A stretch of 64,000 bases of DNA, taken from Simplicispira hankyongi. GTDB lineage: Bacteria > Pseudomonadota > Gammaproteobacteria > Burkholderiales > Burkholderiaceae_C. Positions 1 to 64,000 of this stretch are shown here, in pieces. Positions within the stretch are counted from its first letter, which is position 1, and every line of letters starts with the position of its first letter. Position numbers and translations under genes: made by a program. Location of the stretch: positions 1 through 64,000 of the forward strand of contig NZ_QXJC01000008.1 in assembly GCF_003570885.1 (NCBI RefSeq), given 5' to 3'. The notes beneath the pieces are model-generated. The model was given only the letters and a program-made list of their open reading frames with translations, made no database searches and had not been told where the DNA came from.

Positions 1-310
1 GATGGCATGTGTTGTCTCCTGCGCGGGTGCTGGGGTGCCCCGCTTTTTGGCGCCAGTATGGGCGGCTCGCCACCCGGAGGCAACTGTGCATTGCCCCCAA
101 GCCCACCGAGTGTTCCACCTTGTGACAGTTGTCGCGCTGTGGAGCGTCGCCTTGCCGGCGACTGGCGGTATCCCACACAGAAAACTTGCAAGGTCCTGCA
201 AATTCAATGCTTTGGCAGCGCAAGGAAAGCCTGGCACGGTTTGTGAATGGTATTTGGCATCTGGCCGCCTAAGTGGGCGCCGGATCGACTTTTCACCTGG
301 AGACAAGCAC
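1..310. other. Upstream region of aldehyde dehydrogenase
   Basis: No convincing gene lies here. The reading frame of the dehydrogenase stays open to the window edge, but the upstream residues do not resemble the family and there is a normal start at 311. A TGGCACG match to the -24 half of a sigma-54 promoter sits near 232-238, but its -12 half is imperfect. The Shine-Dalgarno GGAGA lies just before the start codon. Confidence 0.5.
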
Positions 311-1834
<1,524 letters not shown>

Positions 1835-1859
1835 GGCCGGCGGCTGCTACCAATGAGCG

Positions 1860-1885
1860 AAGGGGTGCGGGCAGCCGCTCCCCTT
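1860..1885 (+). terminator. Hairpin after aldehyde dehydrogenase
   Basis: The arms AAGGGG and CCCCTT enclose an inner GCGG/CCGC stem with a four-base loop, 25 bases after the stop codon. The trailing CTTCGTTT is only a weak T tract, so this is a probable intrinsic terminator. Apart from this hairpin and a ribosome binding site (AAGGAGAC) before 2157, I see nothing definite in the 322 bases between the two genes. Confidence 0.5.
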
Positions 1886-2156
1886 CTTCGTTTGAGAACC
1901 TGAAACCGGCATTTGGCTCCGCGCGGCGGTGCCGTTAGCGGTGTGCCAGGCAAGGTGAGCGAGACGAGGCAGCGGGTTCATGCCCGCAAGGAGGGGTCGC
2001 GCTGCATGGCGCGCCGAGTGCGGTGCTGGTGGGCATAACGCACCCTTGCGGCGAGCGCGGTCGAAGCCACCAAACCCTGGTTGCACAAGGGATAGAGAAG
2101 GCGCCTCAGCGGCCACCTACCGATCGGTCTAGGCTTTAGAGAACAAGGAGACGAGC

Positions 2157-2558
2157 ATGGTCGACAAAATCATTGCCACACCTGCCGCACTGGAACTGGT
2201 GGCTTTCCTCCAAACCAAATACGGCCCTGAACTGATGTTTCACCAGTCAGGCGGTTGTTGTGACAACAGCGCGGCCAATTGCTTCCTGCCCGGCGAGATC
2301 ACCATGGGGGCTGGCGATGTGTACCTGGGCGATGTGGGCGGCTGCCCGTTCTACATGGGACGCGCGCAGTACGAAACCTGGAAACATACCCAACTCATCC
2401 TCGATGTGATCGAGGGCCATGGCGGCAGCTTTTCGCTCGAAGGGCCGGAGGGCAAGGCCTTCCACACGCGCTCGCGGGTGTTCACCGACGAGGAATTGCA
2501 GACGCTAGGCATCAGCCGGCCCAGCGCTGACGCGCTGCCTGCGTGCCCACTGAAGTGA
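2157..2558 (+). CDS. DUF779 domain protein
   Basis: A 133-residue soluble protein of the DUF779 family. The family has no proven biochemical role but is found beside aldehyde and alcohol dehydrogenase genes in many proteobacteria, which matches this place. Visible family marks are the SGGCCDNS cysteine pair near residues 31-38, a DVGGCPFYM segment with a third cysteine, and a W-K-H motif, which together suggest a metal or redox site (inference). A strong AAGGAGAC ribosome binding site fixes the start. It is probably an accessory to the dehydrogenase upstream, although a hairpin and 322 bases separate them. Confidence 0.85.
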   Translation: MVDKIIATPAALELVAFLQTKYGPELMFHQSGGCCDNSAANCFLPGEITMGAGDVYLGDVGGCPFYMGRAQYETWKHTQLILDVIEGHGGSFSLEGPEGKAFHTRSRVFTDEELQTLGISRPSADALPACPLK

Positions 2559-2633
2559 AATCAGGCGCGGGGCTGCTGGCCCTGCTATTTTTTCTCAGCT
2601 TGGATCAAAAAAGCAGGGCCCAAAAAGACTTGG

Positions 2634-2700
2634 ATTGCTCCTAAATAAATAGCTTCCTACGCTTATTGGATAAGCGCTAGAAGCCATTTTTCTATCAATT
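2634..2700. repeat. Comamonadaceae palindromic repeat, copy 1
   Basis: The arms CGCTTAT and ATAAGCG surround a 3-base loop at 2660-2676. They sit in a wider imperfect palindrome from about AAATAGCTTC to GAAGCCATTT. The element lies between the DUF779 gene and the end of the nir operon. The same core appears at 17176, 29795, 42408, 49195 and 63955. Confidence 0.8.
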
Positions 2701-2726
2701 TTCACAAGAATCCGTACAGCCCGTGG

Positions 2727-2743
2727 GCCCAGCCTCACTGGGC
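2727..2743. terminator. Short GC hairpin
   Basis: GCCCAG and CTGGGC form a 6-bp stem with a five-base loop, followed by TTTAGGG. It could end transcription from the DUF779 gene, although it lies about 170 bases past that stop codon. Confidence 0.3.
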
Positions 2744-2748
2744 TTTAG

Positions 2749-2909
2749 GGCAATGCTGAACAAGTCCCTCACGTGCCGCGCATCCGTACCTCGGGCGGTC
2801 TGCGGCGTTGCCAATCCCCGCCATAGCTGCGGCTATGGCTGCGGTTGGCGCCTTGCCTCCCATCCCGATGCACGGCGCGCGCCATCGCGGTGACCTATCC
2901 AGCATCGCC
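2749..2909. repeat. Hairpin-ended dispersed element, copy A
   Basis: This 161-bp element begins GGCAATGCTGAACAAGTCC and ends with the near inverse (GGCGATGCTGGATAGGTCA on the other strand). Its centre is the palindrome CCATAGCTGCGGCTATGG. It abuts the nirN stop codon. Copy B at 34971-35146 is the same element in the opposite orientation. The element at 36897 shares the inner blocks CTCGGGCGGTCTGCG and CATCCCGAT. No reading frame is inside. Confidence 0.8.
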
Positions 2910-4520
2910 TTAGTGCGAGGTGCCTTCCGAGCGCGTGATCTTGTTCCATACGTTGTACTTGCCCACAGGTTTTTTCATGGGCAGGCGCTTGACCTCCTTG
3001 AGCGTCTTGGCGTCAAAGACGATGAGCGCCCCGTCCATGTCCCACACGCTCACCAGCGCGTAGCGGCCATCCTTGGTGAATTCGGTGTGTGCCAAGGTGT
3101 GGCCGGGTTCGCGCAGAGTCGCCACGGGCTCCAAAGTCTGTTTGTCGATCAGCGTCAGCGTGTCCTTGGCTGTTGGGCTCATCATGGAGTCGGCCCAGGC
3201 GTAACGGGTGTTCTCGTGGCTGCGGATGAAGAAGCCTGGGCCGGGCGTGGGAATGGCCTTGACCAACTTCCAGGTGTGCATGTCGATCACGTCGATCGTG
3301 CCGTCCTTCAGGTTGGGGCTGGCGAGTACGGTGGTGCCATTCCATGCGAAGGTGATGCCCGAGCCCAGGTGCGGCATGCCGGCCATCGGCAGTTCGGCGA
3401 TCTTGCGGCGCACATCGAGGTTGACTACCTGCGCCTTGGGGGTTCCCTGCGCGCCGGGCTTGGGGCGGGTGGAGCCCAGCACGTTCTTGTAGCTCTGGTC
3501 GAAGAAGAAGTCGTCCAGTGGCTCGTCGAGTGGCGTGCGGCGCGGGTTCAGAAATCCGGGTTTGGCGATCGCCTCGGCCATCTTGTAGTCGTGCACCAGT
3601 CCGTCGTAGATGGGCGCCGCCTTTTCGTCGTACGAAATTTCCCAAAGTTCAGGAATATCTTTGAGTGCGACGACGAAGCTCTTGCGCGGCTCGGCGTCGT
3701 ACACGGCCGAGACGCGCGAGGTCTGCTTGCCATCGAGCGTGCTCGCATCGATGTGCTTGATGAGTTGCAGGTCGGCATCGAACAGCACCACGTCCTTGGG
3801 CAGGTAGTTGGCCGCCATGACGTAGCGGCCATCACCGCTGACGGCCACGTTGCGCATGTTCAGGCCAGCGCGCACTTCAGCCACCACCGTGAGGTTCCAC
3901 AGGTCGTACTTGGTGATCCAGCCGTCGCGCGAGCCGAAATAGACAAAACGCCCGTCGGGCGTGAATTTCGGTCCGCCGTGCAGGGCGTAGCGGCTGGGGA
4001 ACCTGTGGATCACCTCGAAGCGGTCGCCATCGACGAGGGACACATGGTGGTCACCGGCTTCGACGACGACAAACAGGTTCATCGGGTCGGCGCTCCATTG
4101 GGGCTTGGCAGGCAGGTCTTTGGCGCCGGGTGTCTCGACGCGTGACGCGCGGACGTCGGCGTCGCTCCAGGTGGGCGCGGGGATGACGGGCCGGTAGATC
4201 CAGTCCACCACGGCGGCAATCTCTTCAGGCAAGAGCTGCTGCGCAAAGCCCGCCATCTGGGTGGCAGTACGGCCGTGCTGCACCACGTCCAGTGCGTCTT
4301 TCTTGCGCAGGCGCTCCAGGCTTTCAGGCAGCAGCGCCGGCCCCATGCCGCCGGTGCGCGCGCTGTCGTGGCAGGTGGCGCAATGCTGCTGGTAGAGCCT
4401 GGCAGCGTCGATGTGGGGTGCGGCCGCGCTATCCGCACGTGCCAGGCCCTGGCCCATCCACATCAGGCCGGCGGCGAGCAGCCAGGGAGCGACGCGGGCG
4501 AAGAGTGTGTTGTCAGACAT
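2910..4520 (-). CDS. nirN: NirN, periplasmic c/d1-heme protein of heme d1 maturation
   Basis: A 536-residue exported protein with a signal peptide (residues 1-29, ending GLARA), a cytochrome c domain with CATCH at 47-51, and an eight-bladed heme-d1 propeller ending in PVGKYNVWNK. In the family, NirN oxidises dihydro-heme d1 to heme d1 and passes it to NirS. NirS has the same domain order, so the choice of NirN rests on its position as last gene after nirJ and on NirN-like segments such as RSHENTRYAW. The start at 4520 has GGAGA nine bases upstream and overlaps the nirJ stop by eight bases. A longer start at 4559 would spoil the signal peptide. Confidence 0.82.
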   Translation of the reverse strand: MSDNTLFARVAPWLLAAGLMWMGQGLARADSAAAPHIDAARLYQQHCATCHDSARTGGMGPALLPESLERLRKKDALDVVQHGRTATQMAGFAQQLLPEEIAAVVDWIYRPVIPAPTWSDADVRASRVETPGAKDLPAKPQWSADPMNLFVVVEAGDHHVSLVDGDRFEVIHRFPSRYALHGGPKFTPDGRFVYFGSRDGWITKYDLWNLTVVAEVRAGLNMRNVAVSGDGRYVMAANYLPKDVVLFDADLQLIKHIDASTLDGKQTSRVSAVYDAEPRKSFVVALKDIPELWEISYDEKAAPIYDGLVHDYKMAEAIAKPGFLNPRRTPLDEPLDDFFFDQSYKNVLGSTRPKPGAQGTPKAQVVNLDVRRKIAELPMAGMPHLGSGITFAWNGTTVLASPNLKDGTIDVIDMHTWKLVKAIPTPGPGFFIRSHENTRYAWADSMMSPTAKDTLTLIDKQTLEPVATLREPGHTLAHTEFTKDGRYALVSVWDMDGALIVFDAKTLKEVKRLPMKKPVGKYNVWNKITRSEGTSH

Positions 4521-5772
4521 GGGTTTCTCCGGCGACGATGCGGATCGTCTGGCGTGCATTGCGAAACGGCGTCACGGCGACGCGGCTGGCATCGCTGCCC
4601 GCCGCGAGGCCGATCTCGTCGTCGCGCAGGTAGCAGCCGGGGTCTTCGGCCCAGGCGTCGCCCGTGAGCTGCTGGGCGCGCACGCGGGTGTTGCCGCCGC
4701 ACAGGTCAAAGTAGTGGCACTGCGCGCAGCGCCCGCCCACGGGGCGCGGGTGCGCCTTGAGGCCGGCCATCAGCGGCTCGGAGGTGTCGGACCAGATGGC
4801 AGAGAAGGGCCGCTGGCGCACATTGCCCAGGTCGTGGTGCCACCACATGGTGTCGGGGTGCACGCTGCCCAGGTTGTCGATGTTGGCCACGTTCACGCCG
4901 CTCGAATTGCCGCCCCAGGCGACCAGGCGCTCGCGCAGGGGGGCCTCCCACTGCGGCATGCGTGCGCGCACCCACTGACTCAGATAGGGGCCGTCGGCGT
5001 CGTTGTTGCCGGTCACGTAGTCTTCCTCGCGGCCCTCCAGCGCCGCCTGCCAGGCGCGCTCGAACAGCATGTCCAGCGCATTGCGCGTGGCCTGGAACTG
5101 CGCGTCCTTGCCGCGGTGGATGTTGCCCCGGCCGGCGTAGTTGAGGTGCGAGAAATAGAACTTGTCCACCTGCTCGGCGCGCATCAGGTCGAGCAGCGCG
5201 GGCAGGTCGTGCGCGTTCATGGCGGTCATGGTGAAGCGCAGCCCTACCTTTACGCTGCGCGCGTGCAGGTGGCGCACGGCGGCCAGGCTGCGCTCGAAAG
5301 CGCCTTCGAGCCGCCTGAAATGGTCGTGCGTTTCGCGCAGGCCGTCCAGGCTGATGCCCACATAGTCAAAACCCGTGGCGGCCACCCGGTCGGCCATGGC
5401 CTCGTCGATCAGCGTGCCGTTGGTCGAGAGGCCCGTGTAGAACTTCATCGCCTTGGCACGTTCGGCGATCTCGAAGATGTCGGGGCGCATGAGCGGCTCG
5501 CCGCCCGAGAGGATGAGCACCGGCACGCGGTAGTCCTTGAGGTCGTCCATCACGCCGAACACTTCGCTGGTCGAGAGCTCCCCCTCGTAGTCGTGGTCAG
5601 CCGAGAGCGCATAGCAGTGCTTGCAGGTCAGGTTGCAGCGGCGGATCAGGTTCCAGATGACCACCGGTCCGGGGGCGCCACCGCTGCCCCGGCGTGCGTG
5701 CACTGCCTCTGGGTAATGCCCTGTTTTTTCGGCGTGCGCGAGCTCGCGCATGTACTGGCTGATGCGGAACAT
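4513..5772 (-). CDS. nirJ: NirJ, radical SAM enzyme of heme d1 synthesis
   Basis: A cytoplasmic radical-SAM enzyme (419 residues) that replaces two propionate side chains of the tetrapyrrole with oxo groups during heme d1 synthesis. The SAM cluster motif is CNLTCKHC near residues 46-53. A C-terminal cysteine set (CAQCHYFDLCGG followed by a later Cys) would hold a second iron-sulphur cluster, as in NirJ and other SPASM-type enzymes. GGEP and STNGT core motifs are present. It starts three bases after the nirH stop and overlaps nirN, so it should be translationally coupled in the operon. Confidence 0.93.
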   Translation of the reverse strand: MFRISQYMRELAHAEKTGHYPEAVHARRGSGGAPGPVVIWNLIRRCNLTCKHCYALSADHDYEGELSTSEVFGVMDDLKDYRVPVLILSGGEPLMRPDIFEIAERAKAMKFYTGLSTNGTLIDEAMADRVAATGFDYVGISLDGLRETHDHFRRLEGAFERSLAAVRHLHARSVKVGLRFTMTAMNAHDLPALLDLMRAEQVDKFYFSHLNYAGRGNIHRGKDAQFQATRNALDMLFERAWQAALEGREEDYVTGNNDADGPYLSQWVRARMPQWEAPLRERLVAWGGNSSGVNVANIDNLGSVHPDTMWWHHDLGNVRQRPFSAIWSDTSEPLMAGLKAHPRPVGGRCAQCHYFDLCGGNTRVRAQQLTGDAWAEDPGCYLRDDEIGLAAGSDASRVAVTPFRNARQTIRIVAGETHV

Positions 5773-5775
5773 GGT

Positions 5776-6258
5776 TCAGTTTTCCTTGAGGCGCAATCCG
5801 GTTTTTTTCAGGATCGCGGTGGAGTAAAGAATGTCGTGGCCCGTGCAGGCCGCGCCCAGGAGCTGTTGCACCTGCGCGGCCTGCTGTTCGACCTCGGCGC
5901 GCGAGCGGCCATGCAGCATGGCGAATAGGTTGTAGGGCCACGCGGGCAGGCGGCGTGGGCGGCGGTAGCAGTGGCTCACGCCTGGCAACTGGCCGATGCG
6001 CTCGCCCAAGGCATCCACCTGGGCGTCGTCCACGTTCCACACGCTCATGCCATTGGCGGTAAAACCCAGGCGGTAGTGGTTGGGTACGGCGCCGATGCGG
6101 CGGATCAGGCCGGTTTCAAGCATCTGTTTCAGCCGCTCGCGCACCTGCTGGCCCGAGACACCCAGGCGTTCGCCCACGGCGTCGTAAGGACGCGGCACCA
6201 GCGGCAGGCCGCCCTGGGTGGCGGCGATCAGGGCGCGGTCAAAGTCGTCAAGCGCCAT
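5776..6258 (-). CDS. nirH: NirH, siroheme decarboxylase subunit
   Basis: A 160-residue Lrp/AsnC-like protein. The family (NirD, L, G, H) forms the siroheme decarboxylase that converts siroheme to didecarboxysiroheme. It has a winged-helix half (LGVSGQQVRERLKQMLETG) and an AsnC-type ligand half containing GVSHCYRRPRRLPAWPYNL, the histidine- and arginine-rich loop of these enzymes. It is not expected to be a DNA-binding regulator. It overlaps nirG by 11 bases. The NirH label rests on order in the cluster and could be exchanged with NirG or NirL. Confidence 0.82.
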   Translation of the reverse strand: MALDDFDRALIAATQGGLPLVPRPYDAVGERLGVSGQQVRERLKQMLETGLIRRIGAVPNHYRLGFTANGMSVWNVDDAQVDALGERIGQLPGVSHCYRRPRRLPAWPYNLFAMLHGRSRAEVEQQAAQVQQLLGAACTGHDILYSTAILKKTGLRLKEN

Positions 6259-6718
6259 GGGGGGATCCGCTCGTCAAGGGGAGTTTGAGCTCGACGAAGA
6301 ACTCGCGCTCTTTTGGGAAGGCCAGCACGCTCAATCCTGTTTCAGCCTCGATGCGTGCGATGGCTGCCGCACATTGCGCCGGGGTTTCGGTCCCGAGCAC
6401 GAACCACATGTTCAGCGTATGCGCACGCCGGTAGTTGTGCGCGATCTCGGCGTGGGCGTTGACCTGGGCCGCTACGGCATCGAAGCGTTCTTCGGGTACG
6501 GCCATGGCGGCGAGCACGAACAGGCCGCCCGCGCGCTCGATCTGGAACAGCGGCCCAAAGCGGGTCAGCATCCCGTTCTCCAACAGGGCCGACAGCCGTC
6601 CGATCACATCGTCTTCGGTCCAGCCAAACTCGGCCGCCACATCGGCGAAGGGCCGCTCGGTCAGGGGCAGGTCGCCGTGCAGGCGCTCCAGTAGGCGGGC
6701 GTCATCCGGCGACAGCAT
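6248..6718 (-). CDS. nirG: NirG, siroheme decarboxylase subunit
   Basis: A 156-residue member of the same AsnC-like siroheme decarboxylase family, with an N-terminal winged helix (LTERPFADVAAEFGWTEDDV) and the loop AEIAHNYRRAHTLNMWFVL, matching the NYRR-H-NLWF signature of the NirD/NirG type. It overlaps nirDL by 17 bases and nirH by 11, so the three subunits are probably made in balance. The short form and its position after the fused NirDL support the NirG assignment. Confidence 0.82.
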   Translation of the reverse strand: MLSPDDARLLERLHGDLPLTERPFADVAAEFGWTEDDVIGRLSALLENGMLTRFGPLFQIERAGGLFVLAAMAVPEERFDAVAAQVNAHAEIAHNYRRAHTLNMWFVLGTETPAQCAAAIARIEAETGLSVLAFPKEREFFVELKLPLTSGSPHGA

Positions 6719-7760
6719 CGAGCACCTCCGGTGTGGCAGCGGTGTCCGGGGCCATAGCGACGGGCAGGGCGCGAAAACGCCGGGGGCCAGTCTGCTTGAA
6801 GCGGCGGCAGGAGAACAGCACCTCGTGCGGGTAGGGCGCCAGGCCTGTATTGCCGATGGCGCGTGCGATCACCTCCAGCACCTCGGTGCGGTCGCGGCCA
6901 TGCACCATGCAGTACAGGTTGTAGGGCCATCCTTCGGCGCGTTCGCGCCGGTAGGCCAGCGTCACGCCGGTTTCGCGCGCCAGCACCTCGCCGCAGGCGT
7001 CAACGGCAGCATCAGGAATGTCAAACACCGTCATGGCGTTGGCGTCAAAGCCCAGTTCGTGGTGCCGCACGATCGCGCCCATGCGCCGCAGCGTGCCCTG
7101 GTCCAGCCACTGTTGCAGCGTGGCCAGAATGGCCTCGGGTGTGCGGTTCAGCACTTGCGCCCAGTCGTCGAAGGGGTGGGGCGTCAAGGGAAGCCCGGCT
7201 TCCAGCAAGGCGGCAAGGGGCCGGTCAGATGGGGCGACGGGGGTCGTTCCAGTCGCCTCGGGCATGGCGTGGGCGGCCGTGTTCGAGCGCAGATCGAAGC
7301 CCAGATCGATGCGGTAGGCGCGCAGCATGGGCAATTGCAGGGCGCGCAGGCCGGTCGCTGCGTCCAGGCTGTGCATGGCGTTCTGGACAGCGTGCTGGTC
7401 GGCACCGGTCATCACGAACCACAGGTTGTGGGTGTGCTCGCGCTGGTAGTTGTGGTTGACGCCGGGGTGCTGCGACACGATGGCGGCGACCTCGGCCAGA
7501 CGCGCGGGGGGCACGGCCATGGCAGCGAGCAAGGCCGCGCCGCCTGCGCCTCCGGAGAACACGCCGCCAATGCGGCTGAGTGCGCCTGTCTCCTGCAGAC
7601 GGCGGTAGCCGTCGATCACCTGCGTTTCACTCAGGTGGGCGGCGGCGCCGATCTGCGCAAAGGGTGCGCGCACCAGCGGGAAGCCGCGCTGCCAGGGGTT
7701 GAGCAGCGCCAGCACCAGCGGATCGGCGGTGGGGAGCACGGAGGGCATGCGGTTGAGCAC
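6702..7760 (-). CDS. nirDL: NirDL, fused siroheme decarboxylase subunits
   Basis: A 352-residue fusion of two AsnC-like units. Residues about 1-155 are NirD-like, with the loop GVNHNYQREHTHNLWFV. Residues about 180-335 are NirL-like, with GVTLAYRRERAEGWPYNLY. They are joined by an alanine/proline-rich linker. With NirG and NirH it would make the siroheme decarboxylase. The start is uncertain: a GTG directly follows the nirF stop (TGAGTG), and an ATG lies 12 bases later at 7748. Neither has a clear ribosome binding site, so translation probably continues from nirF by reinitiation. Confidence 0.88.
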   Translation of the reverse strand: MLNRMPSVLPTADPLVLALLNPWQRGFPLVRAPFAQIGAAAHLSETQVIDGYRRLQETGALSRIGGVFSGGAGGAALLAAMAVPPARLAEVAAIVSQHPGVNHNYQREHTHNLWFVMTGADQHAVQNAMHSLDAATGLRALQLPMLRAYRIDLGFDLRSNTAAHAMPEATGTTPVAPSDRPLAALLEAGLPLTPHPFDDWAQVLNRTPEAILATLQQWLDQGTLRRMGAIVRHHELGFDANAMTVFDIPDAAVDACGEVLARETGVTLAYRRERAEGWPYNLYCMVHGRDRTEVLEVIARAIGNTGLAPYPHEVLFSCRRFKQTGPRRFRALPVAMAPDTAATPEVLDAVAG

Positions 7761-8966
7761 TCAGAACCCGAGGCGGGCGGCGCGTGAAGTGAAGAAAACG
7801 CCGCTGGGGGAATCGACCTCCAGAACGGCCTGGGTGGCGAAGCTGTGGGTGTCGATTACGCTCACCCGGTTGGCATCGCGCGAGCTGATCCATACCGATT
7901 CGCCGCGTGGTGTGAACTCCATGTGCAGCACCGCCTTGCCGGGCTCCAGCGTGCGCACGATCTGCTGCGTGGTGGTGTCGATGACTTGTACGCGGTGGTA
8001 GTCGGGTACGGCAAAGTTCACCCACACCTGGCGTCCGTCGGGCTGCGCCATGACGAACACCGGTTGGCCGGCGACCGGGATGCGGCCCACCTCCTGCCAG
8101 CTTTCGGTGTCCACCACCAGCACCTCGTGGTGGCCAATCGCGGGCAGGTAGGCGCGCCGGCCGGCCACGGCCCAGCCGCGCAGATGCGGCATCTTGTAGA
8201 CCGGCAGCGTCTGCTCACCGCGGCCATAGCCGTTCAGAATGCGGCGTACTTTGGGGGGCTCCTGCCACAGGTCCACCAGCGCCAGTCCGTCCTCGCCAAA
8301 CAGGCCGGCGATGTAGTGCCGACCATTGGGCGTGACCAGCGCGTCGTAGGGCTGGCGCCCGATGTTCGGGATGCGCGTGGTGTGGGGGTGCGCAGGGTCG
8401 GAAAAATCGGTGATGCGAATCTCGCCCGCGTCGAACAGGCTGTAGGCAAAGCGCTGGCCGGGCAGGTCCACGAGGCCCACCACGCGCGAGAGTTTTCCCG
8501 GCGCGTACTCGGCGGGCACGTCGGCCACCAGCGCCAGCGTCTGCGCATCGAATGCCTTGATACCGCCAGGTGTGTAGTTCTGCGCCACCACCAGGCGCCC
8601 GTCCGCACTGATGGCTCCGCCGATGGAGTTGCCTGCCTGCATCACGCGGCCGACGATGGCCTGGGTGAGCAGATCCACCTTGGTGAGGCCCCCGTCACGC
8701 CCGAACACAAAGGCATAGCGGGTATCGCGCGAAAAAACCACCGAGGCGTGCGACAAGTCGCCCAGGCCCGTGACCTGGCCCAGCAGCGTGCGGTGGCTGG
8801 TGTCGATGATGGCCAGCGTGCCGCTGGCGCGCAGCACCACCACACCCAGGTCGCCGGTGCCTCGCAGCACGGGGGCCGCAGCTTGGGGTGGCGAAGCGGT
8901 GGAGGCACAGCCGCTGGCAAGAAGGCCGGCAGCGGCGGCGGTGGTGAGAAGATGCCTGCGGTTCAT
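7761..8966 (-). CDS. nirF: NirF, heme d1 biosynthesis propeller lipoprotein
   Basis: A 401-residue d1-type beta-propeller protein needed for late heme d1 synthesis in the periplasm. It lacks a cytochrome c domain. The N-terminus reads as a lipoprotein signal with the lipobox LASGC and lipidated Cys20, so it should be anchored to a membrane. VYKMPHLRGW is the conserved propeller histidine segment seen in NirF, NirN and NirS. The ATG at 8966 overlaps the nirC stop in an ATGA, which sets the start. The open frame upstream is non-coding for this gene. Confidence 0.92.
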   Translation of the reverse strand: MNRRHLLTTAAAAGLLASGCASTASPPQAAAPVLRGTGDLGVVVLRASGTLAIIDTSHRTLLGQVTGLGDLSHASVVFSRDTRYAFVFGRDGGLTKVDLLTQAIVGRVMQAGNSIGGAISADGRLVVAQNYTPGGIKAFDAQTLALVADVPAEYAPGKLSRVVGLVDLPGQRFAYSLFDAGEIRITDFSDPAHPHTTRIPNIGRQPYDALVTPNGRHYIAGLFGEDGLALVDLWQEPPKVRRILNGYGRGEQTLPVYKMPHLRGWAVAGRRAYLPAIGHHEVLVVDTESWQEVGRIPVAGQPVFVMAQPDGRQVWVNFAVPDYHRVQVIDTTTQQIVRTLEPGKAVLHMEFTPRGESVWISSRDANRVSVIDTHSFATQAVLEVDSPSGVFFTSRAARLGF

Positions 8967-9340
8967 GGATGTGCTTTCGGAAGTTCGGGAAAACCGGTGA
9001 GCAGTTGTTCTGCAATCCAGTGGGCGTCGCTTTCGCTCAGCATGGCGCTCCAGGGGGCCATGGGCGTTCCAGGACGCCCACCGTAGATGGTGGCTTCCAG
9101 GGCTTCCACGGGTTTGCCGGCCAGAGCGGCTGCGGTCAGTGCCGGCCCCAGGCCCCCAGTCAGGCGCATGCCGTGGCAGGAGCCACAGTCCTGCCGGACC
9201 ATGCGCACGAGTGCCTGCTGGCGCCCGGTGTCCGGTACCGTCTGTGCATTGCCCGCGATGGTGATGCCTGGAGCCAAGGCCAGGAAGGCGACGGCGCCAG
9301 CGAGCTTGCGCCGCAAGCAAGGGACAGGGAAAAACAACAT
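8963..9340 (-). CDS. nirC: NirC, small c-type cytochrome
   Basis: A 125-residue exported monoheme cytochrome c. The signal peptide ends near residue 33, and the heme motif CGSCH is at 52-56 with a likely Met ligand in GTPMAPW. In denitrifiers NirC passes electrons to NirS or takes part in d1 maturation. The ATG at 9340 is preferred over a TTG at 9364, because the -10 element predicted from the FNR/DNR-type box puts the transcript start near 9362, so the TTG would lie outside the message. It is the first gene of the operon. Confidence 0.88.
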   Translation of the reverse strand: MLFFPVPCLRRKLAGAVAFLALAPGITIAGNAQTVPDTGRQQALVRMVRQDCGSCHGMRLTGGLGPALTAAALAGKPVEALEATIYGGRPGTPMAPWSAMLSESDAHWIAEQLLTGFPELPKAHP

Positions 9341-9396
9341 AGCGTGGCGCCAAAACGAAGACAAACAAATAATCAGGGTTATCCCGCGCCGAGTAC

Positions 9397-9410
9397 TTGA
9401 CTAGTATCAA
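9397..9410. promoter_or_regulatory. FNR/DNR-type box between nirC and nirE
   Basis: The sequence TTGACTAGTATCAA differs at one base from the FNR/DNR consensus TTGAT-N4-ATCAA. It is centred between the divergent nirC and nirE genes. At class II spacing (-41.5), a -10-like GACAAT falls at 9433-9438 for nirE and GATTAT at 9374-9369 on the minus strand for nirC. One site could therefore switch on both genes under low oxygen or nitric oxide. Confidence 0.75.
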
Positions 9411-9463
9411 GAGCTATCGTGCTGCAGCTTTTGACAATGGTCTGTATTGATGCAGGAGATGCG

Positions 9464-10294
9464 ATGAATGATGTTTCGCCGGGCGCCGCAAGCGCTGCGC
9501 CCCCCGCCAGTCCCGCACCCTGGGGCTTGGTCACATTGGTCGGGGCCGGTCCGGGGGATGCGGAACTGCTGACGCTCAAGGCGGCGCGCGTGCTGGGAAG
9601 CGCAGAGCTGGTGCTCTACGACCATCTGGTGTCCGACGCTGTACTCGCCCACATTGCGCCTGGCGCAGAGCGGATCTATGTCGGCAAACAAAGCCGCAAC
9701 CACACCCTGCCGCAGGAAGGCATCATCGAGCTAATGGTGCGGCTGGCACGCCAGGGGCGCTCGCTGGTGCGCCTTAAAGGCGGCGATCCGTTTGTGTTCG
9801 GGCGCGGAGGCGAAGAGGCCGAAGGCTTGGCTGCGGCCGGCATTGCCTGCGAAACCATTCCGGGCATCAGCGCGGCCCAGGGCGCCGCCGCCGCCACCGG
9901 CATACCGCTTACGCACCGGGAAACCGCCGGCATGCTGGTCTACGCCACGGGGCACCTGCAGGGTGCACAGGAAGACCGTACGGTGCAGCTCGATTGGGAG
10001 GCGCTTGCGCGCCCCTGGCAGACGGTGGTCATTTACATGGGTGTCGGCACATTGCCTGTGGTGTGCGAGCAACTTGTCGCCCATGGATTGCCGGAAACCA
10101 CCCCAGCGGCGCTCGTCGAGCGCGCCACGCTGCCCGAGCAGCGCTGCATCGTGGGAACCGTGGCCACGCTGCCGTCGCTGGGCGTGCGGTATGGCGTGAA
10201 ACCGCCGGCGCTGATCATGATTGGCGAGGCCGTCGGGCGTCAGGTCGTGCCGCCCGGTGGCGCCGGCATGGTGTCAGGGCCTGCGACTGCCTGA
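9464..10294 (+). CDS. nirE: NirE, uroporphyrinogen-III C-methyltransferase
   Basis: A 276-residue SAM-dependent methyltransferase that makes precorrin-2, the first dedicated step toward siroheme and heme d1. Family motifs are VGAGPGDAELLT near the N-terminus, YDHLVS, RLKGGDPFVFGRGGEE, and the GIPLTHR segment. AGGAGA five bases before 9464 fixes the start; an upstream in-frame ATG has no such signal. It diverges from the nir operon with a shared FNR/DNR-type site, so it is called NirE rather than CobA, though it could feed siroheme too. Its 3' end overlaps the convergent LysR gene by 21 bases. Confidence 0.9.
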   Translation: MNDVSPGAASAAPPASPAPWGLVTLVGAGPGDAELLTLKAARVLGSAELVLYDHLVSDAVLAHIAPGAERIYVGKQSRNHTLPQEGIIELMVRLARQGRSLVRLKGGDPFVFGRGGEEAEGLAAAGIACETIPGISAAQGAAAATGIPLTHRETAGMLVYATGHLQGAQEDRTVQLDWEALARPWQTVVIYMGVGTLPVVCEQLVAHGLPETTPAALVERATLPEQRCIVGTVATLPSLGVRYGVKPPALIMIGEAVGRQVVPPGGAGMVSGPATA

Positions 10295-11230
10295 TGCCTG
10301 CGTTGGCAGGGCCGTCGGGTCTCCGGCAACGCCCCAGTGGTGAGATGCTACATACGCCAGCAGAAATTCCCTGAAACTCTGCGCAGCCGGCGACAGCGTG
10401 GCCGCGCTGCGCTGGTACACCAGAAACTTGCGCAGTACCTGCGGCTCATGCAGCGGGGCCAGTTGCAACTGGTACAGACGTACCAGCGAGCTGGCATAAG
10501 GCAGGCACGCCGTGATACCCAGGCCGGCGCTGACCATGCTCAGCGCGGTCGTCATGAAGGTCACTTCGTTGCTGGGGTTGAGCGTGATCTCCCGCAAGGC
10601 GCCGTGCAGGTCGAGCGACAGCCGTTCGGCAAACTGCCCCTGCAAGGCAATGAACGGGTGCGTGATGGCGTCGCTCCAGCAAATGCGCGGCAGCTCGGCC
10701 AGCGGGTGGTCGCTTGGAAACACCACCATGAAAGGCATTTCAAACAAGGTCTCACCTGCCATGTCGCCGCCCATGCCGCGCTCGGGGCCGACACCGAAAT
10801 CGGCTTCCCCCGCGGCCACGCGCGCGAGCACGCCATCGACCGCGCAGTCCGACAGGCGCACCTGCACGCCGGGGTGCTCGCGCCGGTAGGCGGCAATCAC
10901 TTCGGGCATCAGCGTGCACGCCATGAGCTGCGGCGCTGCCACGCGCACCACGCCGCGCCGCAATGCCTTGAGGTCGTCGATGCCGCCCAGCACCCCGTCG
11001 AGGTCTTGCAGGATCTTGTCGATCAAGGGCACAAAGCCCCGGCCAGCTTCGGTCAGGCCGATGCTGCGGGTGCTGCGCTCGACCAGGCGCACGCCCAGGC
11101 TCTGCTCCAGTTCCTTGATCAGGCTGCTGAGCGCCGATTGCGTCACGTGCAGGGAAACGGCGGCCTGCGTGAAGCTCCCGGTGCGCACCAGGGCCACCAG
11201 CGCACGCAATTGCCGCAGGCTGACATTCAT
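10274..11230 (-). CDS. LysR-family regulator
   Basis: A 318-residue LysR-type regulator. The winged helix is at residues 1-60 (RTGSFTQAAVSLHVTQSALSSLIKELE), followed by a periplasmic-binding-protein-like sensor domain (about 90-295). It is divergent from the VOC/TRAP/hydrolase genes, the usual arrangement for a LysR protein that controls its neighbour in response to a pathway compound. The 182 bases between them are AT-rich near the LysR start and should hold the operator, but I do not see one clear T-N11-A site. Confidence 0.9.
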   Translation of the reverse strand: MNVSLRQLRALVALVRTGSFTQAAVSLHVTQSALSSLIKELEQSLGVRLVERSTRSIGLTEAGRGFVPLIDKILQDLDGVLGGIDDLKALRRGVVRVAAPQLMACTLMPEVIAAYRREHPGVQVRLSDCAVDGVLARVAAGEADFGVGPERGMGGDMAGETLFEMPFMVVFPSDHPLAELPRICWSDAITHPFIALQGQFAERLSLDLHGALREITLNPSNEVTFMTTALSMVSAGLGITACLPYASSLVRLYQLQLAPLHEPQVLRKFLVYQRSAATLSPAAQSFREFLLAYVASHHWGVAGDPTALPTQASGSRRP

Positions 11231-11412
11231 TAAATTTCCTTGTGAATGCAGAAAAATAAAGCGTTTGAATCATAGATCGATACGGCCTTTAATTCCAACC
11301 ATCGCAAGGCGCCCCAAGCAGCCTGCGACCCGCCCGCAGCGTGCCGTGTCCGCGTTGCAACCCAGGCGGCCTTCTGGATGCTGGCACGAGCGACCCGATT
11401 GGAGACAAGCGC

Positions 11413-11955
11413 ATGAAGATCAAGAAGTTTCACCATGTGGCCTACCGCTGCATCAACGCCAAGCAAACCGTGGAGTGGTACGGCAAATACCTGAACATGG
11501 ATTTCATCCTGGCGATTGCCGAAGACGAAGTACCGTCCACCAAAGATCCCGATCCCTACATGCACATCTTCCTGGATGCGGGCAACGGCAACATCCTGGC
11601 GTTCTTTGAACTGCCCACCAAGCCGCCCATGGACCGCGACCGCAATACCCCCACGTGGACGCAGCATCTGGCCATGGAAGTGGGCAGCATGGAAGAAATG
11701 ATGGACGCCAAGGCGCGCATGGAAGCCGATGGCATCGAAGTGCTGGGCCCCACCGACCACACCATCTTCAAGTCCATCTACTTCCGCGACCCCAGCGGAC
11801 ACCGGCTGGAGTTGGCCGTAAACACCGGTACGCCCGAGATGATGAAGCAACTTGACGAAGTCAAGTGGGACATGATCAACGAGTGGGACCGCACCAAGAA
11901 GGCGCCCAAGCACGCTGCCTGGATGCACGACGGCAAGGGATTCCCCGGCGCCTGA
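11413..11955 (+). CDS. VOC (glyoxalase/dioxygenase-fold) protein
   Basis: A 180-residue vicinal-oxygen-chelate protein with two beta-alpha-beta-beta-beta units. Likely metal ligands follow a His-Glu-His-Glu pattern, as in glyoxalase I: His in KKFHHVAY, Glu in LAFFEL, His in TQHLAM and Glu in HRLELA. This is not the His-His-Glu pattern of ring-cleaving extradiol dioxygenases, so an isomerase, lyase or glyoxalase-like step is more likely (inference). GGAGA is present 8 bases before the start. It is the first gene of the presumed catabolic operon and diverges from LysR. The substrate is unknown. Confidence 0.82.
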   Translation: MKIKKFHHVAYRCINAKQTVEWYGKYLNMDFILAIAEDEVPSTKDPDPYMHIFLDAGNGNILAFFELPTKPPMDRDRNTPTWTQHLAMEVGSMEEMMDAKARMEADGIEVLGPTDHTIFKSIYFRDPSGHRLELAVNTGTPEMMKQLDEVKWDMINEWDRTKKAPKHAAWMHDGKGFPGA

Positions 11956-12021
11956 GCGCGCAGGCCCGCCAACAGGTTGTTAATTCAGCCCGCCGTGTGC
12001 GGGCTGCACAAAGGGGAATCC

Positions 12022-12579
12022 ATGGGAAATCGCTGGGGACGCGCCTGCGTGCGTGTGCTGGAAATCGTCATCGTCACCTGCCTGGCGGTGATGGCGATCC
12101 TGGTGTTTGGCAATGTGGTGCTGCGCTACGGGTTTGATTCGGGCATTGCGGTGTCGGAAGAGCTCTCGCGCCTGCTCTTTGTCTGGTTGATTTTTCTCGG
12201 TGCCATCCTGGCATCGGTACAGCGCGCGCACATTGGTTTCGACGCACTGGTGGAGCGCCTGCCGCTGGCCGGCCGCAAGCTTCTGGTGGTGTTGACCGGA
12301 GGACTCATGCTCTGGGCCTGTGGCATGTTCCTGGTGGGGGGCTGGCAGCAAATGCAGATCAACCTCGGCAACAGCTACCCGGTGCTCGGCATTTCCTACG
12401 GCTGGCTGTACGGTGTGGCCATCGTGTTTGGCGGCGGGATGGCGCTGGCAATCGCCAACAACATCTGGCAAACGCTGCACAGTCCCGCTGGTTCGGCGAT
12501 GACAAAAGATCTGGGCGATCGCATTCTGGAGAAGATGCCCGAAGTGGCATCCGTTGAGCAAAAGGGAGAACCGCGGTGA
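12022..12579 (+). CDS. dctQ: TRAP transporter small membrane subunit (DctQ)
   Basis: A 185-residue integral membrane protein with four predicted helices, the DctQ component of a tripartite ATP-independent periplasmic transporter. The segment NVVLRYGFDSGIAVSEELSRLLFVWLIFLG is diagnostic of the family. AAGGGGAA before 12022 selects this start over the upstream in-frame ATG. Its stop overlaps the GTG start of dctM. With DctM and DctP it would carry an organic acid inward, driven by a sodium or proton gradient. Confidence 0.92.
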   Translation: MGNRWGRACVRVLEIVIVTCLAVMAILVFGNVVLRYGFDSGIAVSEELSRLLFVWLIFLGAILASVQRAHIGFDALVERLPLAGRKLLVVLTGGLMLWACGMFLVGGWQQMQINLGNSYPVLGISYGWLYGVAIVFGGGMALAIANNIWQTLHSPAGSAMTKDLGDRILEKMPEVASVEQKGEPR

Positions 12580-13853
12580 GCGCCTTCATCTTCCTGGCAG
12601 TGCTGTTGCTGCTCATTGTGCTGGGCATGCCGATCGCCTTTGCGCTGCTGTTCTCCGGCGTCGCCGTGATGTTCCAGATGGGCCAGTTCGACTCGCAAAT
12701 CGTCGTGCAGAACGCCATTGGTGGTGCCGACAACTTTGTGCTCATGGCCGTGCCTTTCTTCATTCTGGCCGGTGAGTTCATGAATGCCGGTGGCCTCTCG
12801 CGCCGCATCGTGGAAATGGCTGGGGCTTTTGTCGGCCATTTGCGCGGCGGGCTCGGCTATGTGGCCATTTTTGCCGCCATCCTGCTGGCCAGTCTTTCAG
12901 GCTCGGCGGTGGCGGATACCGCAGCGCTGGCTGCCATTCTCGTGCCCATGATGCGCCAGGCGGGCTACAACCCGGAACGCGCCTGCGGGCTGATGGCGGC
13001 CGGGGGCATCATCGCCCCGGTCATTCCGCCCTCCATTGGTTTCCTGCTGTTTGGCGTGGTGGCGAACGTGTCCATTACGCGGCTGTTTCTGGCGGGCATA
13101 TTGCCGGGCGTGATGATGGGTGGCTCACTGGTGCTGGCCTGGTGGCTGGTGTCGCGCCGCACCAGCGTGCAGGTGGCGCCGCGCAAGCCCTGGGGCGAGC
13201 GCATGGCGCTGCTCGGCAAGGGTTTCTGGGCCTTGATGCTGCCGGTGATCATCATTGGCGGCCTGAAGTTCGGCATCTTCACGCCCACCGAGGCGGCGGT
13301 GGTGGCAGCGGCGTACGCGCTGTTTGTCGGTGCCGCCGTCTACCGCGAACTCACGCTGGCAGCCATCTACCACTGCTTCCTGGTGACGGCGCGCACCACC
13401 GCCGTGGTGCTGCTGCTGGCCAGCTTGGCCATGGTGGCGTCTTACATGATCACCATTGCCGATGTGCCGGGCCAGGTGGGCGGCTGGCTGAGCGGTCTGG
13501 GCGAGCACCCGCAGGCGCTCACGGCCGCCATGATGCTGGTGGTGTTCCTCGCCGGCATGGTGCTGGACTTCATTCCCATCGTGCTGATTTTCACGCCGGT
13601 GTTCTTGCCCATCGTGCAGCAGGCGGGCATCGACCCGGTGTACTTCGGGGTCATCTTCATCATCAACTGCTCGCTCGGCATGATCACGCCGCCCGTGGGC
13701 GTGGTGCTCAATGTCGTCAGTTCGATTGGCAAGGTGACGCTGGGCCAGGCGGCGCGCGGCGTCCTGCCTTTCCTCATCGCCGAGTTGGCGGTGCTCGTCG
13801 CGCTGGTGCTGTTCCCCGCACTGGTCACCGTGCCGGCTGGTTGGTGGCGCTGA
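12576..13853 (+). CDS. dctM: TRAP transporter large permease (DctM)
   Basis: A 425-residue permease with about 11-12 membrane helices, the DctM transport channel of the TRAP system. Family motifs include GMPIAFALLFSG near the start, AVPFFILAGEFMN, LSGSAVADTAA and CSLGMITPPVGVVLNV. It begins with GTG in a GTGA overlap with dctQ, preceded by AGGGAGA, so the two membrane subunits should be made together. Nothing is unusual in length or order. Confidence 0.94.
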   Translation: MSAFIFLAVLLLLIVLGMPIAFALLFSGVAVMFQMGQFDSQIVVQNAIGGADNFVLMAVPFFILAGEFMNAGGLSRRIVEMAGAFVGHLRGGLGYVAIFAAILLASLSGSAVADTAALAAILVPMMRQAGYNPERACGLMAAGGIIAPVIPPSIGFLLFGVVANVSITRLFLAGILPGVMMGGSLVLAWWLVSRRTSVQVAPRKPWGERMALLGKGFWALMLPVIIIGGLKFGIFTPTEAAVVAAAYALFVGAAVYRELTLAAIYHCFLVTARTTAVVLLLASLAMVASYMITIADVPGQVGGWLSGLGEHPQALTAAMMLVVFLAGMVLDFIPIVLIFTPVFLPIVQQAGIDPVYFGVIFIINCSLGMITPPVGVVLNVVSSIGKVTLGQAARGVLPFLIAELAVLVALVLFPALVTVPAGWWR

Positions 13854-13883
13854 TTCCCCCTTTTTCAACCCAGGAGACAACCC

Positions 13884-14879
13884 ATGAAAACGTTTTCCAA
13901 ATTGATGGCCCTGGCACTTGCCGGCAGCTTTGCGGTGGCGGCCCCGTTGGCCGCTATGGCCCAGGTCACGGCAAAATTTGCCGTGACGCTGCCGGAAAAA
14001 TCGCACCAGGGCCAGGGTGTTGCCAAGTTCATTGAACTGGTGGACGCCAAGAGCGGCGGCAAGATCAAGATCAAAGGCTTTTATGCCGGTGCGCTCGGCA
14101 ACGATGTGCAGGTGACCTCGGCCTTGCAGGGCGGAACCATTGAGTTCACCGTGCCGCAGACGACCACGCTGACCGGCATGGTGAAGGAATACGAAATTCT
14201 TGATTTCCCGTTCCTGTTCTCCAACGTGCAGGAAGCTGAGAAAGTGCTCGACGGCCCGGTGGGCGACAAGCTGCTGGCCATGCTCCCTGCAAAGGGCTTG
14301 GTGGGCCTGGCGTACTGGGAAAACGGCTTTTTTAACGCCACCAACAGCAAGCACCCCATCAACAAGGTGGAAGACTTTGAAGGCTTGAAATTCCGCGCCG
14401 TGCAGGCCAAGATTTCGCAGGAAACCGTCAAGGCGCTGGGCGCCAACCCGGTCCCACTGGCCGTGCCGGAGCTCTACACCGCGCTGGAAACCCGCACCGT
14501 CGATGGCCAGGGAACGCCCACGGCCGTGATTGCTGCGCTCAAGCTCAACGAAGTGCAGAAGTACCTCTCGCTGACCCGCCACAGCTACGGCGCCTTCATT
14601 CCCCTGGTGTCCAAGAAGTTCTGGGACAAGCTCTCCGCAGGGGATCAAAAAATCTTGAAGGACTCCGCCATTGAGGCGCGTGCCTTCCAGCGCGGTGTGG
14701 CGCGCGACCAGGAAAAATCCGCCCAGGCGGCAATGGCCGCCAAGGGACTGATCGTCAACGACGTCACCGATGCTGAACGCGCCCGCATGCGCGAGAAAGT
14801 CCAGCCCGTGTGGAAGATGTTTGCGCCCAGTGTCGGCGAAGGTCTGTACAAGGAAGTGACCGACCAGTTGGCCAAATAA
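13884..14879 (+). CDS. dctP: TRAP transporter periplasmic binding protein (DctP)
   Basis: A 331-residue exported solute receptor of the DctP family. The signal peptide is residues 1-27 (ending AAMA-Q). The carboxylate-binding arginine of the family is in GLKFRAVQAKISQETVKALG, followed by PVPLAVPELYTALETRTVDGQ, so the ligand is probably an organic acid. AGGAGA precedes the start. It lies 30 bases after dctM and about 100 bases before the hydrolase gene, within the same transcription direction. Confidence 0.93.
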   Translation: MKTFSKLMALALAGSFAVAAPLAAMAQVTAKFAVTLPEKSHQGQGVAKFIELVDAKSGGKIKIKGFYAGALGNDVQVTSALQGGTIEFTVPQTTTLTGMVKEYEILDFPFLFSNVQEAEKVLDGPVGDKLLAMLPAKGLVGLAYWENGFFNATNSKHPINKVEDFEGLKFRAVQAKISQETVKALGANPVPLAVPELYTALETRTVDGQGTPTAVIAALKLNEVQKYLSLTRHSYGAFIPLVSKKFWDKLSAGDQKILKDSAIEARAFQRGVARDQEKSAQAAMAAKGLIVNDVTDAERARMREKVQPVWKMFAPSVGEGLYKEVTDQLAK

Positions 14880-14978
14880 GGCGCTGCACCACCGCACCTT
14901 TGCCCTGCGCGGGCGGGGTGCCTCGCCGGCGGCCGCGCCCTCTTGCGCGGGCCGGACCGTTTTCTCAAGGATTGCCCC

Positions 14979-16001
14979 ATGAAACTCGCCACCCTCAAAG
15001 CTGGCGGCCGCGACGGTACGCTCGTCGTCGTGCGCCGCGACCTCTCGCAATGCCTTGCCGTGCCGCAGATTGCGCGCACGTTGCAAGCCGCACTGGACGA
15101 CTGGGAGCGCTGCGCGCCGCTGCTGCAGGCCGTGTCGGACGCCCTTAACGCCGGCACCGCGCAAGGCGCAACGGCCTTCGACGCCACAGCCTGCCACTCA
15201 CCCCTGCCGCGCGCTTACCAATGGGCCGATGGTTCGGCCTACCTGAACCATGTCGAGCTGGTGCGCAAGGCGCGAGGCAGCGAAGTGCCGGCCTCGTTCT
15301 GGACCGATCCGCTGATGTACCAGGGCGGCTCGGACTCTTTCGTTGGCCCGCGAGACCCCATCGATGCGATCAGCGAAGACTGGGGCATTGACCTCGAAGC
15401 CGAGGTGGCCGTGGTCACCGGCGACGTGGCGATGGGCTCGGGCGTGGAGCGCTGCGCGCAGGCCATTCGCCTGGTCATGCTGGTGAACGATGTCTCGCTG
15501 CGCAACCTGATTCCTGGCGAGCTCGCCAAGGGTTTCGGCTTCTTCCAGGCCAAGCCGGCGAGCGCTTTTTCGCCCGTGGCCGTGACGCCTGACGAGCTCG
15601 GCGCCGCCTGGCAAGGCAGCAAACTGAAAGGCCAACTGCGCGTGCAGATCAACGGCCAGCCCTTTGGCGAGCCCGACGCGGGCGAGGACATGGCGTTCAG
15701 CTTTGCGCAGCTCATGGCCCATGCGGCCAAGACGCGCACGCTAGGTGCCGGCTCCATCATCGGCTCGGGGACGGTGTCGAACAAGCAGGGCAGCCTGCAT
15801 GGCTCCAGCGTCGCCAATGGCGGCGTGGGCTACTGCTGCCTGGCCGAAGTGCGCATGTACGAAACGATTGAAGGCGGCAAGCCGGTGACCGAGTTCCTGC
15901 ACTTTGGCGACCGTGTGCGCATCGAAATGCTGGATGCCCAGGGCGCGAGCATCTTTGGCGCCATCGACCAGACCGTGCGCCAGATCCAGGCGGCGCTCTG
16001 A
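14979..16001 (+). CDS. Fumarylacetoacetate hydrolase family protein
   Basis: A 340-residue protein with a short N-terminal domain (1-70) and a fumarylacetoacetase-type catalytic domain. The acidic metal ligands are visible in DWGIDLEAEVAVVTGD and the Asp in LVNDVSLRN. IGSGTVSN is the usual active-site strand. In the family such proteins cleave C-C bonds of acylpyruvates or beta-diketones, for example fumarylacetoacetate or fumarylpyruvate. Being 15 bases upstream of a maleylacetoacetate-isomerase-like gene makes that pathway step likely. The long ORF extension before 14979 lacks a ribosome binding site and family similarity. Confidence 0.87.
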   Translation: MKLATLKAGGRDGTLVVVRRDLSQCLAVPQIARTLQAALDDWERCAPLLQAVSDALNAGTAQGATAFDATACHSPLPRAYQWADGSAYLNHVELVRKARGSEVPASFWTDPLMYQGGSDSFVGPRDPIDAISEDWGIDLEAEVAVVTGDVAMGSGVERCAQAIRLVMLVNDVSLRNLIPGELAKGFGFFQAKPASAFSPVAVTPDELGAAWQGSKLKGQLRVQINGQPFGEPDAGEDMAFSFAQLMAHAAKTRTLGAGSIIGSGTVSNKQGSLHGSSVANGGVGYCCLAEVRMYETIEGGKPVTEFLHFGDRVRIEMLDAQGASIFGAIDQTVRQIQAAL

Positions 16002-16016
16002 GGAGCCGCAAGCGCC

Positions 16017-16667
16017 ATGCTCACGCTCTACAGCTATTTCCGCAGTTCGGCGTCGTACCGCCTGCGCATTGCCCTGGCGCTCAAGGGCCTTGCCTATGAG
16101 ACGGTGGCAGTGCACCTGCTCAAGGGCGGTGGCGAGCAGCACCAGCCGGCCTTCCGTGCCGTCAACCCTGCGGGCCTGGTGCCGGTGCTGCAGGACGGAG
16201 ACAGCGTGCTCACGCAGTCCCTCGCCATCATGGAGTACCTGGACGAGGCCTACCCGGCGTCGCCGCTGCTTCCGCGCGATCTGCTTGGCCGCGCCCGGGT
16301 GCGTGCGCTGGCGCTCACCATCGCCTGCGACGTGCATCCGCTGGGCAACCTGCGTGTGCTCAACTACGTGGGCGATACCCTGGGGGCAGGCGAAGAAGGG
16401 CGCAAGGCTTGGGCCTGCCACTGGATTGCGCTCGGGTTCGAGGCGTTCGAGGAAATGCTCACCCGCCCCGGTGCGCCCACCGGCCTGTTCTGCCACGGCG
16501 ACATCCCAGGCATGGCCGACTGCTGCCTCGTGCCGCAGGTGTTCAACGCGCGCCGCTTTGGTCTGGACCTGGCGCCGTATCCGACTGTCAAGCGCATTGC
16601 CGAGCACTGCGAAGCGCTGGCGCCGTTTGTGATGGCACACCCAGCGAACCAGACGGACGCAAGCTAA
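16017..16667 (+). CDS. maiA: Maleylacetoacetate/maleylpyruvate isomerase (zeta GST)
   Basis: A 216-residue zeta-class glutathione transferase. The catalytic signature appears as YSYFRSSASYRLRIAL (residues 4-19); the usual SSCSYR has SSASYR here, leaving the adjacent serines for glutathione activation. NPAGLVPVL and SLAIMEYLDE complete the glutathione site. It would turn the cis form of a ring-cleavage product into the trans (fumaryl) form for the hydrolase encoded just upstream. Whether the substrate is maleylacetoacetate (homogentisate route) or maleylpyruvate (gentisate route) is not decided. hppD and phhA at 49-51 kb make homogentisate attractive. Confidence 0.85.
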   Translation: MLTLYSYFRSSASYRLRIALALKGLAYETVAVHLLKGGGEQHQPAFRAVNPAGLVPVLQDGDSVLTQSLAIMEYLDEAYPASPLLPRDLLGRARVRALALTIACDVHPLGNLRVLNYVGDTLGAGEEGRKAWACHWIALGFEAFEEMLTRPGAPTGLFCHGDIPGMADCCLVPQVFNARRFGLDLAPYPTVKRIAEHCEALAPFVMAHPANQTDAS

Positions 16668-17548
16668 CTGCGCGCAGCGCGCAACTGCTGCACCATGCCG
16701 TGCACGATGCAGAACTGCGCGGCGTAGTAGGTGGCCAGCACCCACAGGATGGCCATCGGCACGGGCTGCACGAAACGGTCGATGGCGAGCACCGAATCGC
16801 TGGCCATGAAGATGCAGGCGCCCAGTGCCACGGTGCGCGCGGCGTGGGTCTGCAGCTCGGCTGCACGCCCCAGTGCCTGCGCCGCCATGAGCGCAATCAC
16901 CAGCACATACACCGCCACGGGAATGCGCAGGTCGGCGGGCAGGCCGCTGCGCCATAGCCAGGCGACCATGGCGGCGCCTAGGGCCACCGTGGCCAGCAGC
17001 GCGCCCCGATGGGCAAACCAGCGCACGCCGCGGCGCAGCAGCGCGATGTAGGCCAGATGGGCGAGCAGGAAGCTGACCAGGCCGGGGATAAACAAGCCCT
17101 GCAGCATCAGCGCCACGTCGCCTGCCAATGAGCACAGCAGCGCGATGCCCAACAGCCACCAGGATTTTGAGTAAAATCGGCCTCTAGCGCTTGACTGGTA
17201 TGCGCTAACAGCTACAAAACAAATAGCAATTAACAGCGCCACGGGCTTGAACGCCAGATGCCAGCCCCAGGCCCCCGTGGCGGCCGTTGCCGCCGACAGC
17301 GCGCTGGCCTCGACCATCCACAGCTCCAGACTGGCGATTTGCCCACGCCGTGCCGCCACCACCGCCAGCGCGGCGGCGCACAAGGCCGCCAGCCAGACCA
17401 GTACATGCGCGCGCGTGAGCACGCCGGCCTGCCAGGTCAGTGCCCAGGTGGCCAGGCCAATGAGCGCCGTGTGCAGCAGGCTTTGCGGCAGCGACAGGCC
17501 TGTGGCGTTGGAAGGCCGGCGCGTCAAAGGTGTGCGGTCTGGTGCCAT
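16664..17548 (-). CDS. YhhN-family (lysoplasmalogenase-like) membrane protein
   Basis: A 294-residue integral membrane protein with about eight helices, related to YhhN/TMEM86 lysoplasmalogenases. Conserved features are SLAGDVALMLQGLFIPGLVSFLLAHLAYI and SDSVLAIDRF. The family hydrolyses vinyl-ether lysolipids in animals; the bacterial role is unclear. A copy of the Comamonadaceae palindrome runs through the reading frame at 17176-17230 and encodes part of the segment AICFVAVSAYQSSARGRFYS without breaking it. It converges with maiA, overlapping by 4 bases. Confidence 0.8.
   Translation of the reverse strand: MAPDRTPLTRRPSNATGLSLPQSLLHTALIGLATWALTWQAGVLTRAHVLVWLAALCAAALAVVAARRGQIASLELWMVEASALSAATAATGAWGWHLAFKPVALLIAICFVAVSAYQSSARGRFYSKSWWLLGIALLCSLAGDVALMLQGLFIPGLVSFLLAHLAYIALLRRGVRWFAHRGALLATVALGAAMVAWLWRSGLPADLRIPVAVYVLVIALMAAQALGRAAELQTHAARTVALGACIFMASDSVLAIDRFVQPVPMAILWVLATYYAAQFCIVHGMVQQLRAARS
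17176..17230. repeat. Comamonadaceae palindromic repeat, copy 2, inside a gene
   Basis: TAGCGC (17185-17190) and GCGCTA (17202-17207) flank an 11-base centre, preceded by CGGCCTC and followed by AGCTACAAAACAAATAGC, the usual flanks of the element. It lies wholly inside the lysoplasmalogenase-like frame and has kept it open. Confidence 0.75.
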
Positions 17549-17656
17549 CGCGTCATTCCATTTCTAAATCAAACGATTACTTTGTCGGCTTCGCTTGGCG
17601 TACGCTTGTACTGTCTGCGCTTCGCCTTCGCGTACTCGATTGATTGAGAAACCGAA

Positions 17657-18295
17657 TCAGGTGCTGGTTTCTTCGCGCGATGCGCTGTCAAGGTGGCGGG
17701 TGTCGCCCCAGCCCACGAGGGTGAGCGCCTGGGGTGTCCACAGCAGCCGGTTGACGGCTGCGTTGGTCAGCAGCCAGGTGCGGGGTGCCTGCAGCGCCTG
17801 CCCGGTGGCCAGGCGGTAGAGCACATCGAGCACGCCGCCATGCGCCACCAGCACGATCTGCTCGCCCATATGGCGCGCGGCCAGGCGCGCCGTGACGTTG
17901 GCGATGCGCGCCTGCAGCCGTGTCAGGCTCTCGCCGCCCTCGGGCGCGTAGTGGGGGTCGCGTTTGCGCCAGCGCAGCGCCTGCTCGGGCTGCTCGGTCT
18001 CGATCTCGGCAAAGGTGCGGCCTTCGAAGGCGCCAAAGCTGCGTTCGCGCAGGCCGGGTTCGGCGTGCAGCGGGGCGTTGGCGGCATCCGCGATGGCGGC
18101 GCCGGTGGCGTGTGCGCGCAGCAGGTCGCTGGCGTACACGGCGGCAATCGGTTCGCCGGCGAGCGCGCGTGCCACTTGCGTGGCCTGCCAGCGCCCGGTG
18201 TCGTTCAGCGCAATGTCGCGGTGGCCCTGGATGCGGGTGTCCACGTTCCAGGCGGTCTCACCGTGGCGCACGGCGACGAGGCGGGTGACGTCCAT
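17657..18295 (-). CDS. Histidine phosphatase family protein
   Basis: A 212-residue phosphatase of the phosphoglycerate-mutase (branch 1) type. The catalytic RHGETAWN motif is at residues 10-17, the acid/base Glu is in GLRERSFGAFEG, and the second histidine is in LVAHGGVLDVLYR. Relatives act on small phosphoesters such as alpha-ribazole phosphate, sugar phosphates or phosphoglycerate, and the sequence does not choose among them. It starts five bases after the lipoprotein gene stop, so the two are probably co-transcribed. Confidence 0.9.
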   Translation of the reverse strand: MDVTRLVAVRHGETAWNVDTRIQGHRDIALNDTGRWQATQVARALAGEPIAAVYASDLLRAHATGAAIADAANAPLHAEPGLRERSFGAFEGRTFAEIETEQPEQALRWRKRDPHYAPEGGESLTRLQARIANVTARLAARHMGEQIVLVAHGGVLDVLYRLATGQALQAPRTWLLTNAAVNRLLWTPQALTLVGWGDTRHLDSASREETST

Positions 18296-18300
18296 GGGGT

Positions 18301-18906
18301 TTAGTGTGCGGTGGGTGTGGGCACCAGCGGCAGGCGCACCTGGCGCGCTCCGGCGGGCGGTGTGGGGAAGCCCGCCAGCGCCGCATCGAACAGCACGCCG
18401 AAGATGCGCGGCGCGTCGGTCCACACGTCTTCGTTGCTGGCGGAGGTCTCGTACACGGTCTTTTGCGTGGCGGCGTCGCGCAGCACCACGCTGACTTCGT
18501 TGCGGTACAGCGTCGGCGGCATGTCGCGCAGCATCCAGCCGGCGTGCATGCCGGAGTGGTGGCCCCAGCCGAAGCCGCCACCCCAGCCGCCCCAAGGGCC
18601 GTAGGGGTACCAGGGGCCGTCGGCCAGCGCGGTGCCGGTGCGCACGCCGATTTCGGCGATCAGGCGTGGGGCCGCATCATCGCGCTGCAGGCCCGCGCGC
18701 GCCAAGGCGGCGTGCGCCATGGGAACGATGGCGCCAAAGGCGCGCGCCTGTTGTTGGGAGGGCAGCAGATCCAGGCGGTAGGTGGGCGGCTGGGGCAGGC
18801 TGGCGAGCGTGGACCAGCTCTGCACCTGGCTGTCCACGGTGCGCTGCACGGCGCAACCGGCCAGCGTGAGGGCGGTCAAAAGCACAGCGACGAGGCGTAC
18901 GAACAT
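18301..18906 (-). CDS. DUF4136-type lipoprotein
   Basis: A 201-residue lipoprotein with lipobox LAGC (Cys18). The body resembles DUF4136 proteins: a YRLDLLPS strand early, a glycine/tryptophan/histidine-rich segment around residues 97-118, and a VVLRDAATQKTVYETSA strand with an NEDVWTDAP loop. No enzymatic role is known for the family. It probably sits in the outer membrane. It is followed closely by the phosphatase gene and preceded by the pterin/ttcA operon on the same strand. Confidence 0.78.
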   Translation of the reverse strand: MFVRLVAVLLTALTLAGCAVQRTVDSQVQSWSTLASLPQPPTYRLDLLPSQQQARAFGAIVPMAHAALARAGLQRDDAAPRLIAEIGVRTGTALADGPWYPYGPWGGWGGGFGWGHHSGMHAGWMLRDMPPTLYRNEVSVVLRDAATQKTVYETSASNEDVWTDAPRIFGVLFDAALAGFPTPPAGARQVRLPLVPTPTAH

Positions 18907-18931
18907 GGCGCTACTCCTGTGAGAAGGCTCG

Positions 18932-19891
18932 TTACCCGAGCCGCAGCACCTGCATGCCGGGCAGGGCCGGGGGTGGGGGGAAGTCTTCGGCGTCAAAGGC
19001 CTTGTCGCCGTTCTCGTCCGATACGCCCGTGGCCACGGCGTTCCTGAAATCGTACAAATTGGCGTCCAGCAGATGGCTGGGCACCACGTTCTGCAGGGCG
19101 TTGAACATGTTTTCGATGCGGCCGGGAAAGCGCTTTTCCCAGTCGCGCAGCATTTCGCCGACCTGCTTGCGCTGCAGGTTCTCCTGGCTGCCGCAAAGGT
19201 TGCAGGGAATGATGGGGAAGTTGCGCTGCGCGGCCCAGCGCGCGGTGTCCTTCTCGGTCACGAAGGCCAGCGGGCGGATCACCACATGCTTGCCGTCGTC
19301 GCTGACCAGTTTGGGCGGCATGCTTTTGAGCTTGCCGCCAAAGAACATGTTGAGCAGCAGGGTCTGCAAAATGTCGTCGCGGTGGTGGCCGAGCGCTATT
19401 TTTGTCGCGCCCAGCTCGTCGGCTACGCGGTACAGGATGCCGCGGCGCAGCCGGCTGCACAGGCTGCAGGTGGTTTTTCCCTCGGGGATCAGGCGCTTGA
19501 CGATGCTGTAGGTGTCTTCGTTCTCGATGTGAAAGGGAACGCCGGTGCTCTTGAGGTAATCCGGCAAGACATGCTCGGGAAAGCCCGGCTGTTTCTGGTC
19601 CAGGTTCACCGCCACCAGGTCGAAGCGGATGGGCGCTCTGGCCTTGAGTTTGATGAGGATGTCGAGCAGGGCGTAGCTGTCCTTGCCGCCCGACATGCAG
19701 ACCATGACCTTGTCGCCCTCCTCGATCATGTTGTAGTGCACGATGGCGCGGCCGGTTTCGCGGCACAGGCGCTTTTCCAGCTTGTGGGCTTCGCGCTCGA
19801 TCTTCAGGCGTTGGGCGTTGCTGGCCGGCGCGCTGCCCTCAAGAGGGTCAGGGGTATCGGCGGTCCAGGCGCCGGAAATCACGGTGTCCAT
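18932..19891 (-). CDS. ttcA: TtcA, tRNA 2-thiocytidine synthetase
   Basis: A 319-residue enzyme that thiolates cytidine 32 of certain tRNAs, using ATP and an iron-sulphur cluster. It has the PP-loop [11 protein letters not shown] and the two TtcA cysteine pairs TTCSLCSR and PCNLCGSQ. An alternative ATG lies nine bases upstream (19900); the inner start is preferred because an AGAGA sequence is better spaced from it. It closes an operon with two FolB-type genes and a reductase. The proline-rich C-terminus (FPPPPALPG) is common in Comamonadaceae versions. Confidence 0.94.
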
Positions 19892-19908
19892 GTTTGTCAT
19901 TCTCTGCG

Positions 19909-20283
19909 TCACCAGGCGCCGGTTTCGACGCGTATGGCGACTTCGCAGTCGTCGAATATTTCCAGTTTGGCGATCTTCACCCGCACGCCTTGCACGCCGG
20001 GCAGCTGCATCAGCCGCTGGGCGAGTTTGCCAATCAGGCTCTCCAGCAGGTTCAGGTGCTCGGCCGTGCACTCGTCGATGATGATCTGGCGCACGCGCCG
20101 GTAGTCGAGCACATGCGCCAGATCATCATCGCGCGGCGCCAGGGGCTGGCGCCCCAGGCTCAGTTCGGCGTCCACCTGAATCGGTTGGGGGGCGATTTTT
20201 TCGTGGTCGAGCACGCCCAGGCTGGCATCAAAGCGCAGGCCGGTGAGCGTGAGGATCTGGGCGCCGGAAGAGGCAGCGGTCAT
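19909..20283 (-). CDS. folB: Dihydroneopterin aldolase (FolB)
   Basis: A 124-residue FolB-type enzyme of folate synthesis that converts dihydroneopterin to hydroxymethyl-dihydropterin and glycolaldehyde. Catalytic positions are kept: Glu in LDHEKIAPQ, Tyr in VLDYRRVR, Glu in NLLESL and Lys in VKIAKLE. It overlaps the upstream paralogue by 4 bases (ATGA) and is followed by ttcA. Which of the two FolB copies is the main aldolase cannot be told from sequence alone. Confidence 0.88.
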
Positions 20284-20696
20284 GGCAGGGCTTTGGTGGG
20301 TGGCAGGGCGCCGGGAGTGGGTTTGCGCCGGAAGGCTTCAACGCCCACGGCCTCGCAGTCGTCGTACACGTCGGGTTTGCGGGTGGAAACGCGCGCCGCC
20401 ACGACCAGTGGGTGCGCCAGCAAGGCGTTCAGCACGGCGTCGCACAGGGTCTCCTGCAGGTCGATGTGGCCGCGCTCGGTGATGTGGGTGACCTCATTGC
20501 GGACAAAGTCGTAGTCCACCACTTCGTCGATGCGGTCGCACTGCGGCGTCGTTTGGACCAGCGGAACGTACAGGTCGATGTCAAAAAGAATGCGCTGGGC
20601 GGCAGCGCGTTCGAAGTCGTGGATGCCGATGCGCACCCGGCGGCTGAGGCCGCGCAGAAAAATGCGCCGGCAATCGGTCAGCAAGGGATCGATCAT
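20280..20696 (-). CDS. FolB-like pterin aldolase/epimerase paralogue
   Basis: A 138-residue second member of the FolB/FolX fold immediately upstream of folB. It also keeps the catalytic set: Glu in IHDFERAAAQ, Tyr in VVDYDFVR, Glu in LQETL and Lys in STRKPDVY. The two proteins are clearly diverged, so this is an old duplication. It may be a dihydroneopterin aldolase with a different substrate form (for example an epimerase like FolX), or part of monapterin synthesis together with the pteridine-reductase-like gene upstream. Both neighbours overlap it by 4 bases. Confidence 0.82.
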   Translation of the reverse strand: MIDPLLTDCRRIFLRGLSRRVRIGIHDFERAAAQRILFDIDLYVPLVQTTPQCDRIDEVVDYDFVRNEVTHITERGHIDLQETLCDAVLNALLAHPLVVAARVSTRKPDVYDDCEAVGVEAFRRKPTPGALPPTKALP

Positions 20697-21505
20697 GCGC
20701 TGCCCTGTGGCGCGGCCGGCGCCAGTTGCTCGGCCACGAACATGATGTCGCGCGCCAGGGGGACGAGGTGTTGGCCCTTGTCCACGGCGATGGTGACGCC
20801 GGTGATGGAAGGGTTCTCCGCCAGAAAGACGGCACTGCTTGCCACGTCGGCCGGGTCGGTGGCGCTTTGCAGCAGGTTCACGCTACTGGCGCGGCGGAAG
20901 TTCTCGCCGCTCTGGGGGCCGCTCACGTAAATCAGCCCCGGCGCCACGCCGTTGACCCGCACCCGCGGCGCCAGTGCCTGCGCCTGCAGTGCCACGGCGC
21001 GCTCGAGCGCCAGCTTGCTCAGGGTGTAGGAAAAATAATCGGGGTTCAGGTTGAACACCTTCTGGTCGAGCACGTGGATCACGCAGGGAGGCGCGGCGGT
21101 GGCCGCGCTTGTGGACCGCGCCAGCAGGCTGGCGAGCTGCAAGGGCGCTGCAAGGTTGATCTGCATCTGGGTGTGCAACAGCTCGGGCGAAAAATCCAAG
21201 CCGCTGTCTGGCTCGAAGGCCGAGGCGTTGTTCACGATGGCATCGGGCGCCTGCCCGAGTGCGGCCACGGTGGCGGCGAATAGGGCTTCGATGGCATCTG
21301 ACTGGCCCAGGTCGCCTTGCACCGCGTACGCCTCCTGGCCCAGGGCGCGCACGGCCTCGCAAGTCTGCAAGGCGTCCTCACCCGAGTGCTGGTAGTGGCA
21401 CACCACATCCCACCCCGCCCGGGCAAAGGCCAGGCAAAACGCTTGGCCCAGGCGCCGCGCGCCACCCGTGACAAGTACGGCTTTGGGGCGGTCAGGGAGG
21501 GACAT
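20693..21505 (-). CDS. Pteridine-reductase-like SDR oxidoreductase
   Basis: A 270-residue short-chain dehydrogenase. Its cofactor motif is TGGARRLG, the TGxxxRxG form typical of PTR1 and FolM pteridine reductases rather than the usual TGxxxGxG. NNAS, the catalytic YTLSK, and a PG loop are present. NADPH-dependent reduction of a dihydropterin or dihydrofolate is therefore likely. It starts the operon with two FolB proteins. The start is 21 bases from the divergent methyltransferase start, leaving very little room for promoters. Confidence 0.85.
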   Translation of the reverse strand: MSLPDRPKAVLVTGGARRLGQAFCLAFARAGWDVVCHYQHSGEDALQTCEAVRALGQEAYAVQGDLGQSDAIEALFAATVAALGQAPDAIVNNASAFEPDSGLDFSPELLHTQMQINLAAPLQLASLLARSTSAATAAPPCVIHVLDQKVFNLNPDYFSYTLSKLALERAVALQAQALAPRVRVNGVAPGLIYVSGPQSGENFRRASSVNLLQSATDPADVASSAVFLAENPSITGVTIAVDKGQHLVPLARDIMFVAEQLAPAAPQGSA

Positions 21506-21526
21506 TGGGGGACAATCGCAGGCGTG

Positions 21527-22636
21527 ATGAACGAACCTACAAGTTTAACGAGTGCCCTGCACGGGTGTATGGCGCGCGCCATTGCGGATGCCGGTGGCTG
21601 GATCGCCTTTGACCGCTTCATGGCGCTGGCGCTGTACGCGCCTGGCCTGGGCTACTACGCCAACGACAGCACCAAGTTCGGCGCCATGCCCGAATCGGGC
21701 AGCGATTTCGTCACCGCGCCCGAGATGACGCCGCTGTTTGGTCAGACCGTGGCCGCGCAGGTGGCCGAGGCGCTCGCGCGCACCGGCACGCGCGAGATCT
21801 GGGAGTTCGGGGCCGGCTCGGGCGCGCTGGCGCTGCAGTTGCTGGGCGTCTTGGGCGAGCGGGTGGAGCGCTACACCATCGTCGATATTTCAGGGAGCCT
21901 GCGCGCTCGCCAGCAATTGCTGCTCGCGGGCCACGCCGACACAGTGCACTGGGCCGACGCGCTGCCCGAGCGCTTTGAGGGCGTCGTGGTGGGCAACGAA
22001 TTGCTGGATGCGATGCCGGTCAAGCTGCTGGTGCGCCTCGCGGGGCAGTGGCATGAGCGCGGCGTGGCCATGCAAGACGACGCATTCGTCTGGCAGGACC
22101 GGCCCACGCAGCTGCGCCCACCCATAGAGATTGACGGCGATCACGACTACCTGACGGAAATCCACCCCCAGGCAGAAGCGTTCATTCACACCCTGGGCGA
22201 TCGCCTCACCCGCGGCGCTGCCTTGTTTTTGGACTACGGTTTTGGCGAGAGTGAGTATTACCACCCGCAGCGCCACATGGGCACCGTGATGTGCCACCGC
22301 GCGCACCGATCCGACGACAACCCGCTGGCGGACGTCGGCCTCAAGGACATTACGGCCCACGTGAACTTCACCGGTATCGCGTTGGCGGCGCAGGAGCAGC
22401 TGCTGCCTGACGGCCAGGGCTGGAACGTGCTGGGCTACACCACGCAGGCGCATTTCCTCATCAACTGTGGATTGCTTCCAAAAATGGAGCTACAAAGCCA
22501 AGCAGAACGTGCGCTGGCGGCCAAATTGATCATGGAACACGAGATGGGCGAGCTGTTCAAGGTGCTGCTGCTTGCCAAGGGCGAGCCGTGGGAACCGTGC
22601 GGGTTTTCGCAAGGCGACCGCTCGCACCGGCTGTGA
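21527..22636 (+). CDS. MidA/NDUFAF7-family SAM methyltransferase
   Basis: A 369-residue protein of the MidA/DUF185 family. The SAM-binding motif is EFGAGSGALALQLL, and the family signatures GYYANDSTKFG, FVTAPEMTPLFGQ and VGNELLDAMPV are clear. The mitochondrial relative NDUFAF7 methylates an arginine of complex I; bacterial targets are not established. The short stretch near 22470-22500 (GCTTCCAAAAATGGAGCTAC) resembles an eroded flank of the Comamonadaceae repeat. The start at 21527 could also be the GTG three bases earlier. Confidence 0.88.
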   Translation: MNEPTSLTSALHGCMARAIADAGGWIAFDRFMALALYAPGLGYYANDSTKFGAMPESGSDFVTAPEMTPLFGQTVAAQVAEALARTGTREIWEFGAGSGALALQLLGVLGERVERYTIVDISGSLRARQQLLLAGHADTVHWADALPERFEGVVVGNELLDAMPVKLLVRLAGQWHERGVAMQDDAFVWQDRPTQLRPPIEIDGDHDYLTEIHPQAEAFIHTLGDRLTRGAALFLDYGFGESEYYHPQRHMGTVMCHRAHRSDDNPLADVGLKDITAHVNFTGIALAAQEQLLPDGQGWNVLGYTTQAHFLINCGLLPKMELQSQAERALAAKLIMEHEMGELFKVLLLAKGEPWEPCGFSQGDRSHRL

Positions 22637-22649
22637 AGGCCTCTTTGCC

Positions 22650-22844
22650 ATGATCCGCTGGCTGCTGGCCACCTTTGTGGCGCTGGTCGTGCTCAACAGC
22701 CTGACGCCCTGGCTGCGCCGCCTCGGGCTGGGGCGGCTACCGGGTGATTTTCGGTTCCGACTGTTTGGGCGCGATATCTTTGTGCCACTCGCCAGCACGG
22801 TGCTGATCAGCGTACTGGTCAGCCTTATCGCGAAGTGGCTATGA
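22650..22844 (+). CDS. DUF2905 small membrane protein
   Basis: A 64-residue protein with two membrane helices and the DUF2905 signature [34 protein letters not shown]. The function of the family is unknown. It begins 13 bases after the methyltransferase gene, so they are probably one transcript. Its last 20 bases overlap the 3' end of otsA on the other strand. Confidence 0.85.
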   Translation: MIRWLLATFVALVVLNSLTPWLRRLGLGRLPGDFRFRLFGRDIFVPLASTVLISVLVSLIAKWL

Positions 22845-24273
22845 GGGCACGCGCGGCCTCGTCCGCGTCGGCGTTGGTCTCGGCAAGCGCTTGCAGAAAG
22901 CGGCCACGCCACCAGTGCACATCGAACTCGCACACGTTGGCCAGCAGCGCGCGGTGGCGGCGCTGGCGCTCTTCGAGCGGCATGTTCAGGGCGCGGTACA
23001 TGGCGTCGGCCATGCCTTCGGTGTCGTAGGGGTTCACCAGCAGCGCGTCCTTGAGCTGCTCGGCGGCTCCCGCAAAGCGCGAGAGCACCAGTACGCCGGG
23101 GTCTTCCGGGTTTTGCGCCACCACGTATTCCTTGGCTACCAGGTTCATGCCGTCGCGCAGCGGCGTCACCAGCCCCACGCGGGCGACGCGGCACAGGCCG
23201 GGCACGCGCTTGCGCGCCACCGTGCGGTGGATGTAGCGCACCGGCATCCAGTCGAGCTCGCCATAGTCGCCGTTGGTGGCGCCGCACAGACCTTCGAGCT
23301 CCTGGCGCAGATCCGCATAGGCGTGCACGCTGTCGCGCGATGGCGAGGCAATCATGATCAGGGTGGCGTCGCTGTGCGTATCCGGATAGCGCGACAGCAT
23401 GCTGCGAAAGGCGCGCACGCGCTGCGGAATGCCCTTGGAATAGTCGAGCCGGTCGATGCCCAGCAGCAGCCGCCGACGGGCGTATTCCTCGCGCATGTTC
23501 TCGTAGATTTCCACGGCCTCGGGCGCCTTGCCCAGGCGCTCGAACTCGGCCACGTCGATGCCAATGGGGAACGCCTGGGCCCGCACCGTGGCGCCGAAGG
23601 CGCGGTACTGGTGTTCCGCCACGGGTTTGGCATCGGCTTCCGCTTGCACATAGCGGTCGAAATGCGACAGGTCAGCTTCGCTTTGCAAACCCACCAGGTC
23701 ATAGGCAAAGAGCGAGCGCATCAGCCACTGGTGCTGCGGAATCGCCGCCAGAATCACCGGCGGCGGCAGCGGAATGTGCAGAAAGAAGCCCATGCGCTGG
23801 CGGCACCCCAGCGCGCGCAACTCGGCGGCCAGTGGAATCAGGTGGTAGTCGTGTATCCAGATGACATCATCGTCCCGCAGCAGCGGCAATAGCTTGCGCG
23901 CCATCATGCGGTTGACGCGGCGGTAGCCGGCGATGTCGCCGGTCTCGAAGTTGGCCAGGTCAAGCCGGCAGTGGAACACCGGCCACAGCACGCTGTTGCT
24001 GTAGCCCAGGTAGTAGCTGTCGTGGTCCTGGCGGGCGAGGTCTACCGTGGCCAGCGTGACGCGGCCGGCCTGGCGTGTCTGCAAGCGGCCTTCGCCGGGC
24101 GCACCCGCTTCGTCGATCGCGCCGCTCCAGCCAAACCACAGGCCGCCGCTTTGTGCCAGGGCCTCGCCCAGAGCGACGGCCAGGCCGCCGGCAGCGGGCT
24201 TGCGCGGGTCGGCGACGCGGTTGGAGACGACAACGAGGCGGCCTGAAAATTGCATCTGGCGATCATTCTTCAT
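22825..24273 (-). CDS. otsA: Trehalose-6-phosphate synthase (OtsA)
   Basis: A 482-residue GT20 glycosyltransferase that joins UDP-glucose and glucose-6-phosphate to trehalose-6-phosphate. It has VVSNRVA at the start, the NGLWFGWSG-like loop ([11 protein letters not shown]), [27 protein letters not shown] and the C-terminal [11 protein letters not shown]. The start is 24273 (MKNDRQMQF) or 24255; neither has an outstanding ribosome binding site. It is the third gene of an otsB-GH15-otsA operon that makes the compatible solute trehalose. Confidence 0.94.
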
Positions 24274-24302
24274 CGTGCATGGCCTGTCTGTCGGACGCTT
24301 GC

Positions 24303-26120
24303 TTAAATCACGCTGTCCCAGGGCGCCGAGAGCCGTACCGCCGCGTTGATGATGCCCACCATCGAATAGGTTTGTGGAAAGTTGCCCCACATTTCGCCGG
24401 TATCGGGGTGCGTGTCTTCCGACAACAGCCCGAGCGGGTTGCGCGCGGCCAGCATGGTTTCAAAGATGGTGCGTGCCTCCTGTTGGCGGCCGATGCGCGC
24501 GAGCGCATCAATGCGCCAGAAGGTACAGATGTTGAACGCCGTCTCGGGTTTGCCGAAATCGTCGGCAGCCTCGTAGCGGCGCATGTAGGGGCCGTCGCAC
24601 AGGCTGGCTTCCATGGCGTTCACCGTGCTCACAAAGCGTGGGTCGCGGGCATCGATCAGGCCCACTTCGGCCATCAGCAGCACGCTGGCATCCAATTCGC
24701 TGCCGCCAAAGCTCTCGGCAAAGGCACACCGCTTGTCGCTCCAGGACTTGTCGAGGATTTCGCGCTGCATGTGCGCCGCGTGCCTGCGCCAGTAGTCGGC
24801 ACGCTCGGGCAACGCCAGCGACACCGCGATTTTTGCCAGCCGGTCGCATGCGGCCCAGCTCATCAATGCCGACGAAGTGTGCACACGGGCGCGCGTGCGC
24901 AGCTCCCACATGCCAGCGTCGGGCTGGCCATAGACGCGCACCGCCTGCTCACCCACCCGCTCCAGGCGCGTGAACTCGGCCAGGCCCGCGCGGTGCAGCA
25001 GCCGGTGGTCGTGAAACGCCTGCGCCGCGCCCAGGACGATGTTGCCGTACACGTCGTGCTGAAAGTGTTCAGCCGCCTGGTTGCCCACGCGCACCGGCCC
25101 CATGCCGCGGTAGCCCGAGAGCGTGGGGACCGTGGCTTCCGGCAGGTCGCGCTCCAGGCCGATGCCGTACAGCGGCTGGATGTGGCCGCTGCCGGCGTCG
25201 GTCACGACGTTGCCCAGCCAGCGCAAATAATCTTCCATGGTGCCGACTTCCGACAGGCTGTTGAGCGCGCGCACCACGAAGAAGGCATCGCGCAGCCAGC
25301 AGTAGCGGTAGTCCCAGTTGCGTCCGCTGTCGGCCGACTCGGGGATGCTCGTCGTCATGGCGGCGACGATGGCGCCCGTGTCTTCGAACACGGAGAGTTT
25401 GAGCGTGATGGCGGCGCGGATCACCGCGTCCTGCCATTCCAGCGGCACCGCCAGGCGTTGGCTCCATACGCGCCAGTAGTCCTGCGTTTCCTGCTCGAAC
25501 ATGCGCGCGGTGTCGGCAATGCCGTGGTCCAGGGTTTCGTCGGCGCCCAGCAGGAAGTTCTGCTCGCGCGTCAGCACGTAGGGCTGGCCCGCGAGCACGT
25601 GCGCAATCGGCGCATCGGTGGAGACGCGCAGCGTCATGGGTTCGCCTACGTAGCGAATGTGGTTGCTGCCGTGCGTCACGCGTGGCGGGCTCTGGCCCCA
25701 GTCGAAGCGGGGTTTCAGGACGACGCGGATGCGCGGAGAGCCCTGGATCGGCCGCACCCGGCGCACCAGCGTCATAGGCCGGAAATAGCGCGAGCGACTG
25801 AAGAACCGCGGGGCGAAGTCGGTGATCTCGACCCCCTGGCCGGCCTTGTCGAGCAAGCGCGTGCGCAGGATGGCGGTATTGGGTTCGTACCACTGTTCTG
25901 TTGAGGCAAGGTGCTCCACTTCAATGGCGAAGTGGCCGCCATTCTCGCCAGGCTCCAGCAGGGCGTTGAACACCGGGTCGCCATCAAAACGCGGCAGGCA
26001 GCACCAGACCATGCGGGCCTGGGCGTCGATGAGTGCGCTGATGGCGCAGTTGCCGATCATGCCCAGGCCGAGTGAGCCAGGCAGGGCGGGTGACAGCGAG
26101 TGCTTCATGGGTTCGCTCAT
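24303..26120 (-). CDS. GH15-family glycoside hydrolase
   Basis: A 605-residue cytoplasmic protein of the GH15 glucoamylase/trehalase-like family. It has an N-terminal beta domain (about 1-230) and an (alpha/alpha)6 barrel with SGRNWDYRYCWLRDAFF and the later catalytic-type segment GNFPQTYSMVGIINAA. Homologues between otsB and otsA are common in proteobacteria. Some hydrolyse trehalose or glucans, which would allow trehalose to be turned over or glucose to be supplied. The start shares a TGATG with the otsB stop, so the genes are translationally coupled. Confidence 0.88.
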   Translation of the reverse strand: MSEPMKHSLSPALPGSLGLGMIGNCAISALIDAQARMVWCCLPRFDGDPVFNALLEPGENGGHFAIEVEHLASTEQWYEPNTAILRTRLLDKAGQGVEITDFAPRFFSRSRYFRPMTLVRRVRPIQGSPRIRVVLKPRFDWGQSPPRVTHGSNHIRYVGEPMTLRVSTDAPIAHVLAGQPYVLTREQNFLLGADETLDHGIADTARMFEQETQDYWRVWSQRLAVPLEWQDAVIRAAITLKLSVFEDTGAIVAAMTTSIPESADSGRNWDYRYCWLRDAFFVVRALNSLSEVGTMEDYLRWLGNVVTDAGSGHIQPLYGIGLERDLPEATVPTLSGYRGMGPVRVGNQAAEHFQHDVYGNIVLGAAQAFHDHRLLHRAGLAEFTRLERVGEQAVRVYGQPDAGMWELRTRARVHTSSALMSWAACDRLAKIAVSLALPERADYWRRHAAHMQREILDKSWSDKRCAFAESFGGSELDASVLLMAEVGLIDARDPRFVSTVNAMEASLCDGPYMRRYEAADDFGKPETAFNICTFWRIDALARIGRQQEARTIFETMLAARNPLGLLSEDTHPDTGEMWGNFPQTYSMVGIINAAVRLSAPWDSVI

Positions 26121-26854
26121 CAGGCACGCTCCAAAGCCGTGCGCGACGCCGACAGCCAGCCCCGCAGGGCGGCGGGCGTCATGCAGCGAAATTGCGCGTG
26201 CGTCGGGCCTTCGCCCACTTTGATCGCCAGACCGCCGAGCGCCATCACGCTGGCAAACCCTGCTTCGTCGGTCACATCGTCACCGACAAACACGGGGGTG
26301 CGACCGGCAAAGGGGGGCTGGCCCATGAAAGCGGCAACGGCCTGGCCTTTGTGGATGCCAGCCGGTTTGACTTCGTAAACGCATTTGCCGTTCAGCAGTT
26401 CGAGCCCGGTCAGGTCCCTCATCGGCCGTTCAAGCGTTTGGCGGCACAGTTTTTCGAGGTGCGGCGCCTGGCGAAAATGCAGCGCCACACTGGCACGCTT
26501 GATTTCCACCAGCAAAGCAGGGTGCTGGGCAGCCAGTTGTTCCGCAGCCTGCAGCACTGGGCCGAGTTCGGGGGCCGCTATGGCAGGTCGGTTGCCATCG
26601 CCAAATCGGTACTGCGCGCCATGCTCGCTGGCCAGCGGCAGCACAAGAGGTGCCAGAAAACCGTCGATATCGGACTCGCGCCGCCCGGTGACGATGGCCA
26701 GCGCGCCACCCAGCAGGCGGTGCAGCGCGGAAAGTGTGGGTGCCAGGCCGACCGGCACATGAACTGCCTGCGGCTGGGCCGCAATATCGGTCAGCGTGCC
26801 GTCGAAATCGAGAAAGAGCGCATTGGCGCGGGTCAAGGTGGGCATCAGGGGCAT
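26120..26854 (-). CDS. otsB: Trehalose-6-phosphate phosphatase (OtsB)
   Basis: A 244-residue HAD-superfamily phosphatase that releases trehalose from trehalose-6-phosphate. Motif I is LFLDFDGTLTDIA (nucleophile and acid Asp), motif II is AIVTGR, and the late motif is VFVGDDVTDEAGF. The CVYEVKPAGIHKGQAV segment is typical of OtsB. It is the first gene of the trehalose operon. A second in-frame ATG is nine bases downstream of the chosen start. The 126 bases to trxC hold both divergent promoters; no operator is obvious. Confidence 0.93.
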   Translation of the reverse strand: MPLMPTLTRANALFLDFDGTLTDIAAQPQAVHVPVGLAPTLSALHRLLGGALAIVTGRRESDIDGFLAPLVLPLASEHGAQYRFGDGNRPAIAAPELGPVLQAAEQLAAQHPALLVEIKRASVALHFRQAPHLEKLCRQTLERPMRDLTGLELLNGKCVYEVKPAGIHKGQAVAAFMGQPPFAGRTPVFVGDDVTDEAGFASVMALGGLAIKVGEGPTHAQFRCMTPAALRGWLSASRTALERA

Positions 26855-26980
26855 TGAAGCAATACCTTAGCAGGAGCGCGCGGCAGACTGCGTAGGCGGA
26901 CACCGCAGCCGTTGCGCAGCCCTTGAATCGCAGGCAGATCGCCGCCATGTGCAGCCGTACCCGCCCCGGAGAGAAGCACC

Positions 26981-27418
26981 ATGACCGAACAAACGCTGCA
27001 CATCGTCTGCCCGCACTGCCACACCACCAACCGCGTCCAGGCGGACCAGTTGGGCAGTGCGCCAGACTGCGGAAAATGCCACCAACCGCTGTTCACCGCC
27101 AGCCCGCTGGCGCTGGATGCGGCGAGTTTCGAGCGCCATATCGGGCGCAGCCAGATTCCGGTGCTGGTGGATTTCTGGGCGCCCTGGTGCGGGCCGTGCC
27201 GTCAGATGGCGCCGGCCTTTGCCCAGGCCGCCAAAGAACTGGAGCCGCAGGTGCGCCTGGCCAAGCTCGATACTGAAGCGTATCCGCAGCCGGCGGCACG
27301 CTTCAACATTCGCAGCATTCCCACCATGATTCTGTTCAAGGGCGGCAAGGAGGCCGCGCGCATTTCGGGCGCACTGCCCGCCAGCGAAATCGTGCGGTGG
27401 GTGCGTTCGGCTCTGTAA
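26981..27418 (+). CDS. trxC: Thioredoxin 2 (TrxC)
   Basis: A 145-residue thioredoxin with an N-terminal zinc site (CPHC at 10-13 and CGKC at 30-33) and the active site WCGPC (Cys70 and Cys73). TrxC reduces protein disulphides and is typically induced by oxidative stress. GAGAAGC lies close upstream of the start. It is monocistronic by position, divergent from otsB and convergent with the beta-propeller gene. A GGGGC/GCCCC hairpin lies in the 28-base gap to that gene. Confidence 0.95.
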   Translation: MTEQTLHIVCPHCHTTNRVQADQLGSAPDCGKCHQPLFTASPLALDAASFERHIGRSQIPVLVDFWAPWCGPCRQMAPAFAQAAKELEPQVRLAKLDTEAYPQPAARFNIRSIPTMILFKGGKEAARISGALPASEIVRWVRSAL

Positions 27419-27424
27419 AACTGC

Positions 27425-27442
27425 GGGGCGGGTAAGTGCCCC
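27425..27442. terminator. Short hairpin between convergent genes
   Basis: GGGGC and GCCCC form a 5-bp stem with an 8-base loop in the gap between the ends of trxC and the beta-propeller gene. It is a possible bidirectional terminator, but has no T tract. Confidence 0.3.
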
Positions 27443-27446
27443 AATG

Positions 27447-28730
27447 TCAGCGCATATTGCCGGTGTGCCCCAGCGAATAGCGCCCCGGCTGCGGCCAGAC
27501 GGTCAGTCCGTGGGGTTCGGCGCCCACGCGCACCTTGGTTACCGCGCCGGTCGCCGTATCGAACCGGTACACCACATCGTCAAACCGCCCGGATAGCCAC
27601 AGCCACTTGCCGTCGGCACTCACGTTGCCCATGTCGGGGCTTCCGCCCCCGGGAATGGGCCATTGCGCCACGACAGTCTGGGTGGCGAAATCAATCACGC
27701 TCACCTTGCCTGGGCCCTTTTTGGTGCCGTGGATCTTGTGCGTTCCGCGGTTCGCCACATACAGGCGCTTGCCATCGCGGCTCGGGTACAGACCGTGCGT
27801 GCCCAGCCCCGTGGGGATGAAACCGACTTCCACGAACGCATCGCCGTCCAGCACGTGCACGCCATCGGCGTCCATGTCGGCCACAAAGAAGCGCTTGCCG
27901 TCGGGGGAAATGCGGATGTCCTGCGGCATGCCCTTGGTTGAGGTGCAAATCTCGGTCTCCAACGGATTGAGCGCCGCCTTCGACTCTGAGAAGCGCACAG
28001 CAGGCATCTTGAGCTTCAGGTAGCCCAGCACCTTCCGGTTGGCGAGGTCGATCTTGGCCACGCTGCCGTCGAACTCACAGGTGAAGAGCGCGAATCGGCC
28101 GTCGATTGAGAAATCACCGTGGTTGATGCCCCCACATTGGGGCGTGCTGATCGCGTACTGCATGGCCAGCGTCTTCGGGTCGCGAAAATCCAGCCTGCGC
28201 CGCGCTTCGGCAACGACGATGAGCGAGGCGCCATCGGGCGTGAAATACACGTTGTACGGGTCGTCCACGGGCACCGACTTGCCTGTTTGGCCGGTGCGTG
28301 GGTCGATGGGGGTCAGGCTGCCCTCGGTGCTGCGCTCGGCGTTGTTGGCCACCCACAGCGTGGACAAATCCCACGACGGCACCACGTGCTGCGGGCCTTT
28401 TTCGACGCGCAAGGTATCCACCACTTTCAGGGTATGGGGGTCGATCACCGACACAGACCCGGAGCGCAGGTTGGGCACGTAAACCCGCTCAAGGTGGTCT
28501 TTCACAGCGGGACTCATATGGTCCGGTGTCGTTTCGCTGTAGAGGTTTTTCGGGTCTGGCACCGGCGGCATGCCAGGCACCGTCTTGATCGGGGGTGTCG
28601 GTAGGGCCGTCACGGCTGTGCCTTGCGCCTGAACCGGTGCGCTCGCCTCCTGGCGATCGCCTGCGCTGGCGCCCACCACGCCGAATGCGGTCAGGAGAAG
28701 AAGCCAGATTTTCATGGGAGTGGGTTTCAT
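27447..28730 (-). CDS. Exported YVTN-type beta-propeller protein
   Basis: A 427-residue periplasmic protein with a signal peptide (about 1-23) and a seven- or eight-bladed propeller made of YVTN-type repeats, for example VYVPNLRSGSVSVIDPHTL, LYVANRGTHKI and KWLWLSGRFDDVVYRFD. No heme motif is present and the d1 signatures are absent, so it is not a NirS, NirN or NirF paralogue. The start overlaps the stop of the creatininase-family gene (ATGA), so the two exported proteins should be made together and perhaps act as a pair. Function unknown. Confidence 0.85.
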   Translation of the reverse strand: MKPTPMKIWLLLLTAFGVVGASAGDRQEASAPVQAQGTAVTALPTPPIKTVPGMPPVPDPKNLYSETTPDHMSPAVKDHLERVYVPNLRSGSVSVIDPHTLKVVDTLRVEKGPQHVVPSWDLSTLWVANNAERSTEGSLTPIDPRTGQTGKSVPVDDPYNVYFTPDGASLIVVAEARRRLDFRDPKTLAMQYAISTPQCGGINHGDFSIDGRFALFTCEFDGSVAKIDLANRKVLGYLKLKMPAVRFSESKAALNPLETEICTSTKGMPQDIRISPDGKRFFVADMDADGVHVLDGDAFVEVGFIPTGLGTHGLYPSRDGKRLYVANRGTHKIHGTKKGPGKVSVIDFATQTVVAQWPIPGGGSPDMGNVSADGKWLWLSGRFDDVVYRFDTATGAVTKVRVGAEPHGLTVWPQPGRYSLGHTGNMR

Positions 28731-29590
28731 TTTTTGAGGGGGGTTGGCGCAGGGCTTGAGCCAGCTTGCTCCTGCATCAGGGCATGCAGGGCTGCCACGC
28801 TGCTGTCCACAATTTGGCTCACGCCGATGCGGCCAAGTTCGGCGCTCGCACGCCGCGGGTCGCCGTAAACGCCGCCGCGCTTGCCGGCCTGCGCTGCCCT
28901 GTTCAGTTCACCAGCGCGCACCAGCGCCGGGTCAACCGCCAGCGACAGCGATGTATCGGCCAGGCCGGCATGGGTCCCGATTTCAGCGCGGGTGAAGCCC
29001 CTTTTCAACAATTCGGCCACGTAGAGCGATTGCGTGACCTGGTAGTACTCGGCCAGCGCATACACGCGGCAGCTCGGATCGCTCGCCCACTCATGGTTGA
29101 GGCGTTGGGCCACGCGGGCTTCGAGTTGCTGGTAGCCGCCGTGGTCACCGAGGAACACGACATGGCGAAAGCCGTGCTGTTTGAACGAGCGCGCAGCGCC
29201 CTCCAGCACCGCTTCAAAGGCGGCATCGGGAATCGAAATCGTGCCCGCAAAGCGCATGTGCGCCTGTGGTGGGTGAATGGCGCCCTCGGGCACATAGGCC
29301 AGCACGGGCGCCACCACCGTGCCCCCTGCGCGCTGCGCGATCTGCCCGGCCAGGAAGCGAACGCGCGCATTGTGTTTGCCCAGCACCATGTGTGGCCCAC
29401 TTTGTTCGGTGCCACCGATGGGCACCAGCACGGTGGTGCTGCCAGCGGCGATGCGGTCCCGCAGTTCGGTCCATGTCATGTCTTCGAGGTAGACGCTGGG
29501 CGATGCAGTGCCAGACGCCCACGCAGCCCCAACGCCCAGACCACTATGGACCAGCGCCATGAGGAAGACGGCACGTAGGCACCTGGGCAT
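28727..29590 (-). CDS. Exported creatininase-family protein
   Basis: A 287-residue creatininase-fold protein with a likely signal peptide (MPRCLRAVFLMALVHSGLG, cut near AWA-SG). The family metal site usually reads EQHGPHLPLGTD; here it reads EQSGPHMVLGKH, so the His and Asp ligands are replaced by Ser and His. The later site reads GDHGGYQ rather than GHGGN. It may belong to a distinct exported subfamily with another metal arrangement. The start is uncertain: an ATG at 29725 would give a longer protein with another hydrophobic leader. It is the first gene of a pair with the beta-propeller protein. Confidence 0.75.
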   Translation of the reverse strand: MPRCLRAVFLMALVHSGLGVGAAWASGTASPSVYLEDMTWTELRDRIAAGSTTVLVPIGGTEQSGPHMVLGKHNARVRFLAGQIAQRAGGTVVAPVLAYVPEGAIHPPQAHMRFAGTISIPDAAFEAVLEGAARSFKQHGFRHVVFLGDHGGYQQLEARVAQRLNHEWASDPSCRVYALAEYYQVTQSLYVAELLKRGFTRAEIGTHAGLADTSLSLAVDPALVRAGELNRAAQAGKRGGVYGDPRRASAELGRIGVSQIVDSSVAALHALMQEQAGSSPAPTPLKK

Positions 29591-29935
29591 CGGCCTGACA
29601 AGGCGAAAGCTGCTGGACGAAACCCCGCCAGGCGGCGTGTGCGCCAGCCCACTGCCGCCAGCGCGTGCAGCGCGTGGGGCGCAGAAAGGCAGGCAAAACC
29701 GCAGAAGCTGAACGAGAAGGCGCATAAGCGCTTGATGGTACAAGCCCACAGGTTGGATTCAGGCGCGCCCTGCTCCACCTGTAGCGGGTGGATACAATAA
29801 AAATGATAGCTGTAAACGCATTAATGAAAAGCGCTAAAGGCTATTTAGACCAAGTTTTTACATCGCCAAGAGACGCCGCGGCGGACGGCCTGCGCCGCTG
29901 GTGCCGCCACCTCGGGGCCGGGTCCCTCGACGGTT
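29591..29935. other. Intergenic stretch upstream of creatininase-family gene
   Basis: No independent gene is seen. The part from 29591 to about 29750 may be the upstream coding end of the creatininase-family gene if a longer start is used. The rest holds copy 3 of the Comamonadaceae repeat and the end of the buf operon transcript. Confidence 0.4.
29795..29862. repeat. Comamonadaceae palindromic repeat, copy 3 (diverged)
   Basis: A diverged copy in the inverse direction: AAAATGATAGCTGTAAACGC, a short loop, then AAGCGCTAAAGGCTATTT. It lies between the creatininase-family gene and the DoxX gene stop and may serve as the end of the buf transcript. Confidence 0.65.
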
Positions 29936-30403
29936 CTAGCGGTTGAACAGCGCGCGGTCCATCGACAGTGCACCGCCGCCGCGCCCCACCAGATACAACA
30001 ACAGGCCGGCCCATGACAGGTGTGTGGGCCAGGCGTCCGGGTAGACGAAAACCTCGATCACCGCCGTCATCCCTAGCAGTGCCAGGGCGGACAGGCGTGT
30101 GAACAAGCCCAGCACCAGCAGTATCGAAAACAGGTGTTCGGAGGCGGTTGCCATCTGCGCTGCCCATTCGGGCGGAATGACGGGCAGGTGGTACTCCTCG
30201 CGAAACAGCACATAGGTGCTGTCCTTGATGTGGAACCAGCCGTCAACCTTGGTCCGTGCCGACATCCAGAAGATGCTGGCGATGCCGAGGCGATTGACCA
30301 GCGCCAGCAGCGTGTGCGGCGTGGCGCGTTCGGCGAGTTGGCGCAGGCGCGTGAGGGGGCGTTCGGTGTGCGTGGGGCGGTGGGGCAGGGCGGCGGTGTT
30401 CAT
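29936..30403 (-). CDS. DoxX-family membrane protein
   Basis: A 155-residue DoxX-type protein with four membrane helices. IASIFWMSARTKVDGWF is the family start, followed by FREEYHLPVIPPEWAAQMATASEHLFSILLVLGLFTRLSA. DoxX proteins are common last members of bufferin/HvfABC-type operons, where a role in membrane redox or respiratory coupling is suspected but unproven. The start overlaps the bufC stop (ATGA). It is the fourth gene of the operon led by the precursor gene. Confidence 0.9.
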   Translation of the reverse strand: MNTAALPHRPTHTERPLTRLRQLAERATPHTLLALVNRLGIASIFWMSARTKVDGWFHIKDSTYVLFREEYHLPVIPPEWAAQMATASEHLFSILLVLGLFTRLSALALLGMTAVIEVFVYPDAWPTHLSWAGLLLYLVGRGGGALSMDRALFNR

Positions 30404-31176
30404 ACGGGGTCCTCTGCGCCAGTTGGCGCGCACAGGGCGCCGCTGGAAAGCAGCAGCGCCGTCAGTTGGGCAAGGGTTTCGCCAGCGCCACCAGGCGTTG
30501 CTGCCAGCGCTGACTCGGCGGCTTCGGCAAGCGGTTGGCCGGCGGCGCAAACGTCTAGAAAGGCCACGCCGGCGCGCGGCAGGGCGCACCACTGCACAGC
30601 GCCACTGGGGCGTGTCAGCAAGGCGCCTTCGGCCTGCCAGGGCAGCGCTGTATCGACGGCCAGGCCTTCGCGGTGGCGCTGCCAAATGGAATACGCGGGG
30701 TGTTCGTGGCACCACAGCCAGCGGGCGGCTGGGTGGGGCGCGATACGTGCCGCGCCCAAGGCTTCGGGCGGCTGTCGAGCCAGCCAGCTGGCGGCCAGCG
30801 GCGGTGCATCGGCTGCCAGGTGCGCTTCGGTCCAGGCGCGGTCCAGACGCGCCACGTCGCTCAGGTAAGGCAGTTCGGCGGCGGGCGCAAAGCGGGCCAG
30901 GAACGCCGCAAAGCCGACGCCATAGTGCATCAGGCGGCCATCGGCGGGCGGCTGCACGGCCAGGTAGGTTTGCGCTGCGCCGCAAAACCAATCCTCACCC
31001 ACCAGTTGCACCACCGTGGGGTAGTTGGCGCGCAGCGCGTCCAGCGCCGCCTTGCGGCCACTGTTGCGGTAGACGGCAAAGCCGGGTTGGGCGCAGAGGG
31101 CGTCCATCCAGGCAGGTGTGGGGGCCGCCGTGCGCAGCGCGGCACAGAAGCCGTCCTGGAACGCGCTCAGTTGCAT
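30400..31176 (-). CDS. bufC: BufC-like (DUF2063) partner of the MNIO enzyme
   Basis: A 258-residue protein with the DUF2063 N-terminal domain: MQLSAFQDGFCAALR, then GFAVYRNSGRKAALDALRANYPTVVQLVGEDWF, which is the family hallmark. In bufferin and related RiPP systems it acts as the partner that helps the iron-dependent oxidase bind the precursor peptide. It overlaps bufB by 10 bases and the DoxX gene by 4, so the enzymes are tightly coupled. Only this internal start gives the family N-terminus; the frame upstream is non-coding. Confidence 0.88.
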   Translation of the reverse strand: MQLSAFQDGFCAALRTAAPTPAWMDALCAQPGFAVYRNSGRKAALDALRANYPTVVQLVGEDWFCGAAQTYLAVQPPADGRLMHYGVGFAAFLARFAPAAELPYLSDVARLDRAWTEAHLAADAPPLAASWLARQPPEALGAARIAPHPAARWLWCHEHPAYSIWQRHREGLAVDTALPWQAEGALLTRPSGAVQWCALPRAGVAFLDVCAAGQPLAEAAESALAATPGGAGETLAQLTALLLSSGALCAPTGAEDPV

Positions 31177-32015
31177 GCCAGCTCCTCGTGCGGCGTGCCG
31201 CAAAGCGCCCGGTGGGCGCGTGCACGTTCGGCCAGCAGCTCGGCCAGTGGCGGCAGCTCGGCATCGCGCTCGATCAGCGTGGGAACCGGCCCGGTGCGTG
31301 CAATGGCGTGCCGCCACAGTGCCCATACCGGTTCGGCTACGGGTGCGTCGTGGCTGTCGATCAGCAGGGCTGCGCCGTGCACCGGGTCGGCATGGTGGCC
31401 GGCCAAGTGCATCTCGGCCACCGCGTGCAAGGGGTACTGGTCCAGGTAGTCGAGCGCGTCGGTGCCCAGGTTGTTGGCGCTGACAAAGACGTTGTTGATG
31501 TCCAGCAGCAACTGGCAACCGGTGCGGCGCACCAGTTCGGCAAAGAATGCGCCCTCGCCCATGTCGTGGCCGGGAAGGTGCAGGTAGTGGCTGGGGTTTT
31601 CGATGGCAATGGGACGGCCCAAGGCTTCTTGCGTGCGTTCGATGTTGCGCGCCACGCGCGCCAGGGCTTGCTGGGTGCGGGGAAACGGCAGCAGATCGGG
31701 TTGGTACACCCCGCGCCAGTGCGACCACGCGAGGTGTTCGGAGACCAGCGCCGGCTCGATGCGCCGCACGAGTAGAGCCAGGCGGGTGAGGTGCGTCTCG
31801 TCGGGCGGCGCGTCGGCCGCGAGCGACAGCGAGACGCCATGCAGCGACACTGGGTGCCGCGAACGGATGGCGTCCAGCCAGGCCAGGCGCGGCCCTCCGT
31901 CTGCGAGGTAGTTTTCTGGGTGCACTTCCCACCACAGGCCGGTGTCCTGGCAGGCCAGGGCCTGTTCATAGTGCTCGGGCTTGAGACCCAGGCCGGCGGT
32001 GAGGGAGGTGTTCAT
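31167..32015 (-). CDS. bufB: BufB-like MNIO (DUF692) RiPP-modifying oxidase
   Basis: A 282-residue TIM-barrel enzyme of the DUF692 (MNIO) family, multinuclear iron oxidases that modify cysteines in precursor peptides. Metal-ligand-type motifs are visible in order: GLWWEVHPENY, VSLHGVSLS, LVSEHLAWS, IAIENPS, LLLDINNVFVSA, EMHLAGH and LLIDSHD. The full-length protein follows the precursor gene by 16 bases and overlaps bufC. It is predicted to convert one or more core cysteines of the BufA1 protein into heterocycles. Confidence 0.9.
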   Translation of the reverse strand: MNTSLTAGLGLKPEHYEQALACQDTGLWWEVHPENYLADGGPRLAWLDAIRSRHPVSLHGVSLSLAADAPPDETHLTRLALLVRRIEPALVSEHLAWSHWRGVYQPDLLPFPRTQQALARVARNIERTQEALGRPIAIENPSHYLHLPGHDMGEGAFFAELVRRTGCQLLLDINNVFVSANNLGTDALDYLDQYPLHAVAEMHLAGHHADPVHGAALLIDSHDAPVAEPVWALWRHAIARTGPVPTLIERDAELPPLAELLAERARAHRALCGTPHEELACN

Positions 32016-32031
32016 GGCAGCGCCGCGTGGA

Positions 32032-32331
32032 TCAGGACTTCATGGCTTCGAGCGATCCCATGCCCTTGGGTGTCTTCATGCTGGTGCAGGTACCTGCAGG
32101 CACGTACTTCCAGGAATTGCCCTGGTAGTCCATCTTCGAGGTGCCCGCACAGGTGGTACCGGGGCCGGCAGCACAATCGTTCTTGCCGGCCATGGCGACG
32201 CCGAAGCACTTTTCCATTTTCGGTTTTGCCATGTCCGATTTCATGTCGCCGTTCTGGGCCTGGGCCATGGCAGCGCCCGAAGTCAGGGCGGCAAGGGCGA
32301 TGGCGGCGAAGGTGAGAGAAGATGCTTTCAT
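32032..32331 (-). CDS. bufA1: Bufferin-type precursor (DUF2282, BufA1)
   Basis: A 99-residue exported small protein of the DUF2282 family. The signal peptide is residues 1-23 or 1-25. The mature part has four cysteines at 42, 53, 61 and 82, in [23 protein letters not shown] and VPAGTC, the typical bufferin layout. Family members are modified on cysteine by an MNIO enzyme and help cells cope with excess copper or other metals. It is first in the operon bufA1-bufB-bufC-doxX. GGAGAAATTC precedes the start. An exact sigma-F-type promoter lies about 93 bases upstream. Confidence 0.9.
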
Positions 32332-32423
32332 GTGAATTTCTCCATTGCGAAAGTTGATTGGGATACGGCTTTATTCCAGACCGGCCATGCCGGGTGATCA
32401 CCGCCGGCCTGTCTGCGGTGTAA

Positions 32424-32449
32424 TTCGCGCTTTTGATCCCACCGGTTAC
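32424..32449 (-). promoter_or_regulatory. SigF-type promoter of the buf operon
   Basis: Read on the minus strand, GTAACC (32449-32444) is followed after exactly 16 bases by CGAA (32427-32424). This matches the promoter described for Caulobacter SigF and related ECF factors (GTAACC-N16-CGAA). It faces bufA1, with a leader of roughly 85 bases. Confidence 0.8.
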
Positions 32450-32491
32450 GGCTGGCTTAAAAAGGGCAGATATTTCTTTTTGCGCCACGCT

Positions 32492-32517
32492 GTAACCGCA
32501 ACACGCCTCGCAACGAA
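32492..32517 (+). promoter_or_regulatory. SigF-type promoter of sigF-nrsF
   Basis: GTAACC (32492-32497), 16 bases, then CGAA (32514-32517): the same exact pattern as the divergent buf promoter, facing the sigma factor gene. The predicted transcript start is about 12 bases before the ATG, just at the GCAGGA ribosome binding site. The sigma factor should therefore control itself. Confidence 0.8.
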
Positions 32518-32535
32518 TATCCGCAGGAACCGACT

Positions 32536-33078
32536 ATGGAAATTGAAGAGCGCCTGCGTGCGCTGCTGCTGCAGGGCCTGGCTGGCGAGGCGCGGGACTA
32601 CGAACGCTTTCTCGCGGCACTGAGCACCCATTTGCGCGCCTTCTTGCGGCGCAGACTGGGCCAATGGCCCGATGAAGTGGAGGATCTGGTGCAGGAAACC
32701 TTGCTCGCGGTGCACAACCAGCGCCACACCTACCGTGCCGATATGCCGGTCACCGCCTGGGCGCACGCAATTGCGCGCTACAAGCTGGTGGACTGGTTTC
32801 GCGCACACGCGGTGCGCGGTGCGCGCAACGTGCCGCTGGATGACGCGGACGAATTGTTTTCCACGCAAGACCAGGATGCCGCACAGGCACGCCGCGACCT
32901 GGGGCTGCTGCTGGAAACGTTGCCCGACAAACAGCGTCTGCCGATCCAGCACGTCAAGCTTGAAGGCTTGTCGGTGGTAGAGACGGCCCGCCTGACCGGG
33001 CTTTCCGAGTCGGCGGTCAAAGTAGGTGTACACCGGGGCCTGAAGGCCCTGGCGGCTCGAATCAGGGGTGTGGCATGA
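32536..33078 (+). CDS. sigF: ECF sigma factor, SigF type
   Basis: A 180-residue ECF sigma-70 factor with region 2 ([23 protein letters not shown]) and region 4 ([39 protein letters not shown]). The NrsF-type anti-sigma gene directly after it (4-base overlap) and the buf operon opposite it mark it as the SigF-type ECF factor known from Caulobacter, which responds to chromium, cadmium and copper. Two exact matches to that factor's promoter lie in the shared intergenic region. The start at 32536 has GCAGGA eight bases upstream. Confidence 0.92.
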
Positions 33079-33716
33079 AGACGGATGAGTTGATTGGCAT
33101 TCTGGCCACGGGCGCCCGCCCCGTGGCGCCCCACCGGCTGGAGCAGCGCTTTGGCGGCGCGGTGCTGCTGGGCCTGGTGGGCGCGGGCGCATTGATGCTG
33201 CTGATCTATGGCGTGCGGCCGGACCTGGCGCAGGCCCTGCAGTTGCCCATGTGGTGGCTGAAGTTTTCTTTTGCTGCCGTACTGGCTGGCGCCGCAGCGC
33301 TGGCGCTGCTGCGCCTGGCGCGCCCCGGCATGCGCCTGGGCCACGCGCCGGCCTGGGTGCTGCTGCCGCCGCTGGTGCTGTGGCTGATGGCGCTGGCGGC
33401 GCTGCAGGGCGCCGCGCCCGGTGAGCGCGCGGCGATGGTGCTGGGCAGCACCTGGCGCAGCTGCCCGTTCAATATTGCTCTGCTGTCCCTGCCGGGTTTT
33501 GCCGCGCTGCTCTGGGCCATGCGCCAGGCCGCGCCGACGCGCTTGCGGCTGGCCGGCGCGTGCGCTGGTCTGCTGGCCGGCGCGCTGGCCACCCTGGCCT
33601 ATGCCTTGCACTGCCCGGAAATGCAGGCCCCCTTTCTCGCCGTTTGGTACGTGCTGGGCATTGCCCTGCCCACGGGGCTGGGCGCCTTGCTCGGGCCGCG
33701 GGTACTGCGTTGGTGA
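33075..33716 (+). CDS. nrsF: NrsF-type anti-sigma factor (DUF1109)
   Basis: A 213-residue inner membrane protein with six predicted helices and a short cytoplasmic N-terminus ([20 protein letters not shown]) that would hold the sigma factor. Cys130 (RSCPFN) and Cys180 (LHCPEM) are the two Cys-Pro sites conserved in NrsF proteins and thought to sense metal or redox stress from the periplasmic side. A third Cys163 lies in a helix. The overlap with sigF gives coupled synthesis. Its end is one base from the convergent cca stop. Confidence 0.9.
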
Positions 33717-33717
33717 T

Positions 33718-34956
33718 TCAGCGCGGCACAGCGGCAGCAATGGCCTGTGCGCGGGCGGCATGTATCTGCTCGCCCACCTGCGGCCCCTTAAGGCCGCGCT
33801 TGGCCGCTTCGGCCGCCAGCGGCGCCGTCTCCACCGCACGCGCGGCGTGCAGGGCGGCCAGCAGGCGCGCGCGCTGCGGGTAGGCGGATTCTTCAAACCC
33901 CAGGCGCCCCCGGGCATCGCATTCGCAGGCCAGCAGCACGTCTTCGAAGCGCGCCGGCTTCCTGATGGCGTCGCAGCGCTCGAGCAGGCGCAGCAGCGCC
34001 GCCGCGTTCAGCTCGCCGCTGCGGTGGATGTTGCCGTGCTCGCGCGCCACCACGTCGGCCAGCTCGCGGCAGTCCACCGGCACGCGCAGGCGCTCGCACA
34101 CGCCGCGCAGCAATTGGGCGCTGCGCTGCTCGTGGCCGATGTGGCGCGGCAGCATGTCGGCGGGCGTGGTGCCTTTGCCTAGGTCGTGCGTCAGGCAGGC
34201 AAAGCGCACGCCGAGCGGCGCGTTCAGCCGCGCCGCCATGTCCAGCACCATCATCAGGTGCACGCCGGTGTCCACCTCGGGGTGGTATTCAGGGCGCTGG
34301 GGCACGCCCCACAGGCGCTCGACTTCGGGCAGCAGCACGGCCAGCGCGCCGCAGGCCCGCAGCACCTCGAACATGCGGGAGGGTTGCGCCTCCATCAGCC
34401 CGCGTGCAAGCTCTTGCCAGACGCGTTCGGGCACCAGGTGGTCGGCATCCCCCGCTTGCACCATCTGGCGCATCAGCCGCATGGTTTCGGGTGCCACGGA
34501 AAAATCGGTGAAGCGTGCGGCAAAACGCGCCACGCGCAGGATGCGCACCGGGTCTTCTCGGAAGGCCCCGGTGACGTGGCGCAGCACGCGCGCCTGCAAG
34601 TCGCGCTGGCCACCATAAGGGTCGATCACCACCCCCGTTTTGGCCCAGTCGGCGCTGGCGGCTATGGCATTGATGGTCAGATCACGCCGCGCCAGGTCTT
34701 CTTCCAGCGTCACGTCGGGAGCTGCGTGCACCACAAAACCCCGGTAGCCGGGTGCGCTGCTGCGCTCGGTACGCGCCAGGGCGTATTCCTCGTGCGTTTT
34801 GGGGTGCAGGAACACCGGGAAATCGCGCCCCACCGGCACGAAGCCCCGGGCGAGCATTTGCTCGGGCGTGGTGCCCACCACGACCCAGTCGTGGTCGTTG
34901 ACGGGCAGGCCCAACAGGCGGTCGCGTACAGCGCCGCCGACCATATAGATTTGCAT
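33718..34956 (-). CDS. cca: CCA-adding tRNA nucleotidyltransferase
   Basis: A 412-residue enzyme that builds or repairs the CCA end of tRNAs. The class II nucleotidyltransferase head shows [33 protein letters not shown] and the [12 protein letters not shown] segment. A C-terminal HD domain ([14 protein letters not shown]) gives the phosphatase/phosphodiesterase activity of the long form. The start is 14 bases from copy B of the dispersed element, so any promoter may lie within it. It converges with nrsF. Confidence 0.95.
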
Positions 34957-34970
34957 GGCCGCGAGTTTAG

Positions 34971-35146
34971 GGCGATGCCGAATAGGTCACCGCGATGAGG
35001 CGCGCCGTGCATCGGGAGGGGAGGCAAGGGGGCGGCCCCCTGCGCGCAAATCCTCGCCATAGCCGAAGCTATGGCGAGGATTTGCAACGCCGCATACAGC
35101 TTGAGGTGCGGATGCGCGGAGCGTGAGGGACTTGTTCAGTATTGCC
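34971..35146. repeat. Hairpin-ended dispersed element, copy B
   Basis: This 176-bp copy is inverted relative to copy A at 2749-2909. Shared blocks are TGAACAAGTCCCTCACG at one end, CGATGCACGGCGCG and CATCGCGGTGACCTAT near the other, and the CCATAGC-GCTATGG palindrome in the middle. Its ends are imperfect inverted repeats (GGCGATGCCGAATAGGTCA and GGCAATACTGAACAAGTCC). It lies between the cca start and the small gene at 35227. Confidence 0.8.
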
Positions 35147-35226
35147 TTTGGACAGCGCCTGGGCCGGCTTGCCCGGCCGTATAGTGGCCGGCCGCCATCC
35201 GAGGCGGTTTGCCGGAGTTTTGCACC

Positions 35227-35682
35227 ATGTCCCTGTCGTCCACGCTCACCATTGCACAGTTGAACCCTGATGGCAGCGTGCCAGTTCCCGTTGCACCAGA
35301 TGCAGCGGCCAATGCTGCGGCGGCTGCATTTCATCAAGAGGGGCAGATAGAGCACTTGCAGGCGCAGGTGGATCAACTCCAGGCACTGCTTGCCAAGCCC
35401 TTGAATGAAATCCTGGCCGACCGTGAAAAGGCCCTTGAAGCCGCAGCCGCCTGGGACGCCTTTGGTGCCATGTGGATGCTCTCGCAGCGTGCCATGCGCC
35501 GCGTGGCCATGGATTTGGCGGCACAGCACGGCGTTGACGAGGCCGACGTGGTGGCCCGCGCCATGGGGCATGCCATTGCGGTGCTCAATGGGGACGGCGA
35601 AGACCTGGGGGGCAGCATTGCGCCCGTGCAGATGGCTCACATAGCGCGGCACAAGGCGTGTTTACGCAAACAGTTCCGGTAG
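35227..35682 (+). CDS. Hypothetical protein with coiled-coil segment
   Basis: A 151-residue protein I do not recognise. Residues 1-35 are rich in alanine, proline and valine. Residues 38-75 form a likely coiled coil (EGQIEHLQAQVDQLQALLAKPLNEILADREKAL heptads), and the rest is helical with RHKACLRKQFR at the end. CGGAG lies about 10 bases before the start. No signal peptide or membrane segment is seen. It is alone on its strand between repeat copy B and a small membrane-protein gene. Confidence 0.65.
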   Translation: MSLSSTLTIAQLNPDGSVPVPVAPDAAANAAAAAFHQEGQIEHLQAQVDQLQALLAKPLNEILADREKALEAAAAWDAFGAMWMLSQRAMRRVAMDLAAQHGVDEADVVARAMGHAIAVLNGDGEDLGGSIAPVQMAHIARHKACLRKQFR

Positions 35683-35716
35683 AAGGTGTGCGTGGCGAGA
35701 GGAATGCCGCGGAGGC

Positions 35717-35944
35717 TCAGCGGTTGGTAGATCTGCCGTGCCAAATGCCGCCAACGACTCCAGATGCGGCAATGATGCCCAGGATGCCAATGACGGACAC
35801 AGATTCCTTTGCAACAAAAAAGGGCAGCATGAAGACCACCAGACATCCGATCCCCACAGCGGCATATATGCGCCAATAGGTGCGGAAGTCGAGTGCGTGG
35901 ATGGTGTCGTCGAGCAACTCATCCAGAAAATGGAAAGCAGACAT
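35717..35944 (-). CDS. Small two-helix membrane protein
   Basis: A 75-residue protein with a charged N-terminus (DELLDDTIHALDFRTYWRI), two hydrophobic helices (about 27-45 and 49-66) and a short polar tail. No family is recognised. It ends 34 bases from the end of the upstream convergent gene and starts 77 bases from the GST gene on the same strand. The ribosome binding site is weak (GATGGG). It is considered real because of its clean hydrophobicity pattern, but evidence is limited. Confidence 0.5.
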   Translation of the reverse strand: MSAFHFLDELLDDTIHALDFRTYWRIYAAVGIGCLVVFMLPFFVAKESVSVIGILGIIAASGVVGGIWHGRSTNR

Positions 35945-36021
35945 TACCCATCAAGCCTTTCTTGCAGAGTTTTGTGATCTCTTGTCTGGCTTTGATGGTA
36001 CCCAGTGCATCGTTCGAGGCG

Positions 36022-36705
36022 TCAACGCCCCAGTCGGTAGGGTTCTTCAAACTCACGGAAATCCTGCTCTGCCTTCGCTGCGGCAATCCATTCCTGCATC
36101 GCAGGCAGTTGCTCGACGCGCTGGATGTACTCCGCAATCGGTTTCGGAACGGGCAGTCCATAACGCGAGAGGCGCATGCACACCGGTGCATAGAACGCAT
36201 CGGCGATGGTGAAGGTGCCAAACAGCATTGGGCCGCCATGGCGCTCCAGCAGTTCGGTCCACATTTGCACCAACCGCGCCACGTCGGCGCGCACGGCGGG
36301 GCGGTCGCGCCAGAGCAGGGCGCCTTGCTGGGCCAGATCGGCCTCGATGTTCATCGGGCAGGCACCGCGCAAGGCGGCAAAACCACTGTGCATTTCGGCC
36401 ACCACGCTGCGGGCGCGGGCGCGGGCCGCCTTGTCCTGGGGCCAGAGCTGTTTGTCGGGATAGGTTTCGGCCAGGTATTCGGCAATCGCCAGGGTGTCCC
36501 AGATCGTCAAGTCGCCATCGACCAGCACCGGCACCTTGCCGGTAGGCGAGATGCCAGCCAGCGTCGCCTTGAACTGCGAGTCTGCATCGAAGCTGTCAAA
36601 GCGGGCCACCACTTCCTGGAAGGGGATGCCGGATTGGCGCAGCAGCACCCAGGGGCGCAGGGACCAGGAGGAGTAGTTCTTGTTGCCGATATAGAGCTTG
36701 AGCAT
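36022..36705 (-). CDS. Glutathione S-transferase family protein
   Basis: A 227-residue soluble GST. The N-terminal thioredoxin-like half begins LYIGNKNYSSWSLRPWVLLR, where the serine after the tyrosine is the likely catalytic residue, followed by SPTGKVPVLVDGDLTIWDTLAIAEYLAE. The C-terminal helical domain has FTIADAFYAPVCMRL. The KNYSSWSLRPW start is seen in a proteobacterial GST subgroup whose substrate is not known. It is monocistronic by position. Confidence 0.88.
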   Translation of the reverse strand: MLKLYIGNKNYSSWSLRPWVLLRQSGIPFQEVVARFDSFDADSQFKATLAGISPTGKVPVLVDGDLTIWDTLAIAEYLAETYPDKQLWPQDKAARARARSVVAEMHSGFAALRGACPMNIEADLAQQGALLWRDRPAVRADVARLVQMWTELLERHGGPMLFGTFTIADAFYAPVCMRLSRYGLPVPKPIAEYIQRVEQLPAMQEWIAAAKAEQDFREFEEPYRLGR

Positions 36706-37061
36706 GGGGCACCTTGGTGGTCAGAAAGACGTCGGGCATTGTGCGGCAATGCGCTTTTCCATACCGCTATGTCGGACCTTAGATCTCGGACGCCGCACGC
36801 AGGGTTTGCCTCCACCAGTGCACCCGTGGAACCGGCTTTGCCGGGCCACTGGGTGCGTCCTCCTTGGGGGAAAGCGCGAAGTGCTTCAGGGGGCTCAAGG
36901 ACGTCCTGCATAACTCCTCGCGGCGTGTGATAGCCCGGACTCGGGCGGTCTGCGTCGTTGCGTTTCACAGCCAATAGCTACGGCTATTGCCTGCAAAACG
37001 TGCCTAGCATCCCATCCCGATCCGCGCTACACCCACTCGCGTAGAGTTTTGCAGGACATCC
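36706..37061. other. Intergenic region rich in repeats
   Basis: There are 356 bases without a credible gene. It holds the promoter side of the GST gene, a G/C-rich block (36851-36893, CTTGGGGGAAAGCGCGAAG-type) resembling hairpins found near Comamonadaceae gene ends, and the 167-bp inverted-ended element that runs into the acyl-CoA dehydrogenase stop codon. Confidence 0.6.
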
Positions 37062-37063
37062 TT
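36897..37063. repeat. Hairpin-ended element C, related core
   Basis: The ends are inverted repeats of 20 bases with two mismatches: AAGGACGTCCTGCATAACTC at 36897-36916 and its near inverse at 37044-37063. The centre carries CTCGGGCGGTCTGCG, a CAATAGCTACGGCTATTG palindrome and CATCCCGAT, which are shared with copy A. Its right end overlaps the acyl-CoA dehydrogenase stop codon, as copy A abuts the nirN stop. It may act as a terminator. Confidence 0.75.
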
Positions 37064-38744
37064 AACCCAACCTCGGTGTGGCGCGCTCGATGATGGCGGT
37101 CACATCTACGCCGCGCGGCAAAGCGCCGTAATTGAAGCTGCTTTCCGGCGCCAGGCGTGAGGCGCAGAACGCGTCGGCCACGAAGGCCGGCGCGCTGCGC
37201 ACCAGCAGCGACGCCTGCAGTGCCAGCGCCATGCGCTCAACCACGTGGCGGGCGCGGTACGGCAGGTCAGCGGTGTCGGCAAATTCCTTGGCCAGGCCGC
37301 GCACCTGCTGGTCGAGCAGCGCGTTCTGGCCTTGCGTGGGGCGCAGTTCGGCAAAAAAGGCTTCCACCACTTCGGGCGTCTTGCCCATGGCGCGCAGCAC
37401 GTCCAGGCACTGGATGTTGCCGCTGCCCTCCCAGATGGCGTTGACCGGCGCCTCGCGGTACAGGCGCGGGAACATGCTGTCTTCCATCACGCCGCTGCCG
37501 CCGATGCATTCCATGGCCTCATAGGCGTGGCCAGGGGTGCGCTTGCAGATCCAGTACTTGCCCACGGCAGTGACCAGGCGAACGAGCAAGTCTTCGTGGC
37601 GATCATCACGGTGGTCGAGCGCGCGCGCCATGCGCATCGAGAGGGTCATCGCGGCCTCGCTCTCCAGCGCCAGGTCGGCCAGCACGTTCTGCATCAGCGG
37701 CTGTTGGTTGAGGCGCGCGCCAAAGGCGCTGCGGTGCGCGCAGTGGTGCAGCGCCTGCGACAGTGCCATGCGCATGCCCGCGCTCGAACCCACCATGCAG
37801 TCAAAGCGCGTCATGGCCACCATTTCGATGATGTTGCGCACGCCGCGCCCTTCCTCGCCCACCATCCAGGCCAGCGCGCCGCGCAGCTCGGTCTCGCTCG
37901 ATGCGTTGGAGGCGTTGCCCATCTTTTTCTTCAGCCGCAGCACCTGCATGGGGTTCTTCGTGCCATCCGGGCGCCAGCGTGGCAGCAGGAAGCACGACAA
38001 ACCTTTGTCGGTGTGCGCCAGCACGAGGAAGGCGTCGCACATCGGCGCCGACACAAAGTACTTATGGCCGACCAGTTCATAGGCCTGGCCCGGGCCGCCC
38101 TGGCCCACGGGGTAGGCGCGGGTGCTGTTGGCCTGCACGTCCGATCCGCCTTGCTTTTCGGTCATGGCCATGCCAATGGTCACGCCCTGCTTTTGCTCTG
38201 CGGGCACGTTGCGCGGGTCGTACACGCGGGCGGTGATCCTGGGTTCCCACAGCGCTGCCAGGTCGGGTTGCAGGCGCAGCGCCGGAATGGCGGCAAAGGT
38301 CATGGTGATGGGGCAGCCGTGGCCGGCCTCCACCTGGGTGTGCAGGTAGTTGCCGGCGGCACGTGCCACGTGGGCGCCGGCTTTCGGGTCGGTCCAGGGC
38401 GAGGAATGCAGGCCGTGCTGGATCGCCGTGCGCATGAACTGGTGGTACGCCGGATGGAACTTGACCAGGTCGATGCGGTTGCCAAAGCGGTCGTGCGTGT
38501 CCAGCTCAGGCGGAAACTTGTTGGCCAGATGGCCTTGCTCCAGGTAATCGGCCGAACCGGTGAGCTGGCCGAAGCGCTGCAGCTCGGCGTCCGCCCAGAG
38601 CGCGCCCTCGCGCTGCACGGCTTCGCGCAGCGCGGTGTCCTGCGCGTACGTGTTGTAGTCGGCGAGCTCGCAGGAGACGTTCTCGACCACATGGGTGTTG
38701 GCCAGGTAACGGGTGTTCAGGGTGGTGTCGTCAAGGGCGTTCAT
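37062..38744 (-). CDS. Acyl-CoA dehydrogenase (AidB/isovaleryl type)
   Basis: A 560-residue FAD-dependent acyl-CoA dehydrogenase of the long AidB-like class. Markers are TIGMAMTEKQGGSDVQANSTRA, KYFVSAPMCDAFLVLA, MRMALSQALHHCAHRSAFG and ECIGGSGVMEDSMFPRLYREAPVNAIWEGSGNIQCLDVLRA. E. coli AidB protects DNA from alkylation and has weak isovaleryl-CoA dehydrogenase activity; similar proteins in betaproteobacteria are annotated as isovaleryl-CoA dehydrogenases. It is translated with the PaaX-like regulator (ATGA overlap), so it is probably controlled by an acyl-CoA or similar ligand. Confidence 0.88.
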   Translation of the reverse strand: MNALDDTTLNTRYLANTHVVENVSCELADYNTYAQDTALREAVQREGALWADAELQRFGQLTGSADYLEQGHLANKFPPELDTHDRFGNRIDLVKFHPAYHQFMRTAIQHGLHSSPWTDPKAGAHVARAAGNYLHTQVEAGHGCPITMTFAAIPALRLQPDLAALWEPRITARVYDPRNVPAEQKQGVTIGMAMTEKQGGSDVQANSTRAYPVGQGGPGQAYELVGHKYFVSAPMCDAFLVLAHTDKGLSCFLLPRWRPDGTKNPMQVLRLKKKMGNASNASSETELRGALAWMVGEEGRGVRNIIEMVAMTRFDCMVGSSAGMRMALSQALHHCAHRSAFGARLNQQPLMQNVLADLALESEAAMTLSMRMARALDHRDDRHEDLLVRLVTAVGKYWICKRTPGHAYEAMECIGGSGVMEDSMFPRLYREAPVNAIWEGSGNIQCLDVLRAMGKTPEVVEAFFAELRPTQGQNALLDQQVRGLAKEFADTADLPYRARHVVERMALALQASLLVRSAPAFVADAFCASRLAPESSFNYGALPRGVDVTAIIERATPRLG

Positions 38745-39613
38745 GGCAAGGTCTCCAGGAGGTGCGAGGGAATCAGACGTGCCTTGCTGTTGGCCGTGCT
38801 CGGGGCAGGCAGGGCGCTGTAGAAGCGGCTCCAGATGGTGCGGCCGGCATCGTCAAAGGCATGTACGCTGGCGATGAACGCCGCGCGCAGTGCGCCGTCC
38901 ACCATGGGCTCGGGCAACAGCGGGTCGTACACCAGCTGACGGATGGCCGCGCCGCCCAGAAAGAAGGATTCGCGCGCTGCCTGCGCGGTGGGCAGGCGCG
39001 CTGCACCGGCCAACCAGTCCTTCAGGCGTTGTTGTGTGGTGCGGTAACCAAGGTTGAGGGCCGAGCCGTCCCACAGCGCGTCCACAGCGGCTTCTGTCGC
39101 CGCATCAAGCGAGGTGCAGCCGCAGACCACGGCCTGTGGCTCCAGCCCGAGTGCGCGCAGGCGCTCGCGGATGGCGGCGATGTCCTGCTCGATGTTGTCG
39201 GGGCGCAGCCAGAAGTCACGCTGTAGCTCGGTAAAGCCCAGCAGGTGCAGGGCGCGCTCGCGCTGCTGGGTGGCGCTGCGATCGCTGCGCGCCAGCGCGC
39301 CGCAGTGCACGGCGACGTACTGGCCGTTCCAGGGGCGCAGGCGTTGCTCGGTGCTGCGCCAGTTGGCCACGTCCTGGGCCAGGCGCTGCGCTGCCGGGCC
39401 CAGGCGGTACGCGCCGCGCTCGGTGGCCAGCACCATGTCCTGCGCCGCCAACCGCGCCAGCGTCACGCGCACATGGTTTTCGCTGATGCCGAACACCGCG
39501 CACGCCGCCACGGCGTGGCTGACCGGCAGCGGGTTGTCGCCGCTGGCCAGCAGCAGTTCCAGTAGCAGGTGCTTGGGTTGGACCTTGGCGTCCGGTGCGT
39601 GGGGGGAAGACAT
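38741..39613 (-). CDS. PaaX-family transcriptional regulator
   Basis: A 290-residue PaaX-like repressor. The N-terminal winged helix includes NPLPVSHAVAACAVFGISENHVRVTLARLAAQDMV, a middle domain follows (about 95-185), and the PaaX C-terminal domain ends near IWSRFYSALPAP. PaaX proteins bind CoA thioesters and repress catabolic operons. Here the partner gene is the acyl-CoA dehydrogenase downstream, with a 4-base overlap. The AT-rich region before the start carries an inverted repeat that could be its operator. Confidence 0.88.
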   Translation of the reverse strand: MSSPHAPDAKVQPKHLLLELLLASGDNPLPVSHAVAACAVFGISENHVRVTLARLAAQDMVLATERGAYRLGPAAQRLAQDVANWRSTEQRLRPWNGQYVAVHCGALARSDRSATQQRERALHLLGFTELQRDFWLRPDNIEQDIAAIRERLRALGLEPQAVVCGCTSLDAATEAAVDALWDGSALNLGYRTTQQRLKDWLAGAARLPTAQAARESFFLGGAAIRQLVYDPLLPEPMVDGALRAAFIASVHAFDDAGRTIWSRFYSALPAPSTANSKARLIPSHLLETLP

Positions 39614-39623
39614 GGCGGTTGAA

Positions 39624-39662
39624 TATTACATAAATAATCTATTGCTGTGTATATGTGTAATA
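39624..39662. promoter_or_regulatory. AT-rich inverted repeat upstream of paaX-like gene
   Basis: TATTACATA (39624-39632) and TATGTGTAATA (39652-39662) form an imperfect inverted repeat separated by 19 bases, starting 11 bases upstream of the paaX-like start. The position and symmetry suit an autoregulatory operator that overlaps the promoter. Confidence 0.45.
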
Positions 39663-39810
39663 AAACAGTGCGCACCCATGCATGGCACTTTTTATTGCCA
39701 TGCGCTGGGCGCACTTGTTGCCTGTTGTTTGCCGCCATCTGGCGATGGCGCGGAGCCGCGCGCGGCTCAGAGGGTTGCCCTTAGATCGTGAGCACGTTCT
39801 CAACAGGCTC

Positions 39811-40383
39811 TTATACAGGCCAGACGATGCCGTTGTCGTTCAGGATCGCGTCGAGCGGCAGGTCGTGCGGCTCGGGCACGAAATCGTCTAGAAAGCCTTG
39901 CGTATAGCCCAGACCCACCGTAACGGGGCGCGGTTGCAGCGTGGCCAGCGTGCGGTCGTAAAACCCGCCGCCGTAGCCCAGGCGGTAGCCGCCTGCGGCG
40001 TAGCCGACGCAGGGCACGAAGAGCAGCGTGGGCACAATGATTTCGGTGTCCTTGGGCTTGGGGATGCCGTAGGCATCCTCCTCCATCTCGCAGCCGGGGT
40101 ACCAGGCGTGGAAGGTAAGGGTTTTGTGCTGCTTGTTCACCACCGGCAGGCCGATGCGGCGCAGCTGGGGTTCGTCCAGCAGTTCGCCGTCTTCCTTCCA
40201 GCGGTGCAGGGCCGGCAGGGGGTCAAACTCGCCCTTGATGGGCCAGTAGGCACCAATCACCGTGTCGGGTCTGTCCACCAGCCAGATGCGCATCACGCGC
40301 TGCAACAGGTCGGCGCGTTTGAGCCGGTCGGGCATATTCAGGCGCTGTTCTACCAGCGCTCGGCGCAAGGCTGCTTTGTCCAT
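39811..40383 (-). CDS. 5-formyltetrahydrofolate cyclo-ligase
   Basis: A 190-residue enzyme (MTHFS family) that converts 5-formyl-THF to 5,10-methenyl-THF with ATP. The phosphate-binding motif RLGYGGGFYDRTL and the early GAYWPIKGEFD segment are typical. The start at 40383 is preceded by GGGGGGAA and lies only 15 bases from the divergent transglycosylase start, so each gene's promoter would sit in the other's coding region. The longer open frame upstream is not part of the family. Confidence 0.92.
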   Translation of the reverse strand: MDKAALRRALVEQRLNMPDRLKRADLLQRVMRIWLVDRPDTVIGAYWPIKGEFDPLPALHRWKEDGELLDEPQLRRIGLPVVNKQHKTLTFHAWYPGCEMEEDAYGIPKPKDTEIIVPTLLFVPCVGYAAGGYRLGYGGGFYDRTLATLQPRPVTVGLGYTQGFLDDFVPEPHDLPLDAILNDNGIVWPV

Positions 40384-40398
40384 CACATAATTCCCCCC

Positions 40399-42399
40399 AT
40401 GCATTGGATGAAGATTCTGACACCCTTGGCGCTTTCGTTGTCCCTGATGGGCATGGGGAGCAGTGCGCAGGCGCTGGCCGTGGGTGCGGCGCCCACGGCG
40501 GCGGACCAGGTGCTGATCGATATGCAGCAGGCATTTCGCAAGAAGGACCGCGTGCGTCTGGCGCAGCTCCTGCCACAAACGCGCGGCCATGCACTGGAGC
40601 CCTGGGCCGCGTACTGGGAACTGCGTGCGCGGCTGGAAGACGCGCAGGCGAGCGAAGTCGACGCCTTTTTGCAGCGCTGGGCCGGCACTTACCAGGAAGA
40701 TCGGCTGCGCAACGACTGGCTGCTGCTGCTCGGCCAGCGGCGTGAATGGGCGCGCTTTGCCGCCATGCAGCCGCAATTTCGCATGGGCGATGACCGCGAA
40801 GTGCGCTGCTACGCGTTGACGATCGACCAGATCGAAGGGCACGCGCCGCAGGACATAGGGGCCCAGGTGCGCGAGAACTGGTATGCGCAGCGTGACGCGG
40901 ACGACGGCTGCACGCACGCGGCGAGCGAGCTGTTTTCTGCGGGTGCGCTGTCAGCGAGTGATGTATGGCGCAAGGCGCGCCTGGCCATGGAGGCCAACCG
41001 CGTGCGTGCTGCGCGCGATGCCGTGGCCATCGTGGCGGCGGATTGGTTGCCGCAGGTCACGCAGCTGAACGATGCGCCCACCAAGTTCCTGCGTGCGCAC
41101 TCCACCGCGCCTGGCCGCCAGCGCAAGGAAATCATGGTGCTGGCGCTGATCAAGTTGGCCACCAGCGACCCCGACAACGCGGCCCAGCTGCTGGACGCCA
41201 AATGGAGCGTGCATTTCAATGCCGAAGAGCGCAACTGGACCTGGGGCGTGATCGGCAAACAGGCCGCGTTGCGCCTCTCGCCCATGGCGAGCGACTACTT
41301 TGCCAAGGTCAGCCGCGACGCCGATCTGAGCGACGAATTGCTCGCCTGGAAGGTGCGCGCAGCCCTGCGTGCCGGCCAGTGGGACATGGTGCGCAAGGCG
41401 ATCTCCGCCATGTCGCCCGGCGCGCAAAAAGACAGCGCCTGGACCTATTGGAAGGCGCGCGCCCTGCTACAGGGCCGTGTGACGGACGCCGAACGTGCCG
41501 AGGCCACCGCCTTGCTGCGCTCGATTGCCGGCCCCGGCGGTTTCTACGGGCAGTTGGCCCTGGAAGACCTGGGCGAGCGCGTCAGCGTGCCGCCAGCGCC
41601 CGCGCCGCTCACGGCGGAGGAAAAAGCGGCCGCGCGTGCCAACCCCGGGCTCAACCGTGGGCTCTACGCGATCCTGATTGGCTTGCGGCACGAAGGCGTG
41701 CGCGAATGGAACTACGCCACCAACCTGCACGAGCGCGGCGGTATGGGCGAGCGCGAGTTGCTCGCCGCAGCCGATTTCGCCTGCCAGTACGAGGTGTGGG
41801 ACCGCTGCATCAACACCAGCGAGCGCACCCAGGCGGTGGCCGATTATTCGCAGCGCTACCCCATGCCGTTCGAGGGCGCGGTGGTGGCGCACAGCCGCCA
41901 GGTGGGGCTGGACCCGGCCTACGTGTACGGACTGATCCGCCAGGAGAGCCGCTTCATCATGGACGCGCGCTCGGGCGTGGGCGCTTCGGGCCTGATGCAG
42001 GTCATGCCGGCCACGGCGCGCTGGACGGCGAAAAAAATCGGACTGGCCGGCTTTACCCCCGACCAGCTGCACGACCGCGACACCAACATCACCATCGGCA
42101 CGGCCTACCTCAAGCTGGCGCTGGACGATTTTGCCGGCTCCATGCCGCTGGCCGCCGCGGCCTACAACGCCGGGCCAGGCCGGCCGCGCAACTGGCGCAA
42201 CGGCCCGGTGCTGGACGCGGCCATCTGGGCCGAGAACGTACCGTTCACCGAAACGCGCGATTACGTGAAGAAGGTGCTGGCCAACACCACCAACTACGCG
42301 GCGCTGCTCACCGGCAAGCCGCAGTCGCTGCGCGAGCGTCTGGGCAAGATCGGTCCGCGCGATGCGGCGGCGCCCGAGGTGAACAAGGAACTGCCTTGA
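40399..42399 (+). CDS. slt: Soluble lytic murein transglycosylase (Slt)
   Basis: A 666-residue exported lytic transglycosylase that cuts peptidoglycan and forms anhydromuramic ends. The signal peptide is within residues 1-28 (cut near AQA-LA). A long helical superhelix (U/L domains) is followed by the catalytic SLT domain: LIRQESRFIMDARSGVGASGLMQVMPATA with the catalytic Glu in QESR, and AYNAGPGRPRNW. The start is ambiguous: ATG at 40399 or 40408, neither with a ribosome binding site. Length matches Slt70-type enzymes. Confidence 0.93.
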   Translation: MHWMKILTPLALSLSLMGMGSSAQALAVGAAPTAADQVLIDMQQAFRKKDRVRLAQLLPQTRGHALEPWAAYWELRARLEDAQASEVDAFLQRWAGTYQEDRLRNDWLLLLGQRREWARFAAMQPQFRMGDDREVRCYALTIDQIEGHAPQDIGAQVRENWYAQRDADDGCTHAASELFSAGALSASDVWRKARLAMEANRVRAARDAVAIVAADWLPQVTQLNDAPTKFLRAHSTAPGRQRKEIMVLALIKLATSDPDNAAQLLDAKWSVHFNAEERNWTWGVIGKQAALRLSPMASDYFAKVSRDADLSDELLAWKVRAALRAGQWDMVRKAISAMSPGAQKDSAWTYWKARALLQGRVTDAERAEATALLRSIAGPGGFYGQLALEDLGERVSVPPAPAPLTAEEKAAARANPGLNRGLYAILIGLRHEGVREWNYATNLHERGGMGERELLAAADFACQYEVWDRCINTSERTQAVADYSQRYPMPFEGAVVAHSRQVGLDPAYVYGLIRQESRFIMDARSGVGASGLMQVMPATARWTAKKIGLAGFTPDQLHDRDTNITIGTAYLKLALDDFAGSMPLAAAAYNAGPGRPRNWRNGPVLDAAIWAENVPFTETRDYVKKVLANTTNYAALLTGKPQSLRERLGKIGPRDAAAPEVNKELP

Positions 42400-42407
42400 A
42401 GTTTTGA

Positions 42408-42468
42408 TATTTTTGGCCTCTAGCGCTTATGGGGTAAGCGCAAGAAGCTATGTTTATGATAGCTACAT
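42408..42468. repeat. Comamonadaceae palindromic repeat, copy 4
   Basis: GGCCTCTAGCGCTTATGGGG is followed by TAAGCGCAAGAAGCTATG and then TGATAGCTAC, with TAGCGCTTA/TAAGCGCAA arms and a short loop. It lies right after the slt stop codon and before the GST gene, where it could act as a terminator. Confidence 0.8.
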
Positions 42469-42519
42469 CGCTGCATCTTGGGTCAGCGCATCACGGGGTT
42501 TCTGCCTAAGATAGTGGCC

Positions 42520-43209
42520 ATGCTCACCGTCCACCACCTTGAAACCTCGCGTTCGCAGCGCATTCTCTGGCTGCTGGAAGAACTGGGTGTTCCGTACGAC
42601 CTGAAGGTCTACGCGCGTGACCCGCGCACCCGGCTGGCGCCGGCCGCGCTGCGCAAGGTGCATCCGCTGGGCAAGTCGCCGGTGATTACCGAGAACGGCG
42701 AGACGATTGCCGAGTCGGGCGCCATCATCGAATACCTGGTGGAAACCCACGGAACCCATGCCAGCGGCGATCTGGCGCATTTGCAGCCCCGGCCCGGAAC
42801 GCCCGAGCACCGGCGCTGCCGCTTCTGGATGCACTACGCCGAGGGCTCGCTGATGAACTGGCTGGTGATGAAGCTGGTGTTCACCAGCATTCCGCGCCAG
42901 CCCATGCCGTTTTTTGCCAGGCCCATTGCCCGCGCGCTCTGCGCCAAGGTGCAGGAGCAATTGGTGGACCCGAATGTGGATGCGGCCCTGGCCTTCATGG
43001 AAGACCACCTGGGCCGCCACCGCTGGTTTGCCGGCGAGCACCTGAGCATGGCCGATTTTCAAATGAGCTTTGCCGTCGAAGCCGCGCTCTCGCGCGCCGC
43101 CAAGGCCAAGGACTGCCCCAAGCTGCAGGCCTATTGCGCACGCATGCAGGCGCGGCCGGCGTACCAGATGGCCATCGCCAAGGGTGGGCCGGTGGTGATG
43201 GCGGCCTGA
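42520..43209 (+). CDS. Glutathione S-transferase family protein
   Basis: A 229-residue soluble GST. The N-terminal half reads VHHLETSRSQRILWLLEELGVPYDLKVYARDPRTRLAPAAL, with the Ser of SRSQR in the catalytic position, then HPLGKSPVITENGETIAESGAIIEYLVE. The C-terminal helical domain carries WFAGEHLSMADFQMSF. It belongs to a common proteobacterial GST group often annotated as stress or detoxification enzymes; the substrate is unknown. Its end is 15 bases from the convergent ligase-like gene. Confidence 0.88.
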   Translation: MLTVHHLETSRSQRILWLLEELGVPYDLKVYARDPRTRLAPAALRKVHPLGKSPVITENGETIAESGAIIEYLVETHGTHASGDLAHLQPRPGTPEHRRCRFWMHYAEGSLMNWLVMKLVFTSIPRQPMPFFARPIARALCAKVQEQLVDPNVDAALAFMEDHLGRHRWFAGEHLSMADFQMSFAVEAALSRAAKAKDCPKLQAYCARMQARPAYQMAIAKGGPVVMAA

Positions 43210-43224
43210 CGGCGCATGGGTCGA

Positions 43225-44622
43225 TCAGGTCTTGGCGCAGGCCACGATGCGGCAGGCCTTGCCGCTGCGCCCGCGCGGTGTGCGCTGGCCCAGCTTGCCG
43301 CGCACCTCGATGGCACCCAGCCCCATGGCGCGGGCAAAGCTCTGCAGCTCGGCGCAGCAGCGTGCCAGCGCCTGGTGCCCGGCCTCGCCTTCCAGGGGCA
43401 GCTGCAGTTCCAGGGTGCAGGCATCGATCTGGCGCAGGTAGAAGTCGAACACCCCTGCCTTGTCTTCCAGCACGGTGGACAGCGCCAGCGGCAGCAGCGT
43501 CACGCGCCGGCCGTCCGGCCCGCACATGACCAGCGGCTCGTCGTGGCGGCCTTGCACCTGCACCACGGGCAGCGGGGAGCCGCAACGGCAGCGCTCGGTG
43601 TGCACCGTGATCTGGTCGCCCAGGGCGTAGCGCACCAGCGGCTGTACGTGGTTGGCCAGGTTGGTCAGCAGCACGCTGCTGGCGGCGTGGCCGGCGGGCA
43701 CCGGGCGCAGGTGCTCGTCCACCGGTTCCAGAATCACCCAGTCGGCGTTCACATGCATCTGGCCGTGTGCGCATTCCCAGCCGATGGAGAGGAACTCGGA
43801 GGCGCCGTAGCTGTTGCGCACCGCGCCGCCGAGCTGCCGCGTGATGTGGTCCCGCACGCCAGGCGCCAGATACTCGCCGCCGGTCCAGATTTCGCGCGGC
43901 CGGATGCGCAAGGCGCCGCGTGCGGCTTCGTCGGCCAGGAGGGCGGCGGCTGTGGGGTAGGTGGCGATGGCGGTGGGGGCAAAGGCATTGAGCGCCTGCA
44001 CCAGTGCCCCCAGGGGTTGGAGCAGCGAAAAGCTGCGCGTGCTGTGGGCCAGCCATGGGTTGAGGGTGCACAGCCGCCGCACCGACACGGTGCTGGCAAA
44101 GTGTCCGTCGATGGCGCCGATAAAGGCCGTGCGCTCGCCCAGCCCCAGCGGGTCCCACCAGCTCGACAGCAGGGGTTTGGGCGGCGGGCTGCGGCGCAGG
44201 GCTTCGAGTGCGTCGTACACGGCCATGGCCTGGGCATCCTGCACAAAAATGCCCGGCTGGCCGCTGGTGCCCGAGCTTTCCCACACCATGTAGCGGCCCA
44301 GCCAGGGCTCGCCAATGCGGTTCGGGTCGGCGGTGAAGGCGCGCAGCGCATCGAGTTGCAACTGCGGGTCGGTCACCCAGTCGTTGAAGTTCGCCATCAA
44401 CTGTGCCCGCGTCACCACGGGAAGTTGGTGCAGTGCGGTGTTGGGCGTGGTGCCGGCGGGCCACAGCGAGCGGTACAGGCGGGAGCCCCGCAGGGTGGAT
44501 TCGAGCAGCGCAGCCAGGCGGGTTTGCTGGCGCCGCGCAATGTCCTGCGGCGTGCCGCGCTGGGCGGCCGCCACGTCTAGCGATACCGTGGACAGGCGCA
44601 GTGCGTCGAACACGGTGCTCAT
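43225..44622 (-). CDS. AMP-binding ligase, PaaK/F390-synthetase-like
   Basis: A 465-residue adenylate-forming protein related to phenylacetate-CoA ligases and coenzyme F390 synthetases. The nucleotide loop is ESSGTSGQPGIFVQD, and the later motifs NSYGASEFLSIGWEC and YALGDQITVHTERCRCGSPLPVVQVQGRHDE match this branch, including a Cys pair of unknown role. It should activate a carboxylic acid with ATP, but the acid cannot be told. The start lacks a clear ribosome binding site. It is separated from the upstream hydrolase gene by a strong hairpin. Confidence 0.8.
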   Translation of the reverse strand: MSTVFDALRLSTVSLDVAAAQRGTPQDIARRQQTRLAALLESTLRGSRLYRSLWPAGTTPNTALHQLPVVTRAQLMANFNDWVTDPQLQLDALRAFTADPNRIGEPWLGRYMVWESSGTSGQPGIFVQDAQAMAVYDALEALRRSPPPKPLLSSWWDPLGLGERTAFIGAIDGHFASTVSVRRLCTLNPWLAHSTRSFSLLQPLGALVQALNAFAPTAIATYPTAAALLADEAARGALRIRPREIWTGGEYLAPGVRDHITRQLGGAVRNSYGASEFLSIGWECAHGQMHVNADWVILEPVDEHLRPVPAGHAASSVLLTNLANHVQPLVRYALGDQITVHTERCRCGSPLPVVQVQGRHDEPLVMCGPDGRRVTLLPLALSTVLEDKAGVFDFYLRQIDACTLELQLPLEGEAGHQALARCCAELQSFARAMGLGAIEVRGKLGQRTPRGRSGKACRIVACAKT

Positions 44623-44707
44623 GCTGCCGCCGCTGCGTCGGGGCCTGGCAGGACCGCCGAAGCCGTCCGGGGTAACGCATTCACGCGGGCCATGGGCCGT
44701 TCTCCTG

Positions 44708-44745
44708 CGGGTGGCAACAGCGTCCATCATAGGACGTGCCACCCG
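44708..44745. terminator. Hairpin between MBL and ligase-like genes
   Basis: The outer arms CGGGTGGCA and TGCCACCCG and inner arms CGTCC and GGACG make a long stem with a six-base loop and one 4-base bulge. It follows the MBL hydrolase gene on the minus strand. There is no T tract, so it is either a terminator or a message-stabilising structure. Confidence 0.5.
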
Positions 44746-44789
44746 GGCTTCCCCGACCCGTGCGCACCAGAACAGGTGCTGCTGCAGGC

Positions 44790-45716
44790 TCAGACGTTGA
44801 GCAGCAGCGATCCCTCGCGCCGCGCGGCGCCCGAGCGCAGCAGCTCGTCCACCAGGCTGTCGAGCCATTCGCGCTCGCTCTGGTCGGCAAAATGCGTGGC
44901 GTGCAACTGGCCGAAATACGGGGTGGCCTTGGCCCAGGCTTCCAGTGCGCGCTGTTCGATGCGCTGCCATTCGAGCAGCTTGTATTTCAGCAGCACCTTG
45001 GCGGCATACAGCGCATGTTTTTGCGGCGCGCGCACAAAGCCGTCGAGGCGCCGGCGTGCCGTGCTCAGGGCGCGCGGCGCATCGGCAAACACCGGGCCGT
45101 GACCCGGAATGACCACAGCGGGGGCGAGGCGCTCGATCACGTCGAGCGTCGCGGCCACCTCGCCAAACGCGGCGATGCCTTCGAGTTCGGGGAACACCAC
45201 GCCAAAGCCGTTTTCCCACAGCGCATCGGCCGAAATCAGGATGCGCTCCTGCGGTTCGAACAGCACGATGGAATGCGGGTCATGCCCCGGCGCGGCGTGG
45301 ATCTGCCAGGGTTTGCCGCCCAGCCGCACCTCGCGGCCCGGCGCCAGCACGCTGTCGCAGCGAAAGGGCGGGCATTCCTGGCCGGTGGGCGTGTAGCTGA
45401 GCGCGTAGGCATCCCAATGGCGCACATGCTCTGCCTGCCCGGGCGCAATGGCGGTGTGCACGCCCGGCCAGGCCTGCTGCAGCGCGGCATTGCCCCCGCA
45501 GTGGTCGCTGTGCAGGTGCGTGTTCAGGATGCGGGTGAGCGGCACGTCGCCCAAGGCCGAGCGCACCAGCGCCACCGTCTGCTGCGCGTGGCTGCAGTAG
45601 CCAGTGTCCACCAGTGCAGCGCCGTCGGGGCCCGTGAACAAGACGTTGTTGGACGAGAGCCAGCCGCGCTCGAATACGGTGATTTCAGGCGGTAGCGCAG
45701 GTGTAGCAAGCGTCAT
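44790..45716 (-). CDS. Metallo-beta-lactamase fold hydrolase
   Basis: A 308-residue MBL-fold hydrolase. The zinc motif is NTHLHSDHCGGNAAL, with further ligands in AAPGHDPHSIVLF, ISADALWENGFG and VIPGHGPVF, and a C-terminal helical extension common in the group annotated as beta-lactamase-like or quinoprotein-relay hydrolases. The substrate is unknown. It lies 19 bases downstream of the acyl-CoA synthetase gene, so the two are probably co-transcribed. Confidence 0.88.
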   Translation of the reverse strand: MTLATPALPPEITVFERGWLSSNNVLFTGPDGAALVDTGYCSHAQQTVALVRSALGDVPLTRILNTHLHSDHCGGNAALQQAWPGVHTAIAPGQAEHVRHWDAYALSYTPTGQECPPFRCDSVLAPGREVRLGGKPWQIHAAPGHDPHSIVLFEPQERILISADALWENGFGVVFPELEGIAAFGEVAATLDVIERLAPAVVIPGHGPVFADAPRALSTARRRLDGFVRAPQKHALYAAKVLLKYKLLEWQRIEQRALEAWAKATPYFGQLHATHFADQSEREWLDSLVDELLRSGAARREGSLLLNV

Positions 45717-45735
45717 CAGCTATTGTTTTTGAAGT

Positions 45736-47421
45736 TCATGCAGTGTGCCGCAACTCGCGCCGCAGGATCTTTCCTACGTTGGTTTTTGGCAGGTCGTCGC
45801 GGAACTCGATACGGCTAGGGCGCTTGTAGCCGGTCAGATTGTCGTGGCAATAGCGCGCCACGTCGTCCTCGGTCAGGCTCGCGTCGCTGCGCACCACGAA
45901 GAGCTTGACCGACTCGCCCTGGCGCTCGTCGGGCACGCCCACGGCCGCGCATTCGAGCACGCCGGGGCACAGCGAGACCACGTTCTCGATTTCGTTGGGG
46001 AAGACGTTGAAGCCGCTGACCAGGATCATGTCCTTCTTGCGGTCGACGATGCGGGTGTAGCCCTCCGCGTCCATGATGCCGATGTCGCCGGTGCGCAGGA
46101 AACCGTCGGCCGTGAAGGCGGCGGCGTTTTCCTCGGGTTTTTCGTAGTAGCCCGGTGTCACGTTGGGGCCGCGGATGCAGATTTCGCCCGGCTCACCGAG
46201 TGCCAAACTGTTGCCCTCGTCGTCCTTGATGGCGATGTCGATGCCCGGCAGCGGCAGGCCGATACTGCCGGAAAACTCGGTGGTGTTCACCGGGTTGTTG
46301 GTGCCGATGGCGCAGGTTTCGCTCATGCCCCAGCCTTCGACCATGGTGCTGCCGGTGACCTTCTGCCATTGGCGCGCCGTGCCCTCGGATGCTGCCATGC
46401 CGCCGGCCTGTGACACGCAGAGCTGCGAGAAATCCAGTGTGCGGAACTGCGGGTTGTGGAGCAGCGCATTGAACAAGGTGTTCACCGCCGGCAGCATGTG
46501 GAAGGGGCGCTTCTTGAGCACCTCGACGAACTTGGGAATGTCGCGCGGGTTGGGAATCAGGGTCAGGTGCGAGCCCTGGCGGATTGCCAGCAGGCACAGC
46601 GTGAGCGCGAAGATGTGGTACAGCGGCAGCGCGGCAATGCTGTTGGCGCGGGTGACGTCGCCCATTTTGGCCAGCGCCGGGGTGAACCAGGCCTCGGCCT
46701 GCAGTGTCGCGGTGACGATGTTGCGGTGGGTCAGCACCGCGCCTTTCGATCGCCCCGTGGTGCCGCCGGTGTATTGCAGGAATGCCGTGTCGTCCAATGT
46801 GGCGCTGCTGGCGGTGAGCGTGCGCCGCGCGCCATCGGCCAGGGCCTGGCGGAAGGTGACCAGCGTGCGCCCCGCCGAGAGCGGCAGGCTGTAGGCCGGC
46901 ACCATCTTGGCGAGGTGGCGCACGGCAAAGGTGATCCAGCGGCCGTACCAGAAGCCCAGCAGGTCGCCCATGGACGCCATCACCACGCGCTGCACGCCGG
47001 TGTGCCCAATGACTTCGGCCAGGGTATGGGCGAAGTTCTCCAGGATGACGATGGCGCTGGCGCCCGAATCCTTGAGCTGGTGCTCCAGCTCGCGTGCGGT
47101 GTAGAGCGGGTTGACGTTGACGCAGATGTAGCCCGCGCGCAGCACCGCCGCCATGGTCACGGCGAACTGCGGAATATTGGGCAGCATGATGGCCACGCGC
47201 GCACCGGGTGCGAGCCCCTGGCCTTGCAGCCAGGCCCCCAGCGCGGCAGACTGGCGGTCGAGCTCGGCATAGCCCATCCACTGCTCCATGCAGACCGAGA
47301 ACGGGCGCCCGGCATGCTGGCGCATGGCGTCTTCGATCATGTGGGCGGCCGAGCGGTACTGCTCGGGGTGCACCTCGTGCGGTACGCCTGCGGGGTAATT
47401 CTTGAGCCAGATCTTGTCCAT
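45736..47421 (-). CDS. fadD: Long-chain fatty acid-CoA ligase (FadD)
   Basis: A 561-residue acyl-CoA synthetase with the ATP loop YTGGTTGRSKGAVLTH, the motif GWGMSETCAIGTNNP, and the hinge and lysine motifs GYTRIVDRKKDMILVSGFNVFPNEIE and LPKTNVGKILRRELR. It activates fatty acids for beta-oxidation or lipid synthesis. The start at 47421 (MDKIWLKNYPAGVP) matches the FadD N-terminus; an upstream TTG is less likely. The MBL hydrolase gene follows within 19 bases and a conserved unknown gene precedes it. Confidence 0.92.
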   Translation of the reverse strand: MDKIWLKNYPAGVPHEVHPEQYRSAAHMIEDAMRQHAGRPFSVCMEQWMGYAELDRQSAALGAWLQGQGLAPGARVAIMLPNIPQFAVTMAAVLRAGYICVNVNPLYTARELEHQLKDSGASAIVILENFAHTLAEVIGHTGVQRVVMASMGDLLGFWYGRWITFAVRHLAKMVPAYSLPLSAGRTLVTFRQALADGARRTLTASSATLDDTAFLQYTGGTTGRSKGAVLTHRNIVTATLQAEAWFTPALAKMGDVTRANSIAALPLYHIFALTLCLLAIRQGSHLTLIPNPRDIPKFVEVLKKRPFHMLPAVNTLFNALLHNPQFRTLDFSQLCVSQAGGMAASEGTARQWQKVTGSTMVEGWGMSETCAIGTNNPVNTTEFSGSIGLPLPGIDIAIKDDEGNSLALGEPGEICIRGPNVTPGYYEKPEENAAAFTADGFLRTGDIGIMDAEGYTRIVDRKKDMILVSGFNVFPNEIENVVSLCPGVLECAAVGVPDERQGESVKLFVVRSDASLTEDDVARYCHDNLTGYKRPSRIEFRDDLPKTNVGKILRRELRHTA

Positions 47422-47481
47422 GCGAGGAAGCGGGTGCAAAGTGACGAAACCTTTGATTCTGTTGGGCCTTGCTGTACGGGC

Positions 47482-48222
47482 CTACCGGGCTTGTCCTAGG
47501 GTGTGGGCCAATTGCGTCTCGCAGGCGACAAGCTCGGCGTCGAACAGCAAGCCCATCAAGCGGGTTTCGCGTTCGCGCACCGTGTCCAGAAAACCTTCGA
47601 CGGCGCCGCGCTTCCTTGCCAGCGCGCCAAACGTGTCGAAACCCACCTCCAGGAAATGCTGCAATGCGCCCATGCCTGCCGCCTGGGCGGGCCCGCGCAT
47701 GGCGCGCAGGAGAAGGCGCAGGCCGGGTGTGCGGGTGAAGCGCGTCAGGTCGTGGCCCAGCTCCATCACCCAGGCCAGCTGCTGGCGCCGCGCTTCGGGC
47801 TGGCCCGCCGTCTTCCAGGCTGCGGCGTAGCGGCCCGCTTCGGGGGTGGTTGCGGGCTGCGCCAGCCAGGCCTGGGCCATGGCGTGGTCCAGCTCCTCGG
47901 TCTTGGCGTGCAGCAGCGCCAGCGTCAGCGCGGTGTGGACCACCGGGCGGGGAAAGACGGTTTGCAGCGTGCCGGCGATGCGTGCGAACTGCGCGTCGCG
48001 GGCGCTGTAGTCGCCGGGGCTGTAGAGCTCATCCAGGAAAAATTGCGTGGCGGGGCGTACCGTGGGGTCGCGCATCAGATCGGTGTAGCTTCCCATGAAG
48101 CGGCGCGACTGAAACTGCTTGATGTCGCGCACGGCGGTGGCCAGCGCGGGGTTGGACGCCTGCGCGGCGCGCAGTTCGGTCACGCGGGCAATACTTTGCC
48201 GGATGTTTTCTGCTGCGTCCAT
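47482..48222 (-). CDS. Conserved all-helical protein, unknown
   Basis: A 246-residue protein I cannot assign to a named function. It is almost entirely alpha-helical and soluble. Its notable segments are FQSRRFMGSYTDLMRDPTVRPATQFFLDELYSP, a block I associate with unassigned proteins in betaproteobacteria, and GLRLLLRAMRGPAQAAGMGALQHFLEVGFDTFG. The C-terminal third is charged and could pack against a partner. It lies 60 bases upstream of fadD on the same strand and diverges from the hydrolase gene at 48273, so a link to lipid use is possible but unproven. Confidence 0.7.
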   Translation of the reverse strand: MDAAENIRQSIARVTELRAAQASNPALATAVRDIKQFQSRRFMGSYTDLMRDPTVRPATQFFLDELYSPGDYSARDAQFARIAGTLQTVFPRPVVHTALTLALLHAKTEELDHAMAQAWLAQPATTPEAGRYAAAWKTAGQPEARRQQLAWVMELGHDLTRFTRTPGLRLLLRAMRGPAQAAGMGALQHFLEVGFDTFGALARKRGAVEGFLDTVRERETRLMGLLFDAELVACETQLAHTLGQAR

Positions 48223-48272
48223 TTCGAGATTTCGGCTTGCACAATAGGGCTTGCACCCATTACACCATTGCC

Positions 48273-49190
48273 ATGATCGCCCGCCTCCAAGCCACCTGGA
48301 CCATTGGCCTGCTGCTGATGGCGGCCCTCTGGCTGGTTTTTGCCCTGCCGCGCTCGCCCGTTTGGGCCGTGGGCGGTCTGGCGTTCGCCGCGCTGCTGTA
48401 CCTGGCTGTGATGGCGCTGCAGTTCACCTTGATGCAGCGCGTGAATGCCGCAGACCCGGCGCCGCGCGCCCGGCTTGCGCAGGTGGTGCGCGCCTGGTGG
48501 GCCGAGCTGGGCGTGGCGCTGCGCGTGTTCTGCTGGGACCAGCCCTTTCGCAGCCATGCGGAACCCGACTGGCTGCCCACGGCGCCCGCTGGCCAGCGCG
48601 GTGTGGTGCTGGTGCACGGGTTTTTGTGCAACCGGGCGCTCTGGCGCCCGTGGTTCGAGCCCCTGCGCGCCGCCGGCCATGCCTACGAGGCGGTGAACCT
48701 GGAGCCGGTGTTCGGTTCGATTGACGATTACGCGCCCACCATCGAGGCGGCTGTGCAGCGTGTGCACGCGGCCACCGGCCTGGCGCCGGTGCTCATCTGC
48801 CACAGCATGGGGGGCCTCGCCGCGCGTGCCTGGCTGCGCGCCTGCGCAGGCGAGGCGCGGGTGCAGCATGTCATTACCCTGGGCACGCCGCACCGCGGCA
48901 CCTGGGCCGGGCGCTTCTCGCGCGCCGCCAATGGCCGGCAGATGGCGCTTGACGGTGATTGGGTAGGCGCGCTCAGCGGGGCCGAGCCGCCGGGCCGTGC
49001 GGCGCTGTTCACCTGCTGGTATTCCAACTGCGACAACATCGTCTTCCCCACCAGCACCGCCACCTTGCGGGGCGCCGACAACCGTTTGATTGCCGGCGTG
49101 GCGCATGTGGAGATGGCGCGCCGCCCCGAGGTGCTGCAGGGCTGCCTGGCCTTGCTGGCGCGGGCAGCAGATCCTGTTGTAAAAAGTTAA
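48273..49190 (+). CDS. Alpha/beta hydrolase (lipase-like) with membrane anchor
   Basis: A 305-residue protein with two N-terminal membrane helices (about 6-26 and 30-50) and an alpha/beta hydrolase domain (about 108-295). VVLVHGFLCNRALWRPWF is the oxyanion region, the nucleophile Ser is in LICHSMGGLAAR (a CHSMGG variant of GxSxG), and VAHVEMARRPEV probably holds the His. LGTPHRGT is typical of triacylglycerol lipases. The substrate is not known. It is followed directly by a palindromic repeat. Confidence 0.85.
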   Translation: MIARLQATWTIGLLLMAALWLVFALPRSPVWAVGGLAFAALLYLAVMALQFTLMQRVNAADPAPRARLAQVVRAWWAELGVALRVFCWDQPFRSHAEPDWLPTAPAGQRGVVLVHGFLCNRALWRPWFEPLRAAGHAYEAVNLEPVFGSIDDYAPTIEAAVQRVHAATGLAPVLICHSMGGLAARAWLRACAGEARVQHVITLGTPHRGTWAGRFSRAANGRQMALDGDWVGALSGAEPPGRAALFTCWYSNCDNIVFPTSTATLRGADNRLIAGVAHVEMARRPEVLQGCLALLARAADPVVKS

Positions 49191-49194
49191 GCCA

Positions 49195-49246
49195 AATTGG
49201 CCTATAGCGCTTATCTGATAAGCGTTAGTAGCTATTGAAACAAGAG
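49195..49246. repeat. Comamonadaceae palindromic repeat, copy 5
   Basis: The arms TAGCGCTTAT and ATAAGCGTTA flank a three-base loop, preceded by TTGGCCTA and followed by GTAGCTATTGAAA. It is located between the ends of two convergent genes, where it could serve as a bidirectional terminator. Confidence 0.8.
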
Positions 49247-49262
49247 CAACTTCCCTGCCTGC

Positions 49263-50093
49263 TCAGTCGCCTGATGCGTTGGCGGCGATCTCGGGCAGGC
49301 CGCGCAAGCGTTCGTACACCGGCGCGAAATCGGCCGCTGTCATGTCGAACAGGTCCTGGAAGCTGTCGATGACGAAATACGTTTCCTGGAAGCTGTCGAT
49401 CTTGTAGCGGGTGCGCATGGTGCGCTCCAACTGCAGCGGCCGGCGCTGTGGTGCGCTGCTTTGCACCGAATACGGCAACTCGCCCGACGAACTCAGAATG
49501 CCTGCGCCATAGGCGCGCAGGCCGCCGGCTTCGCGGATCAGGCCAAACTCGATGGTGTACCAGTACAGGCGCGAGAGCATTTCGCAGGCGCCCAGGCGCT
49601 CGGCCTTGAGCCCGCCCTGGCCGTAGCGCTGCACGTAATCGGCAAACACCGGGTTGAACAGCAGCGGCACATGGCCGAACAGGTCGTGGAAGATGTCGGG
49701 CTCGACGATGTAGTCGAACTCTTCGGGCGTGCGGATCCAGTCCGTCACCGGGAACTTGCGGTTGGCGAGCAGGGTGAAGAAAGGCACTTCGGGGATCAGC
49801 CCCGGCACGCCGACGATCTCCCAACCGGTGGCAGGTTTCAGGCGCGCGTTGATGTCTTCGAAGCGTGGGATGCGGTCCTCTGCGCCCAGCGACGGCAGCG
49901 CGGCGATGAAGGCCTCGCTGGCCAAGCCTGGCAGCAACGCCGACTGGCGCGCGTAGAGGCGCCGGTAGGTGTCGTGGTCCTGCTCGGTGTAGCGGGCGTA
50001 GTCTTGCGGGCAGGTGTAGTCGGCGCCCGCGCGGGCGTAGTCGCCGCGCGGGGGGCGCTCGCTGGCGCCATAGACGACGGGTTCGATGGCCAT
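49263..50093 (-). CDS. phhA: Phenylalanine 4-hydroxylase
   Basis: A 276-residue iron- and tetrahydropterin-dependent enzyme that converts phenylalanine to tyrosine. The iron ligands are His136 and His141 in IFHDLFGHVPLL, and Glu182 in YTIEFGL. The length is typical of the bacterial single-domain enzyme. It lies downstream of hppD on the same strand, so the pair covers entry from phenylalanine and the step after tyrosine transamination. The pterin cofactor could be made by the pterin operon at 19-21 kb (inference). Confidence 0.95.
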   Translation of the reverse strand: MAIEPVVYGASERPPRGDYARAGADYTCPQDYARYTEQDHDTYRRLYARQSALLPGLASEAFIAALPSLGAEDRIPRFEDINARLKPATGWEIVGVPGLIPEVPFFTLLANRKFPVTDWIRTPEEFDYIVEPDIFHDLFGHVPLLFNPVFADYVQRYGQGGLKAERLGACEMLSRLYWYTIEFGLIREAGGLRAYGAGILSSSGELPYSVQSSAPQRRPLQLERTMRTRYKIDSFQETYFVIDSFQDLFDMTAADFAPVYERLRGLPEIAANASGD

Positions 50094-50189
50094 GGGGTCT
50101 CCTTTTCAGTCTTCATGGGGCATGTACCGGCCACGGCGCATGCAACCGGCGCCGCCCAGGCCAGGGCCGCCCCGCCGCGCTGGCGGCGT

Positions 50190-50251
50190 CCCCCTGCCCG
50201 CGTCGCGCAGCGATGCGAGAGCGGGGGGAAGGAGCGGAGCGACACAGGGGG
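50190..50251. repeat. G/C-rich hairpin block between hppD and phhA
   Basis: CCCCCTG (50190-50196) and CAGGGGG (50245-50251) form the outer stem, with an inner CCCGC/GCGGG pairing. The block GGGGGGAAGGAGCGGAG resembles the one at 36851-36893. It lies 10 bases past the hppD stop codon and may reduce read-through into phhA. Confidence 0.55.
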
Positions 50252-50260
50252 TGTCTCTAT

Positions 50261-51400
50261 TCAGGCTGGTGCCTTGAGCACGCCACGGCGGATCTGGTCG
50301 AGTTCGATGGATTCGAACAGCGCCTTGAAGTTGCCGTTGCCGAAGCCGTCGTCGCCCTTCCTCTGGATGAACTCGAAGAAGATCGGGCCGAGCTGGTTTT
50401 CGCTGAAGATTTGCAGCAGCAGGGCGCCCTTCTTGCCGTCGATCAGGATCTTGCGCTTGTGCAGTTCTTCGAGCGGCTCGCCGTGGCCCGGAATGCGCTT
50501 GTCCACCAGCTCGTAGTAGGTGTCGATGGTGTCGAGCAGGCGCACGCCGCTGGCACGCAGGCCGTCCACGGTCTTGTAGAGATCGTCCGAGCCCATGGCG
50601 ATGTGCTGGATGCCTTCGCCCTTGTAGCTATCGAGGTACTCCTGGATCTGGCCGGGGTTTTCCTTGCCTTCCTCGTTGATCGGGATGCGGATCTTGCCGC
50701 AGGGGCTGGTCATGGCCTTGCTCTTGACGCCCGTCACCTGGCCTTCGATGTCGAAGTAGCGGATCTCGCGGAAATTGAACAGCCGTTCGTAGAAATCGGC
50801 CCACTCGCCCATGCGGCCGCGGTGCACGTTGTGCGTGAGGTGGTCGATATAGGTCAGGCCGTGCCCAAAGGGCGCTAGGGCTTCCTGGGCGCTGACACCG
50901 GGCAGGGCCTCGAAATCGACATCGAAGAAGCCGATGTTGCCGATGTCTCCGGGCTGTGCGCCGCCCTTGCCGCGCCAGCGGTCGACAAAGTAGATCAGGC
51001 TGTCGCCAATGCCTTTGATGGCCGGAATGTTCAGTTCGCCCGGTCCCGCCTTGCCGGCGTAGCCCCAGGCGCCCAGCGACACGGCACGCTCGTAGGCTGC
51101 CTTGGCGTCGTGCACGCGGAATGCGATGGCGCAGACGCTGGGGCCGTGCAGGCGCGCAAAACGCTGGGCGAAGCTGTCGGGCTCGGCGTTGATCAGGAAG
51201 TTGATCGTGCCCTGGCGGTACAGGATGACGTTCTTGTGGCGGTGGCGCGCCACCGGCTTGAAGCCCATGGCCTCGAAGGCGCGGCCCATGGCGGCGGGGT
51301 CGGGCGCGGCGTATTCAATGAATTCAAAGCCGTCGGTGCCCATGGGGTTGTCCCAGGCGGCATGGGCGTCGGTGGACGCGAGGGTTTCGGTGGGCTGCAT
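50261..51400 (-). CDS. hppD: 4-Hydroxyphenylpyruvate dioxygenase
   Basis: A 379-residue Fe(II) dioxygenase that makes homogentisate from 4-hydroxyphenylpyruvate. The iron ligands are visible as His in YIDHLTHNVHRG, His in IQHIAMGSDD and Glu in IFFEFIQRKGDDGFG. The C-terminal GNGNFKALFESIELDQIRRG is typical. The upstream 217 bases are AT-rich near 51490-51540 and could bind the Lrp-type regulator. Homogentisate dioxygenase is not in the window; the maiA-like and FAH-like genes at 15-16.7 kb are candidates for later steps. Confidence 0.96.
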   Translation of the reverse strand: MQPTETLASTDAHAAWDNPMGTDGFEFIEYAAPDPAAMGRAFEAMGFKPVARHRHKNVILYRQGTINFLINAEPDSFAQRFARLHGPSVCAIAFRVHDAKAAYERAVSLGAWGYAGKAGPGELNIPAIKGIGDSLIYFVDRWRGKGGAQPGDIGNIGFFDVDFEALPGVSAQEALAPFGHGLTYIDHLTHNVHRGRMGEWADFYERLFNFREIRYFDIEGQVTGVKSKAMTSPCGKIRIPINEEGKENPGQIQEYLDSYKGEGIQHIAMGSDDLYKTVDGLRASGVRLLDTIDTYYELVDKRIPGHGEPLEELHKRKILIDGKKGALLLQIFSENQLGPIFFEFIQRKGDDGFGNGNFKALFESIELDQIRRGVLKAPA

Positions 51401-51609
51401 GCGGTCTCCGTCTTGTGGAAGGTTCTTGGCGCTGGTTCGCGAAGCTTGGAGCCGATGCGGGCGGGCCTTTGCGAACGAACTCCTGCACTTTAGACGTGAC
51501 TTTGATCAATATTTAGGCGAATTGCTCCGCTTTAACGCAGGTTTATTCGATGGTCCTGCGCTGCGTCAAGGCGCTCAACAGCGTATCTGCGGCGCCTAAA
51601 GGGGCGCCT

Positions 51610-51637
51610 GCGCTGTTTCAGTGGACCGAAACAGCGC
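51610..51637 (-). terminator. Hairpin over the foldase stop codon
   Basis: GCGCTGTTTC (51610-51619) and GAAACAGCGC (51628-51637) form a perfect 10-bp stem with an 8-base loop. The stem covers the stop codon of the lipase foldase gene. There is no T tract, so it may stabilise the message end or act as a weak terminator. Confidence 0.45.
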
Positions 51638-52559
51638 GCAACGCCAGCGCCGCATCGAGCCGCAATTGCTCCTGCGGCGTGAAGCTGCGCTCGCGCAACT
51701 GCGCCAGGGCATTGGCGTCGGTCTGGCTTGCCTGGGCGCGTGCATAGTCGTCCAGCCGTGCGTTCCAGTCGCGGTCTTGCGCGTCCAGTTGGGCCAGGCG
51801 CTGGGCGGCGTCTTCGCCAAAGCGCGCGCTGCGCTGGGCAAAGCGGGTGCGGTCGTCGGTTCCGGCGGCGTTGAAGGCGGCGGTTTGCGCGCCCACGGCT
51901 TCTTGCACCACGCTCTGCGCCCGCTCGGCGCGTTGCTGCGGGTCGAGTTCGGTTTCCGTGCCCGCGAGCGCCTGGCGGCGCTGCTCCGCGGTCAGATCGG
52001 GGTTGCGCTCGATTTCCAGACGCGCCAGGGTGTAGCGGTCGAGCGCCTGCTGGTCGGCAAACAGCGCGTCGAATTCAGATTCGTCGAAATACTGGCGGCG
52101 CAGCGCATCGCGGGCCTGCAGCACGTCGCGCAGGGCCCGTGGATCGGTGGCGTCCTCGGGTGGCTTGAGTTCGCCCAGGGCGACGCGGTAGTCCACATAG
52201 CGCTCGGCCAAGGCCAGGGCGCGCGTGCTGAGCGCCTCGCCAAAGCGCCGTGCCACCAACTCGGCGAGGCGTCGCTTCAAGGCTTGGGGGTCGGGCATGT
52301 TGCCGGCTTCCAGCAGCATTGCTTCCAGTTCATCGCGCAGCCCTGGGGCGAGCAGGGGGTCGACGGCGTTGGAGGGCCGCGCCAACGCGTCAGGCGGCGC
52401 AGCGCTTGGGCCGTGCATAGGCTGTGCCAGCCGAACGCCCGCTGGTGCATGGCCAGGGCTTTGGGGCGTCAGCACCCCGGTGCCCTGTGGGATCAGCCAC
52501 CATGCGCCGGCCGCAAGCACCGCGGCCGCGCACACCAGCGCAATGGCGCGTCCCTTCAC
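51618..52559 (-). CDS. Lipase-specific foldase (Lif), atypical
   Basis: A 313-residue inner-membrane-anchored steric chaperone for the secreted lipase encoded just upstream. One N-terminal helix (about 7-24) is followed by a Pro/Ala-rich spacer and a long helical foldase region with YVDYRVALGELK, YFDESEFDALFADQQALDRYTLARLEIERNPDLTAEQRRQAL and FTPQEQLRLDAAL, all normal for Lif. Unusually, the hallmark RxxFDY(F/C)LS(T)A motif in minidomain 1 is not recognisable; its place is taken by GLRDELEAMLLEAG. The start overlaps the lipase stop (ATGA). Confidence 0.82.
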   Translation of the reverse strand: MKGRAIALVCAAAVLAAGAWWLIPQGTGVLTPQSPGHAPAGVRLAQPMHGPSAAPPDALARPSNAVDPLLAPGLRDELEAMLLEAGNMPDPQALKRRLAELVARRFGEALSTRALALAERYVDYRVALGELKPPEDATDPRALRDVLQARDALRRQYFDESEFDALFADQQALDRYTLARLEIERNPDLTAEQRRQALAGTETELDPQQRAERAQSVVQEAVGAQTAAFNAAGTDDRTRFAQRSARFGEDAAQRLAQLDAQDRDWNARLDDYARAQASQTDANALAQLRERSFTPQEQLRLDAALALRAVSVH

Positions 52560-53494
52560 AGTCCTGCGTTCTTCAGGCGGTGGGCCTGCTCACGGTACAG
52601 CGTGACCGGATCGGGTGAGAACCAGTCGCGCAGGCCCACCATCTGGTTGATTTCGTCCAGGTGGTTCTGCCGGTAATCGCCCAGGTGGCGGCCCAGATGG
52701 GCCGAGCAAGCCGCCACCAGTCCATCGTTGGCTTCGCCAAACACCAGGCCGGTGGCAAACAAGGCCGCGTCGCTCGGGTCAAGCACGTTGGTCAGCGTGT
52801 TCTTGCCGGTCCAGGAGTAATAGCGCACGCCCGCCACCAGTTCGGCGCCGTTGCCGCAGCCGCTGGTGGGCACGCCTGCGCCAAAGCGCTGGTTGAAGCG
52901 GGCCGAGCCGGCCGTGGTCAGCGAATCGAGGGCGGCGGTGGGCATCTGCGGCAGGCCGCTGCCGCCCGAGGCCAGGTTGATCAAGGTCACCAGGGCGCCA
53001 GCGGCACCCTGGGCAATTGTCTCGCCTACACTGCCGGCCGGGGCTACGCCGCGCAACACATCGGCCACGCGCGAACCACGGTTGACGCCGCCAACCGAAG
53101 TGACCGAGGCCACGAGTTGCGGCGCCACACCGGCCACATAGCGCGCCGTGGGGCCGCCGTGGGAGTGGCCGATCAGGTTCACCTTGGCCGCGCCGGTGAT
53201 CGCCAGAATGTTGCGCACCTGTGCGAGCAACTGTTCGCCGCGCACTTCGGTGCTGTTGGCGGCCGACACCTGCGCCACGTAAACCTGGGCGCCATTCTGG
53301 CGCAGGTTGCTGGGGATGCCGTAGAAATAGTCGATACCAAAAACCGAATCAAAGCCGAAGAGCCCATGCACCAGCACGATGGGATAACGCGTTTGGGCGT
53401 AGGTGCTTGCAGCCGTGGCGGGCAGGGCAGTGGCGCACAGCAGCACGAGAGCGAAAAACCAGCGCATCGGCAACTGGCGGAAAAATGCGGTCAT
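52556..53494 (-). CDS. Secreted triacylglycerol lipase (family I)
   Basis: A 312-residue extracellular lipase of the Pseudomonas/Burkholderia type. The signal peptide is about 1-29 (cut near TAA-S). YPIVLVHGLFGFDSV forms the oxyanion region, the nucleophile Ser111 lies in IGHSHGGPTARYV, and two cysteines (SGCGNG and AACSAH) can form the known disulphide. NDGLV and HLDEINQ fit the Asp/His and calcium region. It is made together with its foldase. The region before the start carries a perfect 28-base palindrome that may control expression. Confidence 0.92.
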   Translation of the reverse strand: MTAFFRQLPMRWFFALVLLCATALPATAASTYAQTRYPIVLVHGLFGFDSVFGIDYFYGIPSNLRQNGAQVYVAQVSAANSTEVRGEQLLAQVRNILAITGAAKVNLIGHSHGGPTARYVAGVAPQLVASVTSVGGVNRGSRVADVLRGVAPAGSVGETIAQGAAGALVTLINLASGGSGLPQMPTAALDSLTTAGSARFNQRFGAGVPTSGCGNGAELVAGVRYYSWTGKNTLTNVLDPSDAALFATGLVFGEANDGLVAACSAHLGRHLGDYRQNHLDEINQMVGLRDWFSPDPVTLYREQAHRLKNAGL

Positions 53495-53515
53495 GGTGTC
53501 TCCTGATCGTTATAG

Positions 53516-53543
53516 ACAAAAAAGAACGCGCGTTCTTTTTTGT
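53516..53543. promoter_or_regulatory. Perfect 28-base palindrome
   Basis: The palindrome is exact over 28 bases. Its centre is GAACGCGCGTTC, flanked by A6 on one side and T6 on the other and ending in ACA/TGT. It lies 22 bases before the lipase start and about 100 before the divergent Lrp gene. In RNA it would look like a terminator in both directions, but its position before two starts suits an operator or attenuator. Confidence 0.55.
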
Positions 53544-53643
53544 GAACAGAATTGTTTCTGTGGCGCTGGGCGCTGCGTATTCGGACATACCCGTGGTGCC
53601 GCACGTCGCGCATACGGAACGTGAGTCGATAAAATCCTGCGCC

Positions 53644-54126
53644 ATGCAAACCAAAGACGCACTCGACAAGCTGGACCGCGCGATCCTGCGCTCTCTGCAA
53701 GCCAATGGACGCGAAACTTACGATGTGATCGGCGAGCAGGTGGGGCTCTCGCCCAGTGCCGTCTTGCGCCGGGTCAAGCGCCTGGAAGAAGCCGGGGTAA
53801 TCGACCGCTATGTGGCGCTGGTCAAGCCAGAGTCGGTGGGCTTAGGGCTCACCGCCTACCTCAACGTGCGGCTGGAAAAGGCCACCGAGAGCCACAAGCG
53901 CAACCCGATGGATGTGTTTCGCGCGGCGGTGCAGACTTGGCCAGAAGTGGTCGAGTGCGCTTCGCTCACCGGCGAAATGGACTACCTGCTGCGTGTGGTC
54001 GTGGCCGATATGGCGCATTACAGCCGCTTCATCATGGAGACACTGCTCAAGCACCCCAGCGTGCAGGATTGCAAGACCAGCTTTGTGCTGGACCACGTCA
54101 AGGCGACGACGGCGGTACCTGTCTGA
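53644..54126 (+). CDS. Lrp/AsnC-family regulator
   Basis: A 160-residue Lrp-type regulator with an N-terminal helix-turn-helix (DRAILRSLQANGRETYDVIGEQVGLSPSAVLRRVKRLEEAGVI) and a RAM ligand domain (GLGLTAYLNVRL to CKTSFVLDHVK) containing the GEMDYLLRVVVADM segment. Such proteins often sense an amino acid. Given hppD and phhA nearby, phenylalanine or tyrosine is a reasonable ligand (inference). The lipase and foldase genes now separate it from hppD. Note that the NirD/L/G/H proteins share this fold but not this role. Confidence 0.9.
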   Translation: MQTKDALDKLDRAILRSLQANGRETYDVIGEQVGLSPSAVLRRVKRLEEAGVIDRYVALVKPESVGLGLTAYLNVRLEKATESHKRNPMDVFRAAVQTWPEVVECASLTGEMDYLLRVVVADMAHYSRFIMETLLKHPSVQDCKTSFVLDHVKATTAVPV

Positions 54127-54266
54127 CGGCCTTTCACGCCTGCCTCTTACTTGGAGGTGTTTTGGCAAGCATTTGATTTCATTGGAAATTTGGCTCCATA
54201 GTCTAATTTGTTGCACCGCAGCAAAAAATGCTTGGAAAGCGGAGGCAAAGCGCCTATATTGGCTCC

Positions 54267-54995
54267 ATGACTGAAACCAAAGACTGGATCAAGGCGTCCT
54301 GGAACACGGGAATGGACCTGCTGCGGGTTCCCGCTGCCAGGCTGTCAGATGCCACGCGCAGTCCGCTCATGGTGCCCATCCGCTCCCTCGGCCCCGCGCA
54401 CCGCGAGCGCATTGCCCAGCACCTGCTGGCGCTGGCGCCTGCCGACCGTTACCTGCGCTTTGGCTACGCTGCCCGCGACGAGCAGGTGCGGCGCTACGCC
54501 GAGCAGCTCAATTTCGACCGGGACGAGATTTTTGGCATCTACAACCGCCGCCTCGAACTGATCGCCATGGCCCATCTGGCGTACACCGACACCGCCGCTC
54601 ATAGCGAATGCGCGGAGTTTGGCGTTTCGGTGCTGGAACATGCCCGTGGGCGCGGCTATGGAGCGCGCTTGTTTGACCGCGCGGCGATGCACGCCCGCAA
54701 CGCCGGCGTGCGCATGCTGTTCATCCATGCGCTCTCAGAAAACACGCCCATGCTCAACATCGCGCGCGCGGCCGGGGCGCGGGTGCGGCGCGAAGGCCCG
54801 GAATCCGAAGCGTTTCTGGATCTCGCGCCAGCCAGCCTGGACACGCACATGGCCGAGGCGGTGGAGCAGCAGTTTGCCGAGTTCGACTACCGGCTCAAAC
54901 AGCAAGCGCACCAATTCTGGCGGTTCCTGTGCGGGCTGCAGGCAATGCGCACCGGCGCGATCCAGAATACCGCCGGCCAAAAGCCTGAAGAATGA
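54267..54995 (+). CDS. GNAT-family acetyltransferase
   Basis: A 242-residue protein with one GNAT domain. Residues about 35-180 carry RYLRFGYAARDEQVRRYAEQL, the acetyl-CoA loop SVLEHARGRGYGARLFDRAAMHAR, and LFIHALSENTPMLNIARAAGARVRREG. The substrate is unknown. Upstream, CAAGCATTT (54166-54174) and AAATGCTTG (54226-54234) form a perfect 9-base inverted repeat 52 bases apart, in an AT-rich promoter region. It is followed by corC after 76 bases. Confidence 0.85.
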   Translation: MTETKDWIKASWNTGMDLLRVPAARLSDATRSPLMVPIRSLGPAHRERIAQHLLALAPADRYLRFGYAARDEQVRRYAEQLNFDRDEIFGIYNRRLELIAMAHLAYTDTAAHSECAEFGVSVLEHARGRGYGARLFDRAAMHARNAGVRMLFIHALSENTPMLNIARAAGARVRREGPESEAFLDLAPASLDTHMAEAVEQQFAEFDYRLKQQAHQFWRFLCGLQAMRTGAIQNTAGQKPEE

Positions 54996-55071
54996 GGCGC
55001 TTGGAGTCTCTGCCTGTCCAACACTACACTAGGGCCCTGATCCACTACCGCATGTCCTGCATCCAAAGGCA

Positions 55072-55950
55072 GTGTCCGAACCGCATCCCGCGCGCGCGCT
55101 TGACAAGGAAGACAAGCGCACCTTCTTCAAGCGACTCGTCGAATTCATCCATCCGGGTCCTGATTCCATTGACGAGCTCGTCGCCATTCTTTCCGAGGCC
55201 GAGGACAACGAGCTGATTGGTCCCGAGTCGCGCGTGATGCTTGAGCGCGTGCTGCGCATGGCCGATCGCACGACGGGCGATGTCATGGTCGCCGCCCCCC
55301 GGATGGACCTGCTCGATATCGATGCGCCCATGGACGAGTTGCTGCGTCTGGTCATCAACACGGCGCATTCGCGGTTTCCGGTGTACCAGGGGGAGCGCGA
55401 AAACATCATCGGCGTGCTGATGGCCAAAGACCTGCTCAAGCTGCAGCGCTCGCCCGATCTGCACATTCGCACGCTGCTGCGCCCGGCCACCTTCGTGCCG
55501 GAAACCAAGGGCCTGAACGACTTGCTGCGCGAGTTTCGCAGCAACCGCAGCCATCTCGCTGTGGTGATTGACGAGTTTGGTCGCGTGGCCGGGCTGGTCA
55601 CCATTGAGGACGTGCTGGAAGAAATCGTCGGTGAGATTGAGGACGAGTTCGATATTCCCGAGGATGACGGCGATATCTTTGCCCTGGCCGATCGCACCTA
55701 CCGTGTCAGCGGCGATACCCCCGTGGAACGTGTTGCCGAGGCGTTTGGCGTGACGATCGCCAGTACGGACCCCGAGGATGAGTTCGACACCATCGGTGGC
55801 CTCATCGCGCATGAAATGGGCCATGTGCCCAAGCGCGGCGAGCATCTGCAGTTTTGCGGCCTGCATTTTGTGGTGCTGCACACCAAGGGCGGCGCGGTGC
55901 GCTGGTTCAAGGTGACTGGCGCCACGCAAGACCTCGCCCGGCCAGATTGA
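55072..55950 (+). CDS. corC: CorC-type CBS-domain protein
   Basis: A 292-residue cytoplasmic CorC/HlyC protein: a tandem CBS pair (about 65-185; GDVMVAAPRMDLLDIDAPMDELL and FVPETKGLNDLLREFRSNRSHLAVVIDEFGRVAGLVTIEDVLEEIVGEI) followed by the CorC_HlyC FAD-like domain (about 200-285). It lacks the membrane domain of larger relatives. It is linked to magnesium/cobalt efflux in enterics, and the corC-lnt order is conserved in proteobacteria. The start is a GTG preceded by AAAGGCA. The stop overlaps the lnt start (TGATG). Confidence 0.92.
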   Translation: MSEPHPARALDKEDKRTFFKRLVEFIHPGPDSIDELVAILSEAEDNELIGPESRVMLERVLRMADRTTGDVMVAAPRMDLLDIDAPMDELLRLVINTAHSRFPVYQGERENIIGVLMAKDLLKLQRSPDLHIRTLLRPATFVPETKGLNDLLREFRSNRSHLAVVIDEFGRVAGLVTIEDVLEEIVGEIEDEFDIPEDDGDIFALADRTYRVSGDTPVERVAEAFGVTIASTDPEDEFDTIGGLIAHEMGHVPKRGEHLQFCGLHFVVLHTKGGAVRWFKVTGATQDLARPD

Positions 55951-57548
55951 TGCCGATGCGCGCGCGCGGCGGCATTCTGCCTGCCTTGCTCGCCTGCGCT
56001 GCAGGCCTCGCGCAGGCGGCATCGCTGGCCTGGCCGGGCAGCGGTCAACCGGTCTGGGGTTTGCAAATCCTGTCGCTCGCGGTGCTGGCGGCGCTGCTGC
56101 AGGCGGCGCCCAGGCCCCGCAGCGCGGGTGCGCGGGCCTGGTGGTTTGGTACCGCCTGGCTGAGCGGCACGTTCTGGTGGTTGTTCATCTCGCTGCACAC
56201 CTATGGTGGCCTGCCCGCGCCGCTCGGGGTGCTGGCGGTGGCCGGGTTGGCGGTGTTCCTTGCGTCGTACTACGCGATCGCGGGCCTGCTCTACCGCGCC
56301 CTGGCGCCTGCATCGCGCCTGGGTGCTGCGCTCTTGTTTGCCGGGCTGTGGTTGCTCGCCGAACTGGCGCGCAACACCTTGTGGACGGGGTTTCCTTGGG
56401 GCGCTGGAGGTTATGCGCACGTGGATGGGCCGTTGGCCGTACTGGCGCCGCTGGTCGGCGTGTACGGGATTGGTTTCGTAGCCGCGTTCCTTGCCATGCT
56501 GCTGGCGCGCTTGCACCTTGCCGATGCGCGAAGCGGCCGTGCCTGGCTGCTGCTGGCGGTGCTGGCCTTGGGGCTGGGCGGACTTTATGGGTGGCACGAT
56601 CGTTCGCGCGGCGATTCCGCCCCGGCGCATGCACCGCTCACGCTGGCCTTGCTCCAAGGCAATATCCCGCAGGATGAAAAATTTCAGCCAGGCAGCGGTG
56701 TTCCCACGGCGCTGCACTGGTATGGGGAGCAACTGGCCCACGCCGATGCCAGCTTGGTGGTGGCACCCGAGACGGCGCTGCCGCTGCTGCCGCAGCAATT
56801 GCCGCCGGGTTATTTGGAAGCGATTGCGCGGCGCTACAGCCACGGCGAACAGGCGGCACTCATCGGCATTCCACTCGGCGACCTCAAGACGGGTTACACC
56901 AATTCGGTGTTGGGCTTTGCGCCGGGCCGCAGCGCGCCGTACCGGTACGACAAACACCATCTCGTACCCTTTGGGGAGTTCATTCCCCCCCTGTTTCGCT
57001 GGTTTACCGAACTTCTCGATATTCCCTTGGGTGACTTCGGGCGCGGCCCGCTGGGCCAAGCCAGCTTTGTCTGGCATGGCGAGCGGATTGCCCCCAATAT
57101 TTGCTACGAAGACTTGTTTGGTGACGAAATCGCAGCGCAGTTTCGCGTGCCCGAGACAGCGCCCACGGTGCTGCTCAATCTGAGCAACATTGGCTGGTTC
57201 GGCACGGGGCTGGCCATCGACCAGCATCTTACGATCAGCCGCATGCGGACACTGGAATTCGACCGACCCATGGTGCGCGCCACCAACACCGGCGCTACGG
57301 CGGTCATCGACCATCGCGGTGTGGTGACGCACCGTCTCGCCCGTGCGACACGTGGCGCGCTGTACGCAAGCGTGCAGGGGCAGGGCGGTGCGATCACCCC
57401 CTTTGCCTGGTGGGCGGCGCGCTGGCGTTTGCAGCCCTTGTGGATTTTGGGGGCTATCTGCGTGTTGGTCGCATTCTTTGTGCGTGGTAACCGCGCAAGA
57501 AGAAGCCGCAAAGCGTCTCTACAATCGGGGCTAGACGTATCCATCTAA
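55950..57548 (+). CDS. lnt: Apolipoprotein N-acyltransferase
   Basis: A 532-residue inner membrane enzyme that adds the third acyl chain to lipoproteins. About seven or eight helices form the N-terminal half. The nitrilase-like domain holds the triad: Glu in VVAPETALP, Lys in YRYDKHHLVPFGEF and Cys in NICYEDLFGDE. The ATG at 55950 shares a TGATG with the corC stop. It may serve the lipoproteins in this window (NirF, the DUF4136-type protein). Confidence 0.94.
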   Translation: MPMRARGGILPALLACAAGLAQAASLAWPGSGQPVWGLQILSLAVLAALLQAAPRPRSAGARAWWFGTAWLSGTFWWLFISLHTYGGLPAPLGVLAVAGLAVFLASYYAIAGLLYRALAPASRLGAALLFAGLWLLAELARNTLWTGFPWGAGGYAHVDGPLAVLAPLVGVYGIGFVAAFLAMLLARLHLADARSGRAWLLLAVLALGLGGLYGWHDRSRGDSAPAHAPLTLALLQGNIPQDEKFQPGSGVPTALHWYGEQLAHADASLVVAPETALPLLPQQLPPGYLEAIARRYSHGEQAALIGIPLGDLKTGYTNSVLGFAPGRSAPYRYDKHHLVPFGEFIPPLFRWFTELLDIPLGDFGRGPLGQASFVWHGERIAPNICYEDLFGDEIAAQFRVPETAPTVLLNLSNIGWFGTGLAIDQHLTISRMRTLEFDRPMVRATNTGATAVIDHRGVVTHRLARATRGALYASVQGQGGAITPFAWWAARWRLQPLWILGAICVLVAFFVRGNRARRSRKASLQSGLDVSI

Positions 57549-57663
57549 AAATGCACTTATTGCCTGACTTGGCGCCGTGGCTCCGGGCGACGCAGTCCCG
57601 CCAGGCGAAGGGCATCCCTACCGAACGAAGGCCTTGCCTGCGCAGGCCTGGAGCACGATTTTC

Positions 57664-58203
57664 ATGGCAGATTCCTTTTCGTACGAGCAACTGATCGCCT
57701 CCGGCGAGGGGCGGCTTTTTTCGCCCGAAAGCGGGCGCCTGCCGCTGCCGCCCATGCTGATGTTCGATCGCATCACGCATATCGACAGCGAAGGTGGCGC
57801 GCACGGCCTGGGTCTGATTCGCGCTGAACTCGACGTGCGGCCCGACTTGTGGTTCTTTGCCTGCCATTTCCAGGGCGATCCGGTGATGCCCGGCTGCCTG
57901 GGGCTGGACGCCATGTGGCAACTGATTGGTTTCTACCTGACGTGGCTGCAATTGCCGGGAAAAGGCCGTGCGCTGGGCGCGGGCGAGGTGAAGTTCACGG
58001 GCGAGGTGGGGCCTGACGTCAAATTGGTCACCTACGAAATCAATATCAAACGGGTCATCAAGCGCAAGCTGGTGATGGCCATTGGCGACGCCCGCCTGTT
58101 GGCGGATGGCCAGGAAATTTACGTGGCAAGCGACCTGCGTGTCGGCCTGTTCAAGAAGGACGACGCCTCGGTGGGTGCCCCAGCGACAGGAGAGACTCCA
58201 TGA
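57664..58203 (+). CDS. fabA: 3-Hydroxydecanoyl-ACP dehydratase (FabA)
   Basis: A 179-residue hot-dog-fold dehydratase/isomerase that introduces the cis double bond at the C10 stage of fatty acid synthesis. The catalytic His is in [23 protein letters not shown], with the Asp in the same motif (GLDAMWQ). [19 protein letters not shown] is the standard N-terminal block. It overlaps fabB by 4 bases (ATGA), the classic fabAB pair for anaerobic unsaturated fatty acid synthesis. The 115 bases upstream hold no gene and should contain the promoter. Confidence 0.95.
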
Positions 58204-59420
58204 AACGGGTGGTGATCACGGGCACGGGCATCGTCTCGTGTATTGGCAATGACCAGGAGGCAGTGACTGCATCGCTGCGCGAAGGAAAATCCGGTATCCG
58301 CGCTATGCCGGAGTTCACCGAATTCGGCCTGCGCAGCCAGGTGGCGGGCGTGCCGCAGATTGATCTGGATGCGCTCATCGACCGCAAACAGCGCCGCTTC
58401 ATGGGCGATGCCGCGGCCTACGCCTATGTGTCCCTCAAGAATGCCATTGCAGAGGCGGGGCTCACGCCCGCGCAGGTGTCGCATCCCCGCACCGGCCTCA
58501 TCATGGGCTCGGGCGGCGGCTCGCCGGCCAACCAGATCGAGGCGGCCGACACGCTGCGCAGCAAAGGTATTCGCCGCGTCGGGCCTTACCAGGTGACGCG
58601 CTGCATGGGTTCGACCGTGTCGGCCAACCTGTCGACGGCGTTCGCCATTAAAGGCGTCAATTTCTCGATCACCTCGGCTTGCAGCACCTCTGCCCATTGC
58701 GTGGGCATGGCAGCGCAGCAGATTGCTTTTGGCTTGCAGGATGTGATGTTCGCAGGTGGCGGCGAGGAGCTCTCCTGGGGCCTGGCACTGCTGTTTGACG
58801 GCATGGGGGCCATGTCCAGCAAATTCAACGACACGCCCGAAAAGGCCTCGCGTCCTTACGACACCGACCGCGACGGCTTTGTGATTGCTGGGGGCGGCGG
58901 CGCGCTGGTGCTGGAAAGCCTGGAGCATGCGCAGGCGCGCGGCGCCCACATCCTCGCCGAGCTCGTGGGCTTTGGCCTGTCGTCCGACGGCGAAGACATG
59001 GTCGCCCCTTCGGGCGAAGGCGCCATTGCGTGCATGCGCCAGGCCATCGCTAACGCGGGTGGCGGCCCTATTGACTATGTGAACATGCATGGCACCTCCA
59101 CTCCCGTGGGGGATGTACCCGAACTGCGGGCGCTGCGCGAAGTCTTTGGCGATGCAGTACCACCGTTTTCTTCGACCAAGTCGCTCACCGGCCACTCCCA
59201 AGGAGCGACGGGCGTGCAAGAGGCGATTTACTGCTTGTACATGCTGCAAGGCGGCTTCATCGCCGGTTCGGCCAACATCGAGAACCTGGACCCAGCGGCT
59301 GAAGGCATGCCGATCGTGCGCGTGTCGCGCGATGCGCCGCTCACCACCGTGTTGTCCAACAGCTTTGGCTTTGGCGGCACCAACGCCAGCCTGGTGCTGC
59401 GCCGCTGGGACGGCGCCTAA
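58200..59420 (+). CDS. fabB: 3-Oxoacyl-ACP synthase I (FabB)
   Basis: A 406-residue beta-ketoacyl-ACP synthase that extends the cis-3-decenoyl intermediate made by FabA. The nucleophile Cys is in [12 protein letters not shown], with His residues in [11 protein letters not shown] and [12 protein letters not shown], and the usual C-terminal [14 protein letters not shown]. It is called FabB rather than FabF because it is coupled to fabA. The length is normal. Confidence 0.95.
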
Positions 59421-59549
59421 GACCTCCAGCGCTCCTGTCGCGCCTGCAATCCCAGCGGCCGTAAAATCGTGGGTTTGGCGCGCCGCTTTGGCGTGCTGCG
59501 GGCATCGCCCGGCTTACTCTGGCGTGGTTGATTCCGCGCAGGACGCCCC

Positions 59550-60470
59550 ATGTTGACCTTCCAGCAAATCATTCTCAAGCTCCAGTCTTACTGGGACGCG
59601 CAAGGCTGCGCGCTTTTACAGCCCTACGACATGGAAGTGGGTGCTGGTACTTCGCATACCGCTACATTTTTAAGAGCAATCGGCCCTGAACCCTGGAAGG
59701 CGGCCTACGTGCAGCCCAGCCGCCGCCCCAAGGACGGCCGCTACGGCGAGAACCCTAACCGGCTGCAGCACTACTACCAGTACCAGGTGGTCTTGAAGCC
59801 CGCGCCGAGCAACATCCTTGAGCTGTACCTTGGCTCGCTTCAGGCACTGGGCTTTGATCTGAAGAAGAACGACATCCGTTTTGTGGAAGACGACTGGGAA
59901 AACCCCACGCTGGGCGCATGGGGCCTGGGCTGGGAGGTCTGGCTCAACGGCATGGAGGTGACGCAGTTCACCTACTTCCAGCAGGTCGGCGGCATCGACT
60001 GCAAGCCCGCCACGGGCGAGATCACCTACGGTCTGGAGCGCCTGGCCATGTACCTGCAGGGCGTGGACAACGTCTACAACCTGACCTGGACCGAAGGCGC
60101 TGATGGCTCAAAGCTGACCTATGGCGACGTCTACAAGCAAAACGAGGTGGAGCAGTCCACCTACAACTTCGAGCACAGCGACGCCGATTTCCTGTTCACG
60201 GCCTTCAACGCCCATGAAAAGCAGGCGAAGCACCTGATGGAGCAGCGGCTGGCGCTGCCCGCCTACGAGCAAGTGCTCAAGGCCGCGCACAGCTTCAACC
60301 TGCTGGACGCACGTGGCGCCATTTCGGTAACCGAGCGTGCCGCGTACATCGGCCGCATCCGTAACCTGGCCCGTGCCGTGGCCCAAAGCTATTACGAGAG
60401 CCGCGAGCGCCTGGGCTTCCCCTTGGCGCCGCGCGAATGGGTTGCGCAAATGGCCCAGAAGGCCGCCTGA
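59550..60470 (+). CDS. glyQ: Glycine-tRNA ligase alpha subunit
   Basis: A 306-residue catalytic subunit of the bacterial two-subunit glycyl-tRNA synthetase. The start [18 protein letters not shown] is nearly universal, followed by [25 protein letters not shown] and [28 protein letters not shown]. The beta subunit gene follows after 16 bases. The 129 bases upstream hold a possible promoter; no T-box or riboswitch is seen. Confidence 0.97.
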
Positions 60471-60486
60471 GGCTGGAGCCCACTTC

Positions 60487-62619
60487 ATGACAACGAAAAA
60501 TCTACTCGTCGAGCTCTTCGTCGAAGAGCTGCCCCCCAAAGCGCTGCAAAAACTGGGCGATGCCTTTGCCGGCGTGCTGTGCGAGCAACTCAAGGTCCAG
60601 GGCCTGGCGACCGCGGATTCGGTGCTCACGCCGTTCGCCTCGCCGCGCCGCCTGGCCGCGCAGGTGACGGCCGTGGCCGGCAAGGCCGCCGACAAGGCCG
60701 TGCGCCAAAAGCTCATGCCCGTCAGCGTGGGGCTGGACGCCGCTGGCACCGCCACGCCTGCGCTGCTGAAAAAGCTGCAAGCCCTGGGCGTGCAGGTATC
60801 TGACCCGGCTGCTGCGGTCGCTCTTCTCCAACGCGCGCAAGACGGCAAGGCCGAGGCCTTGTTCTACGACAGCGTGCTGCCCGGCGCTACGCTGCAGGAG
60901 GGGCTGCAAAAGGCGCTGCACGAGGCCATCGCCAAGCTTCCCATTCCCAAGGTCATGACCTACCAGTTGGAGACCGACTGCGAACTCCCCGGCTGGAGCA
61001 GCGTGCAGTTCGTGCGCCCCGCCCATGGGTTGGTGGCGCTGCACGGCAGCGACGTGGTGCCGGTCAAGGCGCTGGGGCTCACGGCGGGCAACCGTACGCA
61101 GGGCCACCGGTTTGAGGCGGCTGTCTCGCCCGTGGTGCTCAGGATTGCGGACAGCTATGCCCAGCAACTGCGCGATGAAGGCGCCGTCATTGCCAGCTTC
61201 GCCGAGCGCCGCGCCGAGATCGCGCGCCAGCTGGCTGCTGCAGCCGCAAAAGTGGGCAACGGCGCCCATGCCATTGAGGACGATGCCCTGCTCGACGAAG
61301 TCACTGCGCTGGTCGAGCGCCCCAATGTGCTGGTGTGCTCGTTCGAGCAGGAGTTTCTTGGCGTGCCGCAGGAATGCCTCATCCTCACGATGAAGGCCAA
61401 CCAGAAGTACTTCCCGCTGCTGGACGCGGCCGACAAGTTGACCAACCGGTTCCTGGTGGTCAGCAACATCACCCCGGATGACCCAAGCCTGGTGATCGGC
61501 GGCAACGAGCGCGTGGTGCGCCCTCGCCTGGCGGACGCCAAGTTCTTCTTTGACCAGGACCGCAAGAAGACCTTGGCCTCGCGCGTCGAAGGCCTCGGCA
61601 AGGTGGTCTACCACAACAAGCTCGGTACCCAGGGTGAGCGCGTGGAGCGCGTGCGTGCCATTGCCCAGGCCATTGCCCATCAATTGGGCGATAGCGCACT
61701 GGTGCAACAGGCCGACCAGGCCGCATTGCTGGCCAAGACCGACCTCGTCACCGATATGGTGGGCGAGTTCCCCGAGCTGCAGGGCACCATGGGCCGCTAC
61801 TACGCGCTCAACGATGGCCTGAGCGAAACGGTGGCGGACGCCATCGAAGACCACTACAAGCCGCGTTTTTCCGGCGACACCCTGCCGCGGAGCACCGTGG
61901 GCGTGGTCGTGGCGCTGGCGGACAAGCTGGAAACCCTGGTGGGCATGTTCGGCATTGGCAACCTGCCGACAGGCGACCGCGACCCGTTTGCGCTGCGCCG
62001 CCATGCACTGGGCGTGATCCGCATGCTGGTGGAGAAGAATCTGTCGCTGGATCTGAATGCGCTGCTTGCCAGTGCGGTACCTGCCTTTGGCGACAAGATC
62101 ACGGATGCTGCACCGCAGGTGGCGGATTTCATCTACGACCGCCTGGCCGGCAACCTACGCGAGCAGGGCTACAGCGCGCAAGAGGTCGATGCCGTGCTGG
62201 CCCTGCGCCCGCAGCGCCTGGCGCTGGTGGAAAAGCAGCTTGCTGCCGTGCGCGCTTTCGCTGCGCTTCCCGAAAGCCCGGCGCTGGCTGCCGCCAACAA
62301 GCGCGTCTCCAATATCCTCAAGAAGGCCGGCGACGTCGATCCGCATGTCAACCCCGAGCTGCTGCAAGAAGCGGCCGAGCAGGATCTGTACGCCGCCCTG
62401 CAGCGTTTCGTCCCCGAAGCCAATGCACAGTTCGAGGCGGGCGATTTCACTGCGTCGTTGCAAACCCTGGCGGTGCTGCGTGCGCCGGTAGACGCCTTCT
62501 TTGACGATGTCATGGTGAACGCCGAGCAGCTCGACCTGCGCTTGAATCGTCAGGGTCTTCTCAAAAGCCTGCACCTGGCGATGAACCGCGTGGCCGACCT
62601 TTCCCGCTTGGCGGTATGA
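60487..62619 (+). CDS. glyS: Glycine-tRNA ligase beta subunit
   Basis: A 710-residue beta subunit that binds tRNA-Gly. The N-terminus is LLVELFVEELPPKALQKLG. An HD-like central domain contains DKLETLVGMFGIGNLPTGDRDPFALRRHALGVIRML, and a C-terminal anticodon-binding domain (DALR type) ends with FFDDVMVNAEQLDLRLNRQGLL. The ATG at 60487 follows the glyQ stop by 16 bases; the longer open frame upstream lies within glyQ. It overlaps the next gene by 4 bases. Confidence 0.97.
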   Translation: MTTKNLLVELFVEELPPKALQKLGDAFAGVLCEQLKVQGLATADSVLTPFASPRRLAAQVTAVAGKAADKAVRQKLMPVSVGLDAAGTATPALLKKLQALGVQVSDPAAAVALLQRAQDGKAEALFYDSVLPGATLQEGLQKALHEAIAKLPIPKVMTYQLETDCELPGWSSVQFVRPAHGLVALHGSDVVPVKALGLTAGNRTQGHRFEAAVSPVVLRIADSYAQQLRDEGAVIASFAERRAEIARQLAAAAAKVGNGAHAIEDDALLDEVTALVERPNVLVCSFEQEFLGVPQECLILTMKANQKYFPLLDAADKLTNRFLVVSNITPDDPSLVIGGNERVVRPRLADAKFFFDQDRKKTLASRVEGLGKVVYHNKLGTQGERVERVRAIAQAIAHQLGDSALVQQADQAALLAKTDLVTDMVGEFPELQGTMGRYYALNDGLSETVADAIEDHYKPRFSGDTLPRSTVGVVVALADKLETLVGMFGIGNLPTGDRDPFALRRHALGVIRMLVEKNLSLDLNALLASAVPAFGDKITDAAPQVADFIYDRLAGNLREQGYSAQEVDAVLALRPQRLALVEKQLAAVRAFAALPESPALAAANKRVSNILKKAGDVDPHVNPELLQEAAEQDLYAALQRFVPEANAQFEAGDFTASLQTLAVLRAPVDAFFDDVMVNAEQLDLRLNRQGLLKSLHLAMNRVADLSRLAV

Positions 62620-63248
62620 GCGCGGGCGCAGTGCCCCAGCCGCCGCGCGCTGGGGACGGGCGCCAGGCAGGGGTTGTCCTGGCGTTTGGGCCGCCCGCCC
62701 TGCTCGCTGCCGTACGGGCGTGGCTCGAATGGGTGGACGGCCGGCACGCGCCGGGCCCTGCGTTTGCGATTGCACCACTGCCGTCGTCGCCCTCGGCCTT
62801 GGCGCTGTTCCTGCCCTGGTTGCTTGCCGGCGTGGCGCTGGCGCTGATCGCCGGCCTGCTGTGGCTGTGGTGGCGACGCGGTGGCGCGCGGGCGGTGCGG
62901 CGGGTGCTGGTCGCTTTGTGGGTGCTGTTGTGGCTGGGCGGCGCGGGAGCGCTGTGGGTGTCGCACGCCAATACCGAGCAGTGCGCGCCGCTGCCCGCAG
63001 CCCAGGCGCGCGTGCTCGGGTTGCGCCCGCGCCCGCCCACGCTGCACCAGTTGGGGGGCAGCGAAGTGGTGCTGGAGGTGTCTTCTCTGGCCGGAGCGCA
63101 GCTCGTGCGCATTAACGACGAGGGCGTTGCGCTCTGGCACCCTGGGCAACGCCTGCGCGTGGTGCTGGCGCACGGCCGGTTCTACGGCCTGTACCTGACG
63201 GGCTGGGAAGCCGCAGAGACGGCAGAGACGCCCCCCGCCGTCCAATAG
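62616..63248 (+). CDS. Conserved membrane protein, unknown
   Basis: A 210-residue protein with two or three membrane helices (about 22-40, 64-88 and 95-117) and a C-terminal domain of about 85 residues, probably periplasmic, with QCAPLPAAQARVLGLRPRPPTLHQLGGSEVVLEVSSLAGAQLVRINDEGVALW. I do not recognise a named family. It is coupled to glyS by a 4-base overlap and followed by gmhB after 16 bases, so it is part of this transcript. Confidence 0.75.
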   Translation: MSAGAVPQPPRAGDGRQAGVVLAFGPPALLAAVRAWLEWVDGRHAPGPAFAIAPLPSSPSALALFLPWLLAGVALALIAGLLWLWWRRGGARAVRRVLVALWVLLWLGGAGALWVSHANTEQCAPLPAAQARVLGLRPRPPTLHQLGGSEVVLEVSSLAGAQLVRINDEGVALWHPGQRLRVVLAHGRFYGLYLTGWEAAETAETPPAVQ

Positions 63249-63264
63249 CCGGATAATCAGCCGC

Positions 63265-63834
63265 ATGAAACTCGTGATTCTTGATCGCGACGGCACCCTC
63301 AACGTGCCGCCTGCTGGCGACGATTTTGTCGCCACGCCGGACGACTGGCAGCCGCTTCCCGGCGCGCTGGAGGCGGTGGCGCGCATCAACCGGCTGGGCT
63401 GGCATGCCGTGGTGGCGACCAACCAGCCGGGGCTTGGGCGGGGTCTTTTCGACGTTGCCACGCTGAACGCGGTGCATGCCAAGATACACCGGTTGCTCTC
63501 TGCCGCCGGGGGCCGTATCGACGCGGTGTTCTACTGCCCGCACGCGCCAGGCGAAGCGTGCAGTTGCCGCAAGCCGGCGCCCGGTTTGTTCGAGCAGATT
63601 TGCGAGCGCTATGGTCTGGCTCCCGCAGAAGTGCTGGTGGTGGGCGACAATGCCGATCACCTGCAGGCTGGTGCTGCCATTGGCGCGCAGCTGCATCTGC
63701 TGCGCAGCGGCGCCGAGCCGTCAGGCGACATGCCGCCGGTGCTGCGTACGCACCAGGACCTCTCGGCTTTCGCTGATTACTTGGCGCGCGAGGCGGAAAG
63801 TGACGCCGAGCCAGCCATGGTGCAAATCGCCTGA
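63265..63834 (+). CDS. gmhB: Heptose-1,7-bisphosphate 7-phosphatase (GmhB)
   Basis: A 189-residue HAD phosphatase that removes the 7-phosphate from D-glycero-D-manno-heptose bisphosphate on the way to the lipopolysaccharide inner core. Motif I is VILDRDGTLN, the zinc site is CPHAPGEACSCRKPAPG, and motif IV is VVGDNADHLQAG; in that last motif the common second Asp is replaced by Asn (GDN). The gene fits in the conserved glyQ-glyS-gmhB order of betaproteobacteria. Confidence 0.92.
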   Translation: MKLVILDRDGTLNVPPAGDDFVATPDDWQPLPGALEAVARINRLGWHAVVATNQPGLGRGLFDVATLNAVHAKIHRLLSAAGGRIDAVFYCPHAPGEACSCRKPAPGLFEQICERYGLAPAEVLVVGDNADHLQAGAAIGAQLHLLRSGAEPSGDMPPVLRTHQDLSAFADYLAREAESDAEPAMVQIA

Positions 63835-63855
63835 AGGTGCTGGCTCTCGGGCCCG

Positions 63856-64000
63856 ATGGCAAGACCGCTGTCCATGCAGACCCTGATCCAGTTGGCGTTT
63901 GACTTCTTTGCGCCAGCGCCGCTGGCTGTACCAGGTGAGGCGCCGAAAAAATTCAAACGAAATAGGCCTCTAGCGCTTATTCCAAAAGCGGTTGCAGCTC
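63856..64000 (+). CDS. Start of a gene cut by the window edge, possibly a metallopeptidase
   Basis: An open frame begins at 63856 (or ATG at 63874) and runs past the end of the window without a stop. The inner start reads MQTLIQLAFDFFAPAPLAV, which resembles the beginning of YgjP/SprT-like M48-type metallopeptidases found after gmhB or plsC in Comamonadaceae. This is recalled similarity only. The palindromic repeat copy 6 lies inside the frame and encodes RNRPLALIPKAVAA. No catalytic motif is visible in the part present. Confidence 0.45.
   Translation, partial: MARPLSMQTLIQLAFDFFAPAPLAVPGEAPKKFKRNRPLALIPKAVAA
63955..64000. repeat. Comamonadaceae palindromic repeat, copy 6, cut by window edge
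   Basis: AATAGGCCTCTAGCGCTTAT is followed by TCCAAAAGCGG and TTGCAGCT, the same order as copies 4 and 5. The second arm is shortened (AAAAGCGG). It continues to the window edge and lies within the last open frame. Confidence 0.7.

Follow-up and report, generated by a model that had tools for sequence, protein, structure and literature searches.

The intergenic region that separates a bufferin precursor gene from an ECF sigma factor gene in Simplicispira hankyongi raises the question of whether two short, opposed sequence elements within it are promoters of one class, both read by that sigma factor. The locus lies within a 64,000-nucleotide stretch of contig NZ_QXJC01000008.1, hereafter the window. 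The region spans 204 bp (32332-32535), from the bufA1 start codon (32331, minus strand) to the sigF ATG (32536), and, as a sequence-only reading had claimed, it carries two exact opposed copies of GTAACC-N16-CGAA, at 32492-32517 on the plus strand facing sigF-nrsF and at 32449-32424 on the minus strand facing the buf operon. The latter copy is followed by TTACA and its CGAA is separated from the bufA1 ATG by 92 nt; both copies are kept in relatives. The same reading had recognized the motif as that of a SigF-type ECF promoter, and it does match the consensus tGTAACc-N16-CGAA that was proposed for ECF group 16 (PMC3420878). By analogy with ecfF of B. japonicum, where transcription is reported to start 6 bp after the motif, the sigF transcript is predicted to start a few nucleotides 3' of CGAA, which would leave a very short leader ahead of the ATG at 32536. 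The 42-bp segment that separates the two -35 elements (32450..32491) contains the A/T tracts TTAAAAA and TTTCTTTTT, each located about 8-19 nt upstream of one -35, and these tracts may be UP-element-like. A search of positions 31000-33800 against Rfam returned a sole match, below the gathering score and to a eukaryotic IRES family, which we do not believe.

The genes on either side belong to the expected families. SigF (32536..33078, plus strand, 180 aa) is an ECF sigma factor that scores over the cut-off of NCBIfam NF009188 and contains the Pfam domains Sigma70_r2 and r4_2, and the overlapping nrsF (33075..33716, plus strand) encodes a membrane anti-sigma factor (PF06532, E 7.6e-74), which reaches 128 bits against the NCBIfam anti-sigma-F equivalog, under its cut-off of 300. 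Two NrsF cysteines, C130 and C180, are invariant across six aligned proteins and correspond by position to C131 and C181 of Caulobacter NrsF, which were reported to be needed to hold SigF target genes at basal level (PMC3511200); here they form a putative functional pair. Sigma regions 2 and 4, an adjoining DUF1109/NrsF gene, the factor's own promoter motif and the two cysteines are thus all present, and it is by these families, neighbor gene, motif and cysteines that we assign the factor to ECF16.

On the minus strand, bufA1 (32032..32331, 99 aa) encodes a DUF2282 bufferin precursor (PF10048, E 2.7e-26) with four cysteines and, by inspection, a signal peptide-like N-terminus, and it is the only DUF2282 gene found in a search of the genome. 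It is followed by bufB (31167..32015), encoding the MNIO bufferin maturase (NF050167, over cut-off, E 4.2e-108), by bufC (30400..31176), a DUF2063 protein gene (PF09836) whose start overlaps the bufB stop, and by bufD (29936..30403), a DoxX-family membrane protein gene (PF07681) whose ATG overlaps the bufC stop. These adjacent or overlapping genes hold the four families of a bufferin-1 cluster, and judged by gene order bufA1BCD is a candidate operon. The product of the bufferin-1 family has been described to bind copper and to raise copper tolerance, and genes for a sigma factor and NrsF are known components of such clusters (PMC12452194).

Directly downstream of bufD, across a 186-bp gap, lie a creatininase-family gene (28727-29749, minus strand) and a YncE-like/YVTN beta-propeller gene (27447-28730, minus strand) that overlap each other. 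We considered the two as additional buf genes and rejected this, as they are absent from the loci of relatives, many of which are too short to tell, except for a weak propeller match in one (L017, 38%, E 5e-3). Given this near-absence and a sigma-70-like match inside the 186-bp gap, the pair was left out of the operon and is probably a separate unit.

Could the twin motif be a coincidence in a GC-rich intergenic region? The number of sites lends this idea some support, as the genome contains four exact sites in 3.71 Mb compared with 11 for the reversed pattern, and the 26 genomes of the genus contain 68 compared with 169. Evidence has therefore to come from location and conservation and not from number. 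The 204-bp region yields 0.0004 sites per shuffle (20,000 dinucleotide shuffles), which makes two opposed sites by chance negligible, and allowing spacers of 14-18 across the window gives three matches against 0.12 expected. The third of these, with a spacer of 17 (27542-27516), falls within the beta-propeller gene and is taken as chance. Since, in addition, the pair is conserved in all 12 divergons found in the genus, coincidence is so improbable that it can practically be dismissed.

This conservation was assessed in 60 genomes, the genome under study included, of which 26 belong to the genus. In 12 of these 26 an nrsF gene is present, and both motifs are exact at all 12 nrsF loci (L005-L016, the window among them), counts that include shared ancestry. 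Aligning the same gap in relatives had been proposed as a check of the promoter reading, with loss of both motifs as the outcome that would speak against it; no such loss is seen at these loci. As to the other 14 genomes of the genus, 13 give sigF matches of at most 35% identity and one (G010) gives none, so that no sigF orthologue was found there. The bufA gene occurs in the same 12 genomes and in one that lacks nrsF (G009), where the 3.15-kb locus around bufA contains no site within one mismatch.

For deeper relatives, 82 loci from relatives, named genome contigs and plasmids were examined (L024-L026 omitted) and two duplicates dropped, leaving 80. The sigF and bufA genes stand head to head in 36 of the 80, including the 12 loci of the genus. 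Among these 36 divergons, counted irrespective of kinship, both motifs are exact in 23 and within one mismatch in 31, the sigF-side motif being exact in 27 and the buf-side motif in 25; outside the genus the pair is exact in 11 of 24 and within one mismatch in 19 of 24. The five divergons without both sites within one mismatch are a gammaproteobacterial MAG locus (L041) and four rhizobial loci, the variants of which include GTAACA and CGTA. Where any CGTA is found as the -10 element (seven divergons), it occupies both sides in five, three of them rhizobial.

The search was also run from the motif. In 399 genomes of the order, an exact divergent pair was recovered in 13 at a gap of 25-55 bp and in a further three at 56-86 bp, while the reversed pattern was recovered in none of the 399. 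Within about 1.5 kb of these 16 loci, one of which is the window itself, homologues of sigF and nrsF are present in 15 and bufA in 10. No match to sigF, nrsF or buf lies within about 1.5 kb of one exact divergent pair (L193, G154:C12, gap 79), and at another (L182, G213:C1) the promoter is followed by nrsF and then sigF, which reverses the order seen in the window, and buf lies on the opposite side. Two plasmids show further arrangements. A conjugative plasmid of Stenotrophomonas rhizophila (CP031732.1, L132) carries sigF-nrsF with a divergent DUF2282 gene and no bufB match within about 4 kb, and may represent a bufferin unit in reduced form. On plasmid p1 of Caballeronia grimmiae (L134), the place of buf opposite sigF-nrsF is taken by a gene with a cytochrome b/b6 domain and one for a molybdopterin oxidoreductase, a pair that is MsrPQ-like by inspection, and both motifs are exact in the gap.

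An opposed GTAACC/GGTTAC pair that flanks an A/T-rich center might also suggest the operator of a dimeric transcription factor instead of two promoters. We regard this as very improbable, because the distance between the halves varies from 32 to 133 bp across divergons while the spacer between -35 and -10 remains constant, because promoters were mapped in Caulobacter (PMC3511200), and because the element also occurs as a single copy, in fixed orientation and spacing, at msrP and at several bufA genes located elsewhere. Eleven loci lack a recognized sigF head to head with bufA; a bufA so placed carries an exact site of its own in six (L028, L033, L036, L043, L065, L083), a one-mismatch site in two (L074, L075), and no site within one mismatch in three (L042, L071, L080).

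The msrP site (L002, G000:C13:627903-629013) lies on a contig other than that of the window, upstream of a gene with an Oxidored_molyb domain. Directly downstream of msrP is a 225-aa membrane-type ORF, which by inspection we take to be MsrQ-like. Within the genus, the search for sites covered the 350 nt that precede msrP, or 179 nt in G025. Among genomes with a full-length msrP, an exact site is present in 11 of 12 that carry nrsF compared with one of 10 that lack it (Fisher P=0.0003, a value that ignores shared ancestry). The exception on the first side has a site with two mismatches in an assembly with 7% contamination (G016), and the exception on the second side (G021) is a 77% complete assembly in which no sigF orthologue or nrsF was found. 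A one-mismatch site, GTAATC, is present in a single-contig genome lacking nrsF (G004), and eight genomes lacking nrsF have no msrP site within two mismatches; of the others in this group, three gave no match to msrP and one gave a fragment of it. The genus thereby offers a natural experiment in which most genomes without SigF also lack the msrP site. In Caulobacter the msrP-type gene CC2748 is reported as a partly SigF-dependent member of the SigF regulon (PMC3511200), and as a CC2748-like gene carries a SigF-type site here, msrP is likely a further SigF target in this organism. To the sequence-only reading, the sigma factor, NrsF and the buf operon had looked like a self-contained unit, a description that does not survive the exact msrP site on another contig.

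It had also proposed a genome scan to define the regulon. The scan did add the msrP site, but with no enrichment, so that counting alone defines no regulon. Of the exact sites in the genome under study, one (L001), antisense inside a 724-aa ORF, was dismissed as chance. The 68 sites of the genus comprise 26 in divergons (G016 having two copies), 12 at msrP and 30 elsewhere, about one per genome. L001 is among these 30; three more lie inside likely genes (L122, L124, L130), and 24 were checked by a match test for msrP, buf and sigF. Two others (L104, G011:C1:141034, and L112, G017:C53:23413) lie just upstream of a further gene, which is possibly another SigF target; the window's genome has no exact site of this kind.

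Taken together, we consider the following circuit to be the best explanation, with a probability of about 0.92. The two motifs would be the -35 and -10 elements of a divergent promoter pair that is recognized by the adjoining ECF16 sigma factor SigF, and SigF would be kept inactive by NrsF, a membrane-bound anti-sigma factor in which two cysteines are conserved. SigF would be released by thiol-reactive metal or oxidative stress in the periplasm, most likely from copper, whereupon SigF-RNA polymerase would transcribe bufA1BCD, yielding a copper-binding RiPP as a buffer for metal in the periplasm, would boost sigF-nrsF, and would transcribe msrP elsewhere in the genome for the repair of periplasmic methionine sulfoxides. 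The identity, position and deep conservation of the motifs and the association of the msrP site with SigF-NrsF are observed here; SigF dependence and the role of the NrsF cysteines (PMC3511200) and copper induction (PMC8224329) were reported by others in relatives, and by this analogy the whole circuit may be expected to operate in the present organism. The comparative data lend strong support to the proposal that an ECF16 factor, NrsF and a divergent bufferin operon share one class of promoter.

The proposed autoregulation fares less well. It could be that only the buf side is driven by SigF and that sigF-nrsF is transcribed from this stretch mainly by housekeeping sigma-70 or another factor, the loop being weak or not autoregulatory. 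This is a minority view that we hold to be rather unlikely, yet one with experimental backing from relatives: the sigF promoter remained active in a Caulobacter sigF mutant, for which a second regulator was proposed (PMC3511200), and rpoQ-rsqA of Cupriavidus is RpoD-dependent as reported (PMC10304878). Against it stand the sigF-side motif, exact in three quarters of the divergons, a consensus scan (a crude test) that found no sigma-70-like promoter in the intergenic region, and the reported autoregulation of B. japonicum ecfF (PMC3420878). We therefore retain SigF control of both promoters, with an autoregulation that, given the Caulobacter and Cupriavidus observations, is probably only partial.

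Some further regularities were explored, and it can tentatively be speculated, at odds clearly below even, that the divergon has an additional architecture made up of a T-tract 13-18 nt upstream of GTAACC, a helical-turn spacing of the -35 elements and a buf mRNA stem-loop that tunes stability or translation. In profiles of hand-picked promoters (27 sigF, 23 bufA, 11 msrP; 3-nt bins), sigF and bufA promoters reach an A+T fraction of 0.75-0.86 in both bins that cover 13-18 nt upstream of GTAACC, and msrP promoters show 0.79 at 13-15 nt and 0.36 at 16-18 nt, with 0.15-0.58 in the remaining upstream bins, a peak that resembles an UP element. Across 31 lineages picked by hand, -35/-35 gaps up to a limit of 86 bp fall at 32-34 (7), 41-46 (18), 52-53 (2), 56-58 (3) and 79 bp (1), with none at 35-40 or 47-51 bp; this set leaves out L030 (133 bp) by the limit and L041, L069, L070, L079 (64), L082, L084 (59) and L132 (114) by hand. 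Classes around 33 and 43 bp each occur both among sphingomonads and among betaproteobacteria. As the spacings lie about one helical turn apart, both polymerases may share one UP-element platform, a periodicity that was tested at six periods once the data had been seen, so that its P values are post hoc and ignore phylogeny.

Folding of the bufA leaders points to a predicted stem-loop near the 5' end, in the window within the leader at 32332..32423 (minus strand). Of 49 leaders extracted, six near-duplicates and six short ones were dropped, leaving 37, and six more bufA loci had no site. The mean folding z is -1.40 (20 leaders below -1, 11 below -2), compared with -0.54 for 10 msrP leaders and +0.38 for the first 60 nt of bufA coding sequence at 37 loci, the windows being 60 nt in these controls and up to 70 nt in the bufA leaders. 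Bases 8-15 nt after CGAA are paired at 0.76 compared with 0.52 in shuffles. With these bases as the 5' arm, perfect stems of 5, 6 and 7 bp occur in 19, 12 and 7 of the 37 leaders, compared with 29%, 9% and 3% of leaders swapped between clades. The window's leader has a z of -1.57 and weakly raised pairing (0.59 compared with 0.49), a tendency shared by leaders from several clades. The hairpin is kept as exploratory, because perfect 6-bp stems come from only five of 15 clades and not from the window's own leader, because two clade alignments read by eye show no covariation worth counting, the core GACC/GGTC being nearly invariant, and because some bufA leaders, at 4-23 nt, are too short for a hairpin; that of Caulobacter CC2907 is given as 7 nt (PMC3511200). 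Stem-loop, T-tract and spacing are thus hints and not established features. This architecture was not found in the parts of the ECF16 and bufferin literature covered by our search and, if true, would mean that bufferin divergons share more than -35 and -10 elements.

Three known systems place the locus in context. In Sinorhizobium meliloti, the ECF16 sigma/anti-sigma pair rpoE7-ecfR7 adjoins its target operon SMb20530-20527, which, as here, has DUF692 and DUF2063 genes and ECF16-like promoter motifs; unlike the GTAACC of the window, the -35 of the rpoE7 promoter is GTAACA (PMC6180224), and the four rhizobial loci of our set are similar.

The gigPABT/rpoQ-rsqA locus of Cupriavidus metallidurans CH34 is the same divergon with both motifs exact. 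On the chromid (L131), the sites at 4750 (plus) and 4715 (minus) correspond to about 1315203 and 1315168 of NC_007974.2, with 34 bp between the -35 elements. According to one report, no promoter is known upstream of gig and its control by RpoQ is assumed, evidence being lacking (PMC10304878), while another states that RpoQ controls gig (PMC7563307); gig expression rose instead of falling when rpoQ was deleted, an observation against such control that the authors attribute to compensation (PMC10304878). We did not find the motif assigned to gig/rpoQ among the literature matches listed, which mostly leave subscription journals outside their scope, and the assignment constitutes a directly testable promoter prediction for gig/RpoQ in C. 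metallidurans.

The closest paradigm is Caulobacter crescentus, in which the link between factor and promoter, as the earlier reading had stated, is established for the same divergon by experiment (PMC3511200). There the operon CC3254-CC3257, with the same DUF2282-DUF692-DUF2063-DoxX content, lies beside sigF-nrsF, GTAACC-N16-CGAA upstream on both sides and two conserved NrsF cysteines are common to both organisms, and msrP (CC2748) belongs to the Caulobacter regulon (PMC3511200). The Caulobacter operons were studied by 5'RACE, by primer extension cited in that work and by lacZ fusions, and the buf side was found to depend on SigF alone, the sigF side on SigF in part (PMC3511200). Copper induces the SigF regulon, and mutation of sigF renders the cells sensitive to copper (PMC8224329). 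One difference is that Caulobacter has a second bufferin-type operon under SigF, CC2907-2905 (PMC3511200), compared with the single DUF2282 gene here. The back-to-back arrangement of twin promoters is thus already known from Caulobacter, and the locus described here is a genuine ECF16 divergon, well conserved and of an ordinary kind, whose regulon is slightly extended. It suggests that here, too, a single sigma factor links a metal-buffering peptide to the repair of periplasmic methionine, and it extends to a betaproteobacterial genus a circuit known by experiment from an alphaproteobacterium.
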